A stretch of 64,000 nucleotides of DNA. Origin: Gammaproteobacteria bacterium (lineage in GTDB: Bacteria > Pseudomonadota > Gammaproteobacteria > GCA-001735895). This document shows, in pieces, positions 1 through 64,000 of the stretch. Positions within the stretch are counted from its first letter, which is position 1. Every line of letters begins with the position of its first letter. The notes beneath the pieces were generated by a model. It saw only the letters and a list, made by a program, of their open reading frames with translations, was not told the origin of the DNA and searched no databases. A program made the position numbers and the translations under genes. The DNA is taken from contig JAHEKJ010000007.1 of the NCBI GenBank assembly GCA_024638385.1, positions 1 through 64,000 on the forward strand. The letters are read 5' to 3'.

Positions 1-599
1 CCGGCCTCGCGCTGGTGCGCTTCGGCCGCTTCAAGGGGCGCACGCTGTTCTCCGGCATGATTTCGGCGCCGCTGGTCATGCCCGAGGTCATCACCGGCCT
101 GTCGCTGCTGCTGCTGTTCATTACGCTGAACGAATGGATCGGCTGGCCCGACCAGCGCGGCTTCACGACGATCACGATCGCGCACATCACCTTCTCGATG
201 GCTTACGTCGCGGTCATCATCCAGTCGCGCCTCGCCGGCATGTCGCAGGACCTCGAGGAGGCGGCGCAGGATCTCGGCGCCAAGCCGCTGCGCGTGCTGA
301 CCGACATCACGCTGCCGCTGATCGCGCCGGGCATGCTCGCCGGCTGGCTGCTGTCGTTCACGCTATCGCTCGACGACCTGATCATCGCGAGTTTCGTCAC
401 CGGCCCCGGCGCGGTGACGTTACCGATCCTGATTTACTCGCGCGTGCGGCTCGGCTTACGCCCCGATATCAACGCACTGGCGACGATCATCATCCTCGTC
501 GTCGCGATCGGAGTCATCGCCGCCGGCTACATCATGTTGCGCCAGCAACGCCAGCGCGAACTCGAACAAAAGATGATCGCCGAGGAAGCCCACACTTGA
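1..599 (+). CDS. potI: Putrescine/spermidine ABC transporter permease, C-terminal part (5' end outside window)
   Basis: Inner-membrane permease of a polyamine importer. The reading frame is already open at base 3, and the GTG at 15 is only an internal codon, so the start lies outside the window. About 199 residues remain. They contain the EAA loop that contacts the ATPase (EEAAQDLGAKPLRVLTDITL, near nucleotides 255-315) and several hydrophobic segments. The PotI/SpuH assignment rests on the IAPGMLAGWLLSFTLSLDD region and on the puuA-type genes downstream. The C-terminus is short and charged (RQQRQRELEQK). The stop TGA lies in a duplicated 13-bp sequence leading into a palindromic element. PotC-type spermidine permease is the alternative. 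Confidence 0.85.
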   Translation, partial: GLALVRFGRFKGRTLFSGMISAPLVMPEVITGLSLLLLFITLNEWIGWPDQRGFTTITIAHITFSMAYVAVIIQSRLAGMSQDLEEAAQDLGAKPLRVLTDITLPLIAPGMLAGWLLSFTLSLDDLIIASFVTGPGAVTLPILIYSRVRLGLRPDINALATIIILVVAIGVIAAGYIMLRQQRQRELEQKMIAEEAHT

Positions 600-604
600 G
601 TTAG

Positions 605-738
605 TTACGGGCCCGTTGGCTAGCCACGCTTGAGTTAGGGGGACGGTATACCTAACCACCCAAATTTAGTTGCATACCGAAACTGAATTAAGGTAGTTAG
701 GTATACTGTCCCCCTAATTACGGGCCCGTTGGCTAGCC
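605..738. repeat. Pair of 21-bp direct repeats flanking a palindromic element
   Basis: An identical 21-bp sequence that starts TTACGGGCCCG and ends GGCTAGCC occurs at 605-625 and 718-738. The repeats bracket the inverted-repeat element at 638-714. A second, shorter duplication, CACACTTGAGTTA at 591-603 and CACGCTTGAGTTA at 625-637, spans the permease stop codon. The right copy contains the TAG stop codon of the minus-strand guanidine hydrolase gene (733-735). The layout resembles a target-site duplication or a repeat-mediated rearrangement around a small mobile palindrome, but no transposase is nearby. Confidence 0.8.
638..714. repeat. 77-nt palindromic element, copy 1 (REP/MITE-like)
   Basis: Two 23-bp arms, 638-660 and 692-714, are inverted repeats matching at 21 of 23 positions. 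The outer end is GGGGGAC(A/G)GTATACC. The 31-nt centre contains TTAGTTGCA and GAAACTGAATTA, which can extend the stem with mismatches. A related copy lies at 56320-56396, with 25 of 31 central bases identical. Both copies sit between convergent genes, so transcripts from either side would form a long hairpin. Similar GGGGACAGTATAC palindromes are, from memory, common as dispersed elements in gammaproteobacterial genomes and are often linked to REP-associated tyrosine transposases. That link is not shown here. Confidence 0.8.
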
Positions 739-1653
739 GGGGTCGCGGCGCAGGGCCTGGCACATACAGTGCACGCCGCCGCCGCCGGGCGTGATCATCG
801 ACACGTCGGGATCGAATACTTCGAGACCGTGGGCGCGCGCCTTGTCCTTCAGCACCTTGCTCTTCTCCGGCAACAGAATCCGGTCGTTGCCGAGCGCGAC
901 GACGTTGCAGCCGAGGTCGAGCGTGTCCTGGAACGGCACCGAGACGATCTCGATCTGCTTCGACTCGAGCCACGCGACGACCTCCGGGTCGGTCGACTCG
1001 AGGCAGACCGCGGCGAGTTTCGGCGCGAGCATCACGACCATCAGGTCGATGTGGACGTAGAACGGATCGATGTCGGCGAGCCGGACTTCCCAGCCCTCGG
1101 CATCGAACCAGTTTTTGAGCTGCAGCGCGGCCGATTCCTGGCTGCGGCCCTCGTCGCCCTCCCAGCCGATCAGCACGCAGCCCGGTTCGATGACGTTGAA
1201 GTCGCCGCCCTCGAAAGTGCCCGCGGTGACGTAGTCGTAGATCGGAATGCCGAGCCGCGCGTAGGTTTCGATCGCGCGGTAATTTTCGCCGCGCCGCCAC
1301 CAGTTGGCCATGCTCGTGATGATCGCGCCGAACGGCGTCATCGCCGATGAATCGCGCGCGAACACCTGGTACGGCAGCGCCGGGTCGGGCTCGTGCAGGT
1401 GCACCCGCACGTCGGCCGATTCGTAGGCCGAGACCATCTCGGCATGCTGCCGACGGGCGATCGCCGGATCGAACGCGTAGTTGCGGCGGATGCTCTTCTT
1501 CGACACCGAGCTGGTTTCGAGCCAGCGGTAATGGTCGGCCGGGCCGAGCAGCACGTCGCGCAGAACGCCGTACTCGCAATCGGCGCCCCAGTGTTGCAAT
1601 GCCGGCGTGTCGCCGCCGTCGCTGCGGACTCGCAGACTGAATTGATCGCTCAT
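733..1653 (-). CDS. Guanidine-modifying hydrolase, arginine deiminase/DDAH superfamily
   Basis: Predicted cytosolic 306-residue enzyme acting on a guanidino substrate such as arginine, dimethylarginine or agmatine. Superfamily features are EGGD at 148-151, the catalytic His201 (HIDL) and the nucleophile Cys296 in GGGGVHCMCQ near the C-terminus. The ATG at 1653 is chosen because GGGAGA precedes it by 4 nt; an in-frame ATG at 1680 lacks such a site. The gene is divergent from puuA and converges on the permease. Making citrulline plus amine, or feeding putrescine from agmatine, would fit the neighbourhood. The substrate cannot be settled from sequence alone, and the spacing of the C-terminal motif differs from that of classical agmatine deiminase. 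Its stop codon lies in the 21-bp repeat. Confidence 0.8.
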   Translation of the reverse strand: MSDQFSLRVRSDGGDTPALQHWGADCEYGVLRDVLLGPADHYRWLETSSVSKKSIRRNYAFDPAIARRQHAEMVSAYESADVRVHLHEPDPALPYQVFARDSSAMTPFGAIITSMANWWRRGENYRAIETYARLGIPIYDYVTAGTFEGGDFNVIEPGCVLIGWEGDEGRSQESAALQLKNWFDAEGWEVRLADIDPFYVHIDLMVVMLAPKLAAVCLESTDPEVVAWLESKQIEIVSVPFQDTLDLGCNVVALGNDRILLPEKSKVLKDKARAHGLEVFDPDVSMITPGGGGVHCMCQALRRDPG

Positions 1654-1698
1654 GCTGTCTCCCGATCGGTCGATACCCATACTGGCAATGCCGACGAG

Positions 1699-1726
1699 GC
1701 TATACCCGGGCCGAACCGGTTGTCAA
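1699..1726 (-). promoter_or_regulatory. Sigma70-type promoter of the guanidine hydrolase gene
   Basis: On the minus strand, TTGACA (1726-1721) is followed after 16 bp by TATAGC (1704-1699). The -35 is perfect and the -10 matches at 4 of 6 positions. The distance to the ATG at 1653 leaves a leader of roughly 40 nt that contains the Shine-Dalgarno sequence. Confidence 0.6.
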
Positions 1727-1766
1727 TCGCCTGCTGCCGCGGGCTTTGCGTGCCGCTCGGGCCCGA

Positions 1767-1795
1767 TTGACTTTCGGAAATTTTGTGATCACTAT
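1767..1795 (+). promoter_or_regulatory. Possible puuA promoter with GTGATCAC palindrome
   Basis: TTGACT (1767-1772) and the weak -10 CACTAT (1790-1795) are 17 bp apart upstream of puuA. The perfect 8-bp palindrome GTGATCAC (1785-1792) overlaps the -10 and could be an operator. The match is modest, and no regulator gene of the PuuR type is adjacent. Confidence 0.35.
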
Positions 1796-1822
1796 TGCGG
1801 CGCGAAGCCGCGCAGGAACCCC

Positions 1823-3148
1823 ATGAAAGACTGGATCGAACAGCACCAAATCACCGAGGTGGAGTGCATCGTGCCCGACCTGGCCGGCGCCGCGCGCGGC
1901 AAGATTATGCCCGCGACCAAGTTCACCAACGGCAAGCCGCTGCGCATGCCGCAATCGATCTTCATGCAGTCGGTCACCGGCGATTATCCCGACATCTGGG
2001 AACGCATCAATCCGCTCGACGTCGACATGGAGCTGCGCCCCGATCCCTATACGATCCGCATCCTGCCATGGGCGCGCGAGCCGTCGGCCCAGGTCATCCA
2101 CGACTGCTTCGACATGGACGGCGGGCCGATCGGAATTTCCCCACGCCAGGTGCTGCGGCGCGTGCTCGACCTCTACCGCGCCGAAGGCTGGCGGCCGGTG
2201 GTCGCGCCCGAGCTCGAGTTTTACCTGCTGCAACCGAATCTCGACCCGCGCCAGCCGCTGCAGCCGCCGGTCGGCCGCACCGGGCGCGCCGAGCACAGCG
2301 GGCAATCGTTCAACATCGACGCGGTCAACGACTTCGAACCGATGTTCGACGACATGTACGAGTATTGCGAAGGCCAGGGCCTCGAGATCGACACGCTGAT
2401 CCACGAGGAAGGCATGGGGCAGATGGAGATCAACCTGCTGCACGGCGACCCGCTCGAGCTCGCCGACCAGGCTTTCCTGTTCAAGCGCACGGTGCGCGAA
2501 GCCGCGCTGCGCCATGACCTGTACGCGACCTTCATGGCCAAGCCGATGGAAAACCAGCCCGGCAGCGCGATGCACATCCACCAGAGCATCGAGAGCCTCG
2601 AGACCGGCGAAAACCTGTTGTCGACGCCCGAAGGCAAGCCCAACGAGTTGCTGCTCGCGCATATCGCCGGCCTGCAGCAATTCCTGCCCGACGCAATGGC
2701 CCTGATGACGCCCTACGTGAACTCCTACCGCCGCATCGTGCGCGAGATGTCGGCGCCGATCAACTTCCACTGGGGCTTCGACAACCGCACTACCGGCTTT
2801 CGCATCCCGGACAACAATCCCGCGGCGATGCGGGTCGAGAACCGCATCGCGTCGGCCGACGTCAACCCCTACCTCGCGATCGCGACCTCGCTGGCCTGCG
2901 GTTACGTCGGCATGAAGCAGGGCCTCGAGCCGAGCGAGCCGCTCGCCGGCAGCGCCTATAACGAACCGATTCAGCTGTCGCGCCACTGGTACGACTCGCT
3001 GCAGCGTCTCGACCGGAACAAGGATCTGCGCGCAGTACTCGGCGACGCCTTCGTCGACGTCTACGTGTCGGTCAAGGAAGCCGAGTTCGACAATTTCCTG
3101 AACGTCATCAGCCCGTGGGAACGCGAGCACCTGTTACTGAAAGTTTGA
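1823..3148 (+). CDS. puuA: Gamma-glutamylputrescine synthetase (glutamine synthetase family)
   Basis: ATP-dependent ligase that joins the gamma-carboxyl of glutamate to putrescine, the first step of the glutamylated putrescine route. It has 441 residues, as usual for the family. The beta-grasp start (DWIEQHQITEVECIVPDLAG) is followed by the catalytic barrel with PELEFYL, GQMEINL and HIHQS metal/ATP residues, and NRTTGFRIP before ENRIASADVNPYL. The ATG at 1823 follows AGGAA. It is 10 bp from the aminotransferase gene and close to puuB, so the cluster is a putrescine (or other amine) catabolic operon. Paralogues act on ethanolamine or other monoamines, so the exact amine is inferred from context. 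Confidence 0.88.
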   Translation: MKDWIEQHQITEVECIVPDLAGAARGKIMPATKFTNGKPLRMPQSIFMQSVTGDYPDIWERINPLDVDMELRPDPYTIRILPWAREPSAQVIHDCFDMDGGPIGISPRQVLRRVLDLYRAEGWRPVVAPELEFYLLQPNLDPRQPLQPPVGRTGRAEHSGQSFNIDAVNDFEPMFDDMYEYCEGQGLEIDTLIHEEGMGQMEINLLHGDPLELADQAFLFKRTVREAALRHDLYATFMAKPMENQPGSAMHIHQSIESLETGENLLSTPEGKPNELLLAHIAGLQQFLPDAMALMTPYVNSYRRIVREMSAPINFHWGFDNRTTGFRIPDNNPAAMRVENRIASADVNPYLAIATSLACGYVGMKQGLEPSEPLAGSAYNEPIQLSRHWYDSLQRLDRNKDLRAVLGDAFVDVYVSVKEAEFDNFLNVISPWEREHLLLKV

Positions 3149-3158
3149 GGACACCCGA

Positions 3159-4541
3159 ATGAGCCCAGCGAACGCCGCCAGCAACACCGCGAAATGGCAA
3201 AGCCAGGACAGCGCGCACCATCTGCACCCGTTCACCAATCCGCAGGATTTGCTCGACAAGCCGGCGCGCGTGATCGAGTCCGCCGAAGGCGTTTACCTGA
3301 CCGACTCCGAAGGCAACCGCCTGCTCGACATGATGGCCGGCCTGTGGTGCGTCAACATGGGTTATGGCCGGCCCGAACTGATCGAGGCCGTGGAGCGGCA
3401 GATTCGCCAGCTACCCTATTACAACCTGTTCTTCAAGACGTCGACGCCGCCCGCGGCCGAGCTGTCACAACTGCTCGCCGAGGTCGCGCCGGCGCACGTC
3501 AACCATACGTTTTTCACGAACTCCGGTTCCGAGGCCAACGACACCGTGCTGCGCATGATCTGGCGCTACTGGGACCTGCTCGGCAAGCCTGAAAAACGTA
3601 TCGTCATCAGCCGCAAGAACGCCTACCACGGCAGTACGATCGCGGCCTCGAGCCTCGGCGGCATGGCCGACATGCACAAGCAGGGCGGCGTGATCCCCAA
3701 CATCGTCCACGTCGATCAGCCCTACTGGTACGAACAGCGCGTCACGCTCGGCCGCGATCTCGATCGTGACGAATTCGGCCGCCAGGCGGCGCAGTCGATC
3801 GCCGACAAGATCGAGGCACTGGGCGCCGACCGCGTCGCCGCGTTCATCGCCGAGCCGATCCAGGGCGCCGGCGGCGTCATCGTGCCGCCGGACAGCTACT
3901 GGCCCGAGGTCAGCCGAATCTGCGAACATTACGGCATCCTGCTGGTCGCCGACGAAGTCATCTGCGGTTTCGGCCGCACCGGCGAGTGGTTCGGTACCGA
4001 TTACTACGACCTGACGCCCGACTTCATGCCGATCGCGAAAGGCCTGTCGTCCGGCTACCTGCCGATCGGCGGAGTCATGGTCGCCGACCGCGTCAGCGAA
4101 GTGCTGGTCCACCAGGGCGGGGAATTCAACCACGGCTTCACCTACTCGGGCCACCCGGTCTGCGCGGCGGCGGCGATCGCCAACGTCAACCTGATGCGCC
4201 AAACCGGCATCGTCGACACCGTTCGCGATTCGACCGCGCCGTACCTGCAAAAACGCTTGCGCGAGCTCGGCGAGCACCCGCTGGTCGGCGAGGTGCGCGG
4301 CGCCGGCCTGCTCGGCGCGCTCGAACTGGTCGAGGACAAGGCCGGTTTCGTGCGCTTCGACAAGGATCGGCGCGTCGGCATCCGCTGTCGCGATATCTGT
4401 TTCGACAATAATCTCGTCATGCGCTCGGTCGGCGATTCGATGGTCATCTCGCCGCCGCTGGTCATCGAAACCGCCGACATCGACGTGTTCGTCGAGCGCG
4501 CGTGGAAATGCCTCGACCTGACGCAAAAAGCGATCGCCTGA
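3159..4541 (+). CDS. spuC: Class III PLP aminotransferase, probable putrescine/polyamine:pyruvate transaminase
   Basis: PLP enzyme that moves an amino group from a diamine or omega-amine to pyruvate. It has 460 residues. Motifs are NSGSEAND (121-128), the cofactor Asp265-Glu266-Val267 and the Schiff-base Lys294 in PIAKGLSSGYLP. The N-terminal HHLHPFTNP segment is typical of the SpuC/omega-transaminase group. TGAGGAC lies just before the ATG. It is sandwiched between puuA and puuB, giving a cell both a direct transaminase and a glutamylated route for putrescine. A beta-alanine or taurine transaminase is a less likely alternative. Confidence 0.85.
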   Translation: MSPANAASNTAKWQSQDSAHHLHPFTNPQDLLDKPARVIESAEGVYLTDSEGNRLLDMMAGLWCVNMGYGRPELIEAVERQIRQLPYYNLFFKTSTPPAAELSQLLAEVAPAHVNHTFFTNSGSEANDTVLRMIWRYWDLLGKPEKRIVISRKNAYHGSTIAASSLGGMADMHKQGGVIPNIVHVDQPYWYEQRVTLGRDLDRDEFGRQAAQSIADKIEALGADRVAAFIAEPIQGAGGVIVPPDSYWPEVSRICEHYGILLVADEVICGFGRTGEWFGTDYYDLTPDFMPIAKGLSSGYLPIGGVMVADRVSEVLVHQGGEFNHGFTYSGHPVCAAAAIANVNLMRQTGIVDTVRDSTAPYLQKRLRELGEHPLVGEVRGAGLLGALELVEDKAGFVRFDKDRRVGIRCRDICFDNNLVMRSVGDSMVISPPLVIETADIDVFVERAWKCLDLTQKAIA

Positions 4542-4550
4542 TTCGCGCGC

Positions 4551-5861
4551 ATGGCTGACGCGCTGGTTCAGGATCGCAGCGACACGAGCGACTATCCGGA
4601 CTCGTACTATCACGCGACGCAAAACCGCGTCGTCGAACTCGAGCCGCTCGACGGTGACATTCGCGCCGACGTCTGTATCGTCGGCGGCGGCTACACCGGG
4701 TTGTCGGCCGCGTTGCACCTGGCGCAGCGCGGATACGAGGTCGCCCTGCTCGAGGCGCGCAAGCCCGGCTGGGGCGCGTCCGGACGCAACGGCGGGCAGC
4801 TGTGCAGCGGTCAACGCAAGGACCAGGTCACGCTCACCGGGATGGTCGGCGAGGCGGCCGCGCGACAACTGTGGGAACTCGCCGAGGCGGCCAAGCATCT
4901 CGCCCGGTCGCTGATCGCCGAGCACGGCATCGACTGCGATCTCAAGCCCGGCATCGCCCATCCCGATCACAAGCAGGCCTACGCGCGCGACACCGAGGCC
5001 TACGTCGACTTCCTGCGCGAGCAATACGATTACGCCGCGATCGAGTATCTCGAGCGCGACGCGATGGCCGAACTGGTCGGCTCGGACGTCTACTTCGGCG
5101 GCAGTCTCGATATGGGCGCCGGCCACCTGCACCCGCTGAACTACGCCCTCGGCCTCGCCGCCGCCGCGCGCGCGGCCGGCGCCGCGCTCTACCGCGACAC
5201 GGTCGTCGAGGGTTTCACCGAGGGCCCGACCGTGCGCGTGCGCAGCGATCGCGGCACGGTCACCGCCGACCACGTCGTGCTCGCCTGCAACGGCTATCTC
5301 GGCCGGCTCGAGCCGCGCCTCGCCGGCAAGATCATGCCGATTAACAATTTCATCGTCGCGACCGAGCCGCTGGCGGCCGAACAGCTCGCGGTCGTCAACC
5401 CGCGCGACGTCGCGATCGCCGATTCGCGCTTCGTCGTCAATTACTACCGGCTGTCGGCGGACAAGCGCCTGCTGTTCGGCGGCGGCGAAAACTACCGGCG
5501 AAACTTCCCGCGCGATATCGCGAGCTTCGTGCGCAAGCCGATGCTCGAAATCTATCCGCGGCTTGCGTCGACCCGCATCGACTACGCCTGGGGCGGCACG
5601 CTCGCGGTCACGCTCAACCGCATGCCGCACTTCGGGCGGCTGGACGACGGCAAGCTCTATTTCGCGCAGGGTTACTCCGGCCAGGGCGTCGCGCTGGCGA
5701 CGCTGGCCGGCAAGCTGATTGCCGACGCGCTCGCCGGCGAAGCCGAAAATTTCGACCTGTTCGGCAAGATACCGACGTGCAGCTTTCCGGGCGGCGCGTT
5801 GTTGCGCTGGCCCGGCATGGTGCTCGGCATGCTTTACTACGCGCTGCGCGACCGGCTGTAG
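4551..5861 (+). CDS. puuB: Gamma-glutamylputrescine oxidoreductase (FAD, DAO family)
   Basis: FAD-dependent oxidase that deaminates gamma-glutamylputrescine to gamma-glutamyl-aminobutyraldehyde. The 436-residue protein has the dinucleotide-binding fold at the N-terminus (VGGGYTGLSAALHLA, residues 44-58) and the GASGRNGGQL signature at 75-84. The C-terminal flavin loop (GGTLAVTLNRMPHFGRL and YAQGYSGQGV-type residues) completes the DadA-like fold. The product would need an aldehyde dehydrogenase (PuuC) and a hydrolase (PuuD); neither is encoded next to it. The gene starts 9 bp after the transaminase stop. Confidence 0.88.
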   Translation: MADALVQDRSDTSDYPDSYYHATQNRVVELEPLDGDIRADVCIVGGGYTGLSAALHLAQRGYEVALLEARKPGWGASGRNGGQLCSGQRKDQVTLTGMVGEAAARQLWELAEAAKHLARSLIAEHGIDCDLKPGIAHPDHKQAYARDTEAYVDFLREQYDYAAIEYLERDAMAELVGSDVYFGGSLDMGAGHLHPLNYALGLAAAARAAGAALYRDTVVEGFTEGPTVRVRSDRGTVTADHVVLACNGYLGRLEPRLAGKIMPINNFIVATEPLAAEQLAVVNPRDVAIADSRFVVNYYRLSADKRLLFGGGENYRRNFPRDIASFVRKPMLEIYPRLASTRIDYAWGGTLAVTLNRMPHFGRLDDGKLYFAQGYSGQGVALATLAGKLIADALAGEAENFDLFGKIPTCSFPGGALLRWPGMVLGMLYYALRDRL

Positions 5862-5903
5862 CGCGATCCGCGGGCGGCGTCGCAATCATCGACGGAGGAA
5901 CCG

Positions 5904-6548
5904 ATGTACAAGCTTTACTGGGCGGAAAACACAGGCGCGATGGCGCCGCAGATGCTGCTCGAAGAAATCGGCGTCGAATACGAGCGCGTCGTCATCGACC
6001 TCGACGCCGGCGAGCAGCGCGGCGCCGAATTTCTGGCCGTCAATCCGCGCGCGCAGATCCCGGCGCTGCTGCTGCCCGACGGCGAAATCATGACCGAATC
6101 GGGCGCGATCGTCGTCCAGCTCGCCGACCGCCACGCCGACGCCGGCCTGTTGCCCGAACCGGGAAGCGGCGCCCGCGCGCGGGTGCTGCGCTGGCTGTTC
6201 TACGCGGTCGCGAATCTCTACGAAGCCGATTTGCGCGTTTACTACGCCGACGAGTACGTCGCCGACCCGGCCTGCGCCGATTCGCTGGTGACCCAGGCGC
6301 GGCGCGATCTCGACCGCCACTGGGACCTGCTGGAATCGCAGCTCGGCGCCGGGCCCTGGTTTCTCGGCGAACGCTTCTCGCTGCTCGACCCTTACCTGCT
6401 GATGCTGGCCTACTGGCACGAGCACCCAAAAGACCTGCTCGCGCGCTGCCCGCGTCTCGCCCGCCTTTGCGCCGGCGTGCTCGAGCGGCCCGCGTGTCGC
6501 GCCGTCTGGCGCCAGCATCACCCCGACGGAACGGGATTACCCGACTGA
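5904..6548 (+). CDS. Glutathione S-transferase family protein
   Basis: Cytosolic 214-residue GST. The thioredoxin-like N-domain (1-80) reads LYWAENTGAMAPQMLLEEIG, then NPRAQIPALLLPDG with the cis-Pro glutathione-binding loop, and ESGAIVVQLAD, which is the Glu-Ser that binds the gamma-Glu of glutathione. The helical C-domain contains FSLLDPYLLMLAYW. GGAGG precedes the ATG. It ends the putrescine gene run, 42 bp after puuB, and may detoxify reactive aldehydes from that pathway. This link is inferred only from position. Confidence 0.8.
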   Translation: MYKLYWAENTGAMAPQMLLEEIGVEYERVVIDLDAGEQRGAEFLAVNPRAQIPALLLPDGEIMTESGAIVVQLADRHADAGLLPEPGSGARARVLRWLFYAVANLYEADLRVYYADEYVADPACADSLVTQARRDLDRHWDLLESQLGAGPWFLGERFSLLDPYLLMLAYWHEHPKDLLARCPRLARLCAGVLERPACRAVWRQHHPDGTGLPD

Positions 6549-6557
6549 CGGCGGCGC

Positions 6558-6893
6558 CTACCCGCCGTCGCTCTCGGCCTCGCGTTCGCGCCGCGCGACC
6601 GCGGCCAGGTATCTCGGCGTGCGACCGGCGTCTTCGTACACCGGATCGCCCTCCTCGACGCGAATGACCCGCGAGCCGGCTTCGTACGGGATTTGCTGTT
6701 CGATCTCGCGCAGCGCGGTGCCGATCAGATCGGCGAGCATTTCGTCGGCCGGCAATTCGTAGGCTTCGGCTAGCGCTTCGAGCTTGATCAAATCCTGCCG
6801 ATTGAGGACGACTTCGGCTTTCACGAGCTCGCCGGCCTGCGTCGATTGCCGCTCCCAGTCCTGCAGCATTTTCCTGATCAGATTCTCGCTCAT
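6558..6893 (-). CDS. Conserved small hypothetical protein, 111 residues
   Basis: Soluble, acidic, largely helical. The pattern EVVLNRQDLIKLEALAEAYELPADEMLADLIGTALREIEQQIPY resembles small gammaproteobacterial proteins annotated, without much basis, as pilus tip or pilin assembly components, which also carry a ribbon-helix-helix-like DLL..AL.E core. No signal peptide or membrane segment is present. It ends 9 bp from the convergent GST stop. Function is unknown; a DNA-binding RHH-type role is possible but unproven. Confidence 0.6.
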   Translation of the reverse strand: MSENLIRKMLQDWERQSTQAGELVKAEVVLNRQDLIKLEALAEAYELPADEMLADLIGTALREIEQQIPYEAGSRVIRVEEGDPVYEDAGRTPRYLAAVARREREAESDGG

Positions 6894-7092
6894 ACCAGAC
6901 TCCCGTTACCTGCTCGCAACTGCGCGCGCTGCCGCGCTGGCGAAGTTCGCGCCGGCTGCTATATTAACGGAAATGCAACGAAAACCCAGACCCCGATCGG
7001 CGCTACCGCGGGTCGCGGTGCAATCAGCCGTTGAGTCCGGCGCCAAGCCGGAATAAGATTCCCCCAACCCGACCAATCCGGAAGAATTCGAC

Positions 7093-7293
7093 ATGAGCGA
7101 AAAACTCAAAAACTTCAATCTGACCGTCGACGAGATCAAGCTCGTGCGCATGATAGATGAACTGGCCGATGGTCTGGAGCGGCTCGAATTCAACGACCCG
7201 CTGTCGCCGCGGGCCGAGTTCTTTCGCCAGGAAATCGAGAAGCTCGAGGAACGACTCGAGCAAATCCGGGAAAACACGCTGATTCGCTTCTAA
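7093..7293 (+). CDS. Small coiled-coil hypothetical protein, 66 residues
   Basis: A short acidic protein beginning MSEKLKNFNLTVDEIKLVRM and ending in EKLEERLEQIRENTLIRF, which is heptad-like. GGAAG lies 9 nt before the ATG, and the ORF uses normal GC-rich codons. It stands alone in an approximately 430-bp interval between two minus-strand genes. The sequence is too short to place in a family with confidence. Confidence 0.6.
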   Translation: MSEKLKNFNLTVDEIKLVRMIDELADGLERLEFNDPLSPRAEFFRQEIEKLEERLEQIRENTLIRF

Positions 7294-7320
7294 CCACCAC
7301 CAACGGCCTGCCGTGCGGCG

Positions 7321-7590
7321 TCAGTTGATCGCCTTGCGGGCGAGCACTTCCTCGATCAGTTCATCGTCGCGCAACTGCAGGTGATAACCCTGGCTCTCGA
7401 GATTCTCGATGACTTCCGCGGCGTCTTCCTTCGCCAGCTCGCGCTCCTCGGTCAGATCGAAGCTGAAGCTGAACTCAGGCTCGCCGAACACGCGCAGCAG
7501 TTCGGCCGGGATCATCGAAAAGTCGTCCTTGTCGAGCAGGTAGAGATAGGTGTCGAGTTTACGATTGGAGCGATAGATATGGCACTGCAT
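7321..7590 (-). CDS. ycgL: YcgL domain protein
   Basis: Small cytosolic protein of the YcgL family, 89 residues from the ATG at 7590. The family pattern is clear: MQCHIYRSNRK, TYLYLLDKDDFSMIPAELLRVFG and GYHLQL near the C-terminus. The longer in-frame start at 7629 would add 13 residues not seen in the family. The role is not well established; gammaproteobacteria carry it widely, often near rnd or minD genes, but here it stands alone downstream of amt. Confidence 0.85.
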   Translation of the reverse strand: MQCHIYRSNRKLDTYLYLLDKDDFSMIPAELLRVFGEPEFSFSFDLTEERELAKEDAAEVIENLESQGYHLQLRDDELIEEVLARKAIN

Positions 7591-7635
7591 GATTGAGTCG
7601 GTCCGCTTGCCCGGCGGCAATGGTAGCACAGGGCC

Positions 7636-7664
7636 CGCGGGGCCGGCATCCCGCCGGCCCCGCG
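7636..7664 (-). terminator. GC hairpin downstream of amt (no U tract)
   Basis: A perfect 12-bp inverted repeat (CGCGGGGCCGGC, arms 7636-7647 and 7653-7664, loop ATCCC) begins 7 bp after the amt stop on the minus strand. No T-run follows, so it is a likely stabilising or pausing hairpin rather than a canonical intrinsic terminator. Confidence 0.45.
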
Positions 7665-7671
7665 CCGAAAG

Positions 7672-8919
7672 TCAGGAGGTCGCGCTGGTGAATTCCGGAT
7701 AGGCTTCCATGCCGCACTCGGCGAGGTCGACGCCGTCGTATTCCTCTTCCTCGCCGACGCGAATTCCAATAGTCGACTTGAGTGCGAACCAGACGACGAA
7801 GCTCGCGATGAAAACCCAGGCGAAGATCGTGATCGCGCCGACGATCTGGCCGCCGAAGCTCGAATCGCCGTTGGTCACGGGCACCAGCAGCAGGCCGAGC
7901 AATCCAACCACGCCGTGCACCGAGATCGCGCCCACCGGGTCGTCGATCCTGAGCTTGTCGAGCGTGACGATGCTGAACACGACCAGCACGCCGCCGATCC
8001 CGCCGAACAGCGTCGCCAGCAGCGGCGTCGGTGTCGACGGTTCGGCCGTGATCGCGACCAGGCCCGCGAGCGCGCCGTTCAACGCCATCGTGAGGTCGGC
8101 CTTGCCGAACATCATACGGGCGACGATCAGCGCCGCGATCAGTCCGCCGGCCGCCGCCGCATTGGTGTTCATGAACACCACCGCGACCGCGTTGGCGCTT
8201 TCGACCGTCGCCGTCGCCAGCACCGAACCGCCATTGAAGCCGAACCAGCCGAGCCACAGGATGAAGGTGCCGAGCGTCGCCAGCGGCAGGTTGGCGCCGG
8301 GTATCGCGTAGATCTGGCCCTGCTTGCCGTACTTGCCCTTGCGCGCGCCGAGCAGCAGCACGCCGGCCAGCGCCGCGGCGGCGCCGGCCATGTGCACGAT
8401 GCCGGAGCCGGCGAAGTCGGAAAAGCCGAGGTCGCCGAGCGTATACATGCCGAACACGGCCTCGCCGCCCCAGGTCCAGCTACCCTCGAGCGGGTAGATG
8501 ACGCCAGTCATGAACACCGCGAAGATCAGGAACGCCCACAGTTTCATGCGTTCGGCGACCGCGCCCGACACGATCGACATCGCGGTCGCGACGAACACGA
8601 CCTGGAAGTAAAAGTCCGCCGATGGCGCATAGGTCGCGGGCTCTTCGGCGCCGGCGACGCCGTCTCCGGTAATCCCCGACAGAAACAGGCTGAAATCGCC
8701 CCCGCCGTACATGATCGAGTAGCCGCATACCATATACATGGTGCACGCGACGGCGTAGAGCGAGACGTTCTTGGTCAGGATCTCGGTCGTGTTTTTCGCC
8801 CGCACGAGACCGGCTTCGAGCATCGCGAAGCCGGCCGCCATCCACATGACGAGAGCGCCGCAAACGAGGAAGTAAAAGGTATCGAGCGCGTACTGCAATT
8901 GAAAAATCTGGTCTTCCAT
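7672..8919 (-). CDS. amt: Ammonium transporter
   Basis: Inner-membrane ammonium channel of the Amt/MEP/Rh family, 415 residues with about eleven transmembrane helices. Typical segments are FAMLEAGLVRAKN, FAGSGIVHMAGAAAALAG with a pore histidine (the ammonium signature DFAGSG.VH), GAFILWLGWFGFNGGS-like text near residue 215 and GGIGGVLVVFS. It is encoded 9 bp after glnK on the same strand, the usual glnK-amtB pair, where GlnK blocks the channel when nitrogen is plentiful. It is probably under NtrC control through the sites upstream of glnK. Confidence 0.95.
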   Translation of the reverse strand: MEDQIFQLQYALDTFYFLVCGALVMWMAAGFAMLEAGLVRAKNTTEILTKNVSLYAVACTMYMVCGYSIMYGGGDFSLFLSGITGDGVAGAEEPATYAPSADFYFQVVFVATAMSIVSGAVAERMKLWAFLIFAVFMTGVIYPLEGSWTWGGEAVFGMYTLGDLGFSDFAGSGIVHMAGAAAALAGVLLLGARKGKYGKQGQIYAIPGANLPLATLGTFILWLGWFGFNGGSVLATATVESANAVAVVFMNTNAAAAGGLIAALIVARMMFGKADLTMALNGALAGLVAITAEPSTPTPLLATLFGGIGGVLVVFSIVTLDKLRIDDPVGAISVHGVVGLLGLLLVPVTNGDSSFGGQIVGAITIFAWVFIASFVVWFALKSTIGIRVGEEEEYDGVDLAECGMEAYPEFTSATS

Positions 8920-8928
8920 ACTGCTCTC

Positions 8929-9376
<448 letters not shown>

Positions 9377-9390
9377 AAAATTACATTTAT

Positions 9391-9407
9391 TGCACCAAAC
9401 TGGTGAG
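9391..9407. promoter_or_regulatory. NtrC-type operator 2, overlapping the ubiK ribosome binding site
   Basis: TGCACCAAACTGGTGAG contains the palindromic core CACCA-AAC-TGGTG. Its centre is 31 bp (three helical turns) from the centre of operator 1, as expected for paired NtrC dimers. It ends 3 bp before the ubiK ATG and covers its GGTGAGAG ribosome binding site. Confidence 0.6.
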
Positions 9408-9410
9408 AGT

Positions 9411-9668
9411 ATGATCGACAACCAAACCCTGAATCGCCTGTCGGACCAGATCGCCGAGTTGCTGCCTCCCGGCTTGCAGCAGGTCAAACAGGATTTCGAC
9501 GCGCGCCTGAAACGGCTGCTGCAGGAGCAGCTCGCGCATTACGAAATGGTCAGCCGCGAGGAATTCGATTTGCAGGCGCGCGTCCTCGCGCGTACCCGCG
9601 AAAAGCTCGAAGCGATGGAAGCCCGCATCGCCGAACTCGAGCAGGCCCTGGCCGACAGGCAGGACTGA
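9411..9668 (+). CDS. ubiK: Ubiquinone biosynthesis accessory factor UbiK (BMFP domain)
   Basis: An 85-residue coiled-coil protein of the YqiC/BMFP family, which supports the cytosolic Ubi complex together with UbiJ. It shows the family pattern: LNRLSDQIAELLPPG, QVKQDFDARLKRLLQEQL, then EMVSREEFDLQARVLARTRE and a C-terminal heptad helix. GGTGAGAG precedes the ATG at 9411. It is divergent from glnK, sharing a spacer with two NtrC-like sites. In relatives it is often next to comM; here comM lies 7 kb away. Confidence 0.88.
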   Translation: MIDNQTLNRLSDQIAELLPPGLQQVKQDFDARLKRLLQEQLAHYEMVSREEFDLQARVLARTREKLEAMEARIAELEQALADRQD

Positions 9669-9740
9669 TCGCGCCGCAATCGCCATCTCCGAGTTTTTGC
9701 TCGGCGCAAAAATCTAGACGCAAATTCCGAAAATCCGAGT

Positions 9741-11351
9741 CTATCGCTCCGCGCAGGGATTACACGTCGTGACCGGATACAGCGGCGCGAGCCGGGCCGC
9801 GGCCGGCGGGCGCCGCTGTAGCCACGGCCACAGCTCGGCCCGCAGCGCGCGCCACAGTTGATCGCCACGCCAGGCTGTCGGTGTCTTCGCGTAGAGCGCG
9901 GCATCGAGCCGCCCGAGCTCGGCGATCGATTCCGACGATCGCAGATACCGGCGCAACTGCCACAGACCGACGGGCGTCGTCTCCGGTCGGCGACCGCTGG
10001 CCCAGTCGAGCAACGCGCGGCGCGCGGCGGCGGGATCCGTGTTGCGACACGCGGCTCGCAGGCGCCAGAGCCGGGCCGTCGCCACCAGCCAACCGCGGCG
10101 GGCGGCCTCGAGCGCGACCGCGGCGAGCGCGACCAGGCCCAGCGGCAGCAGCCACATCCACGGCGCCAGGGTGCGCCCGCCGGCGGCTCCCTCGACGGGA
10201 TCCGGACGCGGCAGCGCGACGACGATCAGCGACTTGCCGGGAAGCGTGAGTTCGCGCATCCGGTCGACGCCCAGGTCCCACCAGGCCAGGCGCAAGGCGG
10301 GAATATCGACGCGCCCGGCGCGCGTCAGTACGATCGCGAACGGTTGTTCGAGGCGCGCCACGAGTTCGCGTCCGACGAAGCCGTGGCGACGTTGCGCCTG
10401 GTCGGGATAGACGCGATAGGCGTCGCCGTCGGCCGCGAACAGGTCCCCGGGTAACGCGTCGGCCGGCAACCCGCGGGCCTCGAGCGTCAGGATGCGCCGC
10501 AGCGAGTCGCCGACGCGGTAACTGCCGGGCGGCAGTTCCCAGCGCTGCGACCCTTCGAACGCGCGCGCCGGGAGCCACGGACCGTCGCCGAACTCGGCGG
10601 GCACATCGCGCAGCTCGAGCTCGAACGGTCGACTGCGGCGGAAGATTCGCCGCGGCGGAATCGCGGTGTCGTCGTCCCCACGCCAGGCGCCGACCCGGCC
10701 GCGGAAACTGGCGGACGGAATCTGCAGCCGCCCGGGCGCGCCGGCAAAGACCGCCATCACTCGCTCGTTGACGTCGAGCCCGCCGTCGCGGTAGTCGATC
10801 TCGTCGACGCCGCGAAAGGTCAGCGCGTCCTCGATTCGCGGCTCGCTCCAGTAAAACTGCGACACCGGCGTATTGTGCAGCACGCGCAGGTTCAGATTGA
10901 TCTGCTGGCCGACGTAGGGCGCGGGCGTATCGGCCTCGACCTCGACCGTTACCTGCTGGGCGGCGCGCGCCGCGTCGGGCAAGGTCAGCACCGGCAGCGT
11001 CAGCGCCGGCGTTCGCCAGTCGCCGATCGCGAGTCGTGGCAGCCGCAGCGAGCCGGCCCGGCGCGGCACGAGTTCGACGTCCCAGTGCATGCGGTTGATA
11101 TATCCGTCGTCGGCGATCGCGCGCGACGTTCGCGAATCGACCTTGAGCACCTCGAAATCGCGCTCGAGCGGCTGCGTGTCGAGCGCATACAGCGACGGGA
11201 TCTCGCTGCGATACTCGATCGACAGCCGCACGATGTCGCCGACATAAGCCGCCGCCGGTTCGAGCCTGATTTCCTGTGCCTGGGCGGGAGTCGCGCAGAG
11301 CGCCAGTCCCAGCGACAAACCGAGCGCGGCAATGCGCGACATGCCGCTCAC
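9741..11351 (-). CDS. batD: BatD-like periplasmic/membrane protein
   Basis: Last gene of the moxR-bat operon. It has 536 residues: a signal peptide (LGLSLGLALCATPAQA), then repeated beta-sandwich domains (AYVGDIVRLSIEY, PYVGQQINLNLRVLHN), a C-terminal membrane helix (APWMWLLPLGLVALAAVALEA) and a cytosolic helical tail. BatD proteins were named from Bacteroides aerotolerance genes. The family is thought to present beta domains in the periplasm next to the VWA proteins BatA and BatB; the biochemical role is not settled. It overlaps the start of the upstream batBC stop by 4 bp. Confidence 0.85.
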   Translation of the reverse strand: MSGMSRIAALGLSLGLALCATPAQAQEIRLEPAAAYVGDIVRLSIEYRSEIPSLYALDTQPLERDFEVLKVDSRTSRAIADDGYINRMHWDVELVPRRAGSLRLPRLAIGDWRTPALTLPVLTLPDAARAAQQVTVEVEADTPAPYVGQQINLNLRVLHNTPVSQFYWSEPRIEDALTFRGVDEIDYRDGGLDVNERVMAVFAGAPGRLQIPSASFRGRVGAWRGDDDTAIPPRRIFRRSRPFELELRDVPAEFGDGPWLPARAFEGSQRWELPPGSYRVGDSLRRILTLEARGLPADALPGDLFAADGDAYRVYPDQAQRRHGFVGRELVARLEQPFAIVLTRAGRVDIPALRLAWWDLGVDRMRELTLPGKSLIVVALPRPDPVEGAAGGRTLAPWMWLLPLGLVALAAVALEAARRGWLVATARLWRLRAACRNTDPAAARRALLDWASGRRPETTPVGLWQLRRYLRSSESIAELGRLDAALYAKTPTAWRGDQLWRALRAELWPWLQRRPPAAARLAPLYPVTTCNPCAER

Positions 11352-13093
11352 CGCTCCTGTCGAATCTGGCGCTGGTAATCGCGCAGAAACTTTCGCCGGA
11401 ACAGGTCGCTCGAAGAGTCGGGCAATGCCTCGAGCCAGCTTTCGATGGCCTCGGCGCCGCGCGCGTCGAGCGATTCGCCGGCGCGCAGCAGGAACTGCTC
11501 CAGCGTCGGATCGCTGCCGTCGTAGGTTTCGACGAAGTCGAGCGGCGAGGATCCCGGCGACGCGCCAAGACCGGCGTCCGCCTGGTCTTCGTCGCCTGGA
11601 TTTTGCGACGCCTGGCCGGCGACGCCGATGCGCGGCTGGGCGCTGCCGAGCTCGCCAGCTTCGGTCGAGGTCTCGCCATCGTCGTCTTCCGGGTTCATGC
11701 CGGCTTCGACCGCGGCGCGCTCGAGGTAAGCTTGTAACAACCGGCGATTGAAGCGCGCCGCATCATGCTCCGGATCGAGTTCGAGCGCGCGCGAATAGGC
11801 GTGAACCGCCTCGGGAAACCGCTGCAGGTGCGCCTCGGCGTTGCCGCGGTTGTACCAGGCGTCGGCGCCGGAGGCGCGGCTGAACTCTTCGCGCGCGAGG
11901 GCGTAGCGCCGCTCGCGGAAATGAATCGCGCCGCGCAGCATCGGCGCCGAGGACAGCGCCAGCGCCCGCGCCAGATCGCCGCGCCGGAAGGCGGCATGGG
12001 CCCGCTGCTCCGCGTGCTGCCAGACGCCGCCATCGTCCGCCGCCGTTGCCGTCTGGTCGTATGGCGCCGCGACGGCCAGCAGCAATACCCACAGCAGGTT
12101 ACGGCGAAACAGCAGTAACGCCAGCGGCAACGCCAGCCAGACCAGCACGACGCCGTCGTTGGCGCGCGGCCGCCAGGTCGCGGCGGGATCGTCGTCGAGT
12201 TCGACCAGCGAGTCGCGATCGAAGTCCGAAACGGCCCGACCGAAGACGTCCGCACCGGAGGTCAGCGCCTGGTAGGCGCCGTTGCCGATGCGCGCGATGC
12301 GTTCGAGATTGTCGAATTCGGGCCGCGCCAGGCGGTAGCCGCCTTGCGCGTCGCGCGCCAGGCCGCCGCTTCGATCACGCAGCGGTCCGCCCTCGGCCGT
12401 GCCGATCGCGAGCACCGATACCCGGTGCCCGCGCTCGCTCGCGGCCAGCGCCGCGCGCACTGCCAGCTCGACCTCGTCGACGCCGTCGGTCAGCAGCAAA
12501 ATCTGGCCGCGGCCGGCAACCGACGCGCCCAGTAAGCTGGCTGCGGCCGCGATGCCGAGGTCCGCGCGGCTACCGTCGAGCGGCATGGTGGCGGGCGACA
12601 AGGCGCCGAGAAACGCGTCCAGCGTGCGCGCGTCGCTGGTCAGCGGGGCAACGACGAAGGCCGCGCCGGCAAACGCGACGAGACCGGTTTCGCCGTCGAA
12701 ATCGGCGCCTACAATGGCGCGCGCCGCTTCGAGTGCCTGGGCGTGTCGACTCGGCTTGACGTCCTCGACCTGCATCGACTGCGACAAATCGAGCACCAGC
12801 ACGCGCGCGGCAAAAGACGTCAGTAACGGGTGCGATTGCAGCCGCCAGCTCGGACCGGCAGCGCCGACGATAGCGAGGGTCAACACCGCGGCCAGCATCC
12901 GGAACGCCCGGCGATGCCCGCCGGCGCCGCCGGCTTCCGGGGCCAGATGCGCGAACAGCGGCGCATCGCAGACCCGCACCCAGGCGGAGCGCGCCCGCAG
13001 GCGGCGCGCCACCAGCCAGGCCAGGCCCCAGGCGGGCGGCAATAACAGCAATACCGCCGGATACAGAAAACCGAAAGCGCCGGCCGAATTCAT
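11348..13093 (-). CDS. batB: Fused BatB/BatC: VWA domain plus TPR protein
   Basis: Membrane protein of 581 residues. An N-terminal hydrophobic anchor is followed by a second helix near 64-82, a von Willebrand A domain with the MIDAS DLSQS at 102-106 and LLTDGVD downstream, and a membrane helix around 315-345. The C-terminal half holds TPRs (WYNRGNAEAHLQRFPEAVHAYSRALELDPEH as the clearest unit), then an acidic, Gly/Ser-rich linker and a helical tail ending RRKFLRDYQRQIRQER. In many species BatB and BatC are separate genes. The start overlaps batA by 4 bp. Confidence 0.85.
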   Translation of the reverse strand: MNSAGAFGFLYPAVLLLLPPAWGLAWLVARRLRARSAWVRVCDAPLFAHLAPEAGGAGGHRRAFRMLAAVLTLAIVGAAGPSWRLQSHPLLTSFAARVLVLDLSQSMQVEDVKPSRHAQALEAARAIVGADFDGETGLVAFAGAAFVVAPLTSDARTLDAFLGALSPATMPLDGSRADLGIAAAASLLGASVAGRGQILLLTDGVDEVELAVRAALAASERGHRVSVLAIGTAEGGPLRDRSGGLARDAQGGYRLARPEFDNLERIARIGNGAYQALTSGADVFGRAVSDFDRDSLVELDDDPAATWRPRANDGVVLVWLALPLALLLFRRNLLWVLLLAVAAPYDQTATAADDGGVWQHAEQRAHAAFRRGDLARALALSSAPMLRGAIHFRERRYALAREEFSRASGADAWYNRGNAEAHLQRFPEAVHAYSRALELDPEHDAARFNRRLLQAYLERAAVEAGMNPEDDDGETSTEAGELGSAQPRIGVAGQASQNPGDEDQADAGLGASPGSSPLDFVETYDGSDPTLEQFLLRAGESLDARGAEAIESWLEALPDSSSDLFRRKFLRDYQRQIRQER

Positions 13094-14082
13094 GTTGCCG
13101 GCTCCCGCGCATCGCGCCGCAAGCCGACGACATAGACGCCCAGCGGCAGCGCGCAGAGCGCCAGCGGCAGCGCGAACAGTTCGCGGCGCGGCCGGAAAGC
13201 GCGGAATTCGTGATCGACCGGCTCGAGCCGATCGAGTTCGGCGTAAATCTGCTCCAGCGCGGCGCGATCGGTGGCGCGAAAATAGCGGCCGCCGGTAACC
13301 CCGGCAATGCGCCGCAACGTCGGTTCGTCGAGCGCCGAGCCTTCCGGAATGCCTTGCGTACCGTAGGTGCGGCGCAGTGTTTCCGCATCGCTGCCGACGC
13401 CGATCGTGTAGATCCTGAGCCCCTGCCGCCGCGCCAATAACGCCGACGTGACCGGATCCTGAAAGCCGGCGGTATTGCTGCCGTCGGTGACCAGGATCAG
13501 GACCTTGTGGCGCGCCTCCTGCTCGCGCAGCGACTTGACCGCGAGCCCGATCGCGTCACCGATCGCGGTGCGCCGTCCGGCGAGCCCGGTACTGATGTCG
13601 TCGAGCAAATGCCTGAGCGTCTCGAGATCGAAAGTCAGCGGCACGAAGGCGTAGGCGTTGGTGCCGAACAGGATCAGGCCGACGCGATCGCCGGCGCGGC
13701 GCTCGATGAAATCGTCGACCACGAGCTTGAGCACCTCGAGCCGGCTGGCGCCGCGCGCGTCGATCGTCATGTCGGGCTCGCTCATGCTGCCGGAGATATC
13801 CACGGCCAGCATCAGGTCGCGGCCGCTGCTGATTCGCGAGACCGGATCGTCGAGCCAGTAGGGTCGGCTCGCGGCCAGCAGCAGCAGCGCCCAGATCCCC
13901 CACAAACACCACGCGGCGAGATCGGGCCGGGTCGCGCCGCCCGGCGGCACGGCCGAATCCGCGCCCTGCAACAAAGATACCGCGAGCGCCGCCTCGCCGC
14001 GTTCGACCGGCGGCAAGACGCGTCGCAGCAGCAGTGGCGCCGGCAGCAGCGCCAGCATCCAGACGTGATCGATGCTCAGCAT
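13090..14082 (-). CDS. batA: BatA: VWA domain membrane protein
   Basis: A 330-residue protein with an N-terminal membrane helix, a second at about 58-71, a VWA domain with MIDAS DISGS at 95-99 and a C-terminal helix (LPLALCALPLGVYVVGL). The metal site suggests ligand binding by the domain exposed to one side of the inner membrane. The start at 14082 is preferred because it overlaps the DUF4381 stop by 7 bp, whereas an upstream ATG at 14139 would embed 19 Arg/Ala-rich residues. It works with BatB, probably as a chaperone-like complex driven by MoxR. Confidence 0.85.
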   Translation of the reverse strand: MLSIDHVWMLALLPAPLLLRRVLPPVERGEAALAVSLLQGADSAVPPGGATRPDLAAWCLWGIWALLLLAASRPYWLDDPVSRISSGRDLMLAVDISGSMSEPDMTIDARGASRLEVLKLVVDDFIERRAGDRVGLILFGTNAYAFVPLTFDLETLRHLLDDISTGLAGRRTAIGDAIGLAVKSLREQEARHKVLILVTDGSNTAGFQDPVTSALLARRQGLRIYTIGVGSDAETLRRTYGTQGIPEGSALDEPTLRRIAGVTGGRYFRATDRAALEQIYAELDRLEPVDHEFRAFRPRRELFALPLALCALPLGVYVVGLRRDAREPAT

Positions 14083-14579
14083 CGGCCGGCTCCTCGCGCC
14101 CGCAGCCGGGGCGCGACCGCGCCGAGCCAGTGCTCGCACAGCGCGAAGACTTCGTCGGCATCGAAATCCATGCCGGGCCGGTATTGCTGCGCACCGAAAA
14201 TTCGCCCGGCGCCATCCGAGAAGGACGCGTCGCCAGCGGCCTGATCGAGAAACGCAAGCCAGCGTTCGCCGCTGAGCGCAGCGACCCGTGCCGGCGGATA
14301 GGCCTGCAGCGCGACGCGCTTCAACCAGGCCGCTAGCTCACCCGCCAGCGCCGGCGGATCGCCGCGCGCGGCGTGGCGACGGCGAATCGCGTCGAGTTCG
14401 GCGCCGGCCGCGACGAGGTGTCGCCAGATTCGACGTCGCCGGCGTCGAAAACCGAACCAGCCGAGCAGCGCCACGAACAATGCGAGTCCCAGCCATTCGG
14501 CCGGCGCCAGCAGGTACCACGGTGGTTCCGGCGGCGGCACGATGTCGCGCAGTTCGAGCAGCAGTTCGTCGGCGGTCAC
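14076..14579 (-). CDS. DUF4381 family membrane protein
   Basis: A 167-residue protein with one membrane helix (WLGLALFVALLGWFGF, about 29-44) preceded by a proline-rich segment and followed by a basic stretch of seven arginines and a soluble helical domain. The pattern LAGELAAWLKRVALQAYPPARVAALSGERWLAFLD is typical of the small protein that sits between DUF58 and batA in moxR operons. Its role is unknown beyond this conserved position. Confidence 0.8.
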   Translation of the reverse strand: MTADELLLELRDIVPPPEPPWYLLAPAEWLGLALFVALLGWFGFRRRRRRIWRHLVAAGAELDAIRRRHAARGDPPALAGELAAWLKRVALQAYPPARVAALSGERWLAFLDQAAGDASFSDGAGRIFGAQQYRPGMDFDADEVFALCEHWLGAVAPRLRARGAGRC

Positions 14580-14580
14580 G

Positions 14581-15495
14581 TCAGGTCCTCAGTGCCCGTT
14601 GCAACTGCGCTGCGATCGGCTCGTTGCAGGAGAGCGAGAAGGCCGCCAGGTTGAAGCTCGACGCGAGACGCTCTATGCGTTGCCGATGCGCGCGCTGGCG
14701 CGATTCGATCCACGGGTCGTTGCGGCGTAGTAACAGTTCATGACGCTCGACGCCGATCAGCACCGGGTAGGCGCCCGCCGGCCAGGCTTCGACCTCGGTG
14801 CGATCGTGAATCCAGAAGAGGTTGATGTCGTTGTGCCGGACCAGCGCCGAGACGTGTTCCGGCGACTGCTCGTCGAGGCCGATGAAATCGGAGATCAGCG
14901 TGATGATCGACCCCGGCTTGACCACACGCTGCAGTTCACGCAACAGGAAATTGAGCCGGCTCGGCCGGCCGGCCGGATCGGGCGCGCGGTTGACGCTCTC
15001 GACGAGGTGGTGAAAGACGCCCATCAGGCCGGCGCGGGTCTTTCCCGGGCGGACTTCGTGATGGCTGTCGGCGGTAACGATCAACCCGCCGATGCGCGCG
15101 CCGGTGCGGTTCGCTAGCCAACCGACGTGCGCCGCGGCCTGCGCCGCCGCGTGCGATTTCAGCGCGTGACGGGTGCCGAAGAACAGCGTCGGCGACAGGT
15201 CGATAGCGAGCAGGAAGCGGCGCTCTTTTTCCTCGGCGAAAACCTTGGTGTGCGCTTCGCCGGTGCGTGCCATGACCCGCCAGTCCATCGTACGCACGTC
15301 GTCCCCCGGGGCATAGGCGCGCGATTCCTCGTACTCCATGCCGCGGCCGCGTACGCGGGTCTCGCGCGCGCCGGCGCGAAAGCTCAGGCGCCGCCGCAGT
15401 TGCCGCAGCGACAGCCCGGCGAGCTGACCCCGCAGCGCGACCAGGTCCTCGATTGAGACCTGGACGCCCGGAATCGGGGCGGACGCGGCCGGCAT
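14581..15495 (-). CDS. DUF58 domain protein (VWA-like) of the moxR operon
   Basis: A 304-residue cytosolic protein. The hallmark ESRAYAPGDDVRTMDWRVMART (about residues 57-78) is followed by ERRFLLAIDLSPTLFFG, where the usual DxSxS MIDAS is reduced to D-L-S-P-T, so metal binding may be weakened. The family is almost always found next to MoxR AAA proteins and is viewed as an adaptor or substrate. It lies 2 bp after moxR. Confidence 0.85.
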   Translation of the reverse strand: MPAASAPIPGVQVSIEDLVALRGQLAGLSLRQLRRRLSFRAGARETRVRGRGMEYEESRAYAPGDDVRTMDWRVMARTGEAHTKVFAEEKERRFLLAIDLSPTLFFGTRHALKSHAAAQAAAHVGWLANRTGARIGGLIVTADSHHEVRPGKTRAGLMGVFHHLVESVNRAPDPAGRPSRLNFLLRELQRVVKPGSIITLISDFIGLDEQSPEHVSALVRHNDINLFWIHDRTEVEAWPAGAYPVLIGVERHELLLRRNDPWIESRQRAHRQRIERLASSFNLAAFSLSCNEPIAAQLQRALRT

Positions 15496-15497
15496 CG

Positions 15498-16487
15498 TCA
15501 GCTCACCGGCACTTGCTCGAGCAGCGCGTCGATCACGCGATCGACCGATACGCCGTCGGCCTCGGCCTGGTAGGTCAGCAGGATGCGATGGCGCATGGCT
15601 TCGTGCGCGAGTTGCTGCACGTCGTCCGGCGAGACGTAATCGCGGCCATCGAGCCAGGCCAGCGCGCGGCTGCAGCGATCCAGCGCGAGCGACGCACGCG
15701 GGCTCGCGCCGTACTGGATCCAGCGCTCGAGCCCGGCGCCGTACTGCTGCGGGTAGCGGCTGGCCTGCACCAGTTGCGCGACATAGCGCTCGACCTGCGG
15801 TGCGACGTGCAGATCGAGCACCTCGCGACGCGCGGCCAGCAGGGTTTGCCGGGACACCGGCAGCGCCCGTGGCCGCGCGAGCGCGTCCGCGTCCTCGCGC
15901 GCCTCGGCGCGCACGCGCTGCATGATGTCGACCTCGGTGTCGGCCGCGGGATAATCGATGACGACCTTGAGCAGGAAACGATCGAGTTGCGACTCGGGCA
16001 ACGGGTAGGTGCCCTCCTGCTCGATCGGGTTTTGCGTCGCCATGACGAAGAACGGCGTCGGCAATTGGTAGCTGTTGCCGCCGACCGTAATCTGACGCTC
16101 CTCCATCGCCTCCAGCAGCGCCGCCTGCACCTTGGCCGGCGCGCGATTGATTTCGTCGGCGACGATGACCGGATTAAACAGCGGTCCCTGCTGGAAACGA
16201 AAGCTGCTGTCCTGCGGGCGGTAAACGTCGGTACCGGTCAGGTCCGCGGGCAGCAGGTCCGGCGTGAACTGAATCCGCTGGTATTCGCCCTCGATGCCGC
16301 TCGCCAGCGTTTTCACGGCGCGCGTCTTGGCAAGACCCGGCGGACCCTCGACGAGGATGTGCCCGTCGGACAGCAACGCGACAAGCATGCGCGAAACCAG
16401 CCTCGGCTGACCGAGGATCCGGCCGTTCATGTAATCGACCAGATCGGCGATCTGGTCGCGCGGTGAAATCGGAGCGGTATCTGGCAT
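15498..16487 (-). CDS. moxR: MoxR family AAA+ ATPase
   Basis: Cytosolic AAA+ ATPase thought to help mature or remodel complexes with VWA proteins. The 329-residue form from ATG 16487 has Walker A GPPGLAKT (48-55), Walker B VIVADEINRAP, sensor 1 VMATQNPIEQEGTYPLPE and the arginine of sensor 2 near RASLALDRCSRA. A longer in-frame start at 16556 adds 23 residues, mostly Arg/Pro, and no clear ribosome site was seen for either start. It is the first gene of the operon leading into DUF58 and the Bat genes. Confidence 0.9.
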   Translation of the reverse strand: MPDTAPISPRDQIADLVDYMNGRILGQPRLVSRMLVALLSDGHILVEGPPGLAKTRAVKTLASGIEGEYQRIQFTPDLLPADLTGTDVYRPQDSSFRFQQGPLFNPVIVADEINRAPAKVQAALLEAMEERQITVGGNSYQLPTPFFVMATQNPIEQEGTYPLPESQLDRFLLKVVIDYPAADTEVDIMQRVRAEAREDADALARPRALPVSRQTLLAARREVLDLHVAPQVERYVAQLVQASRYPQQYGAGLERWIQYGASPRASLALDRCSRALAWLDGRDYVSPDDVQQLAHEAMRHRILLTYQAEADGVSVDRVIDALLEQVPVS

Positions 16488-16656
16488 GGGCACGGCGCGG
16501 CGCGAGTGTCGATTCGGCCCGACCGGTTCCGCTGCGGGATTCGACCGGGTACGCACGCAGGATAATCACCCGCCGCCGGAATTACCAGCGCCGTTCAGAG
16601 TCGCACGCGAGCCCTTCGCGGCGCGCGCGGCTGGCCGCGACAATCGCCGTCGGCCG

Positions 16657-16869
16657 TCAGGCTTCGCGGTCGCGCGTGCCGGTGTCGATGCCGAACAGCG
16701 CGTACGGCGGGCACCAGCCGACGATCGCGGTGGCGAGCAATACCAAGCCGATGACCAGCGCGACGATGGCAATCGTGCCTTGAAGCAGGCCGGCCGGCCA
16801 GCTCGCAATCAATGCAACCCCGGCCAAAGCGCGCAGCGTGCGATCGATTTTACCGACGTTCGGTCTCAT
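16657..16869 (-). CDS. DUF2892 family small membrane protein
   Basis: A 70-residue two-helix inner-membrane protein. It has the family start NVGKIDRTLRALAGVALI, then a hydrophobic hairpin and the terminal GWCPPYALFGIDTGT. GAGAAAGGA directly precedes the ATG. Members are often near sulfurtransferases or oxidative stress genes, but here the gene is alone between moxR and comM. No function can be assigned. Confidence 0.85.
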   Translation of the reverse strand: MRPNVGKIDRTLRALAGVALIASWPAGLLQGTIAIVALVIGLVLLATAIVGWCPPYALFGIDTGTRDREA

Positions 16870-17082
16870 TCCTTTCTCCCGTGGTTAGTTTCGTCGCCGC
16901 GCGGCCCGCAGGGGCTGTCGCCGGCGCAGGGCGCCGCGCGGCCGTCGAGACTCCAGCCTAGGGTATCGCCGGGCTGACGGCTTGACCGGGATCAGTTAGA
17001 GCGCGGACTCGCCTCGTGGTACACTGCGCCCAGGTGGGACCGGGAAGGTTCCGCAAATCGAAAAACAGGAAAGGATTCCGCC

Positions 17083-18594
17083 ATGCCGCTAACCCAGCTC
17101 TACACCCGTGCCCAGGTCGGTATCGACGCGCCCGAGGTTCGCGTCGAAGTGCACCTTTCCGGCGGGCTACCCGCCTTCAACGTCGTCGGCCTGCCCGAGA
17201 CCGCCGTGCGCGAAGCGCGCGACCGGGTCCGATCGGCCATCCTGAACACCGGTTTCGAATTCCCCGCGCGACGGATAACGGTCAATCTCGCGCCGGCCGA
17301 CCTGCCCAAGGGGGGCGGCCGCTATGATTTGCCGATCGCGCTCGGCATCCTCGGCGCCTCGTCGCAGATCGACCGCCGCCCGCTGGCCGCCGTCGACTGT
17401 TATGGCGAACTCGCGCTGTCGGGCGAATGCCGCCGCGTCGATGGCCTGTTACCGGCCCTGGTCGCGAGCCGCGCCGCCGGCCGCGCGGTGGTCGTGCCCA
17501 CCGCCAACGGCGACGAGGCCGCGCTCGTCGCCACGCTCGACGCGCGCCTGGCAGACTCGCTGCACGCGGTTTGCGCCAGTTTCAACGGCGGTGAGGCGCT
17601 ACCCGCGGTCAAGCCTTCGCCGCCGGCGTTGCCGACCGAGAGCGAACTCGATCTGGCCGAGGTGCGCGGCCAGGCGCAAGCCAGGCGGGCGCTCGAAATT
17701 GCCGCCTGCGGTGGTCATCACCTGCTACTCGTCGGTCCGCCGGGCTGCGGCAAGAGCATGCTCGCGCAGCGAATGACGACGATTCTGCCGCCTCTCGATG
17801 ACGCCGAGGCGGTGCAGAGCGCCAGTATTCGATCGATCTGCCGCTTGCCGGTGGACTCCCGTCGCTGGCGGCTGCGGCCGTTTCGCGCGCCGCATCACAC
17901 CGTATCGGCAATCGCGCTGGCCGGCGGCGGCAGCCAGCCCCGGCCGGGTGAAATCTCGCTCGCGCACAACGGCGTGCTGTTCCTCGACGAGCTGACCGAG
18001 TTCGACCGACGCGCGCTGGAAGTGTTGCGCGAGCCACTCGAGGCCGGCCGGATTCATATCGCTCGCGCCGCGCGCCAGGCCGTATTTCCGGCCCGCTTCC
18101 AGCTCGTTGCGGCGATGAATCCGTGCCCCGGCGGCTGCGAATCGATCGCCGCCTGCGACTGCTCACCCGAACAACTCGGCCGCTATCGTCTGAAGCTGTC
18201 GGCGCCGTGGCTCGATCGCATCGATCTGCGCATCGAGTTGGCCCGGATCGAGCACGCCGAGATCGTCGCCACCCGGGTCGCGCCCGCCGAAACCAGTGCA
18301 CGGGTTCGCGCCCGCGTCATGGCGGCGCGCGAGCGTCAGCTCGGCCGCCAGGGCTGCGTCAACGCGCGGCTCGCACAGCACGACCTGGCGCATTACTGCG
18401 CGCTCGATTCGGCCGGCGAAAAGATTCTGACGCGGGCGCTCGAGCGGTTTCGCCTGAGCGCGCGCAGCTATCACAAGGTGTTGCGCGTCGCGCGCAGCAT
18501 CGCCGATCTCGCCGGGCGCGATCGCATCGAGGCGCGGCACGTCGGCGAAGCGCTCGCCTACCGCGCGCTGGAGCGGTCGAAGGGAGAAAACTAG
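17083..18594 (+). CDS. comM: ComM/YifB family Mg-chelatase-like AAA+ helicase
   Basis: Hexameric AAA+ helicase that helps branch migration during natural transformation. It has 503 residues: an N-terminal ribosomal S5-like domain (1-160, PLTQLYTRAQVGIDAPEV), the AAA core with Walker A VGPPGCGKSM, Walker B VLFLDELTEF and the RPFRAPHHT signature, and a C-terminal domain with CDCSPEQLGRYRLKLSAPWL. AGGAAAGG precedes the ATG. A pilus-based uptake machine is not encoded in the window, so competence is not implied. Confidence 0.93.
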   Translation: MPLTQLYTRAQVGIDAPEVRVEVHLSGGLPAFNVVGLPETAVREARDRVRSAILNTGFEFPARRITVNLAPADLPKGGGRYDLPIALGILGASSQIDRRPLAAVDCYGELALSGECRRVDGLLPALVASRAAGRAVVVPTANGDEAALVATLDARLADSLHAVCASFNGGEALPAVKPSPPALPTESELDLAEVRGQAQARRALEIAACGGHHLLLVGPPGCGKSMLAQRMTTILPPLDDAEAVQSASIRSICRLPVDSRRWRLRPFRAPHHTVSAIALAGGGSQPRPGEISLAHNGVLFLDELTEFDRRALEVLREPLEAGRIHIARAARQAVFPARFQLVAAMNPCPGGCESIAACDCSPEQLGRYRLKLSAPWLDRIDLRIELARIEHAEIVATRVAPAETSARVRARVMAARERQLGRQGCVNARLAQHDLAHYCALDSAGEKILTRALERFRLSARSYHKVLRVARSIADLAGRDRIEARHVGEALAYRALERSKGEN

Positions 18595-18630
18595 CGGAAA
18601 ATTACGATCGCGCCGACGGATCGCCGGCGC

Positions 18631-19107
18631 CTACTTCGATTCGGCGAGGATGTACTCGACGACGTCGCGAATTTGCTCGTCGCTCAGTTGCGAGCCACCG
18701 CGCGGCGGCATCGCGCCAATCCCGCCGATCGCCGAGCTGACCAGCGCATCGATACCCTTTGCCAACCGCTCGGACCAGGCGCCGGCATCACCGAGCTTGG
18801 GCGCACCGGCAGCGCCGGTGTTGTGGCACGCGAGACAGGCGCCCTGGTAGAGCTGTTCGGGGCTCTGGTCGGCCGCCGCGCCGGCGGCGGCGGTCATCGT
18901 GCCCATGCCGCCGCGCATCTTGTCGAGGGAGACGACCGGCTGCAGGCGCATCGCTATATCATCGACCGTATCCTCGGCCTTGGCGGCCGCCCTGGGTGCG
19001 CCCGGCCGCGGCATGACGACTTCACCGATGATGATCGCGATCAGCAACAATACGCCGAGCACGGTCAGGTTCTGCGGCGAAAAAATCTCGTTCTGTTGAG
19101 CGCTCAC
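18631..19107 (-). CDS. Membrane-anchored cytochrome c5-type protein
   Basis: A 158-residue electron carrier. One N-terminal helix (NLTVLGVLLLIAIIIGEVV, 13-31) anchors it in the inner membrane. The periplasmic domain has the haem motif C91-LA-C94-H95 and probable Met ligand M133 in GAMPPRGG. The Ala-rich linker 70-85 separates anchor and domain. The pattern YQGACLACHNTGAAGAPKLGD is that of cytochrome c5/CycB. It may feed a terminal oxidase, but no oxidase genes are nearby. Confidence 0.9.
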   Translation of the reverse strand: MSAQQNEIFSPQNLTVLGVLLLIAIIIGEVVMPRPGAPRAAAKAEDTVDDIAMRLQPVVSLDKMRGGMGTMTAAAGAAADQSPEQLYQGACLACHNTGAAGAPKLGDAGAWSERLAKGIDALVSSAIGGIGAMPPRGGSQLSDEQIRDVVEYILAESK

Positions 19108-19242
19108 GCGGTTCTCCAGGTCCAGGATAGGGGTCGGAATCGCTGCGCATTATCCTCGAAAAGCACCAGTCGCGCAAAAAATTATTCGCCAATCGCCGCG
19201 CCCGATGGTTTACAATCACGCGTCGCCGCGCACCCGATCACA

Positions 19243-19319
19243 GCGCTCGTAGCTCAGTTGGATAGAGTGTTGGCCTCCGAAGCCAAAGGTCGTGGGTTCG
19301 AATCCCGCCGAGCGCGCCA
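19243..19319 (+). tRNA. tRNA-Arg (anticodon CCG)
   Basis: A 77-nt cloverleaf with acceptor GCGCTCG pairing with CGAGCGC, anticodon stem TTGGC/GCCAA and loop CTCCGAA (anticodon CCG), T arm GTGGG-TTCGAAT-CCCGC, and an encoded CCA end. It reads CGG codons, which are common in this high-GC DNA. A repeat-rich spacer follows immediately, but no duplicated 3' end (attachment site) was found. Confidence 0.97.
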
Positions 19320-19329
19320 ATCCCCCGAA

Positions 19330-19850
19330 ATCCGGTACCCGGTCGAGTGCCGACCGGTGCCGGCTTTCGTCCCCGTCTCGTCGTCGGTCACCCTGTAGCA
19401 AACATCGCCGATCCCATGTCGATGCGGCCCCCGGCTCGGAGGCCGGGGAAGGCCCCGCGATGAAAGTCTCCGGGAATCGGGCGAGCCTCGGGAGGTTGCT
19501 TCGTCGTCCCGCCCTGCGGGCGGGACTCCTCGTAATGACCTGCCACTACCGATACGCCGCAATCGCGACGCGCAGCAGGCCCGGTTGAATCCAGTAAAAA
19601 GCACATCCCGGGTAATGATGACCACCGCGGATCAGGCCGTCGCAGGTCGGCTCGCGCTCCCGGCGCGGCCGACACTCGTACGTCCCTGTACTCGAGCGCC
19701 GCGAGTGCAAGGCGAAAACGCCCGCAGGGCGTCCCGGAAAACGCGCAGCGTTTATCCGGGATCTCCGGCAGCGCCTCGGCACGAATAGAATGCATGCGAG
19801 CGATTTCGGCAATTTTTCAACGCCGCAATCGCGGCGCGCAGCAGGCCTGA
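19330..19850. repeat. Repeat-rich intergenic region downstream of tRNA-Arg
   Basis: About 520 bp without a supportable gene. It holds a perfect 7-bp hairpin CCCGCCC-TGC-GGGCGGG (19508-19524) flanked by TTCGTCGT and ACTCCTCGTAATGACC. Read from the minus strand this resembles the GTCAT(T/A)(A/G)CGAGGAG...ACGAAGCAA dispersed repeat seen in many environmental proteobacteria. A second hairpin lies at 19733-19760 (CCCGGAAAACGC-GCA-GCGTTTATCCGGG). A 28-bp direct repeat starting ACGCCGCAATCGCG occurs at 19554-19581 and 19820-19847, with one mismatch. Minus-strand frames here are translated repeats, not genes. Confidence 0.65.
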
Positions 19851-19851
19851 C

Positions 19852-19886
19852 AAAAAAAAGGCCCGTTCGACTAATCGGACGGGCCT
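19852..19886 (-). terminator. Intrinsic terminator on the minus strand with no upstream gene
   Basis: The 12-bp stem AGGCCCGTTCGA / TCGGACGGGCCT (19859-19870 and 19875-19886, one G-U or mismatch, loop CTAA) is bounded on the left by eight A residues (19852-19859). Read on the minus strand it is a hairpin followed by eight Ts. The only sequence it can end is a transcript starting between 19887 and 20052, divergent from the MocR gene. Confidence 0.75.
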
Positions 19887-19991
19887 AACATTAAGTCAAA
19901 ACCTGAGGAGGAGGGGGGGGGTTTCAACTTAGTCGCGTACCGGGGTGAACCTGAGTTCGCCGGGTTAGCGATGGTGCAATAATATGGCCCA

Positions 19992-20061
19992 AACTGTTAC
20001 AATAACAGTTACAATTTTTTTAAAACCACTGCATAACAGTTGAGCGGGTACCATGACAGTT
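19992..20061 (+). promoter_or_regulatory. Operator/promoter region of the MocR regulator gene
   Basis: Four copies of an 8-bp half-site lie in 70 bp: AACTGTTA (19992-19999) and TAACAGTT (20003-20010) form a perfect palindrome around CAA. A third TAACAGTT is at 20034-20041, and TGACAGTT at 20054-20061 overlaps the start codon. Two TACAAT hexamers (19998-20003, 20010-20015) within the palindrome could be -10 elements. MocR proteins generally bind such repeats and regulate themselves. Confidence 0.65.
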
Positions 20062-21484
20062 AGTCGCCCCGAAACCTACAAGTACGACCGGGTCTCGCGA
20101 TATATCAACGAGCTGATCGAGAAAGGCGACCTGAAGCCTGGCGACAAGGCGCCGTCGCTGCGCAAGCTGAGCAAGCAACTTGGCGTCAGCATCGCGACCG
20201 TGACCCAGGCTTACGTCAACCTCGAAGACCAGGGCGTGCTGACCGCGAAACCGCAATCCGGATTCTACGTCAACGCGTTGGTCGACGAAATCTCGAGTAT
20301 CCAGAAGTACTCCGGCGCGCCGGGGCAGGCCCGGCGCGTGCGCTTCGGCGGCCTGTTCGAGGCGATGTTTCGCAACGCCAACGACCCCCGCATCACCGGC
20401 TTCGGCACGTCACATCCGGCGCTCGACTTCCTGCCGGTCAAGTCGCTGACGCGGGCGACGCGCAGCATCGTCAGCCGCTACCCGCAGCGCAGCCTGGATT
20501 ATATTTACCCGCCCGGCGACCGCAAGCTGCGCGAGCAGATCGCGCAGCTGTACGCGCAAACCTACACGCGACTCACCGCTGACGACATCATCATTACCTC
20601 GGGCGCGACCGAGGCGCTGGCGATCAGCCTGCGCACGGTCGCCAAGCGCGGCGACACGATCGCGGTCGAATCGCCGACCTACTTTCTGGTGCTGCGCCTG
20701 ATCGAGCAGATGGGAATGCTCGCGGTCGAAATCGATACCGACCCGGTAACCGGGCTCAACCTCGAAGCCCTCGAGGAAGCCTTCGACACGATGGACATCA
20801 GCGCCGTGCTGGCTTCGCCCAACACCAGCAACCCGCTCGGCTGCCAGATGCCCGAGAGCAGCAAGCGCGATCTCGTCAACCTGCTTGCCGAGCGCGACAT
20901 CCCGCTGATCGAGGACGACGTCTACGGCGCCGTCTATTTCGGCGACAAGGCGCCGCGACCGGCCAAGTCCTACGATCTGAACGATATCGTGCTGAGCTGC
21001 TCGTCGTTCTCGAAAACGCTGGCGCCGGGCCATCGAATCGGCTGGATCGTCGCCGGCCGCTATCACAAGAAATGCCTGCAATTCAAACAGGCGTGGTCGT
21101 CGGCGACCTCGTCGATCAACCAGCTTGCGCTGGCCGAATTCCTGAGCAGCGGCCAGTACGACCGCCACCTCGTGCGGCTGCGCGTCGCGATGCGCGAGCA
21201 GGTCGAAAAAGGCCGCCACCTGGTGGCCAAGAATTTCCCCGCGGGCACCCGCATCTCGCACCCGCACGGCGGCAACGTGCTGTGGATCGAAATGCCGGCG
21301 GATTGCGATTGCATCGATATCTTCAACCGTGCGCTCGAAAACAACATCGGCATCACGCCGGGCATCCTGTTCTCGGCAACGCGCCGCTACCGCAACTACA
21401 TTCGCATCAACTGCGGCCTGCCATGGAACGACGACAACATCGCCGCGCTGAAAACCCTCGGCAAGATCGTCGCCAATTGCCAGG

Positions 21485-21492
<8 letters not shown>
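20053..21492 (+). CDS. MocR-type transcription regulator (GntR wHTH plus aminotransferase domain)
   Basis: A 479-residue chimera. The GntR winged helix occupies residues 8-75 (SRYINELIEKGDLKPGDKAP, then VSIATVTQAYVNLEDQG). The rest is a fold-type I aminotransferase domain with ASPNTSNPLG (PLP-binding Asn), DDVYG and the Schiff-base Lys321 in SSSFSKTLAPG. MocR proteins use PLP or a PLP-amino acid adduct as effector and control PLP, GABA, taurine or ectoine genes. No obvious target is adjacent, so only autoregulation via the upstream repeats can be proposed. It overlaps the convergent ABC-F stop by 8 bp. Confidence 0.88.
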
Positions 21493-23356
<1,864 letters not shown>

Positions 23357-23468
23357 GAAACGGCACGGATGAAGTCGTTTTCGATTCGCACGGGATTCCG
23401 TTGAACGCACCTTCGGTAAATGGGGTAAGATAGCATCCGGGCGAACGGGACGAGAACCCGGGAATAAC

Positions 23469-24185
23469 ATGAACTTAGAAAAATACTGCACCCTGGACGG
23501 TTCCCGACTCTCCTTCACCCGGCAACAGGCCAGCGAGTTCGCCAAGTCCGTGGCCGGCGATTTCAACTCCATTCACGACGTCGACTCGAAACGGTTTTGC
23601 GTGCCGGGCGACCTGTTGTTCACGATCATCATCCATCACTACGGTCTGCGCCAGAGGATGGGATTTTCGTTTTCCGGCATGGTCGGCGACGACGTGACGC
23701 TGATCCTGCCCGAGGTCGACGCGCGCGAGATCTCGATCTACGACGAGCACGACAAGAAATACCTCGACGTCTCGACCGACGGCGGTCACAGCCGCGACCC
23801 GCGGCTGATCGATTCGCTGACCCGCGCCTACGTGGAATTTTCCGGGCACACGTTTCCGCACGTGCTGGTGCCGCTGATGAAAGACAACAACGTCATGATC
23901 AACACAGATCGGCCGCTCGTGATCTACGACCACATGCGCATCTCGCTCGACACGCTCGACATCGACTCGGTCGAACTGTCGCTCGCCGACAGCGTCTTCC
24001 GCCTCTACGGCAAGCGCGGCGACGTCGCGCTCAACTACGACCTGAGCTGCAACGGCAAGCACGTCGGCATGGGGCAGAAAAAGATGGTGTTGAGCGGTTT
24101 GCGCGAATACGACAAGGCGAAGATCGACGAGCTCGTCGCCTCCTACACCGCGCGCAAGCAAAGTTACCTCGCCGCCGCTCAGTAG
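23469..24185 (+). CDS. DUF3581 family protein
   Basis: A 238-residue cytosolic protein recognised by FTRQQASEFAKSVAGDFNSIHDVDSKRFCVPGDLLF, the N-terminal signature of DUF3581. The AGDFN.IHD..KRFCVPGDLLF segment resembles the MaoC hot-dog hydratase motif, so an acyl-CoA-type fold is likely, but activity is unknown. It overlaps the convergent outer-membrane protein gene by 7 bp at the stops. Its promoter shares the spacer with the divergent ABC-F gene. Confidence 0.8.
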   Translation: MNLEKYCTLDGSRLSFTRQQASEFAKSVAGDFNSIHDVDSKRFCVPGDLLFTIIIHHYGLRQRMGFSFSGMVGDDVTLILPEVDAREISIYDEHDKKYLDVSTDGGHSRDPRLIDSLTRAYVEFSGHTFPHVLVPLMKDNNVMINTDRPLVIYDHMRISLDTLDIDSVELSLADSVFRLYGKRGDVALNYDLSCNGKHVGMGQKKMVLSGLREYDKAKIDELVASYTARKQSYLAAAQ

Positions 24186-24841
24186 CGACGCACGAAGTGC
24201 AGGGTACCGCCGGCATCGCCGCCGCCCTGCAGGCTCAGGCGGACGTAGGCGGTCGGCTCGACGAAGTAATCGAAGTGCACTCCCCCGCTCATCGGCTCGT
24301 CCAGCTCGAACACGTCGATATCGTCGACATTGCTGATGTCGCCGTCGAAGTCGGTATATCGCACGAAAGGGGTCACTCGGTAGTGCCCCGCACGCAGGCT
24401 TGCGCCCAGTTCGACCCCGACCTCGCTCCAGTCGATTTCGATGCGCTCGTCGCCGAGGTTATCGCGACCGCTGTGGTAAGCCAGATCGAGCTGGGCGTAA
24501 AACTCGAAATGCTCGCCCGGCCTGAACAACCGGTTGAGATAAATGCCGACGAACCGGGAGTCGAACTTCAGCGTCGGCGCTGGCGAATCGGCAATCAGGC
24601 GAATGCTTTCGTAGCCGAGGCTGACGCCGATACGGAGCCCGGTCGCGGTCTTTTCCTCGACCTGGAAGCTGATCAGGCTGGTCTCGGCCTCGCGCGTCTC
24701 GGCGTCGAATTGCCAGTCGGCCTCGGTATTGCCGAGACTGACCTCGACCCCGGTCCAGTCCGCCGGCGCCGCCGACGGGCTCGCGATCAGCAGCAGCGCG
24801 ACGAGCCCGCGGCCGGCACGCCACTGGCCGGCGCGGGTCAC
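24179..24841 (-). CDS. Predicted outer-membrane beta-barrel protein
   Basis: A 220-residue protein starting with GTG at 24841, fused to the plsC stop as GTGA (translational coupling). A signal peptide (RGLVALLLIASPSAAPA) is followed by alternating amphipathic strands: TGLRIGVSLGYESIRLIAD, HFEFYAQLDLAYHSG, HYRVTPFVRYTDFDGD and a C-terminal strand ending in GGTLHFVRRY with an aromatic final residue, as expected for Bam-dependent barrels. I recognise no named family. The coupling to plsC suggests a membrane-related role. Confidence 0.7.
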   Translation of the reverse strand: MTRAGQWRAGRGLVALLLIASPSAAPADWTGVEVSLGNTEADWQFDAETREAETSLISFQVEEKTATGLRIGVSLGYESIRLIADSPAPTLKFDSRFVGIYLNRLFRPGEHFEFYAQLDLAYHSGRDNLGDERIEIDWSEVGVELGASLRAGHYRVTPFVRYTDFDGDISNVDDIDVFELDEPMSGGVHFDYFVEPTAYVRLSLQGGGDAGGTLHFVRRY

Positions 24842-25599
24842 AGCACGCCGATCCGGCGCAATTGCTCGCGATCGCTGATGCGCTCGCACTCGCGCGTGAT
24901 CCAGTTGCCGACCTCGGCAATGATCTGCTCCGGCGTCTTGCCCGTGGGGTCGATCGGCTTGCCGATGACGACGCGCACGGTGCCCGGCCACTTGATCCAG
25001 CTGTGCCGCGGCCAGAATTCGCCGGCGTTGTGCGCGATCGGCAGGATCGAATAGCCGGTTTGCTGGGCGACGATCGCGCCGCCAAGTTTGAACGGCTTGT
25101 GCTGCCCCGGCATCACCCGCGTGCCTTCCGGAAACAACACCAGCGTGCGACCCTCGTCCATGCGTTGCCGGCTCTCGGCGACGAGCTGCTGGATCGCCTT
25201 GCGCCCGGTGCCGCGGTTGAGCGCGATCGCGTCGATCGCCCAGAGTGCCCAGCCGAACAACGGAATCCACGTCAGCTCGCGCTTGACCACCCACACCAGC
25301 GGCCCGAAGAATCGCTGCAGCGCCGCCGTCTCCCAGGTCGAGCTGTGCTTCGACATGATGATGAAGCCCTCGTCGGGAATATTTTCGAGGCCCTCGACCT
25401 CGTAGTCGAGACCGCAAATGATCTTCAGCGCCCACAAGGTGGAGCCGATCCAGGCGTGCAACAACAGCATGCGAAACCCGAGCGGAGTCCAGAACGACAG
25501 CGAAACCAGGGTTGCGGCGACGACGATGATCGGCAGCAGCACGATCCAGAAGCAGGTCGCGCGAAAGCCCAGCCAGAGCTTGTAACCGGGACTGACCAC
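24838..25599 (-). CDS. plsC: 1-acyl-sn-glycerol-3-phosphate acyltransferase
   Basis: Inner-membrane enzyme that acylates lysophosphatidic acid to phosphatidic acid. It has 253 residues with two N-terminal hydrophobic segments, then the acyltransferase motifs: SKHSSTWET (HX4E, where textbook PlsC has HX4D; the E form is common in proteobacterial members), a second block around LTWIPLFGWALW, LFPEGTR and ILPIAHNAGEFW. It lies 9 bp after gmhB and is coupled to the barrel protein gene. Confidence 0.9.
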   Translation of the reverse strand: MVSPGYKLWLGFRATCFWIVLLPIIVVAATLVSLSFWTPLGFRMLLLHAWIGSTLWALKIICGLDYEVEGLENIPDEGFIIMSKHSSTWETAALQRFFGPLVWVVKRELTWIPLFGWALWAIDAIALNRGTGRKAIQQLVAESRQRMDEGRTLVLFPEGTRVMPGQHKPFKLGGAIVAQQTGYSILPIAHNAGEFWPRHSWIKWPGTVRVVIGKPIDPTGKTPEQIIAEVGNWITRECERISDREQLRRIGVL

Positions 25600-25608
25600 C
25601 GGCCCGCG

Positions 25609-26151
25609 TTACCTGCGCCGCAGCGTCGCGCGGGCGAAGTGCGCGAGGTCGTCGTAGACGTCGACGTCGAGCGCCTCCGGATAATGCTGCATGACGTACT
25701 CGCCCTTGCCGGTGCGCAGCAGCACCGGGATCGCGTTGGCCATGCGCGCGGCCTTGATGTCGCTGATGTTGTCGCCGACCAGCGGTGTCTCGGCGAGATC
25801 GACGCCGAACTGCTTTGCGATCTGGAACAGCATCCCCGGTTTCGGCTTGCGGCAAATGCAATTGTCGGCCGGGCCGTGCGGGCAGTAGAAAATGCCGTCG
25901 AGGCTGACGCCGCGGGCGGCGAGCAATTCCTCGAGGCGCGCATTCATCGCGCGCAACTCGTCCTCGCCGTAGAGGCCGCGTGCGATCCCCGAGTGGTTGC
26001 TCGCGACCGTCACCAGGTAGCCGGCCTTTTTGAGCCGCACGATGGCCTCGATGCTGCCGCCGATCGGGTCCCAGTCCGCGACGCGCGTGATCTCGTCGTC
26101 GGCCGCGTGATTGATGACGCCGTCGCGATCCAGAATGATCATCTTCGCCAT
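25609..26151 (-). CDS. gmhB: D-glycero-beta-D-manno-heptose 1,7-bisphosphate 7-phosphatase
   Basis: HAD-family phosphatase in ADP-heptose synthesis for the LPS inner core. The 180-residue protein has the catalytic ILDRDGVIN (DXD), the specificity region RGLYGEDELRAMNARLEELL, a zinc-binding insert CPHGPADNCICRKPKPGM (His and three Cys) and motif IV GDNISDIKAA. It sits between glyS and plsC, an order seen in many gammaproteobacteria. Confidence 0.93.
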   Translation of the reverse strand: MAKMIILDRDGVINHAADDEITRVADWDPIGGSIEAIVRLKKAGYLVTVASNHSGIARGLYGEDELRAMNARLEELLAARGVSLDGIFYCPHGPADNCICRKPKPGMLFQIAKQFGVDLAETPLVGDNISDIKAARMANAIPVLLRTGKGEYVMQHYPEALDVDVYDDLAHFARATLRRR

Positions 26152-26178
26152 CGAGGACGCTCCTGGAATTCCGTCATG

Positions 26179-28245
26179 TCAGGTTCGAATTCTCGAAAAA
26201 TCGGCAACCTGGCGAAAACTCTGCATCAGTTGCGCCAGCAGCGCAAGTCGGTTGTTGCGCAGTGCCGGGTCGTCGACCATGACCATCACCTCGTCGAAGA
26301 AACGGTCGACCGCGGGTCGCAACTCGGCCAGCCGCTCGAGCCCGGCGAGGTACTCGGCGCGCGCGAAATGGCCGCCGACGTCGGCCCCCAGCGCGACCAG
26401 CTGGTCGTGCAGGCCGATCTCGGCCTCGGCGTCGAACAGCGCCGGGTCGAGCTCGAGCCCGGCTGGGTCCTGCTGCTTGAGGATATTGGCGATGCGCTTG
26501 TTGGCCGCCGCCAGCGCCGGGGCGGCATCGTGACTCTGGAACTCGTCGACCGCGCGGATGCGGCGGTCGCAGTCGAAAAGGTTGCCGGGGCGCGCCCAGG
26601 TCACCGCGTCGACGCGGTCGTAGCCGATCCCCTGCTCCTGGTAATATGCGCGCAGGCGATCGACGACGTATTCGACAACGGCCTCGATCACGCCTTCGGC
26701 CTCGATCTTCTTGAAATACCCGTCGAGCGCCGCGCGGCCGAGATCGTATAGATCGAGCGCGAGCTTGCCCTCGATCAGGATCCGCACGACCCCGAGCGCG
26801 GCGCGGCGCAGTCCGAACGGATCCTTGTCGCCGCCCGGACGCGCGCCGATGCCGAAAATGCCGATCAGCAGGTCGAGCCGGTCGGCCAGCGCGATGGCCC
26901 CGGCGACGTCGTCCGCGGGCAGGCGGTCGCCGGCAAAGCGCGGCCAGTAATGCTGTTCGATCGCGCCGCAGACCACCGGATCTTCCTGCTCGAGCGCGGC
27001 GTAGTAACGGCCGATGACACCCTGCAATTTCGGAAACTCGCCGACCATGTCGCTCATCAGGTCGGCCTTGCAGAGCTCGGCGGCGCGACGCACGAGATCC
27101 TGTTCGGCGCCGGTCTGGCTGGCGATGTACTTGGCCAGCCGGGTAATGCGACCACTGCGTTCGCCGAGGCTGCCGAGTTTTTCCTGGAAGACGACGTCGT
27201 CGAGCCGGATGCGCATCGCGTCGAGCCCGAGCTTGCGATCCTGCGCGAAAAAGAATCCGGCGTCGGCGAAGCGCGGCCGGATCACCCGTTCGTTGCCGGC
27301 AGCAACGACCTCGGGGCGTTTGCTGTCGAGATTGGCGATCGCGATGAAATGCGGCAGCAGCGCGCCGTCGGCGTCGAACAGCGCGAAGTATTTCTGGTTG
27401 TCCTGCATCGTCGTGACCAGGACCTCCGGCGGCAGGTCCAGAAAACCGGCGTCGAACTGACCGCAGACCGCGACCGGGTATTCGACCAGCGCGGTGACCT
27501 CGTCGAGCAGCGCCGGATCCATCTCGGCGCGCCCGCCGAGCCTGGTGGCGGCCTGTTCGACCTGCTTGCGAATCGTCGCGCGGCGCTCGTCGAAGCGCGC
27601 GATGACGAGCCCCTGCGAGCGCAACAGCGATTCGTAGTCGGTCGCCGTGGGGATCTCGATTTCGCCCGGCGCGTGGAATCGATGGCCGCGCGTGCGCCGG
27701 CCGCTTTTCAGGCCGAAGCATTCGGCGTCGATGACCGCGTCGTCGATCATCAGCACGAACCATTTGACCGGCCGCACGAACTCGTCGCTACGCGCGCCCC
27801 AGCGCATGCGCCGAGGAATCGGCAGGCGCTCGAGCGCGCCGTAGACGATCTCCGGCAGCAGGTCGGCGAGCGCGCTGCCCGCTTCGGTCGTGACGAAGTA
27901 CAGCCAGCTGCCCTTGTCGGTCTCGCGGCGCTCGAGCGCGTCGACGTCGACGCCGCAGGACGCGGCGAAACCGGTCGCCGCGCGCGTCGCCTTGCCGGCC
28001 TCGTCGAACGCGGCGGTTAGCGCCGGACCGCGTTTCTCGACGACCCTGTCGGCCTGCCGCGGCGGCACCGAGCGCAACAACAGCGCGATCCGGCGCGGAG
28101 TCGCGAACACGTCGATATCGCCCGCCGCGAGGCCGGCCTCGGCGAGCGCCTCGCGCACCAGCGAGGCGAACCCGTCGGCCAGCGTTTGCAGCGCCGCCGG
28201 CGGCAATTCCTCGGTGCCGATTTCGACCAGGCAGTCGCTAGTCAT
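26179..28245 (-). CDS. glyS: Glycyl-tRNA synthetase beta subunit
   Basis: The tRNA-binding subunit of the alpha2beta2 enzyme, 688 residues. It starts [16 protein letters not shown], the usual N-terminus; the ATG at 28245 overlaps the glyQ stop by 8 bp. The body includes [21 protein letters not shown], an HD-like region and the C-terminal anticodon-binding helices ([14 protein letters not shown]). The pair glyQ-glyS is typical of most bacteria outside the Gram-positive and archaeal-type group. Confidence 0.96.
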
Positions 28246-29161
28246 GGGCAGCCTCGCGCTTGAGCAGCGGGAAGCCGAGCGCTTCGCGCGCCGCGAAGTA
28301 ACTCTCGGCAACCGCGCGCGACAGCGTGCGCACCCGCAGGATGAGTCGCTGGCGTTCGGTAACCGAGATCGCGTGCCGCGCGTCGAGCAGGTTGAACGCG
28401 TGCGACGCCTTCATGACCTGCTCGTAGGCGGGCAGCGGCAACTGCTGCTCGATCAACTGCCGGCACTGGTTCTCGCAAACGTCGAACCAGTGGAACAGCG
28501 CGTCGGTATCGGCGAACTCGAAATTGTAGGCCGATTGCTCGACCTCGTTTTGATGATAGATATCGCCGTAGGTCAGGACGCCGTCCGGCCCGCGGTTCCA
28601 GGCCAGGTCGAACAGGCTGTCGACGCCCTGCAGGTACATCGCCAGGCGCTCGATGCCGTAGGTAATCTCGCCCGACACCGGCCGGCACTCGAGACCGCCG
28701 ACCTGCTGAAAATAGGTGAACTGGGTGACTTCCATGCCGTTGAGCCAGACTTCCCAGCCGAGACCCCAGGCACCGAGTGTCGGCGATTCCCAGTCGTCCT
28801 CGACGAAGCGGACGTCGTGTACCTGCAGGTCGAAACCGAGGCGCTCGAGCGAGCCGAGGTAGACTTCCTGGAAATCGTCCGGCGACGGCTTGAGCAGAAC
28901 CTGGAACTGGAAATAGTGCTGCAACCGGTTCGGATTCTCGCCGTAGCGCCCGTCGGTCGGACGCCGGCTCGGCTGCACGTAGGCCGCGCGCCAGGGTTCC
29001 GGGCCGATTGCGCGAATGAAGGTCGCCGGATGGAAGGTTCCGGCGCCGACCTCCATGTCGAGCGGCTGCAGGACTACGCAGCCCTGCTCGGCCCAGTAAG
29101 CCTGCAAGGTCTGGATCAGGCCCTGGAAGGTGGTCAGATCGGTCGCGGGGTCGTCGCTCAT
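28238..29161 (-). CDS. glyQ: Glycyl-tRNA synthetase alpha subunit
   Basis: Catalytic class II subunit that makes glycyl-adenylate. It has 307 residues from ATG 29161, beginning [16 protein letters not shown]. Recognisable blocks are [41 protein letters not shown] and [14 protein letters not shown]. It is divergent from the membrane protein gene at 29291, and the roughly 130 bp spacer must hold both promoters; none stands out. Confidence 0.96.
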
Positions 29162-29290
29162 TAACGCTGCCGGCCAAAAGGCGTGATTATAACCAACTGC
29201 GACGTTTCCACTAGCCTGCGTTTGCCGCCGCCGCGCTGCCGGTCGCCGCGCGCCTGCTCGCGGCATATTGTGTTGCCTCCGGAAGCGGCT

Positions 29291-29824
29291 ATGATGTCAT
29301 TCATGCAAGGCCTGTTGATTCCATGGCTTGAGAGTCTCAAGCATTACGCGTACATGTGCCTGTTACTCTCGAGTCCCGAGCGCCTGCCCTACGCTCCGCA
29401 AGCGACGCTGCTGACGATCTTCGTCTACTTTGCCGTCGGCCTGCTGCTGATCGACGCGCAGCAGGGCGCGGCCGCGATCGGCGGGCAGATCCTGCTCGAG
29501 ATTTCGATGCTCGGAGTGATGGCCTACATCGGACTAAACCTGAAGGGCCTGCTGCCGCGCTGGCAGCAAACCTTCTCGGCGCTGGTCGGCATCAATCTCG
29601 TCATCACCGCGGTGTCGATCCCGCTGCGCAGCGTCCTCGACATCGACAGCAGCGAGCCGAACCGTCCGCTGCTGTACCTGACGCTGTTGCTGCTGGTCTG
29701 GAACCTCGCGGTGGTCTCGCTGATATTCCGCCGCGCCTTCGAAATTTCGGTGCAGCTATCGGCTATGATTGCTTTCAGCTATTTCGTCGTCTACCAAATC
29801 GTCAGCGTCTGGTTCTACACGTGA
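29291..29824 (+). CDS. Four-helix membrane protein of unknown function upstream of mpl
   Basis: A 177-residue inner-membrane protein with about four to five helices ([73 protein letters not shown]). Starts at 29291, 29294 and 29303 are possible; GGAAG lies 5 nt before the first. Its TGA is shared with the GTG start of mpl (GTGA), so translation is coupled. No family is recognised; it may serve cell-wall recycling or simply ride on the operon. Confidence 0.7.
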
Positions 29825-31164
29825 AGGTCTACATTCTCGGCATCTGCGGCACTTTCATGGCCGGCCTCGCGCTGATCGCGCGCGAACTCGGTCACGCGGT
29901 CGAAGGCTCGGACGCGAAGGTTTACCCGCCGATGAGTACGCAACTCGCCGACGCCGGCATTCGCGTGCACGAGGGCTATGACGCCGCCAGCCTGCCCGAT
30001 GATTGCGACCTGTTCGTCGTCGGCAACGCGATCACCCGCGGCAACTCCCAGTTCGAGGCCATCCTCGAGCGGGGCTGGCGCTATACCTCCGGCCCGCAAT
30101 GGCTACATGAGCAGGTCTTGCACGACCGCTGGGTGCTCGCCGTCGCCGGCACCCACGGCAAGACCACGACCAGCAGCATGCTCGCGTGGATCCTCGAATA
30201 CGCCGGGCTCGAGCCGGGATTCCTGATCGGCGGCCGGCCCGCCAACTTCGCCGCGTCGGCGCGGCTCGGCAAGCAACCGTTTTTCGTCATCGAAGCCGAC
30301 GAGTACGATTCGGCTTTGTTCGACAAGCGTTCGAAGTTTGTCCACTACCACCCGCGCACGCTGATCCTGAACAACCTCGAATTCGATCACGCCGACATCT
30401 TCGACGATCTCGACGCGATAAAACGCCAGTTCCATCACCTCGTGCGCACGCTGCCGGCAAGCGCGCAGATCGTCGTCAACGCCGACGACCCGGCGCTGCG
30501 CGAGGTTATCGAGATGGGCTGCTGGAGCGAACTGTATCGTCTGTCGGCGCGCGGCGACGATGCCGACGCCCGGCTCGACGCCGATGCCGGCCTGCAACTG
30601 CGCGGCTCCGCACAAGTCCACCGCATCGAGCTCGCGCAACCCGGCGAATTCAATCGCGTGAACGCGGCCGCCGCGATCATCGCCGCGCGCCATGCCGGCG
30701 TCGAGGTCGAGACCTCGCTTGCGGCGCTGACCGAATTCGCCGGCGTGCGCCGGCGCCAGGAACTCATCGCCGAGATCGGCGGCGTGCGCGTGATCGACGA
30801 TTTCGCCCACCATCCGACCGCGATCGCGCTGACCCTCGAGGCACTCAGGCCGATCACCGAGGGCCGCCTGATCGCGGTCGTCGACATTCGCTCGAACACG
30901 ATGAAGATGGGCGCGCACGCGGAGCAACTCGGTCGGTCGCTGGCCGCCGCCGACCTGGTGTTACTGTGCGAAACGCCCGGAATCGCGTGGGATATCGCGA
31001 AAATGGCGCAAACTGCGCCTACAATAGTAGAGGTAAAAGCCGATACGCAGCAGATCGTCGATCATCTGTCGCAGCACTGTCAGACCGGAGATCAAATCGT
31101 TATCATGAGCAACGGCGGCTTCGACAATATTCATCAACGCCTCGTGCAAGCGTTGGCAGGTTAG
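29821..31164 (+). CDS. mpl: UDP-N-acetylmuramate:L-alanyl-gamma-D-glutamyl-meso-diaminopimelate ligase
   Basis: Mur-family ligase that reattaches the recycled tripeptide to UDP-MurNAc in the cytosol. It has 447 residues from the GTG at 29821 ([24 protein letters not shown]), the usual length. The ATP site is VAGTHGKTTTSSMLAWILE, followed by IEADEYDSALFDKRSKFVHY, NNLEFDHADIF and DDFAHHPTAIALTLEALR. It is downstream of a coupled membrane protein and 9 bp before the kinase gene. Confidence 0.95.
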   Translation: MKVYILGICGTFMAGLALIARELGHAVEGSDAKVYPPMSTQLADAGIRVHEGYDAASLPDDCDLFVVGNAITRGNSQFEAILERGWRYTSGPQWLHEQVLHDRWVLAVAGTHGKTTTSSMLAWILEYAGLEPGFLIGGRPANFAASARLGKQPFFVIEADEYDSALFDKRSKFVHYHPRTLILNNLEFDHADIFDDLDAIKRQFHHLVRTLPASAQIVVNADDPALREVIEMGCWSELYRLSARGDDADARLDADAGLQLRGSAQVHRIELAQPGEFNRVNAAAAIIAARHAGVEVETSLAALTEFAGVRRRQELIAEIGGVRVIDDFAHHPTAIALTLEALRPITEGRLIAVVDIRSNTMKMGAHAEQLGRSLAAADLVLLCETPGIAWDIAKMAQTAPTIVEVKADTQQIVDHLSQHCQTGDQIVIMSNGGFDNIHQRLVQALAG

Positions 31165-31173
31165 CATCCGAGC

Positions 31174-32487
31174 ATGTCAGAACCTTCGCACCGATTGACC
31201 AAGATCGCCAAGTACGAGATCAAGCGACGCCTCGGCCGCGGCGCGATGGGCGTCGTCTACGAGGCTTTCGATCCGTTCGTCCAGCGCACGGTTGCGATCA
31301 AGGTCGCGCACTCGGCCGGCGACCTGGATCCGGCGACGCGGCAGAAGCTGCGCGAAGCCTTTTTCGCCGAAGTCTACAGCGCCGGGCGCATGCACCACCC
31401 GTCGGTCGTCAGCGTCTACGACGCCGGCCAGGAAGACGACCTGAACTACATCGTCATGGAATTCGTCGACGGCGTGACGCTGCAGGAATACGTCACCGGC
31501 GGCAAGACGCTCAAGCCCGGCCAGGTCGTCGACGTGATCTACCAGTGCGCCAAGGGCCTCGACTACGTGCATCGCGAGGGCATCATCCACCGCGACCTGA
31601 AGCCCGGCAATATCATGTTGAGCAACGAGGGCGAGGTCAAGATCATGGATTTCAGCATCGCCCATGTCGACGTCGGTTTCGAGGGCCACGACACCGAGGT
31701 CCAGGGGTCGCCGATGTACATGCCGCCGGAACAGTTGACCGAGGAAAAGCGCCTGGTCGCGCAGTCCGATATCTATTCGCTCGGCGCGGTCATGTACGCG
31801 CTGCTCGCGCGGCGCACGCCGTACAAGGCGTCGAGCCTCGAGTCGCTGATCTACAAGATCACCAACATCGATCCGGAACCGGTCACCCAGGTCAATCCCG
31901 AAGTCCCGGCGCATATCGCCGGCATCGTCGAAAAGGCGATGCAGAAAATCATCTACGACCGCTACGAGTCCGCCTACCTGCTGGCCAAGGACCTGTCGAC
32001 CGCCTTCGGCCGCCTGCGCGGCGTCGGCGAGCGCATCGACATGCAGGAAAAATGGAAGACGCTGCGCTACCTGGCGTTCTTCAAGGACTTCAGCGACGAC
32101 GAGATCACCGAGGTCGTCAACGCCAGCGAATGGAAGGATTTCGAGAAGGGCGACACCATTGTCACCGAGGGCGAGCAGGAAACCGCGTTCTACATCATCG
32201 CCAAGGGCGGCGTCGAGGTGGTCAAGGACGGCCGGATCGTCGGCATGATGAAACAGGGCGACTGTTTCGGCGAGATCGCGTTCCTCACCCAGCAACCGCG
32301 CAACGCGACCATCGTCGCGCGCACCGACGTGTCGCTGATGAGCGTCAGCAACTCGCTGATGGAGCAGGCGTCGACCGAAACCCAGCTGCGCTACTACCGC
32401 ATCTTCCTCGAGAACCTGATCGCGCGCCTGTCGCAGGCGACCGACAAGCTGGTCGAAGCCGAGAAAGCCATCTCGTCCGGCACATGA
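31174..32487 (+). CDS. Ser/Thr protein kinase fused to a cyclic-nucleotide-binding domain
   Basis: A 437-residue cytosolic protein. The Hanks-type kinase domain (14-275) has the G-loop GRGAMG (21-26), Lys43 (VAIK), catalytic HRDLKPGN (139-146), then D159-F-S161 instead of DFG, and MPPE and SDIYSLG. The magnesium-binding Asp is kept. The C-terminal cNMP domain (about 295-400) has GDTIVTEGEQETAFYIIAKG and the phosphate cassette FGEIAFLTQQPRNATI with Arg376. There is no transmembrane helix. The arrangement is reminiscent of eukaryotic PKG with the order reversed. It is co-transcribed with mpl and ubiX. Confidence 0.9.
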   Translation: MSEPSHRLTKIAKYEIKRRLGRGAMGVVYEAFDPFVQRTVAIKVAHSAGDLDPATRQKLREAFFAEVYSAGRMHHPSVVSVYDAGQEDDLNYIVMEFVDGVTLQEYVTGGKTLKPGQVVDVIYQCAKGLDYVHREGIIHRDLKPGNIMLSNEGEVKIMDFSIAHVDVGFEGHDTEVQGSPMYMPPEQLTEEKRLVAQSDIYSLGAVMYALLARRTPYKASSLESLIYKITNIDPEPVTQVNPEVPAHIAGIVEKAMQKIIYDRYESAYLLAKDLSTAFGRLRGVGERIDMQEKWKTLRYLAFFKDFSDDEITEVVNASEWKDFEKGDTIVTEGEQETAFYIIAKGGVEVVKDGRIVGMMKQGDCFGEIAFLTQQPRNATIVARTDVSLMSVSNSLMEQASTETQLRYYRIFLENLIARLSQATDKLVEAEKAISSGT

Positions 32488-33101
32488 AACCGGCAACCGT
32501 CACGCTGGCGATGACCGGCGCCTCGGGCGCGCCCTACGCGCTGCGCCTGTTCGAATGCCTGCTGCGCGACGGCATTCGCGTGCAGTTCATCACGTCGCAG
32601 CCGGGGCAGATCGTGCTCGGCATGGAAACCGATCTCAAACTCACCGGTGCGCCGCAAAAGATGCGCCAGCGGCTGGCCGCGCACTTCGACGCGAAACCGG
32701 AGCTCGTCGAGGTATACGCGAAAGACCAGTGGACCGCGCCGCCGGCCAGCGGCTCGTCGGTCGCCGACGCGATGGTGGTCTGCCCGTGCAGCATGGGCAG
32801 CCTCGCCGCGATCGCGGCCGGTACCAGTGAAAATCTCATTCACCGCGCCGCCGACGTCGCGATCAAGGAGCACAAGCCGTTGATCCTGGTGCCCCGGGAA
32901 ACGCCTTTCTCGGCGATCCATCTCGACAACATGCTGCGCCTCGCGCGTCTCGGCGTCGTGATCCTGCCGCCGAACCCGGGGTTCTACCACGGCGTGAGCT
33001 CGGTCGCCGAGCTCGTCGATTTCGTCGTCGCGCGCATCCTCGACCGGCTCGGGATCGACAACGACCTTTCGCCCCGCTGGGGATCCGACGACCGGGAATG
33101 A
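32484..33101 (+). CDS. ubiX: Flavin prenyltransferase UbiX
   Basis: Prenylates FMN to the cofactor of the UbiD decarboxylase, needed for ubiquinone. It has 205 residues: VTLAMTGASGAPYALRLFEC (Rossmann-like FMN site), VVCPCSMGSLAAIAAG with the active-site Ser, PLILVPRETPFSAIHLDNM and a final helix. It starts at an ATGA overlap with the kinase stop and overlaps the LON-like gene in the same way. The coupling to a protein kinase is unexpected. Confidence 0.95.
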   Translation: MKPATVTLAMTGASGAPYALRLFECLLRDGIRVQFITSQPGQIVLGMETDLKLTGAPQKMRQRLAAHFDAKPELVEVYAKDQWTAPPASGSSVADAMVVCPCSMGSLAAIAAGTSENLIHRAADVAIKEHKPLILVPRETPFSAIHLDNMLRLARLGVVILPPNPGFYHGVSSVAELVDFVVARILDRLGIDNDLSPRWGSDDRE

Positions 33102-33715
33102 CGCCGGCGATGGCCGCAGAGATTCCACTGTTCCCGCTCAAGACCGTGCTGCTGCCCGGCAACACGCTGGTACTCAAGATATTCGAACCGCGCTACCTCG
33201 ACATGGTCGCCGCCTGCCTGCGCGAAGACAGCGAGTTCGGCGTCGTGCTGATTTACCGGGGCGACGAAACCGGCGTCGGCGCCGACATCTACTCGATCGG
33301 CACGACGGCCCGCATTCGCGACTGGGAAAACCGCGCCGACGGAATCCTGTCGATTACCGCCGAGAGCATCGACCGGTTCGAGATCCGCTCGACGCGAACC
33401 GAGACCAACGGCTTGCTGCGCGCCGACATCGCGCGACTCGACGACGACGCCGCCGGCGCGGAGATACCGGACCAGTTTTACTACATGCGCGAACTGCTCG
33501 AGCACATCAGCGCGCAGGCCGGCAAGCCGGCCGATGACGCCCGCTCGTTCTCCGCTACCCTCTTTCGGCTGATCTACCTGCTACCGCTGGAAACCAATCT
33601 CAAGCAGCGCCTGCTCGAGATCGACGACGCCAACGACCGCGCGATGATCCTGCATGCCGAACTGATCCGCCTCGGCGTGATTCAATACGTCAAGCCCGAG
33701 GCGGCCAACGAGTAG
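33098..33715 (+). CDS. LON substrate-binding domain protein
   Basis: A 205-residue stand-alone LON N-terminal domain (PF02190 type): IPLFPLKTVLLPGNTLVLKIFEPRYLDMVAACL at the start, then the FGVV beta strand and a helical tail ending LGVIQYVKP. It has no ATPase or protease part. Such proteins are common in gammaproteobacteria next to mpl/ubiX-type genes, with unknown function, and may bind unfolded segments. It overlaps ubiX by ATGA. Confidence 0.85.
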   Translation: MTPAMAAEIPLFPLKTVLLPGNTLVLKIFEPRYLDMVAACLREDSEFGVVLIYRGDETGVGADIYSIGTTARIRDWENRADGILSITAESIDRFEIRSTRTETNGLLRADIARLDDDAAGAEIPDQFYYMRELLEHISAQAGKPADDARSFSATLFRLIYLLPLETNLKQRLLEIDDANDRAMILHAELIRLGVIQYVKPEAANE

Positions 33716-33778
33716 GGTTCCAATTACCCGGTGGCGAGCTTAAACTGCACCCGATCGAAACCCGGGAGATTCCCCACA

Positions 33779-34342
33779 ATGAAAACCCTGGTGCTCGCTG
33801 TCGGCCTGATGTTGACGACCGGCTTCGCGCTGGCCGCCGAAAAAGCCGGCGTCTCGGTCGACGACGAAATCAAGACCGCGACCGGCCAGACACTGATTCT
33901 GAACGGCCAGGGATTACGCGAAAAGCTGTGGATCGACGTCTACGTCGGCTCACTCTACCTGCCCGCCCGATCGAGCGACGTCGCCGAAATCCTGTCCCGG
34001 CCGGGCCCGTGGCGAGTACAACTCGATTTCATCTACAAGGAGGTTTCCCGGGAGCAGATTCTCGAGGGCTGGCGCGAAGGTTTCGAGAATAACCAGAGCG
34101 TCGCGACGCTCGAGAAACTGCGCCCACGGATCGAGCAATTCAACGCCTACTTCGGCGAGAGCGCGGTGGCCGGCGATCGCCTGCTATTCGAATACGTGCC
34201 GACGATCGGCACCCGCGTCAACAAAAACGGCCAACCGATAGGCGTGATTCCGGGCGAGGACTTCGCCAACGCGCTGCTCGAGATCTGGCTCGGCAACAAG
34301 CCCGCCGACAAGGGCCTGAAGCGCGGCATGCTCGGGCTGTAG
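33779..34342 (+). CDS. Secreted chalcone isomerase-like protein
   Basis: A 187-residue periplasmic protein: signal peptide MKTLVLAVGLMLTTGFALA, then a chalcone-isomerase-like fold (LILNGQGLREKLWIDVYVGSLYLPA, GWREGFENN, FGESAVAGDRLLFEYVPTIGTRV). GGGAGA precedes the ATG at 33779. Bacterial members are thought to bind lipophilic ligands rather than flavonoids. It is 63 bp after the LON-like gene and convergent with hemL. Confidence 0.75.
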   Translation: MKTLVLAVGLMLTTGFALAAEKAGVSVDDEIKTATGQTLILNGQGLREKLWIDVYVGSLYLPARSSDVAEILSRPGPWRVQLDFIYKEVSREQILEGWREGFENNQSVATLEKLRPRIEQFNAYFGESAVAGDRLLFEYVPTIGTRVNKNGQPIGVIPGEDFANALLEIWLGNKPADKGLKRGMLGL

Positions 34343-34349
34343 CGGCCGG

Positions 34350-35630
34350 CTACAGCGTCGCGAAGGTCGCCGCCGCGGCCTCGACCGTTTGCTCGATTTC
34401 GGCGGCGCCGTGCATCGCGCCGACGAAACCCGCCTCGAAGGCCGACGGCGCGAGATAGATCCCCCGCTCCAGCATGCCGTGAAAGAACTGCCGGAAGCGC
34501 TCGACGTCGCAGGCGCAGACGTCTTTGAAGCTCGCCACCGCCGGCGCATCGGTAAAAAACAAACCGAACATCGAACCGACGCGATTGGCGCGCATCGCGA
34601 CGTCGTTGGCCTCGGCCGCCGCGAGCAGCCCGCTGACGAGACGTTCGCTGCGCTCGTCGAGCGCCTCGAAAAACCCGGGACGCGAAACAATCTCGAGATT
34701 TTTCAGGCCGGCCGCCATCGCCACCGGGTTGCCCGACAGCGTGCCGGCCTGGTAGACCGGCCCGAGCGGCGCCAACCGGTCCATGATGTCGGCCCGCCCG
34801 CCGAAAGCGCCGACCGGCATGCCGCCGCCGATGACCTTGCCGAGCGTCGTCAGGTCCGGGCGGATGCCGTAGCGCTCCTGGGCGCCGCCGAGACCGACCC
34901 GGAAACCGGTCATGACCTCGTCGAAGATCAGCACGCTGCCGGCCGCGTCACAACACTCGCGCAGCGCCTGCAGGAATCCCGCGACCGGTGGCACGCAGTT
35001 CATGTTGCCGGCAACCGGCTCGACGATGACGCAGGCGATCTGCTCGCCGATCTCGGCGAACACCTCGCGCACCTGTTCGGCGTCGTTGTAGGCGAGCGTC
35101 ACGGTGTAATCGGCGAGCGCGGCCGGCACCCCGGGCGAACTCGGCACGCCGAGCGTCAGCGCGCCGGAACCGGCCTTGACCAGCAGCGAGTCGCCGTGGC
35201 CGTGGTAGCAGCCCTCGAACTTGACGATCTTGTCGCGCCCGGTATAGCCGCGCGCGAGGCGGATCGCGCTCATCGTCGCCTCGGTGCCGGAATTGGTCAT
35301 GCGCAGCAGGTCGAGGCTCGGCATCACCGCGCAGATGCGCTCGGCGAGTTCGACCTCGAGCGCGCAGGGCGCGCCGAAACTCAGGCCGCGGGCCGCGGTT
35401 TCGACCACCGCGCCGACGATTTCGGGATGCGCGTGGCCGGTGATCATCGGCCCCCAGGAACCGACGTAGTCGATATAGCGCTTGCCGTCGACGTCGATCA
35501 GGCAGGCGCCCTCGGCGCGGGCGATGAACGGCGGCGTGCCGCCGACCGCCTTGAACGCGCGCACCGGCGAATTGACGCCGCCGGGGATGACCCGCACGGC
35601 GCGCTCGAAAAGTTGTTCGGACTTGGTCAT
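34350..35630 (-). CDS. hemL: Glutamate-1-semialdehyde 2,1-aminomutase
   Basis: PLP enzyme that makes 5-aminolevulinate in the C5 pathway. It has 426 residues from the ATG at 35630 ([18 protein letters not shown]). Motifs include the substrate and cofactor stretches [43 protein letters not shown] and the catalytic Lys in [18 protein letters not shown]. With hemB at 52559 this gives two steps of haem synthesis within the window. Confidence 0.96.
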
Positions 35631-35718
35631 GGTATCCGGGTTCGATGGAAAGGCGACACACACTATACAATAATTCGCCGCGCCTGCAGACTCGCCCGGG
35701 CTCTCGCCGGACAGGAAG

Positions 35719-36492
35719 TCAGAATTCGAAATCGTAATCCATGATCAGCGGCGCGTGGTCGGAGAAGCGCTGCGCCTTGTAGATGCGGGCGCCGCGCACG
35801 CGGTCGGCGAGCCCGGGCGTGACCACCTGGTAGTCGATGCGCCAGCCGACGTTCTTGTCCCACGACTGGCCGCGGTTGGACCACCAGGTGTACTGCTCGG
35901 GACGCGGGTCGACGACGCGAAAGGCATCGACGAAACCGACTCGCTCGAACAGGTCGCTGAGCCAGGCGCGCTCCTCGGGCAGAAAGCCCGAATTCTTCTG
36001 GTTCGAGCGCCAGTTCTTCAGATCGATTTCGCGATGTGCGATGTTCCAGTCGCCGCAAATGACGAATTCGCGCCGCTTGCGCTTGAGCGCCTGCAAATGG
36101 AGCATGAAGCGGTCGAGAAAGCGCCACTTGGATTCCTGGCGATGATCGCCCGACGAGCCCGACGGCGCGTACAGCGAAATCACCGACAGCCGTGGGAAAC
36201 GGTACTCGAGGTAGCGGCCCTCGTTGTCGAACTCGGATTCGCCGAAACCGCGTATCACCTGCAGCGGTGGGTGGCGGCTGTAGATCGCGGTGCCGGCGTA
36301 ACCCTTCTTCAGCGCATCGTAGTAGCTGCAATGATGATTTTTCGGAAAGTACGTCGATTCGTCGAGCTGCTCGACCTGCGCCTTGGTTTCCTGCACGCAG
36401 ACGATGTCGGCGCGCTGGCGCGGCAGCCAGTCGAAAAAACCCTTGCGCGCGGCCGAGCGAATACCGTTGGTGTTGATCGTGACGATGCGCAT
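35719..36492 (-). CDS. xthA: Exodeoxyribonuclease III family AP endonuclease
   Basis: A 257-residue DNA-repair nuclease cleaving abasic sites. The start at 36492 gives [20 protein letters not shown]. Catalytic features are QETK (Glu), CGDWNIAH (Asp and Asn), and the terminal [12 protein letters not shown] (Asp-His). These residues are intact, unlike in the related Crc regulator of pseudomonads, which occupies the same position next to pyrE. The gene is divergent from pyrE. Confidence 0.9.
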
Positions 36493-36567
36493 CGATAAGG
36501 GCTGCCATCCGGGAATCGAGGCGCTATGATACACGACTCCGAATCAGCGCCCGGAGCCGATACGATC

Positions 36568-37206
36568 ATGCAGGACTACCAGTCGCGTTTCGTCGAATAC
36601 TGCCTCGCCCGCGGCGTGCTGAGGTTCGGCGAATTCGAGCTCAAGTCCGGGCGCATCAGCCCCTACTTCTTCAATGCCGGCCTTTTCAACCGCGGCGCCG
36701 ACCTGGCCGCGCTGGCCGACTTCTACGCCGACGCGATCGACGCATCGGGCATCGAGTTCGACCTGCTGTTCGGTCCGGCCTACAAGGGCATTCCGCTGGC
36801 GGCGATTACCGCCGGCGCGCTCTACCGGAACTTCGGGCGCGACCTGCCCTACGCGTTCAACCGCAAGGAAGCCAAGGACCACGGCGAAGGCGGCACCACG
36901 GTCGGCGCCGAGATCGCAGGCCGCGTCATGATCATCGACGACGTCATCACGGCCGGCACCGCGATTCGCGAGGCGATCGCGCTGATCGAGGCGGCCGGCG
37001 CGCGCGTGACCGCGGTGACGATAGCGGTCGACCGGCAGGAGCGCGGCCGGGGCGAGACTTCGGCGATACAGGAGCTCGAGCAGACCGGCATCCGGGTCGT
37101 GCCGATCGTCCGCCTCGAGCATATCCTCGAGTATCTCGACGCCGCCGGCCGCGCCGGCGAACACGCGGCGATCCTGGCCTACCTCGAGCGCTACGGCAGC
37201 GGCTGA
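36568..37206 (+). CDS. pyrE: Orotate phosphoribosyltransferase
   Basis: Fifth step of UMP synthesis, making OMP from orotate and PRPP. It has 212 residues from the ATG at 36568 ([23 protein letters not shown]), with GGAGCC upstream. Motifs are the PRPP site [18 protein letters not shown], and [10 protein letters not shown] with the hood loop KDHGEGG. The divergent promoter pair with exoIII lies in about 75 bp. Confidence 0.95.
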
Positions 37207-37261
37207 ACTCGGCCGCGCGGGACGAGTCTATAATCGGGTGATCAGCGCGAACGGAAAACCG

Positions 37262-38026
37262 ATGCTACGTTTCCTGTTGCTCGCCGGCCTGCTGGCGCTG
37301 CCGGCCCAGGCCGCCGAAACCATTACCGTCAAGAGCGGCCCGCGGCAAATAGCGGTGCTCGAACTCTACACCTCCGAAGGTTGCAGCAGCTGCCCACCGG
37401 CCGACCGCTGGCTCTCGAGAGTGATCGAACTGCCGCCGGGCGAGATCGACGTGCTGGCGCTCGGCTTTCACGTCGATTACTGGGATTATCTCGGCTGGAA
37501 GGATCGTTTCGCGAGCCGCGAGTACAGCAACCGGCAACGCCAGCTCGGCGCCAACAACCGCCAGTCGACGATCTACACCCCCGAATTTTTCGTCAACGGC
37601 CGGGAAGCCCGCGGCGCACGCAACATCCTCGACGAGATTCGCGCCGCCAATCGCGAGGCCTCGCCGCTCGACCTCGAACTCGAGGTTCGTCGCGACGGCG
37701 ACTATCTCGAGCTGATCGTCGAGACCCCCGGCCTGCGCGACGAGACCGGCGCGATCCATCACCGTTACCTGGTCTACGAGGACGACCTGTCGAGCCGGGT
37801 CGAGCGTGGCGAAAACAGCGGCGCGACGCTGCATCACCAGCGGGTCGTGCGCTACCTGAGCCGCGCCTACCGCTTGCGCGCGCGCAACCGCCACCGCATC
37901 CCGCTCGGCGCCGACTGGAACGGCGCCAGTCTCGGGGTCGCGGTGATCGCGACTTCGCCCGGCAGCGAGCGCTACTGGCAGGCCGTGCACACGCCGCTGG
38001 CGGGGCTTTTGACGGCTTCGCCGTAA
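37262..38026 (+). CDS. DUF1223 family secreted thioredoxin-like protein
   Basis: A 254-residue protein with a signal peptide (MLRFLLLAGLLALPAQAAE). The N-terminal thioredoxin-like domain carries the motif LYTSEGCSSCPPAD, in which Cys-Ser-Ser-Cys is the redox pair, followed by FHVDYWDYLGWKD and TPEFFVNG. The C-terminal beta domain is of unknown role. GGAAA lies before the ATG at 37262; an in-frame GTG at 37238 is less likely. It probably acts in periplasmic thiol chemistry. Confidence 0.85.
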   Translation: MLRFLLLAGLLALPAQAAETITVKSGPRQIAVLELYTSEGCSSCPPADRWLSRVIELPPGEIDVLALGFHVDYWDYLGWKDRFASREYSNRQRQLGANNRQSTIYTPEFFVNGREARGARNILDEIRAANREASPLDLELEVRRDGDYLELIVETPGLRDETGAIHHRYLVYEDDLSSRVERGENSGATLHHQRVVRYLSRAYRLRARNRHRIPLGADWNGASLGVAVIATSPGSERYWQAVHTPLAGLLTASP

Positions 38027-38110
38027 GCCGCATTCCATGCAATATCGCGCAATATAAACTATTATGGCCGATACGATCGCCGCTCGCCGCGCGATCACGG
38101 CAAAGACGAT

Positions 38111-38782
38111 ATGGTGCACGCGTTGAAATCATCCGACCGGTTGCGAACGGGCTCGGCGACTGGCTTGCTGGCCGGTTTACTCGCGCTCGCGGCGCTGTTG
38201 CCGGCCGACGCCGCCAGGCTCTACAAGTGGGTCGACGAAGACGGCAACGTGCGCTACAGCGACCGCTTGCCGCCCAGCCAGGTCAAGAAGAGACACCAGC
38301 AGCTGAACCGCCAGGGCGTCGTCGTAACGACCACCGATGATGCGCGGTCGGCCGAAGAAATCGCCGCCGAGGCCGAGCGCAAGCGCAGGGAGGACGAAGC
38401 CGCCGCCGAGGCCGCGCGCCTGAAAGCGATCCAGGACAAGAAGGACAACGTGCTGTTGATGACCTTCAGCTCCGAGGAAGAACTCGCCATTGCCCGCGAC
38501 AACCGCATCGACGTGCTCGACTCGGTCATCGGCCTGATCGAGAAAAGCATCGAGGCGACCCAGCAAAAACTCGAAGAGCTCCAGCAAAACGCCGACGAAG
38601 GCTACCTGTCGAAAGGCAAGGAAGTGCCGGGCGGGCTGGCGCAGAAAATCGAGCACTTCACGCGCAAGATCGAGAGCCGCAACGAGCAATTGCAGCTAAA
38701 ACTCGACGAGAAAGCCAAGATCAACGCGCAGTACGAGGCCGACCTCGAACGCTTCCGCCTGCTCAGGGCGCAGAGTAACTAG
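38111..38782 (+). CDS. DUF4124 domain protein with long coiled coil
   Basis: A 223-residue exported protein. After an N-terminal signal-like segment (LLAGLLALAALLPADAA) comes a DUF4124 domain: RLYKWVDEDGNVRYSDRLPP, a small WVD..G...YSD sheet. The rest is a charged Ala/Glu/Lys coiled coil (residues 80-223), including IEKSIEATQQKLEELQQNADE. No partner is evident in the neighbours. The role is unknown; DUF4124 proteins are usually periplasmic. Confidence 0.8.
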   Translation: MVHALKSSDRLRTGSATGLLAGLLALAALLPADAARLYKWVDEDGNVRYSDRLPPSQVKKRHQQLNRQGVVVTTTDDARSAEEIAAEAERKRREDEAAAEAARLKAIQDKKDNVLLMTFSSEEELAIARDNRIDVLDSVIGLIEKSIEATQQKLEELQQNADEGYLSKGKEVPGGLAQKIEHFTRKIESRNEQLQLKLDEKAKINAQYEADLERFRLLRAQSN

Positions 38783-38831
38783 CCGAAGAAAACGAGCCCG
38801 CGCCGGCGACGCCCGCGACGGGTGGCGCGAT

Positions 38832-40926
<2,095 letters not shown>

Positions 40927-40970
40927 TTGACTTATTTTAGCGGTAAAGCTTGACCGGTAAAGGATTACCC

Positions 40971-41642
40971 ATGGCAATTTCCCACTGGCCGTCGGCCGAA
41001 AAACCCCGAGAAAAACTGCTCGCACGCGGCGCCGCGGCCCTGTCCGACGCCGAATTGCTCGCGATCCTGTTGCGTACCGGCACCGCCGGCGCGACCGCCG
41101 TCGACCTCGCCCGCGGCCTGCTCGCCGATTTCGGCTCGCTGCGCGCGCTGCTCGGCGCCGACGCGGCGACGCTGTGCCGGCACAAGGGCCTGGGCCGCGC
41201 CAAGTTCGCGCAGCTGCACGCCGCGCTCGAACTCGCGCGCCGCAACCTGTCGGAAAACCTCGCCCGCGAGGACTGCCTCGCCTGCCCGGCGCAGACCGTC
41301 GATTACCTGCGCGCGCGCCTGCGCGACTACCCCTATGAGGTCTTCGCCTGCCTGATGCTCGACAACCGCAATCGCGTGATCGCGCTGCGCGAGCTGTTCC
41401 GCGGCACGATCGACGGCGCCAGCGTCTACCCGCGCGAGGTCGTCAAGCAGGCGCTGGCCGACAATGCCGCCGCGGTCATCCTCGTGCACAATCACCCGTC
41501 CGGCGTCGCCGAGCCGAGTCGCGCCGACATCGCGATCACCGAGAAACTCAAGCAGGCGCTGGCGCTGGTCGACATTCGCGTGCTCGATCACGTCATCGTC
41601 GGCGACGAGGCTACCTGCCTTTCCGAAAGAGGTCTGGTTTGA
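40971..41642 (+). CDS. radC: RadC family JAB/MPN protein
   Basis: A 223-residue protein. The N-terminal helix-hairpin-helix part ([32 protein letters not shown]) is followed by a JAMM domain with [17 protein letters not shown] and an upstream Glu. RadC is no longer thought to be a RecA-dependent repair factor; its substrate is unknown. It is divergent from coaBC across 44 bp and its stop overlaps the convergent phosphodiesterase gene by 32 bp. Confidence 0.92.
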
Positions 41643-43821
41643 CCGAGCTCGCGTGCCAGTCGGCGACCCGCTCCGCCTCGAGCGGGCGGCAAAGGTAGTA
41701 TCCCTGCGCGTAGTCGCACTGCATCTCGGCGAGCAGTTCGCACACCGCGAGCGTCTCGGCGCCCTCGGCGACGACCTTCAGGTCGAGCGTATGCGCGAGC
41801 TCGATCGTCGCCCGGACGATGAGCTGGTCGTCGGGATTGGTATCGATGTCGCGCACGAACGACTGGTCGATCTTGAGCTTCTCGACCGGCAGCTCCTTGA
41901 GGTAGGTCAGCGTGGCCTGGCCGGTGCCGAAATCGTCGATCGACAGCGACAGGCCCATGACGCCGAGATGGGCGAGCACCTCGATGACTTCGTCGGGGTC
42001 CTGCATGATCTGCCCCTCGGTGATCTCGATGACGACCTGCGAGGGTTTGACCTGGTACTTGCTCAGGCAGGTCTCGATGCGCATTGGCAATTGCCGGTCG
42101 TGCAGGTCGATCATCGACAGGTTGATGCCGACGCGCAGGTTGAAAATGCCGCAGTCGCGAATGAAGCGGCAGGCCGCGTCGATGATCCAGTTGGTCAGCG
42201 GCTTGATCAGGTGGTTGCGCTCGGCCAGGCGGATCGTTCGCTCGATCGACAATTCCTGGCGCGCCGGATCCTTCCAGCGCAGCAGGGCTTCGAAGTAAAC
42301 CGTTTCGTGGCTGACGAGATCGACGACCGGTTGATACACCAGCTTGAGCTCGTCGCGCTTGAGCGCGCGGCGCAGGGCCTGGATCAGCGAAAAGCCCGAG
42401 GTGTCGGTTTCGTCGGCTTCGCGGAAGTAACGGATCGGCCAGTCGCCGAGTTCGGCGAGCGCCAGCGCCTCGCTCGCGTGCTGGTACAAATCGTCCGCCG
42501 CGAGCGCGTGATCGGGATAGATCGCGACGCCGATCAGCGCCCCCAGGTCGAACTCGCGGCCGTGCACCTGGTAGGGCCGCGCCAGCGTCAGGTATATTTT
42601 CTCGACCAGCGTGCCGAGCTGATCGCGATCGTCGAACTCGATGAGTAACGCGAACAGGTTGCGCTCGAAGCGGGCGAGATTGTCGCTCTCGCGCAGGCTC
42701 AGGCGCAGATACTCGGCCGCGAGCCGCAACAGGGTATCGGCGATGTACTGGCCCTGGTGTTGGGCGACCTCGTCGACGCCGCGCAAGTCGACCAGCAGCA
42801 ACGCGTACAGGCGGCCACTGCGCTTGCCCTCGAGAATGGCCTGCGCCAGCCGGTCCTCGAAGATAATACGGTTGTTGAGCCCGGTCACCGGATCGCGCTT
42901 GGTCGTCTGCTGGAGCTTGCCGAGATAGTCGAACAGCCTTTCGAGGCCGGGACGCAATTGCCCGCCGTCGGCGCCGCGCTCGGCGCCGGCAAATTCGCGC
43001 ATCGCCTCGGCCAGGCGCTCGAGCGGCGTGATCAGGCCGCGGTAGAGCAGTGCGGTCGCGACCAGCAAGGCCAGCGTCAACGATAGCGCGAGCCATACGA
43101 GGTGGCCGCCGAAGACCTCGCCGAAACCCGGCGCGCGGTGCGCCACCAGGACTTCGGCGTCGACCCCGTCGCGGTTGCCGAGCACCAGCCGAATTCGTCC
43201 GGCGGCGTCGCCGCCGGTATCGATTTCCTCGAAGCGCAGCTCGCCGCCGTCGGCAAATATCCGCTGCAGCCGGCGCCCGGTCACGGCCGTGAATTCGTCG
43301 AGGAAACCGAAGTAATCGACGCTGACCAGCAGCAATGCCGGCCGGTCATCGACGTTGGCGGGACCTGCGATCTCGAGCAAGGCCTTGTCGCCGACGCGGC
43401 AGGCGAGCAGCGCGGGCTCGAGAAACTCGGCGATATCGTCCCGGCGCAACCGCTGCGGCTGGCGGCAACCGGGCTTGTTGGCGCGCGAGACGGGCTTGCC
43501 GTCGGCGTCGAAACGCACCAGGTTGACGGCCCAGATCTCCGGGTTGCGGCGATAATACTCGAGCATCAACGGGTGAAAATCGTGCTCGGCGCCGGCGGTC
43601 TCGATCAGCGACGTCAACAGGTAATACTGCGACTGCAGCCACTGGTGATGCCTTTGCTCGAGTTGCGACAACTGGACCTGCAGGTGCCGCGCGCCGGTCT
43701 CGGCCTGGCGCCGGTCGAGCGCATCGAGCACGAACAACAGCGACACGCACCAGGCGCCGAACAGGATCCCGGCCAGACCTCCTAACAGGGAAACACCAAA
43801 TGTTCCGATACCGAGCTTCAT
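41611..43821 (-). CDS. Membrane c-di-GMP phosphodiesterase: sensor, degenerate GGDEF, EAL
   Basis: A 736-residue inner-membrane protein from ATG 43821. TM1 is about 8-32, the periplasmic sensor 33-240, TM2 241-261, then a short HAMP-like linker. The GGDEF domain (310-450) has RFERNLF at 384-390 where RxGGDEF is expected, so cyclase activity is lost. The EAL domain is intact: E511-A-L, N567 in [30 protein letters not shown] and QGYY. It should degrade c-di-GMP in response to an external cue. The stop overlaps radC by 32 bp. Confidence 0.92.
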
Positions 43822-43936
43822 CGATTCGCCGAATGCCCCGAGCGGGCGGATACCGTCAATTCTAGCAAGTTTTTCGCCGCCCCCGGAAAATCGGGCGCGC
43901 GGCGACGTTGACTTCACCCGGGACGCACAGCATCCT

Positions 43937-44956
43937 GTGTGCTTTTCGCACCGGAAACACCGCTTGAACTCAACCGCCCGCAACGGCTTGCCACTGCCGC
44001 CGAAGGTCCGCACCGACGCCGGCGAGTATCGCCGCGTGGGCTTCGAGCTCGAGTTTTCGGGCGTGACAATGGAACAGGCGGTCGCCGCGGTCGCCGATTC
44101 GCTCGGCGCCGAAGTCCGCGAGCAATCGGTTGCCGAGACCCTGCTCGAGGTCGACGGCCTCGGCGAGTTCAACGTCGAGCTGGACTGGGCCTTCCTCAAA
44201 CGCAAGGCGGCCGAACAGGGCGAAGAAAAGTCCGACGAGGACTGGCTCGACTGGCTTAGCCAGGCGGCGGCGCTGCTGGTACCGGTCGAGGTCGTCTGTC
44301 CGCCGATCCCGCTCGACCGCCTCGGCGCGCTCGAGTCGATGGTCGACGCGTTGCGCGCCGCCGGCGCGGTCGGCACCGACGAGTCGCTGATCGCCGCCTA
44401 CGGCGTGCACATCAATACCGAGATTCCGCGGCTCGACGCCGATACGCTGTTCGCCTACCTGCGCGCGTTCGCGCTGCTGCAATGGTGGTTGGTCGATACC
44501 CACGAGGTCGACGCCGCGCGCCGTCTGAGCCCGTATATCGACCTTTACCCCGAGGCCTATCTGCGCCAGCTGCTGGCGCGCGACGCGGCGAGTCTCGATG
44601 AGATCTTCGACGATTATCTCGAGCACAACGCGACCCGCAACCGCGCGCTCGATCTGCTGCCGCTGCTCGCCGAAATCGACGAGCAGCGCGTCCAGCGCGC
44701 GGTCGACGACCCGCGCGTCAAGCCGCGCCCGGCATTTCACTACCGCCTGCAGGACTGTCATATCGAAAAGCCCGACTGGTCGCTGGCCGAGCCCTGGAGC
44801 ACCTGGCTCGCGGTCGAGCGGCTCGCCGGCGACGAAGCCGCGCTCGACGAGCTGGCGACAAAATTTGGCGACGCTCACCGCCCGGTCATCGGCGTCAAGC
44901 GGCGCGAATGGGTCGAAACCATCGAACGATGGCAGCGCGGCCGCGCGTCGGCGTAA
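43937..44956 (+). CDS. Amidoligase family protein (glutamine-synthetase-fold COOH-NH2 ligase)
   Basis: A 339-residue protein of the putative amidoligase family (PF12224 type), predicted to form amide or peptide bonds with ATP. Family signatures are RRVGFELEFSGV (33-43), VELDW (80-84) and YGVHINTEI (155-163), where Glu, His and Asn would bind metal and ATP; later comes PRPAFHYRLQDCHI. GTG at 43937 is the first start; TTG at 43964, preceded by GGAAACACCGC, is an alternative that drops nine residues. Its end overlaps the amidotransferase gene by 28 bp. The substrate is unknown. Confidence 0.85.
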   Translation: MCFSHRKHRLNSTARNGLPLPPKVRTDAGEYRRVGFELEFSGVTMEQAVAAVADSLGAEVREQSVAETLLEVDGLGEFNVELDWAFLKRKAAEQGEEKSDEDWLDWLSQAAALLVPVEVVCPPIPLDRLGALESMVDALRAAGAVGTDESLIAAYGVHINTEIPRLDADTLFAYLRAFALLQWWLVDTHEVDAARRLSPYIDLYPEAYLRQLLARDAASLDEIFDDYLEHNATRNRALDLLPLLAEIDEQRVQRAVDDPRVKPRPAFHYRLQDCHIEKPDWSLAEPWSTWLAVERLAGDEAALDELATKFGDAHRPVIGVKRREWVETIERWQRGRASA

Positions 44957-45591
44957 CCGGCAACGCGCGGCGCTGGACCCCGAGCTGGTGGTGCCTGCGC
45001 CTCGCGCTGCTCCTCGCCGGCGCGATCCCGGAACGCATCAGCGTGCGCCATCCACCGAGCGGCAAGTCGCTCGACGCGCTCGTCATCAGCGGCGGCGACG
45101 ACATCGGTCCCGAGTATTACGGCGGCGACATCGACGTCCGCGTGCGCCTCGACCCGGAGCGCGACGCGCTCGAAATCGACTGGATCAAGCGCGCGCTCGA
45201 CGCCGGCATCCCGCTGCTCGGCATCTGCCGCGGCGCGCAGCTGATCAACGTCGTGCTCGGCGGCAACCTGCACCAGGATATCCGCCAGCTGCGCAAGCTG
45301 ACCTACAACCGGCCCGGTCTGCTGCCGACCAAGCAGGTCCGGCTCGAACCCGGCTCGCGCATCGCCGGCATCTGCGGCCGCCAGCGCCTGCGCGTCAACA
45401 GCCTGCACCACCAGGCGATCGACAACCCCGGCGAGGGCCTGCGCGTCGTCGGCCGCGACCTCGACGAACTCACCCAGGCGGTCGAGAGCGACGACCGTCC
45501 GATCATCGGCGTGCAGTGGCATCCCGAGTACCTGATGTATCTGCCGGTGCAGTTAAGGTTGTTTCGCTGGCTCCTGCGCAAGGTCGAATGA
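44929..45591 (+). CDS. Class I glutamine amidotransferase-like hydrolase (peptidase C26, PuuD family)
   Basis: A 220-residue enzyme of the gamma-glutamyl-hydrolase group. The triad is Cys100 (GICRGAQLIN), His198 and Glu200 (GVQWHPEY); ALVISGGDDIGPEYYGG is characteristic of PuuD-like members. It could remove a gamma-glutamyl group or supply ammonia. Because it overlaps the amidoligase by 28 bp and the YqaA gene by 4 bp, all three are one operon. In E. coli the PuuD homologue hydrolyses gamma-glutamyl-GABA, which is missing from the putrescine cluster at 1.8-5.9 kb. Confidence 0.88.
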   Translation: MAARPRVGVTGNARRWTPSWWCLRLALLLAGAIPERISVRHPPSGKSLDALVISGGDDIGPEYYGGDIDVRVRLDPERDALEIDWIKRALDAGIPLLGICRGAQLINVVLGGNLHQDIRQLRKLTYNRPGLLPTKQVRLEPGSRIAGICGRQRLRVNSLHHQAIDNPGEGLRVVGRDLDELTQAVESDDRPIIGVQWHPEYLMYLPVQLRLFRWLLRKVE

Positions 45592-46019
45592 TCGGCTCCT
45601 ACCTGCTGCTGTTCGGTTCAGCCTTTCTCGCCGCGACGATTCTGCCGTTCTACTCCGAGGTCGTGCTGTTCGCGCTGTTGCGCGACGGCGGCGACCCGAT
45701 CATGCTGGTCGGCATCGCGACGCTCGGTAACACGCTCGGCGCGGTGGTCAACTGGGTGCTCGGGCGATTCCTGCTGCACTTCCAGGACCGGCGCTGGTTT
45801 TATTTCAGCCGCGGGCAGGTCGAAGCCGCGCAGCGCTGGTACAACCGCTACGGTTTCTGGTCGCTGCTGTTCGCGTGGCTGCCGGTCGGCGGCGACGCGC
45901 TGACGCTGATCGCCGGCATCATGAAGGTGCGCCTGTGGCTGTTTCTGTTACTGGTGGGCAGCGGCAAGGCGCTGCGCTATATATCGGTCGCCTACCTGAC
46001 GCTGAACGCACCGATCTGA
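45588..46019 (+). CDS. yqaA: YqaA family DedA-like membrane protein
   Basis: A 143-residue inner-membrane protein with about four helices. DedA/SNARE-associated features are ATILPFYSEVVLFALLRDGG, the re-entrant GNTLGAVVNWVLGR, and RYGFWSLLFAWLPVGGDALTLIAG. DedA proteins are linked to lipid scrambling or proton-dependent transport. Its ATG overlaps the hydrolase stop (ATGA). It may move the product of the amidoligase step or act on membrane stress; this is inferred from position. Confidence 0.85.
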   Translation: MIGSYLLLFGSAFLAATILPFYSEVVLFALLRDGGDPIMLVGIATLGNTLGAVVNWVLGRFLLHFQDRRWFYFSRGQVEAAQRWYNRYGFWSLLFAWLPVGGDALTLIAGIMKVRLWLFLLLVGSGKALRYISVAYLTLNAPI

Positions 46020-46026
46020 CGCGCGC

Positions 46027-46905
46027 TCATTCGATATTCTGCACCTGCTCGCGCATCTGCTCGATCAGCACCTTGAGGTCGACCGCGAGTTGGGTGGTCT
46101 CACCGTCCTGCGATTTCGAACCCAGCGTGTTGGCTTCGCGGTTCAGTTCCTGCATCAGGAAATCGAGCCGCCGGCCGACCGCCTCGTCGCGTTCGAGCAC
46201 GTTGAGCACCTCGGCGATGTGGGTATCGAGCCGGTCGAGCTCTTCGTCGACGTCGAGCTTTTGCGCGAGCATGACGAGTTCCTGCTCGAGGCGGCTCTCG
46301 CTCGCGGCGTCGCGCCACTGCTCGAGCTTCTCGTCGAGCGCGGTCTCCCATTTTTCGCGCAGCGAAGACATCATCTCGGGGCGGCGCCGGCGCAGCTCGG
46401 CAACGATATCGGTGACCTGCCGGCAGCGCTGGCGGATCATTTCCTCGAGCGCCTTGCCCTCGGTCTCGCGGCTTTGCTGCAACTGCCCGAGGGCGCTGTC
46501 GAGGCTCGACAACGCGAGCGCGTGCAGTGCGCCCAGGTCGCGCTCGACGTCGCTGATCACGCCGGGCCAGCCGAGAATGTCCGACACCGACAGCTTGGAG
46601 CCCTCGTGCACGATGTTGAGCACCTCCTGTTCGACCTCGCGCAGCTTGCGCACGAGGTCGGGATTCAGCGTGATCTCGCCCTGCTGCTTAGCCTCGAGCT
46701 TGTAGCGCATTCCGACGTCGACCTTGCCGCGCGACAGGCGCTGCGTCAGCCGCTTGCGAATCTCCGGTTCGAGCTGGCGAAAGTCCTCGGGCAATTTGAA
46801 GCCGGGCTCGAGGTAGCGGTGATTCACCGAGCGCAATTCCCAGGTAATGGAGCCGGCGTCGTTGCTTTCCTCGACGCGGGCAAAAGCGGTCATGCTGCGG
46901 ATCAC
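46027..46905 (-). CDS. yicC: YicC family endoribonuclease
   Basis: RNase of the YicC/YloC family. It has 292 residues from the GTG at 46905, preceded by GGGAGG, giving the family N-terminus IRSMTAFARVE (an ATG four codons later would cut it). The C-terminal half has LEQELVMLAQKLDVDEELDRLDTH and the ending RRLDFLMQELNREANTLGSKS, in which conserved acidic and His residues form the active site. It is divergent from rph, the typical arrangement. Confidence 0.92.
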   Translation of the reverse strand: MIRSMTAFARVEESNDAGSITWELRSVNHRYLEPGFKLPEDFRQLEPEIRKRLTQRLSRGKVDVGMRYKLEAKQQGEITLNPDLVRKLREVEQEVLNIVHEGSKLSVSDILGWPGVISDVERDLGALHALALSSLDSALGQLQQSRETEGKALEEMIRQRCRQVTDIVAELRRRRPEMMSSLREKWETALDEKLEQWRDAASESRLEQELVMLAQKLDVDEELDRLDTHIAEVLNVLERDEAVGRRLDFLMQELNREANTLGSKSQDGETTQLAVDLKVLIEQMREQVQNIE

Positions 46906-46993
46906 GGTGGCGGCCTCCCGGCGAAATGGTCGCGGCATCATAGCTCATTTGGCGGCCGCCCGAAATGATGCGGACGCCCTCGGGGCGGATGCG

Positions 46994-46999
46994 TATAAT
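46994..46999 (+). promoter_or_regulatory. Probable -10 box of the rph-rdgB-hemW operon
   Basis: A perfect TATAAT lies 25 bp upstream of the rph start codon, with TGCG just before it. No clear -35 hexamer is seen in the GC-rich sequence upstream, so an activator-independent extended -10 is only a suggestion. Confidence 0.45.
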
Positions 47000-47024
47000 G
47001 CGGCTCTTTTCGAGGAGAATCCGG

Positions 47025-47732
47025 ATGCGACCCTCATCCCGCGCCGCCGACGAACTCAGAGCGCTCCGGATCACGCGCGACTACATCAAGCACGCCGACG
47101 GTTCGGTGCTGATCGAATGCGGCGACACCCGCGTGATCTGCACCGCGTCGGTCGATGGTTCGGTGCCGCCGTTTCTGCGCGGCAAGGGCAGCGGCTGGAT
47201 CACCGCCGAATACGGCATGCTGCCGCGCTCGACCGGCAGCCGCATGCGCCGCGAGGCCAGCAGCGGGCGCCAGGGCGGGCGCACGCTCGAAATCCAGCGG
47301 TTGATCGGCCGCGCGTTGCGCGCGGCGGTCGATCTCGACGCGCTCGGCGAGCGCACGATCACGCTCGACTGCGACGTCATCCAGGCCGACGGCGGCACCC
47401 GCACCGCGTCGATCTCGGGCGCCTGGGTTGCGCTGCGGGACGCGCTCGACGGCCTCGTCGCGGGGGGCGATCTCGCCGCCGCGCCGCTCGTCTGCCAGGT
47501 CGCGGCGGTGTCGGTCGGCATCGTCGGCGGCGAGGCCGTGCTCGACCTCGATTACGCCGAGGACTCGACCGCCGAGACCGACATGAACGTCGTCATGACC
47601 GACCAGGGCGGTTTCATCGAGCTGCAGGGCACCGCCGAGACCGCGCCCTTTTCGGACGCCGAGCTCAAGCGCATGCTCGAGCTCGCGCAGGTCGGCATCG
47701 CGCGGATATTCACGCTGCAGGCGAACGCGTGA
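47025..47732 (+). CDS. rph: Ribonuclease PH
   Basis: Phosphorolytic 3'-5' exoribonuclease that trims tRNA and rRNA ends. It has 235 residues from ATG 47025 ([20 protein letters not shown]) after GAGGAGAA. Motifs are [31 protein letters not shown] and [18 protein letters not shown] with the phosphate-binding region. It is the first gene of the rph-rdgB-hemW operon and its TGA overlaps the rdgB GTG. Confidence 0.95.
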
Positions 47733-48317
47733 AACGGCTGGTGCTGGCTTCGAACAACCCCGGCAAGTTGCGCGAGCTCGGCGCACTGCTCTCCGATTTC
47801 GATTACGAACCCGTGCCGCAGGCCGAGTTCGGCGTGCCCGAGGTCGCCGAAACCGGCACGACCTTCGTCGAGAACGCGATCATCAAGGCGCGCCATGCCG
47901 CCGCCCACACCGGTTTGCCGGCGCTAGCCGACGATTCGGGCATCGTCGTCGACGCCCTCGGCGGCGCGCCGGGCGTCTACAGCGCGCGTTTCGCCGGGCC
48001 CGGCGCGAGCGACGCCGACAACAATGCGCTGCTGGTCGAGAAGCTGCGCGACGTGCCCGAGGCCGAACGCGGCGCTCGCTACCGCGCCGTGATCGCGTTG
48101 ATGCGTTCGGCCGCCGATCCGTCGCCGCTGATCTGCGAGGGCAGCTGGGAGGGCCGGATTCGGCTCGAACCCGCTGGCGACGGCGGTTTCGGCTACGACC
48201 CCTACTTCTACCTGCCGGAGCTGGACTGCACCAGCGCCGAACTCGCGGCCGACGACAAGAACCGACGCAGCCATCGCGGCCAGGCGCTCGCCGCGCTGCG
48301 CGCGAGGCTCGCCGAGC

Positions 48318-48328
<11 letters not shown>
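47729..48328 (+). CDS. rdgB: XTP/dITP diphosphatase
   Basis: House-cleaning enzyme that hydrolyses non-canonical purine nucleotides. It has 199 residues; the GTG start is coupled to rph (GTGA). Signatures are [55 protein letters not shown], and [11 protein letters not shown]. It overlaps hemW by 11 bp. The arrangement is standard for gammaproteobacteria. Confidence 0.96.
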
Positions 48329-49526
<1,198 letters not shown>

Positions 49527-49549
49527 GGAAATCGCGCCGGATTTGTCAA

Positions 49550-49724
49550 GATTTTTTTGCCGCGAAATTGCCGAAAAATACACAGGCCCGCTAAGTCGCT
49601 GATTTTTTGACGGTTTTTGAGTTGGTCAAAAATTGACTAATCTAACCAAAGCCCCGGCCAGCGTTGGCTTTGCGGCTTTCGACCGACGCTTATACACAGA
49701 GTTATCCACAGAAATTGTGGATAA
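49550..49724. other. DnaA-box cluster with AT-rich flank in the hemW-rpmE2 spacer
   Basis: Three DnaA boxes occur in 35 bp: TTATACACA (49690-49698), TTATCCACA (49702-49710) and TGTGGATAA (49716-49724, inverted). The last two match the consensus exactly. Upstream are two 13-mer-like direct repeats, GATTTTTTTGCCG (49550-49562) and GATTTTTTGACGG (49601-49613), and a small palindrome GTCAAAAATTGAC (49625-49637). This accounts for most of the 374-bp gap. It could be an origin, a DnaA-titrating site or a DnaA-controlled promoter of rpmE2. Confidence 0.6.
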
Positions 49725-49900
49725 AAACCGAGCCGCAAGGCGCTCAATGTCTTATCAAATTCTGGTCACAAAGCACTTTAACTAGTGCGCATAAGCTGAG
49801 CCCGTAACCCGTCCGTCCGATCGATAAAAAACTTGAAACTTCGGCGCGAAAAGTTCACAATGCGCGCCCTTCGAAGCCCGATCACCGACAGAATCGAGTT

Positions 49901-50146
49901 ATGAAACAAGGCATTCACCCCGAGTATCGCGACGTCGTTTTCCAGGACATCTCGTCCGACTTCGCGATTCTGACCAAGTCGACCGCTCCGACCCGGGAAA
50001 CGATCAAATGGGAAGACGGTAACGAGTACCCGCTGTTGCGCCTCGAGATTTCGAGCCAGTCGCACCCGTTTTACACCGGCAAGCAGCACATCCTGCAAAC
50101 CGCCAAGCAGGTCGACAAGTTCCGCCAGCGCTACGGCAAGAAGTAG
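49901..50146 (+). CDS. rpmE2: 50S ribosomal protein L31 type B
   Basis: An 81-residue zinc-independent paralogue of L31. It begins [19 protein letters not shown] and lacks the CXXC/CXXC zinc ligands, with [21 protein letters not shown] at the C-terminus as in YkgM. Type B proteins usually replace the zinc form when zinc is low, under Zur. No Zur palindrome was found here; instead the DnaA-box cluster is 175 bp upstream. An intrinsic terminator follows. Confidence 0.92.
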
Positions 50147-50163
50147 CTGCGACCAATTCACGC

Positions 50164-50190
50164 AAAGGGTGCCACGGCACCCTTTTTTTT
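50164..50190 (+). terminator. Intrinsic terminator of rpmE2
   Basis: Stem AAAGGGTG / CACCCTTT with CCACGG between, running into eight Ts (50183-50190). It separates rpmE2 from the M48 peptidase gene, which therefore needs its own promoter in the next 40 bp. Confidence 0.85.
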
Positions 50191-50228
50191 GCCTTGAATC
50201 CGCCGTCTTGCGATTCAATAATGGCGCC

Positions 50229-51669
50229 ATGAAACGCATCGCCGGCCTGTCTCTCGCCGCCGCGCTGCTGTTGACCGGTTGCGCGCTCAACCCGGTCACC
50301 GGCCAGCGCGACTTCGCGCTGGTCTCCGAATCCGAAGAGATCGAGCAGGGACGCCGATTTCACGCCGAGATCGTCCGCCGCTACGGCGTCTACGACGACC
50401 CGGCGCTGCAAGTCTACGTCGACGGCATCGGCCAGCGGCTAGCCCGCGCGAGCCATCGTGCGCATTTGAAATACAGCTTCACCGTGCTCGACTCGCCCGA
50501 GATCAATGCCTTCGCGCTGCCCGGCGGCTACATCTACGTCACCCGCGGCATCCTGGCCTACCTCGACTCCGAGGCCGAGCTCGCCGGCGTGCTCGGCCAC
50601 GAGATCGGCCACGTCACCGCGCGCCACTCGGTCCGCCAGCAGTCGGGGCAGTTCGCGACGGGCCTGCTCGGCGTGCTGATCGCCGGCGCCACCGGCAGCT
50701 CGAACCTGGCCAACATCGGCGAGGCCATCGGCACCGGCATCGTCCGCGGCTATGGCCGCGATCACGAACTCGAGGCCGACCGGCTCGGCGCCGAGTACCT
50801 GCACGCGATCGGTCACGATCCGGAGATCATGCTCGGCGTCATCGGAGTGCTTAAGGACCAGGAAGTCTACGAGGTGGAGCGCGCGAAGCAGGAAGGCCGC
50901 GAGCCCAATGTCTATCACGGCGTGTTCTCGACCCACCCGCGCAACGACCAGCGACTGAAGACGGTCGTGCGCGCGGCGCGCAAGCTGGCCGCGCAAAACT
51001 ACCGCGACATCGACCGGGCGACCTATTACCGGATGATCGACGGCCTCGCCTGGGGCCCGAGCGCGCGCCAGGGCATCGTCGACGGGCGCCGATTTTCGCA
51101 CCCCGAGCTGCGCTTCGCGATCGACTTGCCGGCCGGTTGGCAGACCGTCAACCTCGACGACTTCCTGCAGGCACGCGATCCCGAATCGGGCGCGGTGGTA
51201 CAGGTTGGCGTCGTCGACCGCAAGTCCGACGAATCCTTGCCGCAGCTGCTGCGCCGCCTGGTCCGCGACGGCGAGATCGAGGTCGAACGCACGAGCTACG
51301 GCGCGCTCGCCGAAACCCGCGTGCAGATCCGCGGCGGCGCGCAACAGCCGGCGCTGCTCGGCGCAATCGCGCTCGACGGCCGCGCGGTGCTGACCCTGCT
51401 CGGCACCGCGCCCGCAGACCGCTTCGACGCCAATCGGGCGCGCCTGCTCGCGGTCAACGAGAGTTTCACGCGGCTCGACCAGGCGGCGATTGACGCGATC
51501 CGGATCAATCGCCTGCGCATCGTCGACGCGAGTCGCTATCCCGGCTTTGTTGCGCTCGCCCGCGCGAGCGCGCTCGAAGGCGACGCCGAGGACCAGCTGC
51601 GCCTGCTCAACCGCGCGTTTCCAGACGGCGACCTCCGCGATCGCGAGCGAGTCAAAACGGTCTTGCGTG

Positions 51670-51677
<8 letters not shown>
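50229..51677 (+). CDS. M48 family metalloprotease, lipoprotein (BepA/LoiP-like)
   Basis: A 482-residue envelope protease. The lipobox LLTGC18 follows a signal segment, so it should be anchored to the outer membrane from the periplasm. The zinc motif is HEIGH (124-128) with a third ligand in HELEAD; INAFALPGGYIYVTRGIL precedes it. The C-terminal half has no clear TPRs, in contrast to BepA. It probably clears misassembled envelope proteins. The stop overlaps the M14 peptidase gene by 8 bp. Confidence 0.85.
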
Positions 51678-54386
<2,709 letters not shown>

Positions 54387-54390
<4 letters not shown>

Positions 54391-56300
54391 GCGCCACCGC
54401 GGCCGACACGCTCGTCGGCCAGGAAGCCCTGACCGACGTAAAGTCGGAACAGATTCGGATCCTGTTCGCGGCGGTGCCGGCGTCGCTGTTGTCGATCCTG
54501 CTCAGCAGCCTGGTCCTGTGCGTCGTCCAGTGGCCGGTCGTCGACCCGGCGACGATCATCGCGTGGTTTTGCGGCACCAACCTGCTGTCCGTCGCCCGCT
54601 ACCTCTGCTATCGGCAATTCCGGCGCATCGACCGCGGGCGCACCGTCGCCGGGCACTGGTTTCGGCTGGCGATCGTCACCAGCGCCGCGTCGGGCCTGAG
54701 CTGGGGAATCGGCGGCTTCCTGCTGTTCCCCGAGCACAGCCCGGTGCACCAGATGTTTCTCGCCTTCGTCGTCGCCGGCATCTGCGCCGGCGCGATCACG
54801 ACGCTGTCGGCGATCGTCGAGGCCAGCCGCGCCTTCGTGCTGTTCGCGCTGTTGCCGGTACTGGTCAAGATCAACCTGCTGGAAAACGAGGTGACGTTGG
54901 CGATGACCGGCCTGACCTTCCTGTTCATGATCATGATCCTGGTTTCGGCGCAGCGCCTGAACCAGACCATCGTCGAGTCGCTCGAAGTGCGGCTGGCGCG
55001 CGAACTGGCCGAACAGAAGGTGCGCTACCAGGCGCAGTTCGACGCGCTCACCGACCTGCCCAACCGCCGCCTGCTGCTGTCGACGCTGCGCCAGGAAATC
55101 GCCAAGGCCGAGCGCCATCGGCGCTTCGGCGCGGTGCTGTTCGTCGACCTCGACCGCTTCAAGGCGATCAACGATTCGCTCGGCCACGCGGTCGGCGACG
55201 ATTTGCTGGTGCAGGTCGCGGCACGCATCTCGGCGCGCCTGCGCGAAGAGGATACGGTCGGCCGTCTCGGCGGCGACGAGTTCGTCGTGCTGTTGCCCGA
55301 GGTCGGCGAGGACGAGGACGCGGCCGGCGCTCACGCGCTGCGGATCGCCGACGACATCCGCCTGCGCTTCAAGCAACCGTTCGAGATCCACGGCCACGAA
55401 ATTCACCTGACGATCAGCAGCGGCGTCGCGCTCTATCCGTGCGGGGTTTCGGCCGACGACCTGCTCAAGTATGCCGACGTCGCGATGTACGAGGCGAAAA
55501 ACGCCGGCCGCGACGCGATCCGCCTGTTCTCGCGCGACATGCAGGAAGCCGTCAACCAGCAGCGCGCAATCGAAAAGGGCTTGCGCGACGCGCTCGCGGG
55601 CGACGAATTCGAGCTCTACTTCCAGCCGCAATACGACTCCTGGCGGCGCGTGATCGGCGCCGAGGCGCTGCTGCGCTGGAACCATCCCGTGCATGGCGTG
55701 ACGACGCCGGGGCAGTTCATCGAAGTCGCCGAGCTGACCGGCCTGATCGTGCCGATCGGTGAGTGGGTCCTGCGCTCCGCCTGCGCCCACCTCGAGCGCC
55801 TGCGTGGCACCCTCAGGCTTTCGGTCAACGTCAGCCCGCGCCAGTTCGGCGACCCCGACTTCGTCGCCGAGTTCGAACGCATCCTGGCCGACACCGGCGC
55901 CGACCCGGCGCGCCTCAAGTTCGAGATCACAGAGGGCCTCGCGATAGCCAACCTCGAACATACGATCGAGACGATGCAACAATTACGCGAGATCGGCGTC
56001 AGTTTCTCGGTCGACGATTTCGGTACCGGCTACTCGTCGCTGAACTATCTGCACCGCTTGCCGGTCGACGAGCTCAAGATCGACCAGTCGTTCGTGCGTG
56101 ACATTTCCGAGCGCGCCGAGAACGCCGTCATCGTCGACACGATCATCGTCATGGCGCAACAGTTGAAACTCGCGGTCGTCGCCGAGGGCATCGAGACCGA
56201 GGCCGAACTCGACTATCTGCGTAGCCGCCGCTGCGACCGCTTCCAGGGCTACCTTTTCTCGCACCCGCTGCCGTTCGACCGGTTCATCGCCGAAACCTGA
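54387..56300 (+). CDS. Membrane GGDEF/EAL c-di-GMP enzyme with seven-helix-like sensor
   Basis: A 637-residue inner-membrane protein. Residues 26-190 hold about six helices of a MASE-like sensor. The GGDEF domain (215-385) has a perfect GGDEF (295-299) and the inhibitory RxxD (REED, 286-289). The EAL domain (395-637) has EALLRW (426-431), [29 protein letters not shown] and VVAEGIE, all intact. Both activities are possible; with an I-site, feedback on synthesis is expected. It is translationally coupled to aroE. Confidence 0.93.
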
Positions 56301-56319
56301 AACATCTCCGCCCGAATTG

Positions 56320-56427
56320 GGGGGACAGTATACTTAATCACCCATAGTTAGTTGCAGATTGAAACTGAATTAGGGTAATTAAGTATACTGTCCCCCGAAT
56401 TGGGTCAGGTCCCCCGAATGGGGTCAG
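56320..56427. repeat. 77-nt palindromic element, copy 2, with a short tandem repeat
   Basis: Arms 56320-56342 and 56374-56396 are inverted repeats matching at 22 of 23 positions (GGGGGACAGTATACTTAAT at the outer end). The centre shares TTAGTTGCA and GAAACTGAATTA with copy 1. After the right arm, CCCCCGAAT(T/G)GGGTCAG occurs twice (from 56392 and 56411), and the second contains the stop codon of the transporter gene. The element again lies between two convergent genes. Confidence 0.8.
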
Positions 56428-56870
56428 CGGCGGACGGCGAGGAATACGCCGGCGGTCATGAGGGCCAGCCCGGCGACGCGTTGCAGCGTGATCGGGTAGT
56501 GCGCCGCGCCGAACCAGCCGAAATGATCGATCAAGGCCATCGAGATCAGCTGGCCCAGCAGCACGAACGCCACCGCGTTGCCGACGCCGAAGCGCGGCGC
56601 AACCCAGGTCATGCCGAGAATGTAGATCGCGACGAAGACACCGCCGAAGTAGAACCACGGCGGAATCGAGCGATCGATCCGGATCTGCGGCATGCCCTCG
56701 GTCAGCAGCAAAACCCCGACGATGACGACGATCGCGGCGAGCAGCGCGAAGGTCGACGCGAGCATCGGGTTTTGCAGGCGCGCGGCGAGACCGCCGTTGA
56801 GCGCCGCGAACATCGGAATGCCAAGACCGACGACGAGCATGATCAGGGCATATAGAATCGTCTGTTGCAT
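56424..56870 (-). CDS. DMT family membrane transporter (YdcZ/DUF606 type)
   Basis: A 148-residue five-helix inner-membrane protein from ATG 56870. The family pattern is LIMLVVGLGIPMFAALNGGLA, ILGMTWVAPRFGVGNAVAFVLLGQL and ITLQRVAGLALMTAGVFLA. It resembles half of an EamA transporter and probably acts as a dimer. The substrate is unknown. An alternative ATG lies three codons upstream. Its stop codon is inside the repeat cluster. Confidence 0.8.
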   Translation of the reverse strand: MQQTILYALIMLVVGLGIPMFAALNGGLAARLQNPMLASTFALLAAIVVIVGVLLLTEGMPQIRIDRSIPPWFYFGGVFVAIYILGMTWVAPRFGVGNAVAFVLLGQLISMALIDHFGWFGAAHYPITLQRVAGLALMTAGVFLAVRR

Positions 56871-57058
56871 CCCACCCATCGAATCGTTCCGGTTGCGCAG
56901 TCCCGGCGCAGCATAAGCGAAAGCACGCCCGACGCAAACCGAAACCGCGCCGGCATCCGGCGAGACGGCGAAGCAGAAAAATATTTCACATTCCGCGAGC
57001 GGGCAAGGCGGCAAACTCTCGACTATTATTGAAGACAGGCATATCAGCGGAGGATGCC

Positions 57059-57340
57059 ATGATCGAAATGACGCCGATGCGAATGTGGATAGCAGCGACC
57101 GCCGCCTGGCCGCTGCTGTGGATCCTGGTTTTCGACAGCTGGTTTTTCTGGACCCCGATCGGGCTACTCGTCGCCCTCGGAATCCCGGCAGCGGGCTGGC
57201 TCGTCTGGTGGAATTTTTATCGCGGCGAAGAAGACAAGATCGTCGCCGACGGTCGTGAAGTCCTCGACAAGACGGCCGCTACCCTGCTCGAGCTGAAGAA
57301 GAAGCACCTCAAGCCCGAAAAAAAGAAAGCCCGGCGCTGA
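57059..57340 (+). CDS. Small membrane protein with basic coiled tail
   Basis: A 93-residue protein: two hydrophobic segments (WIAATAAWPLLWILVF and LLVALGIPAAGWLVWW), then a charged tail ending LELKKKHLKPEKKKARR. GGAGG lies 5 nt before the ATG at 57059, supporting translation. It is divergent from the DMT gene and convergent with lrp. I recognise no family. Confidence 0.6.
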   Translation: MIEMTPMRMWIAATAAWPLLWILVFDSWFFWTPIGLLVALGIPAAGWLVWWNFYRGEEDKIVADGREVLDKTAATLLELKKKHLKPEKKKARR

Positions 57341-57455
57341 CCGCAAGCAAACATCACGGACCCGTTTTCGAGTCGCCGCGTTCGACTCGAGCCGCCGGCG
57401 GCGCGGCGCGCCCGTCCCCACCTGTTCGCTCACGGGCGCAGGTGCGGCGACGGCG

Positions 57456-57911
57456 CTAGTTCAGATGGTAACCCCTGAATTCCTTGACCGTCGACAGGCT
57501 CAGGAGCGAGCGCATCTGCATCACCGACGGTATCTCCGACAGCTTGTTGCGCAGCAGGTCTTCGTACTCGGCCGTGCTGTGCGCGGCGACCCGCATCAGG
57601 TAGTCGAATTCGCCGGTAATCAGGTGGCTCTCGAGCACTTCGGGGATAGCGGCAATCGCGGCCTCGAAGCCGGCGAAGGCTTCGCGACGCTGCGAAGTCA
57701 ACTTGACCTCGATGAATATCTGCACTTCGAGGCCGAGCGCGCGCCGATCGAGCTGCGCCGCGTAATGACTGATGACGCCATTGGATTCGAGTAACTTCAC
57801 CCGCCGGTGACAGGCCGACAACGACAGCCCGATCCGTTCCGACAGCTCGGCCATCGAGATGTCACCGCGTTCCTGCAAACAGGAAAGAATTTTATAATCG
57901 AGCCTGTCCAT
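57456..57911 (-). CDS. Lrp/AsnC family transcription regulator
   Basis: A 151-residue feast/famine regulator. The N-terminal HTH is ISMAELSERIGLSLSACHRRVKLLESNGVI; the C-terminal RAM domain (about 70-145) has FIEVKLTSQRREAFAGFEA and the ligand-site region VLESHLITGEFDYLMRV. It is divergent from uspA and the alanine/glycine symporter gene, across a 150-bp AT-rich spacer with a perfect inverted repeat, so an amino acid such as alanine is a plausible effector. Confidence 0.9.
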   Translation of the reverse strand: MDRLDYKILSCLQERGDISMAELSERIGLSLSACHRRVKLLESNGVISHYAAQLDRRALGLEVQIFIEVKLTSQRREAFAGFEAAIAAIPEVLESHLITGEFDYLMRVAAHSTAEYEDLLRNKLSEIPSVMQMRSLLSLSTVKEFRGYHLN

Positions 57912-57943
57912 GAAATTTTTTACTGCTAATTGGTATTAACAAA

Positions 57944-57975
57944 GCAATATTTTCAAAAATTTACCGAAATATTGC
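57944..57975. promoter_or_regulatory. Probable Lrp operator between lrp and uspA-AGCS
   Basis: A perfect 9-bp inverted repeat, GCAATATTT (57944-57952) and AAATATTGC (57967-57975), separated by 14 bp of A/T-rich DNA (centres 23 bp apart). The stretch 57910-57990 is markedly AT-rich in an otherwise GC-rich genome. Its position in the divergent spacer fits control of both the regulator and the transport genes. Confidence 0.6.
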
Positions 57976-58061
57976 AAATTAACAGAACTATTACGAGCGC
58001 GATCGGGTTAGGCTAAGCCGCGTACCGCCACCGGTACTTTCGATTCAAATAGGAGGAATTC

Positions 58062-58496
58062 ATGTCAATTAGATACATTGTCGGCTGCGACGGCAGCCCG
58101 GCCTCGGAGCGGGCCGCCCAGCTCGCCGTCGCCCACGCCAAATCCTGCGGCGCCGTGGTGACTATCGTGCACATACTCGAGTGGTCACCCTACTCGTTCC
58201 TGACCCCGGAAGAGATCGAGGAACGGCACAAGAAGCGCAACGAGGAACTCGCGCGCGCGAAAGAGCACATCGTCGACCCGGTTATCGGGTCGTTCGCCGA
58301 TGCCGGCGTCGAACTGGATTGCACGATCAAGTTCGGCCACGTCGCCGAGACGCTCGCGCAGATCGCCGAGGAATCGGGCGCCGAGCAGATCTTCATCGGC
58401 CGCACCGGCCACAGCACGCTCGCCAGCCGCATCTTCGGTTCGGTGGCGTCGACGATGGCGCAAATCGCACCCGTGCCCTGCACGATCGTGCCGTAA
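58062..58496 (+). CDS. Universal stress protein (UspA family)
   Basis: A 144-residue cytosolic nucleotide-binding protein. VGCDGSPASERAAQLAVAHA is the start of the fold; the ATP-binding motif G-2X-G-9X-G-S is present as GRTGHSTLASRIFGSVAST near the C-terminus. AGGAGG lies 6 nt before the ATG. It is 23 bp from the symporter gene; such pairs with membrane transporters are common, the Usp probably gauging energy status. Confidence 0.9.
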   Translation: MSIRYIVGCDGSPASERAAQLAVAHAKSCGAVVTIVHILEWSPYSFLTPEEIEERHKKRNEELARAKEHIVDPVIGSFADAGVELDCTIKFGHVAETLAQIAEESGAEQIFIGRTGHSTLASRIFGSVASTMAQIAPVPCTIVP

Positions 58497-58519
58497 CCTG
58501 AACCAAAGGAGTCATTATC

Positions 58520-60085
58520 ATGTACAAGAAAAAACTGTTTGCGGTGATCGGCGCGCTCGGGCTCGCGCTGATATCGAACGCCGCCCTGGCCCAGTCCGTC
58601 GACGAGCGGGTCAATGAATTGTTTGCCAGCGCGACCGGCTGGTTCGTCGCCTTCATCTTCAGTCCGTTTCCGGGGACCAGCTTTCCGTGGATCGTCGCCT
58701 GGCTGGTAGTCGCGGCAACGGTATTCACGCTGTACTTCGGATTTATTCAGTTTCGTGCCTTCAGGCATTCGATCTCGCTGGTCAAGGGCGACTACGCGGA
58801 CCCGAACGACGCCGGCGAAGTCAGCCACTTCCAGGCGCTGGCGACGGCGCTGTCCGGCACCGTCGGCCTCGGCAACATCGCCGGCGTCGCGGTCGCGGTC
58901 GGCATCGGCGGCCCGGGTGCAACCTTCTGGATGATCCTCGCGGGCCTGATGGGGATGGCGTCGAAGTTCACCGAATGTACTCTCGGCGTCAAGTATCGCA
59001 ACGAGTACGACGACGGCACCGTCTCCGGCGGCCCGATGTATTACCTGACCAAGGGCTTCACCGAGCGCGGCCTGCCCGGCGGCAAGATCCTCGCGGTCAT
59101 GTTTTCGATTTTCTGTATTCTCGGCGCGCTCGGCGGCGGCAACATGTTCCAGGCCAACCAGGCGCATCAGCAGATTTCGAGCATCGTCGGCGGCTATCCC
59201 GGCTGGATCACCGGCGTGATCTTCGCCGGCGTCGTGTTCGCGGTCATCGTCGGCGGCCTGAAGTCGATCGCCAAGGTGACCGAGAAAGTCGTGCCGTTCA
59301 TGGGCGTCATGTACGTGACCGCCGCAATCGTGATCATCGCCGTCAATTACGACAAGATCGGTTGGGCTTTCGGCCAGATCTTCGCCGGTGCCTTCACCGG
59401 GCTCGGCGTCGCCGGCGGCATGGTCGGGGCATTGATCCAGGGCTTCAAACGGGCGGCGTTTTCCAACGAGGCCGGCGTCGGCTCGGCGGCGATCGCGCAC
59501 TCGGCGGTCCGCACCAAGGAGCCGATCACCGAGGGTTTCGTCTCGCTGCTCGAACCGTTCATCGACACGGTCGTGATCTGCACGATGACCGCGCTGGTGA
59601 TCGTCATCTCCGGCCAGCTGACGGCCGACCCGGCCACCGGCCACTACCTCGTCGAAGGCGGGCATATCGTCACCGCGACCGGTGCAACCGGTGTCGGCCT
59701 GACCTCGGCCGCGTTCGAAAGCGCGATCAGCTGGTTCCCGTACGTGCTCGCGATCGCCGTCGTGCTGTTCGCATTTTCGACGATGATCTCCTGGTCGTAC
59801 TACGGGCTCAAGGCCTGGACCTTCCTGTTCGGCGAAGGCAAGAAGAAGGAAATCACGTTCAAGACGATTTTCTGCCTGTTCGTCATCATCGGCGCGGCGT
59901 CGAACCTCGGCCCGGTCATCGACTTCTCCGACGCGGCGATCTTCGCGATGGCGGTAGTCAACGTCATCGGGTTGTACTGCCTGATGCCGATCGTCAAGCG
60001 CGAGCTGAAAAGCTACATGGATCGGCTCGAGTCGGGAGAAATCAGGAAGTTCAAGGGACTGAAGCCCCAGCCCCAGGAGTCGTAA
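58520..60085 (+). CDS. Alanine/glycine:cation symporter (AGCS family)
   Basis: Inner-membrane sodium or proton symporter for alanine or glycine, 521 residues with about ten helices. The N-terminus looks like a cleavable signal (ALGLALISNAALAQS), which is unusual for the family and may be the first helix. AGCS features: FQALATALSGTVGLGNIAGVA, GPGATFWMILAGLMGMASKFTE, and NEAGVGSAAIAHS. It is probably controlled by the divergent Lrp protein and ends at a strong terminator. Confidence 0.92.
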   Translation: MYKKKLFAVIGALGLALISNAALAQSVDERVNELFASATGWFVAFIFSPFPGTSFPWIVAWLVVAATVFTLYFGFIQFRAFRHSISLVKGDYADPNDAGEVSHFQALATALSGTVGLGNIAGVAVAVGIGGPGATFWMILAGLMGMASKFTECTLGVKYRNEYDDGTVSGGPMYYLTKGFTERGLPGGKILAVMFSIFCILGALGGGNMFQANQAHQQISSIVGGYPGWITGVIFAGVVFAVIVGGLKSIAKVTEKVVPFMGVMYVTAAIVIIAVNYDKIGWAFGQIFAGAFTGLGVAGGMVGALIQGFKRAAFSNEAGVGSAAIAHSAVRTKEPITEGFVSLLEPFIDTVVICTMTALVIVISGQLTADPATGHYLVEGGHIVTATGATGVGLTSAAFESAISWFPYVLAIAVVLFAFSTMISWSYYGLKAWTFLFGEGKKKEITFKTIFCLFVIIGAASNLGPVIDFSDAAIFAMAVVNVIGLYCLMPIVKRELKSYMDRLESGEIRKFKGLKPQPQES

Positions 60086-60154
60086 CTCCAGGTCCGGGCG
60101 TCCTTTCCTCGTGTTCGGGCGCCCGGACGAGTTACCGCTCGCGAGTATCAGCAT

Positions 60155-60195
60155 AATGGCGGACGGAGCCCTCGCCGGTTCCTCCGCCATTTTTT
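60155..60195 (+). terminator. Intrinsic terminator after the AGCS gene
   Basis: Stem AATGGCGGA (60155-60163) and TCCGCCATT (60183-60191), loop of 19 nt with its own GC pairing, followed by a T run to 60195. It terminates the uspA-AGCS operon. Confidence 0.8.
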
Positions 60196-60231
60196 ACCCC
60201 TTCCGGTCGCGATAGGCCGTATCGGCCCGAC

Positions 60232-60765
60232 CTATTGATTATCGATCTTGCGAATCTCGTCGATAACGCCGTGCGCGGCGTAGAACAGGTTCGACAACTC
60301 GTCGTCGCCGACGCCGAGCCGGCGCTCCGACGCGGTGTAAGCGAACACGCCGTCGAAGGCGAGGAAGTAGAAAGTGACTTTGCCGGGCGCGGGCCTCGGA
60401 TACTCGTCCACCGGCTCGGCGCGCTCGAAGAAGTACTGCGCGCCGGTCAGGTAATGACCGACGGCGCGCCGCACGGCGGCGTATTCGCCGGCGCCGATCA
60501 TGCCGCCGCCGGAGCTGAAATACAGGCTGGTCGAGCCGTCGGCCAGCGTGATCAGCGTGAAGTAACCGTCGGCGAAGCCGGTTTCCATGACCATGCCCCA
60601 GACCGGGTGAGCGAAATTTTCGCGGCTGATTCCGATCTCGTTCGGATCCAGCGTTAACGCCAGACCGCGCAGTTCGGCGATGACCTCGGCCGAATCGGCA
60701 CCGGCCGATGCGGACAGGATCGACGCGCAAGCGGCGACAAGCCAGATCTTCAACTGCTGCTTCAT
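60232..60765 (-). CDS. Exported hypothetical protein, 177 residues
   Basis: A protein with a signal peptide (IWLVAACASILSASAGA). The mature part is alpha/beta: MVMETGFADGYFTLITLADGSTSLYFSSGGGMIGAGEYAAVRRA is its best-marked segment; the aromatic VTFYFLAFDGVFAYTAS is near the end. The ATG at 60765 is chosen because it opens the signal peptide. I recognise no family. It is convergent with the AGCS terminator and downstream of a small membrane protein. Confidence 0.6.
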   Translation of the reverse strand: MKQQLKIWLVAACASILSASAGADSAEVIAELRGLALTLDPNEIGISRENFAHPVWGMVMETGFADGYFTLITLADGSTSLYFSSGGGMIGAGEYAAVRRAVGHYLTGAQYFFERAEPVDEYPRPAPGKVTFYFLAFDGVFAYTASERRLGVGDDELSNLFYAAHGVIDEIRKIDNQ

Positions 60766-60829
60766 ACCGGTAATCCCGACCAAGCAAACGGAAATCGACG
60801 CACAGTATACCCGCGATCGCCCGGCCCGA

Positions 60830-61261
60830 TCAGCCCCGCGGGCGTCGACCGGGCGTCGAGACCAGCGCCGGCATGATCGCGAAGATCAGCAGCGATGCGA
60901 GGTAAGCGGCGAACGCGAGGGGATCGCGGCTTGCAAAATACTCGCCGAGGCTCATGCCGCGCAGGCCGAGGACCAGCACTACCTCAAATAACAACAGCAG
61001 CGCGAGGCCGATGCCGCCGGCGGCTAGGTACGGCGCCCGCGTCGCCGCCGGCGGCATCCTGGCGACCAGGTAGCGCGCGGCTAAAAAAATCACCAGCAGC
61101 ATGACCGGCATCTCGAGCAGTTCCGCCGCGCGCACCCCGATTCGCGGCTCGAGCAACAGCACCCGCAGCGTACCGAGCACGAAACCGGCGGCGAAGACGA
61201 GGACGAAATACGCGCCGCCGCAGATCGCGACCTTCGCTTTCACGGGCGGCACCGGCGGCAC
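60830..61261 (-). CDS. Four-helix hypothetical membrane protein, 143 residues
   Basis: Four hydrophobic segments (VAICGGAYFVLVFAAGFVLG, LLEMPVMLLVIFLAARYLVA, LAAGGIGLALLLLFEVVLVLGL, AAYLASLLIFAIMPALV). The frame opens at GTG 61261, with GTG at 61252 and 61243 as alternatives; no clear ribosome site favours one. It starts 5 bp after the RND pump gene, so it is probably co-transcribed. No family is recognised. Confidence 0.6.
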   Translation of the reverse strand: MPPVPPVKAKVAICGGAYFVLVFAAGFVLGTLRVLLLEPRIGVRAAELLEMPVMLLVIFLAARYLVARMPPAATRAPYLAAGGIGLALLLLFEVVLVLGLRGMSLGEYFASRDPLAFAAYLASLLIFAIMPALVSTPGRRPRG

Positions 61262-61265
61262 GCAT

Positions 61266-64000
61266 TCACGTCGAGACGCTTTCGGCGTAATCGGTCTCGT
61301 CGTCGGCCGGTTCGCGAAATCCGAGGTCTTCCATGATCGAGTAGGCCGCCGGCAACACCAGCAGCAGCAACAGGGTCGCCGACAGCAGGCCGAACACGAC
61401 GCTCGCGACCAGCGGTATCAGCACCTGCGCCTGCAGGCTGGTCTCGGACAACAGCGGCAGCATGCCGGCGATCGTCGTCACCGACGTCAGGAAGATCGCG
61501 CGGAAACGGTCGCGCACCGCCTGCCCGGCTGCATCGTGCAGCGACAGGCCCTCGCGGCTGCGGCGCTTGACGTACTCGACCAGCAGAATCGAATCGTTGA
61601 CGACGATGCCGGCCAGCGAGACAAAGCCGATCATGCTCGGCAGCGACAGGTCGAGCCCCATTAGCTTGTGTCCCCAGACCACGCCGATCAGCGCGAGCGG
61701 AATGTTGATCAGCACGACCAGCGGTTCGCGGTAGTTGCGAAACTGGAAGGCGAGCAGGAAGTATACGCCGGCGATTCCGAGGATGAAGCCGGTCAGCACC
61801 GAACGGTTGGTCTCGCGCGAATTCTCGACCTCGCCCTCGAGGCCGACCGCGAGCCCCGGGAAGCGTTCGGCGAGCAGCGGGAAAAAGCGCGCGCGCGTGT
61901 CGCCGATGATCTCGTTGGTGTTGGCGAGTTCGGCGTCGACGTCGCCGATGACCGTGACCGTGCGGCGGTGATCGATGCGCTTGATCCGCGAAAACCCGCG
62001 CGTCTCGTCGACCCGCGCGATCGCGCCGAGCGGAATGTCGACGCCGCGGTCGTTGAACAGCGTCAGTTGCTCGAAGTCGCGCAACGCGTTGGCGCGGTCG
62101 GTATCGAGGCGAACGTTGATCTCGAAGGCTTCGCGGCCGCGGTAGACGTCGTCGACCTTGACGCCCTGGTAGGCCGCGCGCAACTGCTGCGCGAGTTGTT
62201 GCGCGTTGAGTCCCGACGCGAGCGCGCCGGGCAGCAGGCTGACCGAAAACTGCGGCTTGCCGACGCGCAGGTCGTCCATGACGTTGGAGACGCCCGGATA
62301 ACCGGTGAGCCAGGTTTGCAAATCCCACGAGGCGCGTGACAGCAGCTCGAGATCGTCGTGCTGCAGGCGGATCGAGATCGCCTGCCCGGCGGGTCCGAGC
62401 GCCGGCTCCTTGATCTGCACCGATACCGCATCCGAAATCGTGCCGGTGGTCTCGAGCCACGCTCGTCGCAGGTCGTTCAACGATGTCTCGCGGGTCTCCG
62501 AATCCAGCAGGTCGAGGCTGATGGTCGCGAGGTGCGCGCCGCTCTCGCCGGCATCGGCGTTGTAGCTGTAGAACACCTGCGCATGGCGCACGAGGTCGCC
62601 TTGCGGCTCGGGTGGAAATTGCGCCACCGCCGCGTCGAGGCTCGCGAGCAGGCGGGCGACCAGCGCCTCGGTGCGCTCGAGCGGCGTGCCCTGCGGCATG
62701 ATGATGCGCGCCTCGAGCAGGTTGCCCTCCAGATCGGGAAAGGCCCGGAACTTGATCTGCCCCGACGGGAACAGGCTGACGGTAACGATAAACAGCCCGA
62801 GCGCGGCACCGACGGTCAGGTAACGGTACTCGATCGCGCGGTCGGCAACGCGGCCGACGCCCTCGCGCACGCGTTCGAAGCGCGCCTCGAAGCGTTCGCG
62901 CCAGGCCGCCCGGCCCTGCTCGCGATGGTGCTGCAGCGAATGCACGAGGTGGTGGGGCAGAATCAGGAATGCTTCGACCAGGCTCACCGTCAGCACCGAC
63001 AGCAGCACCACCGGCAACACGCCCATGACCTGCCCGATGTCGCCCTTCAGGAACAGCAGACTGCCGAACAGTAGCGCCGAGGTCGTAAACGACGCGAGCA
63101 CGCCGCGCCCGACCTTGCCGATGCCGTCGACCGCGGCGACGAGCGGCGATTTGCCGCTTTTGTACTCGGTCTCGATGCTCTCCGAAATCACGATCGCGTC
63201 GTCCATCAGGATGCCGATCGCCATCAGCAGCGCGACCATCGAGATCATGTTGATGCTGATGCCGAACAGGTTCATCACGACCAGCCCGCCGATGAACGAG
63301 ATCGGCAGGCCGAGCGCAACCCAGAAGGTATAGCGCCAGCTGAAGAACAACAGCAGTGCCAGCGTCGCCAGCAGCAAGCCCTGCAAGCCGTTGGTCGTGA
63401 GCAGCTGCAGACGATCGCGCACGATCGACGCCGAGTTCTGCGTGATCACCAGCCGGGTCGTCTCGGGCAGGCGCGCGTTTTCGGCGTCGACGAAGCGCTC
63501 GATCGCGTCGAATACGGTCAGCGTGTCGTCGCCGCTGTTCTTCTTGATTTGCAGCAGCGCCGCCGGCTTGCCGTCGAGCTCGACGCGCACCTCGCGGTCG
63601 CTGAATTCGTCGCGGATCGTCGCGATGTCGCCGAGTCGCAGCTGGGCGCCGCGCTCGTCGTGCAGCACGACCAGGTCGGCGAGCGCATCGACGCTGCGGC
63701 GCTCGTTCTCGATGCGAATCTGATAGGAACGATCCTCGGCCTCGAGCACGCCGGCCGGCAGGTTCAGCGCCTGCGCGCCGATCAGGTCCGCGATCTGCTG
63801 GATGCTCAGGCGATAACGCCGTAGCGTTTCGGCGCCGATGAGTACCGCGAACTCGTGCGTCGAGAAACCGCCGACCTCGACGATCGGCACCTCGGGCAGG
63901 GCCAGCAGGCGATCGCGATAGTGCTCGGCGAGCCCCTTCAGCTCCGACGGCGTCAACTCGGACGCGATCGCGACGCTGGCGACCGCGATCGTGCGGCCGA
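61266..64000 (-). CDS. RND efflux transporter permease, N-terminus outside the window
   Basis: At least 911 residues of an AcrB/HAE-type inner-membrane pump. The frame is open through base 64000, so the true start lies outside. The proton-relay region is AIGILMDDAIVISESIETEY with the conserved Asp pair; the second half has GFVSLAGIVVNDSILLVEYV and VTTIAGMLPLL. Two large periplasmic loops are present. It could export drugs, metals or lipids; the class cannot be told without the start and its membrane fusion partner. Confidence 0.9.
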   Translation of the reverse strand, partial: GRTIAVASVAIASELTPSELKGLAEHYRDRLLALPEVPIVEVGGFSTHEFAVLIGAETLRRYRLSIQQIADLIGAQALNLPAGVLEAEDRSYQIRIENERRSVDALADLVVLHDERGAQLRLGDIATIRDEFSDREVRVELDGKPAALLQIKKNSGDDTLTVFDAIERFVDAENARLPETTRLVITQNSASIVRDRLQLLTTNGLQGLLLATLALLLFFSWRYTFWVALGLPISFIGGLVVMNLFGISINMISMVALLMAIGILMDDAIVISESIETEYKSGKSPLVAAVDGIGKVGRGVLASFTTSALLFGSLLFLKGDIGQVMGVLPVVLLSVLTVSLVEAFLILPHHLVHSLQHHREQGRAAWRERFEARFERVREGVGRVADRAIEYRYLTVGAALGLFIVTVSLFPSGQIKFRAFPDLEGNLLEARIIMPQGTPLERTEALVARLLASLDAAVAQFPPEPQGDLVRHAQVFYSYNADAGESGAHLATISLDLLDSETRETSLNDLRRAWLETTGTISDAVSVQIKEPALGPAGQAISIRLQHDDLELLSRASWDLQTWLTGYPGVSNVMDDLRVGKPQFSVSLLPGALASGLNAQQLAQQLRAAYQGVKVDDVYRGREAFEINVRLDTDRANALRDFEQLTLFNDRGVDIPLGAIARVDETRGFSRIKRIDHRRTVTVIGDVDAELANTNEIIGDTRARFFPLLAERFPGLAVGLEGEVENSRETNRSVLTGFILGIAGVYFLLAFQFRNYREPLVVLINIPLALIGVVWGHKLMGLDLSLPSMIGFVSLAGIVVNDSILLVEYVKRRSREGLSLHDAAGQAVRDRFRAIFLTSVTTIAGMLPLLSETSLQAQVLIPLVASVVFGLLSATLLLLLVLPAAYSIMEDLGFREPADDETDYAESVST

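Follow-up and report, generated by a model that had tools for sequence, protein, structure and literature searches.

A widespread bacterial Ser/Thr kinase family with a C-terminal cyclic-nucleotide-binding domain, a recurrent DFS motif and a branch that keeps to mpl

One gene of the window (the whole stretch of 64,000 nucleotides that was analysed) encodes a Ser/Thr kinase joined to a C-terminal cyclic-nucleotide-binding (cNMP) domain, and the kinase-cNMP family to which it belongs turns out to be widespread and uncharacterised. The DFG motif of the kinase is DFS in most members, and one branch of the family is found beside mpl. We give about an even chance to the reading that the protein is an active cytosolic kinase which its DFS motif pre-sets and a 3',5'-cyclic nucleotide, most probably cAMP, gates; that Mpl is a substrate is a guess. 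Neither the occurrence of DFS across the family nor the orthologous group linked to mpl appears to have been described in the open literature, in which we found no characterised bacterial kinase-cNMP protein and no biochemistry for any member; the pairing of a kinase with a cNMP domain is mentioned in Planctomycetota (PMC11032199). The features discussed are collected in Table 1.

Table 1. Features of the kinase-cNMP gene and its operon, in window positions
Feature	Position	Strand	Basis
mpl, UDP-N-acetylmuramate:L-Ala-gamma-D-Glu-meso-DAP ligase (peptidoglycan recycling)	29824..31164	+	TIGR01081, 600.8 bits (cut-off 388.7)
Ser/Thr kinase with C-terminal cNMP-binding domain, 437 aa	31174..32487	+	ORF, domain matches, AlphaFold2 model
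Hanks kinase domain, residues 14-258	31213..31947	+	PF00069; fold match PknB
D159-F160-S161, DFS replacing DFG	31648..31656	+	sequence
cNMP-binding domain core, residues 321-398	32134..32367	+	PF00027
Phosphate-binding cassette, residues 364-381, including E367 and R376	32263..32316	+	family alignment
C-terminal helix, residues 401-435, which aligns with the C-helix of CRP	32374..32478	+	AlphaFold2 model, CRP alignment
ubiX	32484..33101	+	TIGR00421, 195.4 bits (cut-off 108.9)
LON substrate-binding domain protein, next in operon	33098..33715	+	PF02190, E 1e-29

The Pfam match to the kinase domain (E 2e-48) is far above the cut-off, and that to the cNMP domain reaches 71.6 bits against a cut-off of 27.5 (E 5e-20). 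An AlphaFold2 model of the protein has a pLDDT of 91 and a pTM of 0.87; its kinase part finds its best fold match in PknB of M. tuberculosis (5u94, TM 0.90 on target), while the nearest solved relatives of the cNMP domain by sequence are the CNB domains of PKG and PKA-R. The sequence-only reading had described a cytosolic Hanks kinase with a C-terminal cNMP-binding cassette, resembling a reversed cGMP- or cAMP-dependent kinase, and a cytosolic kinase of PknB type followed by a PKA-R/PKG-like cNMP domain is upheld. The residues that it had singled out, namely K43, the HRD motif and its retained Asp, the D159-F-S161 motif and Arg376, are likewise as described. The kinase carries K43, E66, H139-R140-D141, N146, D159 and an APE-like PPE186, and departs from the Hanks pattern at the DFG glycine, where S161 is found. 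With the catalytic Lys, the HRD Asp and the DFG Asp all present, it does not classify as a pseudokinase. The domain matching PF00027 has both the fold and the GE...R phosphate cassette, here FGEIAFLTQQPRNATI, which includes R376. A role as a defence kinase was ruled out, the PADLOC matches (PD-T4-6, Mad6) spanning the kinase domain only.

Each of the known systems to which the protein can be compared shares only some of its features. PknB-type Hanks kinases have the same kinase fold and motifs, but the window kinase lacks PASTA domains, carries a cNMP domain and has DFS for DFG; on the PASTA-kinase model NF033483 it scores 264.8 bits, under the cut-off of 450 and over the kinase part only. PKG is likewise a single chain that has both a kinase and a cNMP part. 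Its domain order is reversed relative to the window protein, however, with N-terminal CNB domains in tandem (two or more) and an AGC kinase, whereas the window protein has a single C-terminal CNB and a PknB-like kinase, and the fusion is very probably independent of PKG. CRP and the window protein share the GE...R cassette and a long C-helix that carries Thr/Ser in or close to the adenine-contact places, but CRP has a DNA-binding domain where the window protein has the kinase, and in sequence the C-terminal region of the window protein stands closer to eukaryotic CNBs than to CRP. TbDYRK resembles the window kinase in having Ser at the DFG glycine; it is a trypanosome DYRK (CMGC) kinase, and so of another kinase group, for which a cNMP domain is not described in that source (PMC7136023).

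Some match to the window kinase was found in 55 of 57 relatives, and full-length orthologues with 58-90% identity extend across the genus and family of the window, so that the ORF is not a chance one. In a profile search about 56 of 274 sampled genomes of the class, as counted from the result table, gave a match over both domains with E < 1e-100. The fusion had been thought rare in bacteria on the strength of the sequence, which is wrong for this class. Named relatives include Azonexus, Azoarcus, Gallionellaceae, Woeseiaceae, Rhodocyclaceae, Chromatiales and two Nitrospirota MAGs. At one locus (L039:9196-10394) a second kinase-cNMP copy is spread over two ORFs, probably through a frameshift or sequencing error.

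The motif reads DFS in 71 of 121 distinct full-length members, DFG in 47, DYG in two and DLG in one. When mapped on a tree of 91 diverse rows, built with the motif column excluded, DFS needs six changes, of which the starred branches force at least three. All 14 rows from the window's own family have it, as does the whole of a 20-row clade made up of other families, and this clade pattern, together with the 71 members, rules out a chance or unique change. K43, E66, H139-R140-D141, N146 and D159 are invariant over the same 91 rows. The other kinases encoded at the same loci have DFG in 80 of 81 readable cases, the lone DFS belonging to an incomplete member of the kinase-cNMP family; among these 81, then, no intact kinase outside the family has DFS. 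The window's own genome has 12 kinase matches, eight of them readable, and seven of these are DFG, the window kinase alone being DFS. A histidine three residues after the DFS serine (H164, 31663-31665) is present in 34 of 46 DFS rows and in one of 40 DFG rows. Counted by rows, S161 covaries strongly with H164 and A45, but with only four independent pairs the association is not significant. The Ser/Thr content of the activation loop shows no clear difference between DFS and DFG rows (means 2.0 and 2.4), and was dropped as an explanation of DFS.

Serine at this position has been studied in other kinases. LRRK2 G2019S has a kcat of 322 per min compared with 140 per min, and the activity of PKA is raised by G186S (PMC6660771). 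TbDYRK carries DFS naturally; the S856G mutation, which gives DFG, leaves 13% activity, and the serine is thought to pre-set the kinase (PMC7136023). The glycine of DFG is not obligatory for an active kinase. DFS is a conserved trait of the family; given these precedents and the invariant catalytic residues, it would seem to be a setting of an active kinase and not decay.

Turning to the cNMP domain, we looked among the homologues for loss of the phosphate-cassette residues, by which the sequence-only reading had proposed to judge itself, and found them largely retained, so that the reading was not refuted on this count: E367 is kept in 121 of 121 aligned members (100%) and R376 in 115 of 121 (95%), and every aligned member from the window's genus has both. 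Three of the six members that have lost the arginine are within the window's own family (His in L028, Leu in L029 and L030). In members lacking Arg376 the usual mode of cyclic-nucleotide binding may be absent, and these three are possible natural ligand-blind variants.

In an alignment with the true CRPs of the relatives, the places of CRP Thr127 and Ser128, which contact adenine, are Thr/Ser in 65 and 90 of the 121 members respectively; the window protein has A422 and T423, with Ala at the Thr127 place. The residue following the cassette arginine, N377 in the window, is highly variable across members (T, S, N, Q, V or A), and ligand choice is therefore not settled by that residue. Class III cyclase domains number 15 in the window's own genome, which also has a CRP above NCBI's cut-off; no class I adenylate cyclase was found in it or in the genus. 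Because of the CRP-like Thr/Ser places, the class III cyclases and the CRP, cAMP is the likeliest ligand.

The kinase starts 9 nt downstream of the mpl stop (which ends at 31164), and at 32484-32487 an ATGA contains both its stop and the start of ubiX, in agreement with the placement close to mpl and the translational coupling to ubiX that had been read from the sequence. A chalcone-isomerase-like gene comes after the LON-domain gene. A search for conserved neighbours upheld the link to mpl and widened it, since the kinase adjoins mpl, always downstream, in nine families of the class (the window's family, f128, f87, f49, f94, f7, f157, f146 and f52). On a tree made after the removal of three very long rows, the 23 mpl-linked rows lie on one side of a branch with support of 99, opposite 65 others, and this clade holds both DFS and DFG members. 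The link to quinones that had also been proposed fails. In 39 of 114 genomes of the class mpl is directly beside ubiX without the kinase, so that the pair is independent of it, and in genomes that have ubiX on a different contig (G191, G180 and G086), or in which ubiX was not found (G041 and G128), mpl still has the kinase beside it. A quinone tie was therefore rejected, and the adjacency to mpl where ubiX has moved or is missing favours a tie to Mpl over one to UbiX. The neighbourhood as such is no proof that Mpl is the substrate. In M. tuberculosis PknA and PknB are interaction partners of the Mur ligases MurC-F (PMC3605390).

Several loci depart from this arrangement. The kinase is absent from the gap in four genomes with mpl-ubiX gaps of 477-1776 nt. 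A congener that is 99% complete (G014, L275:516-2785) is without the kinase and has mpl and ubiX 281 nt apart, which shows the kinase to be dispensable. The small membrane-protein-like gene that lies ahead of mpl in the window has a weak relative in G292 (L276:1689-3871); there a kinase-cNMP gene comes after it, and mpl is absent between the two, as if lost from the locus. By eye, a bacteriohemerythrin-like ORF seems to sit between mpl and ubiX in G122 (L273:1483-1893), and appears to be a different insertion at the place of the kinase. Other families have a small gene set with a DFS kinase-cNMP gene on either side, in a conserved same-strand layout (L194:5372-11434, also L033, L189, L191 and L193). 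This set is mostly the glucose-6-phosphate isomerase gene (pgi) and/or that of a two-CBS-domain protein, and glucokinase- and trehalose-like genes lie near the pair in L033. The content of these loci suggests that this branch may act in the control of sugar metabolism.

In the mechanism that we propose, a cyclic nucleotide, probably cAMP, is predicted to bind the kinase's own C-terminal cNMP domain, and the long C-terminal helix and linker might then shift, or might pair two chains as in CRP. Ser161 would keep its motif in the 'in' state; the kinase would thereby be pre-set, with on/off control transferred to the cNMP domain and the long helix at its C-terminal end. The pre-set kinase would then phosphorylate its targets. 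More tentatively, in the mpl-linked branch these might include Mpl, or something that works with it in recycling peptidoglycan, which would tie wall recycling to cAMP.

Alternatively, the kinase may be gated by a cyclic nucleotide and have no special tie to Mpl, sitting in the mpl-ubiX operon for steady expression while its targets are unrelated. The kinase-free mpl-ubiX pairs and the congener that keeps both genes in place would fit this, as would the family branches located elsewhere, such as the tandem pairs around pgi and the CBS-domain protein; set against it is the persistence of the kinase downstream of mpl in all nine families, even where ubiX has gone. We regard this as a possibility to be taken seriously, though on the doubtful side. 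It is unlikely, in our judgement, that the cNMP domain binds a ligand other than a cyclic nucleotide, or nothing at all, and serves for dimerisation: the near-universal retention of E367 and R376 argues against it, while the members of the window's family without the arginine argue for it, as does the PKA of Trypanosoma, which is reported to work independently of cAMP and to be switched on by nucleoside analogues (PMC6440977).

A weak or dead kinase, acting as a nucleotide-sensing scaffold in which DFS marks decay, would accord with the near-invariance of the DFG glycine in the other bacterial kinases sampled. Against it, every catalytic residue is invariant, several clades have kept DFS over long times, and a serine there makes LRRK2 and PKA more active while TbDYRK requires it; we consider such a pseudokinase very improbable. 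Returning to the active, cAMP-gated kinase, its furthest extension would make the family a bacterial counterpart of PKG that evolution has repeatedly pre-set by a Gly-to-Ser change in DFG, and of which one old lineage phosphorylates Mpl, coupling cAMP to peptidoglycan recycling. That the whole of this holds seems to us decidedly unlikely.

Cyclic-nucleotide-dependent phosphorylation is a hallmark of eukaryotes, and the known actions of cAMP in bacteria run mainly by way of transcription factors. The natural DFG and DFS members, found side by side, offer a ready test of a change of the LRRK2 G2019S type in a kinase. If the members of the family are kinases with a built-in cNMP sensor, they would provide a direct bacterial parallel to the cyclic-nucleotide-dependent phosphorylation of eukaryotes.
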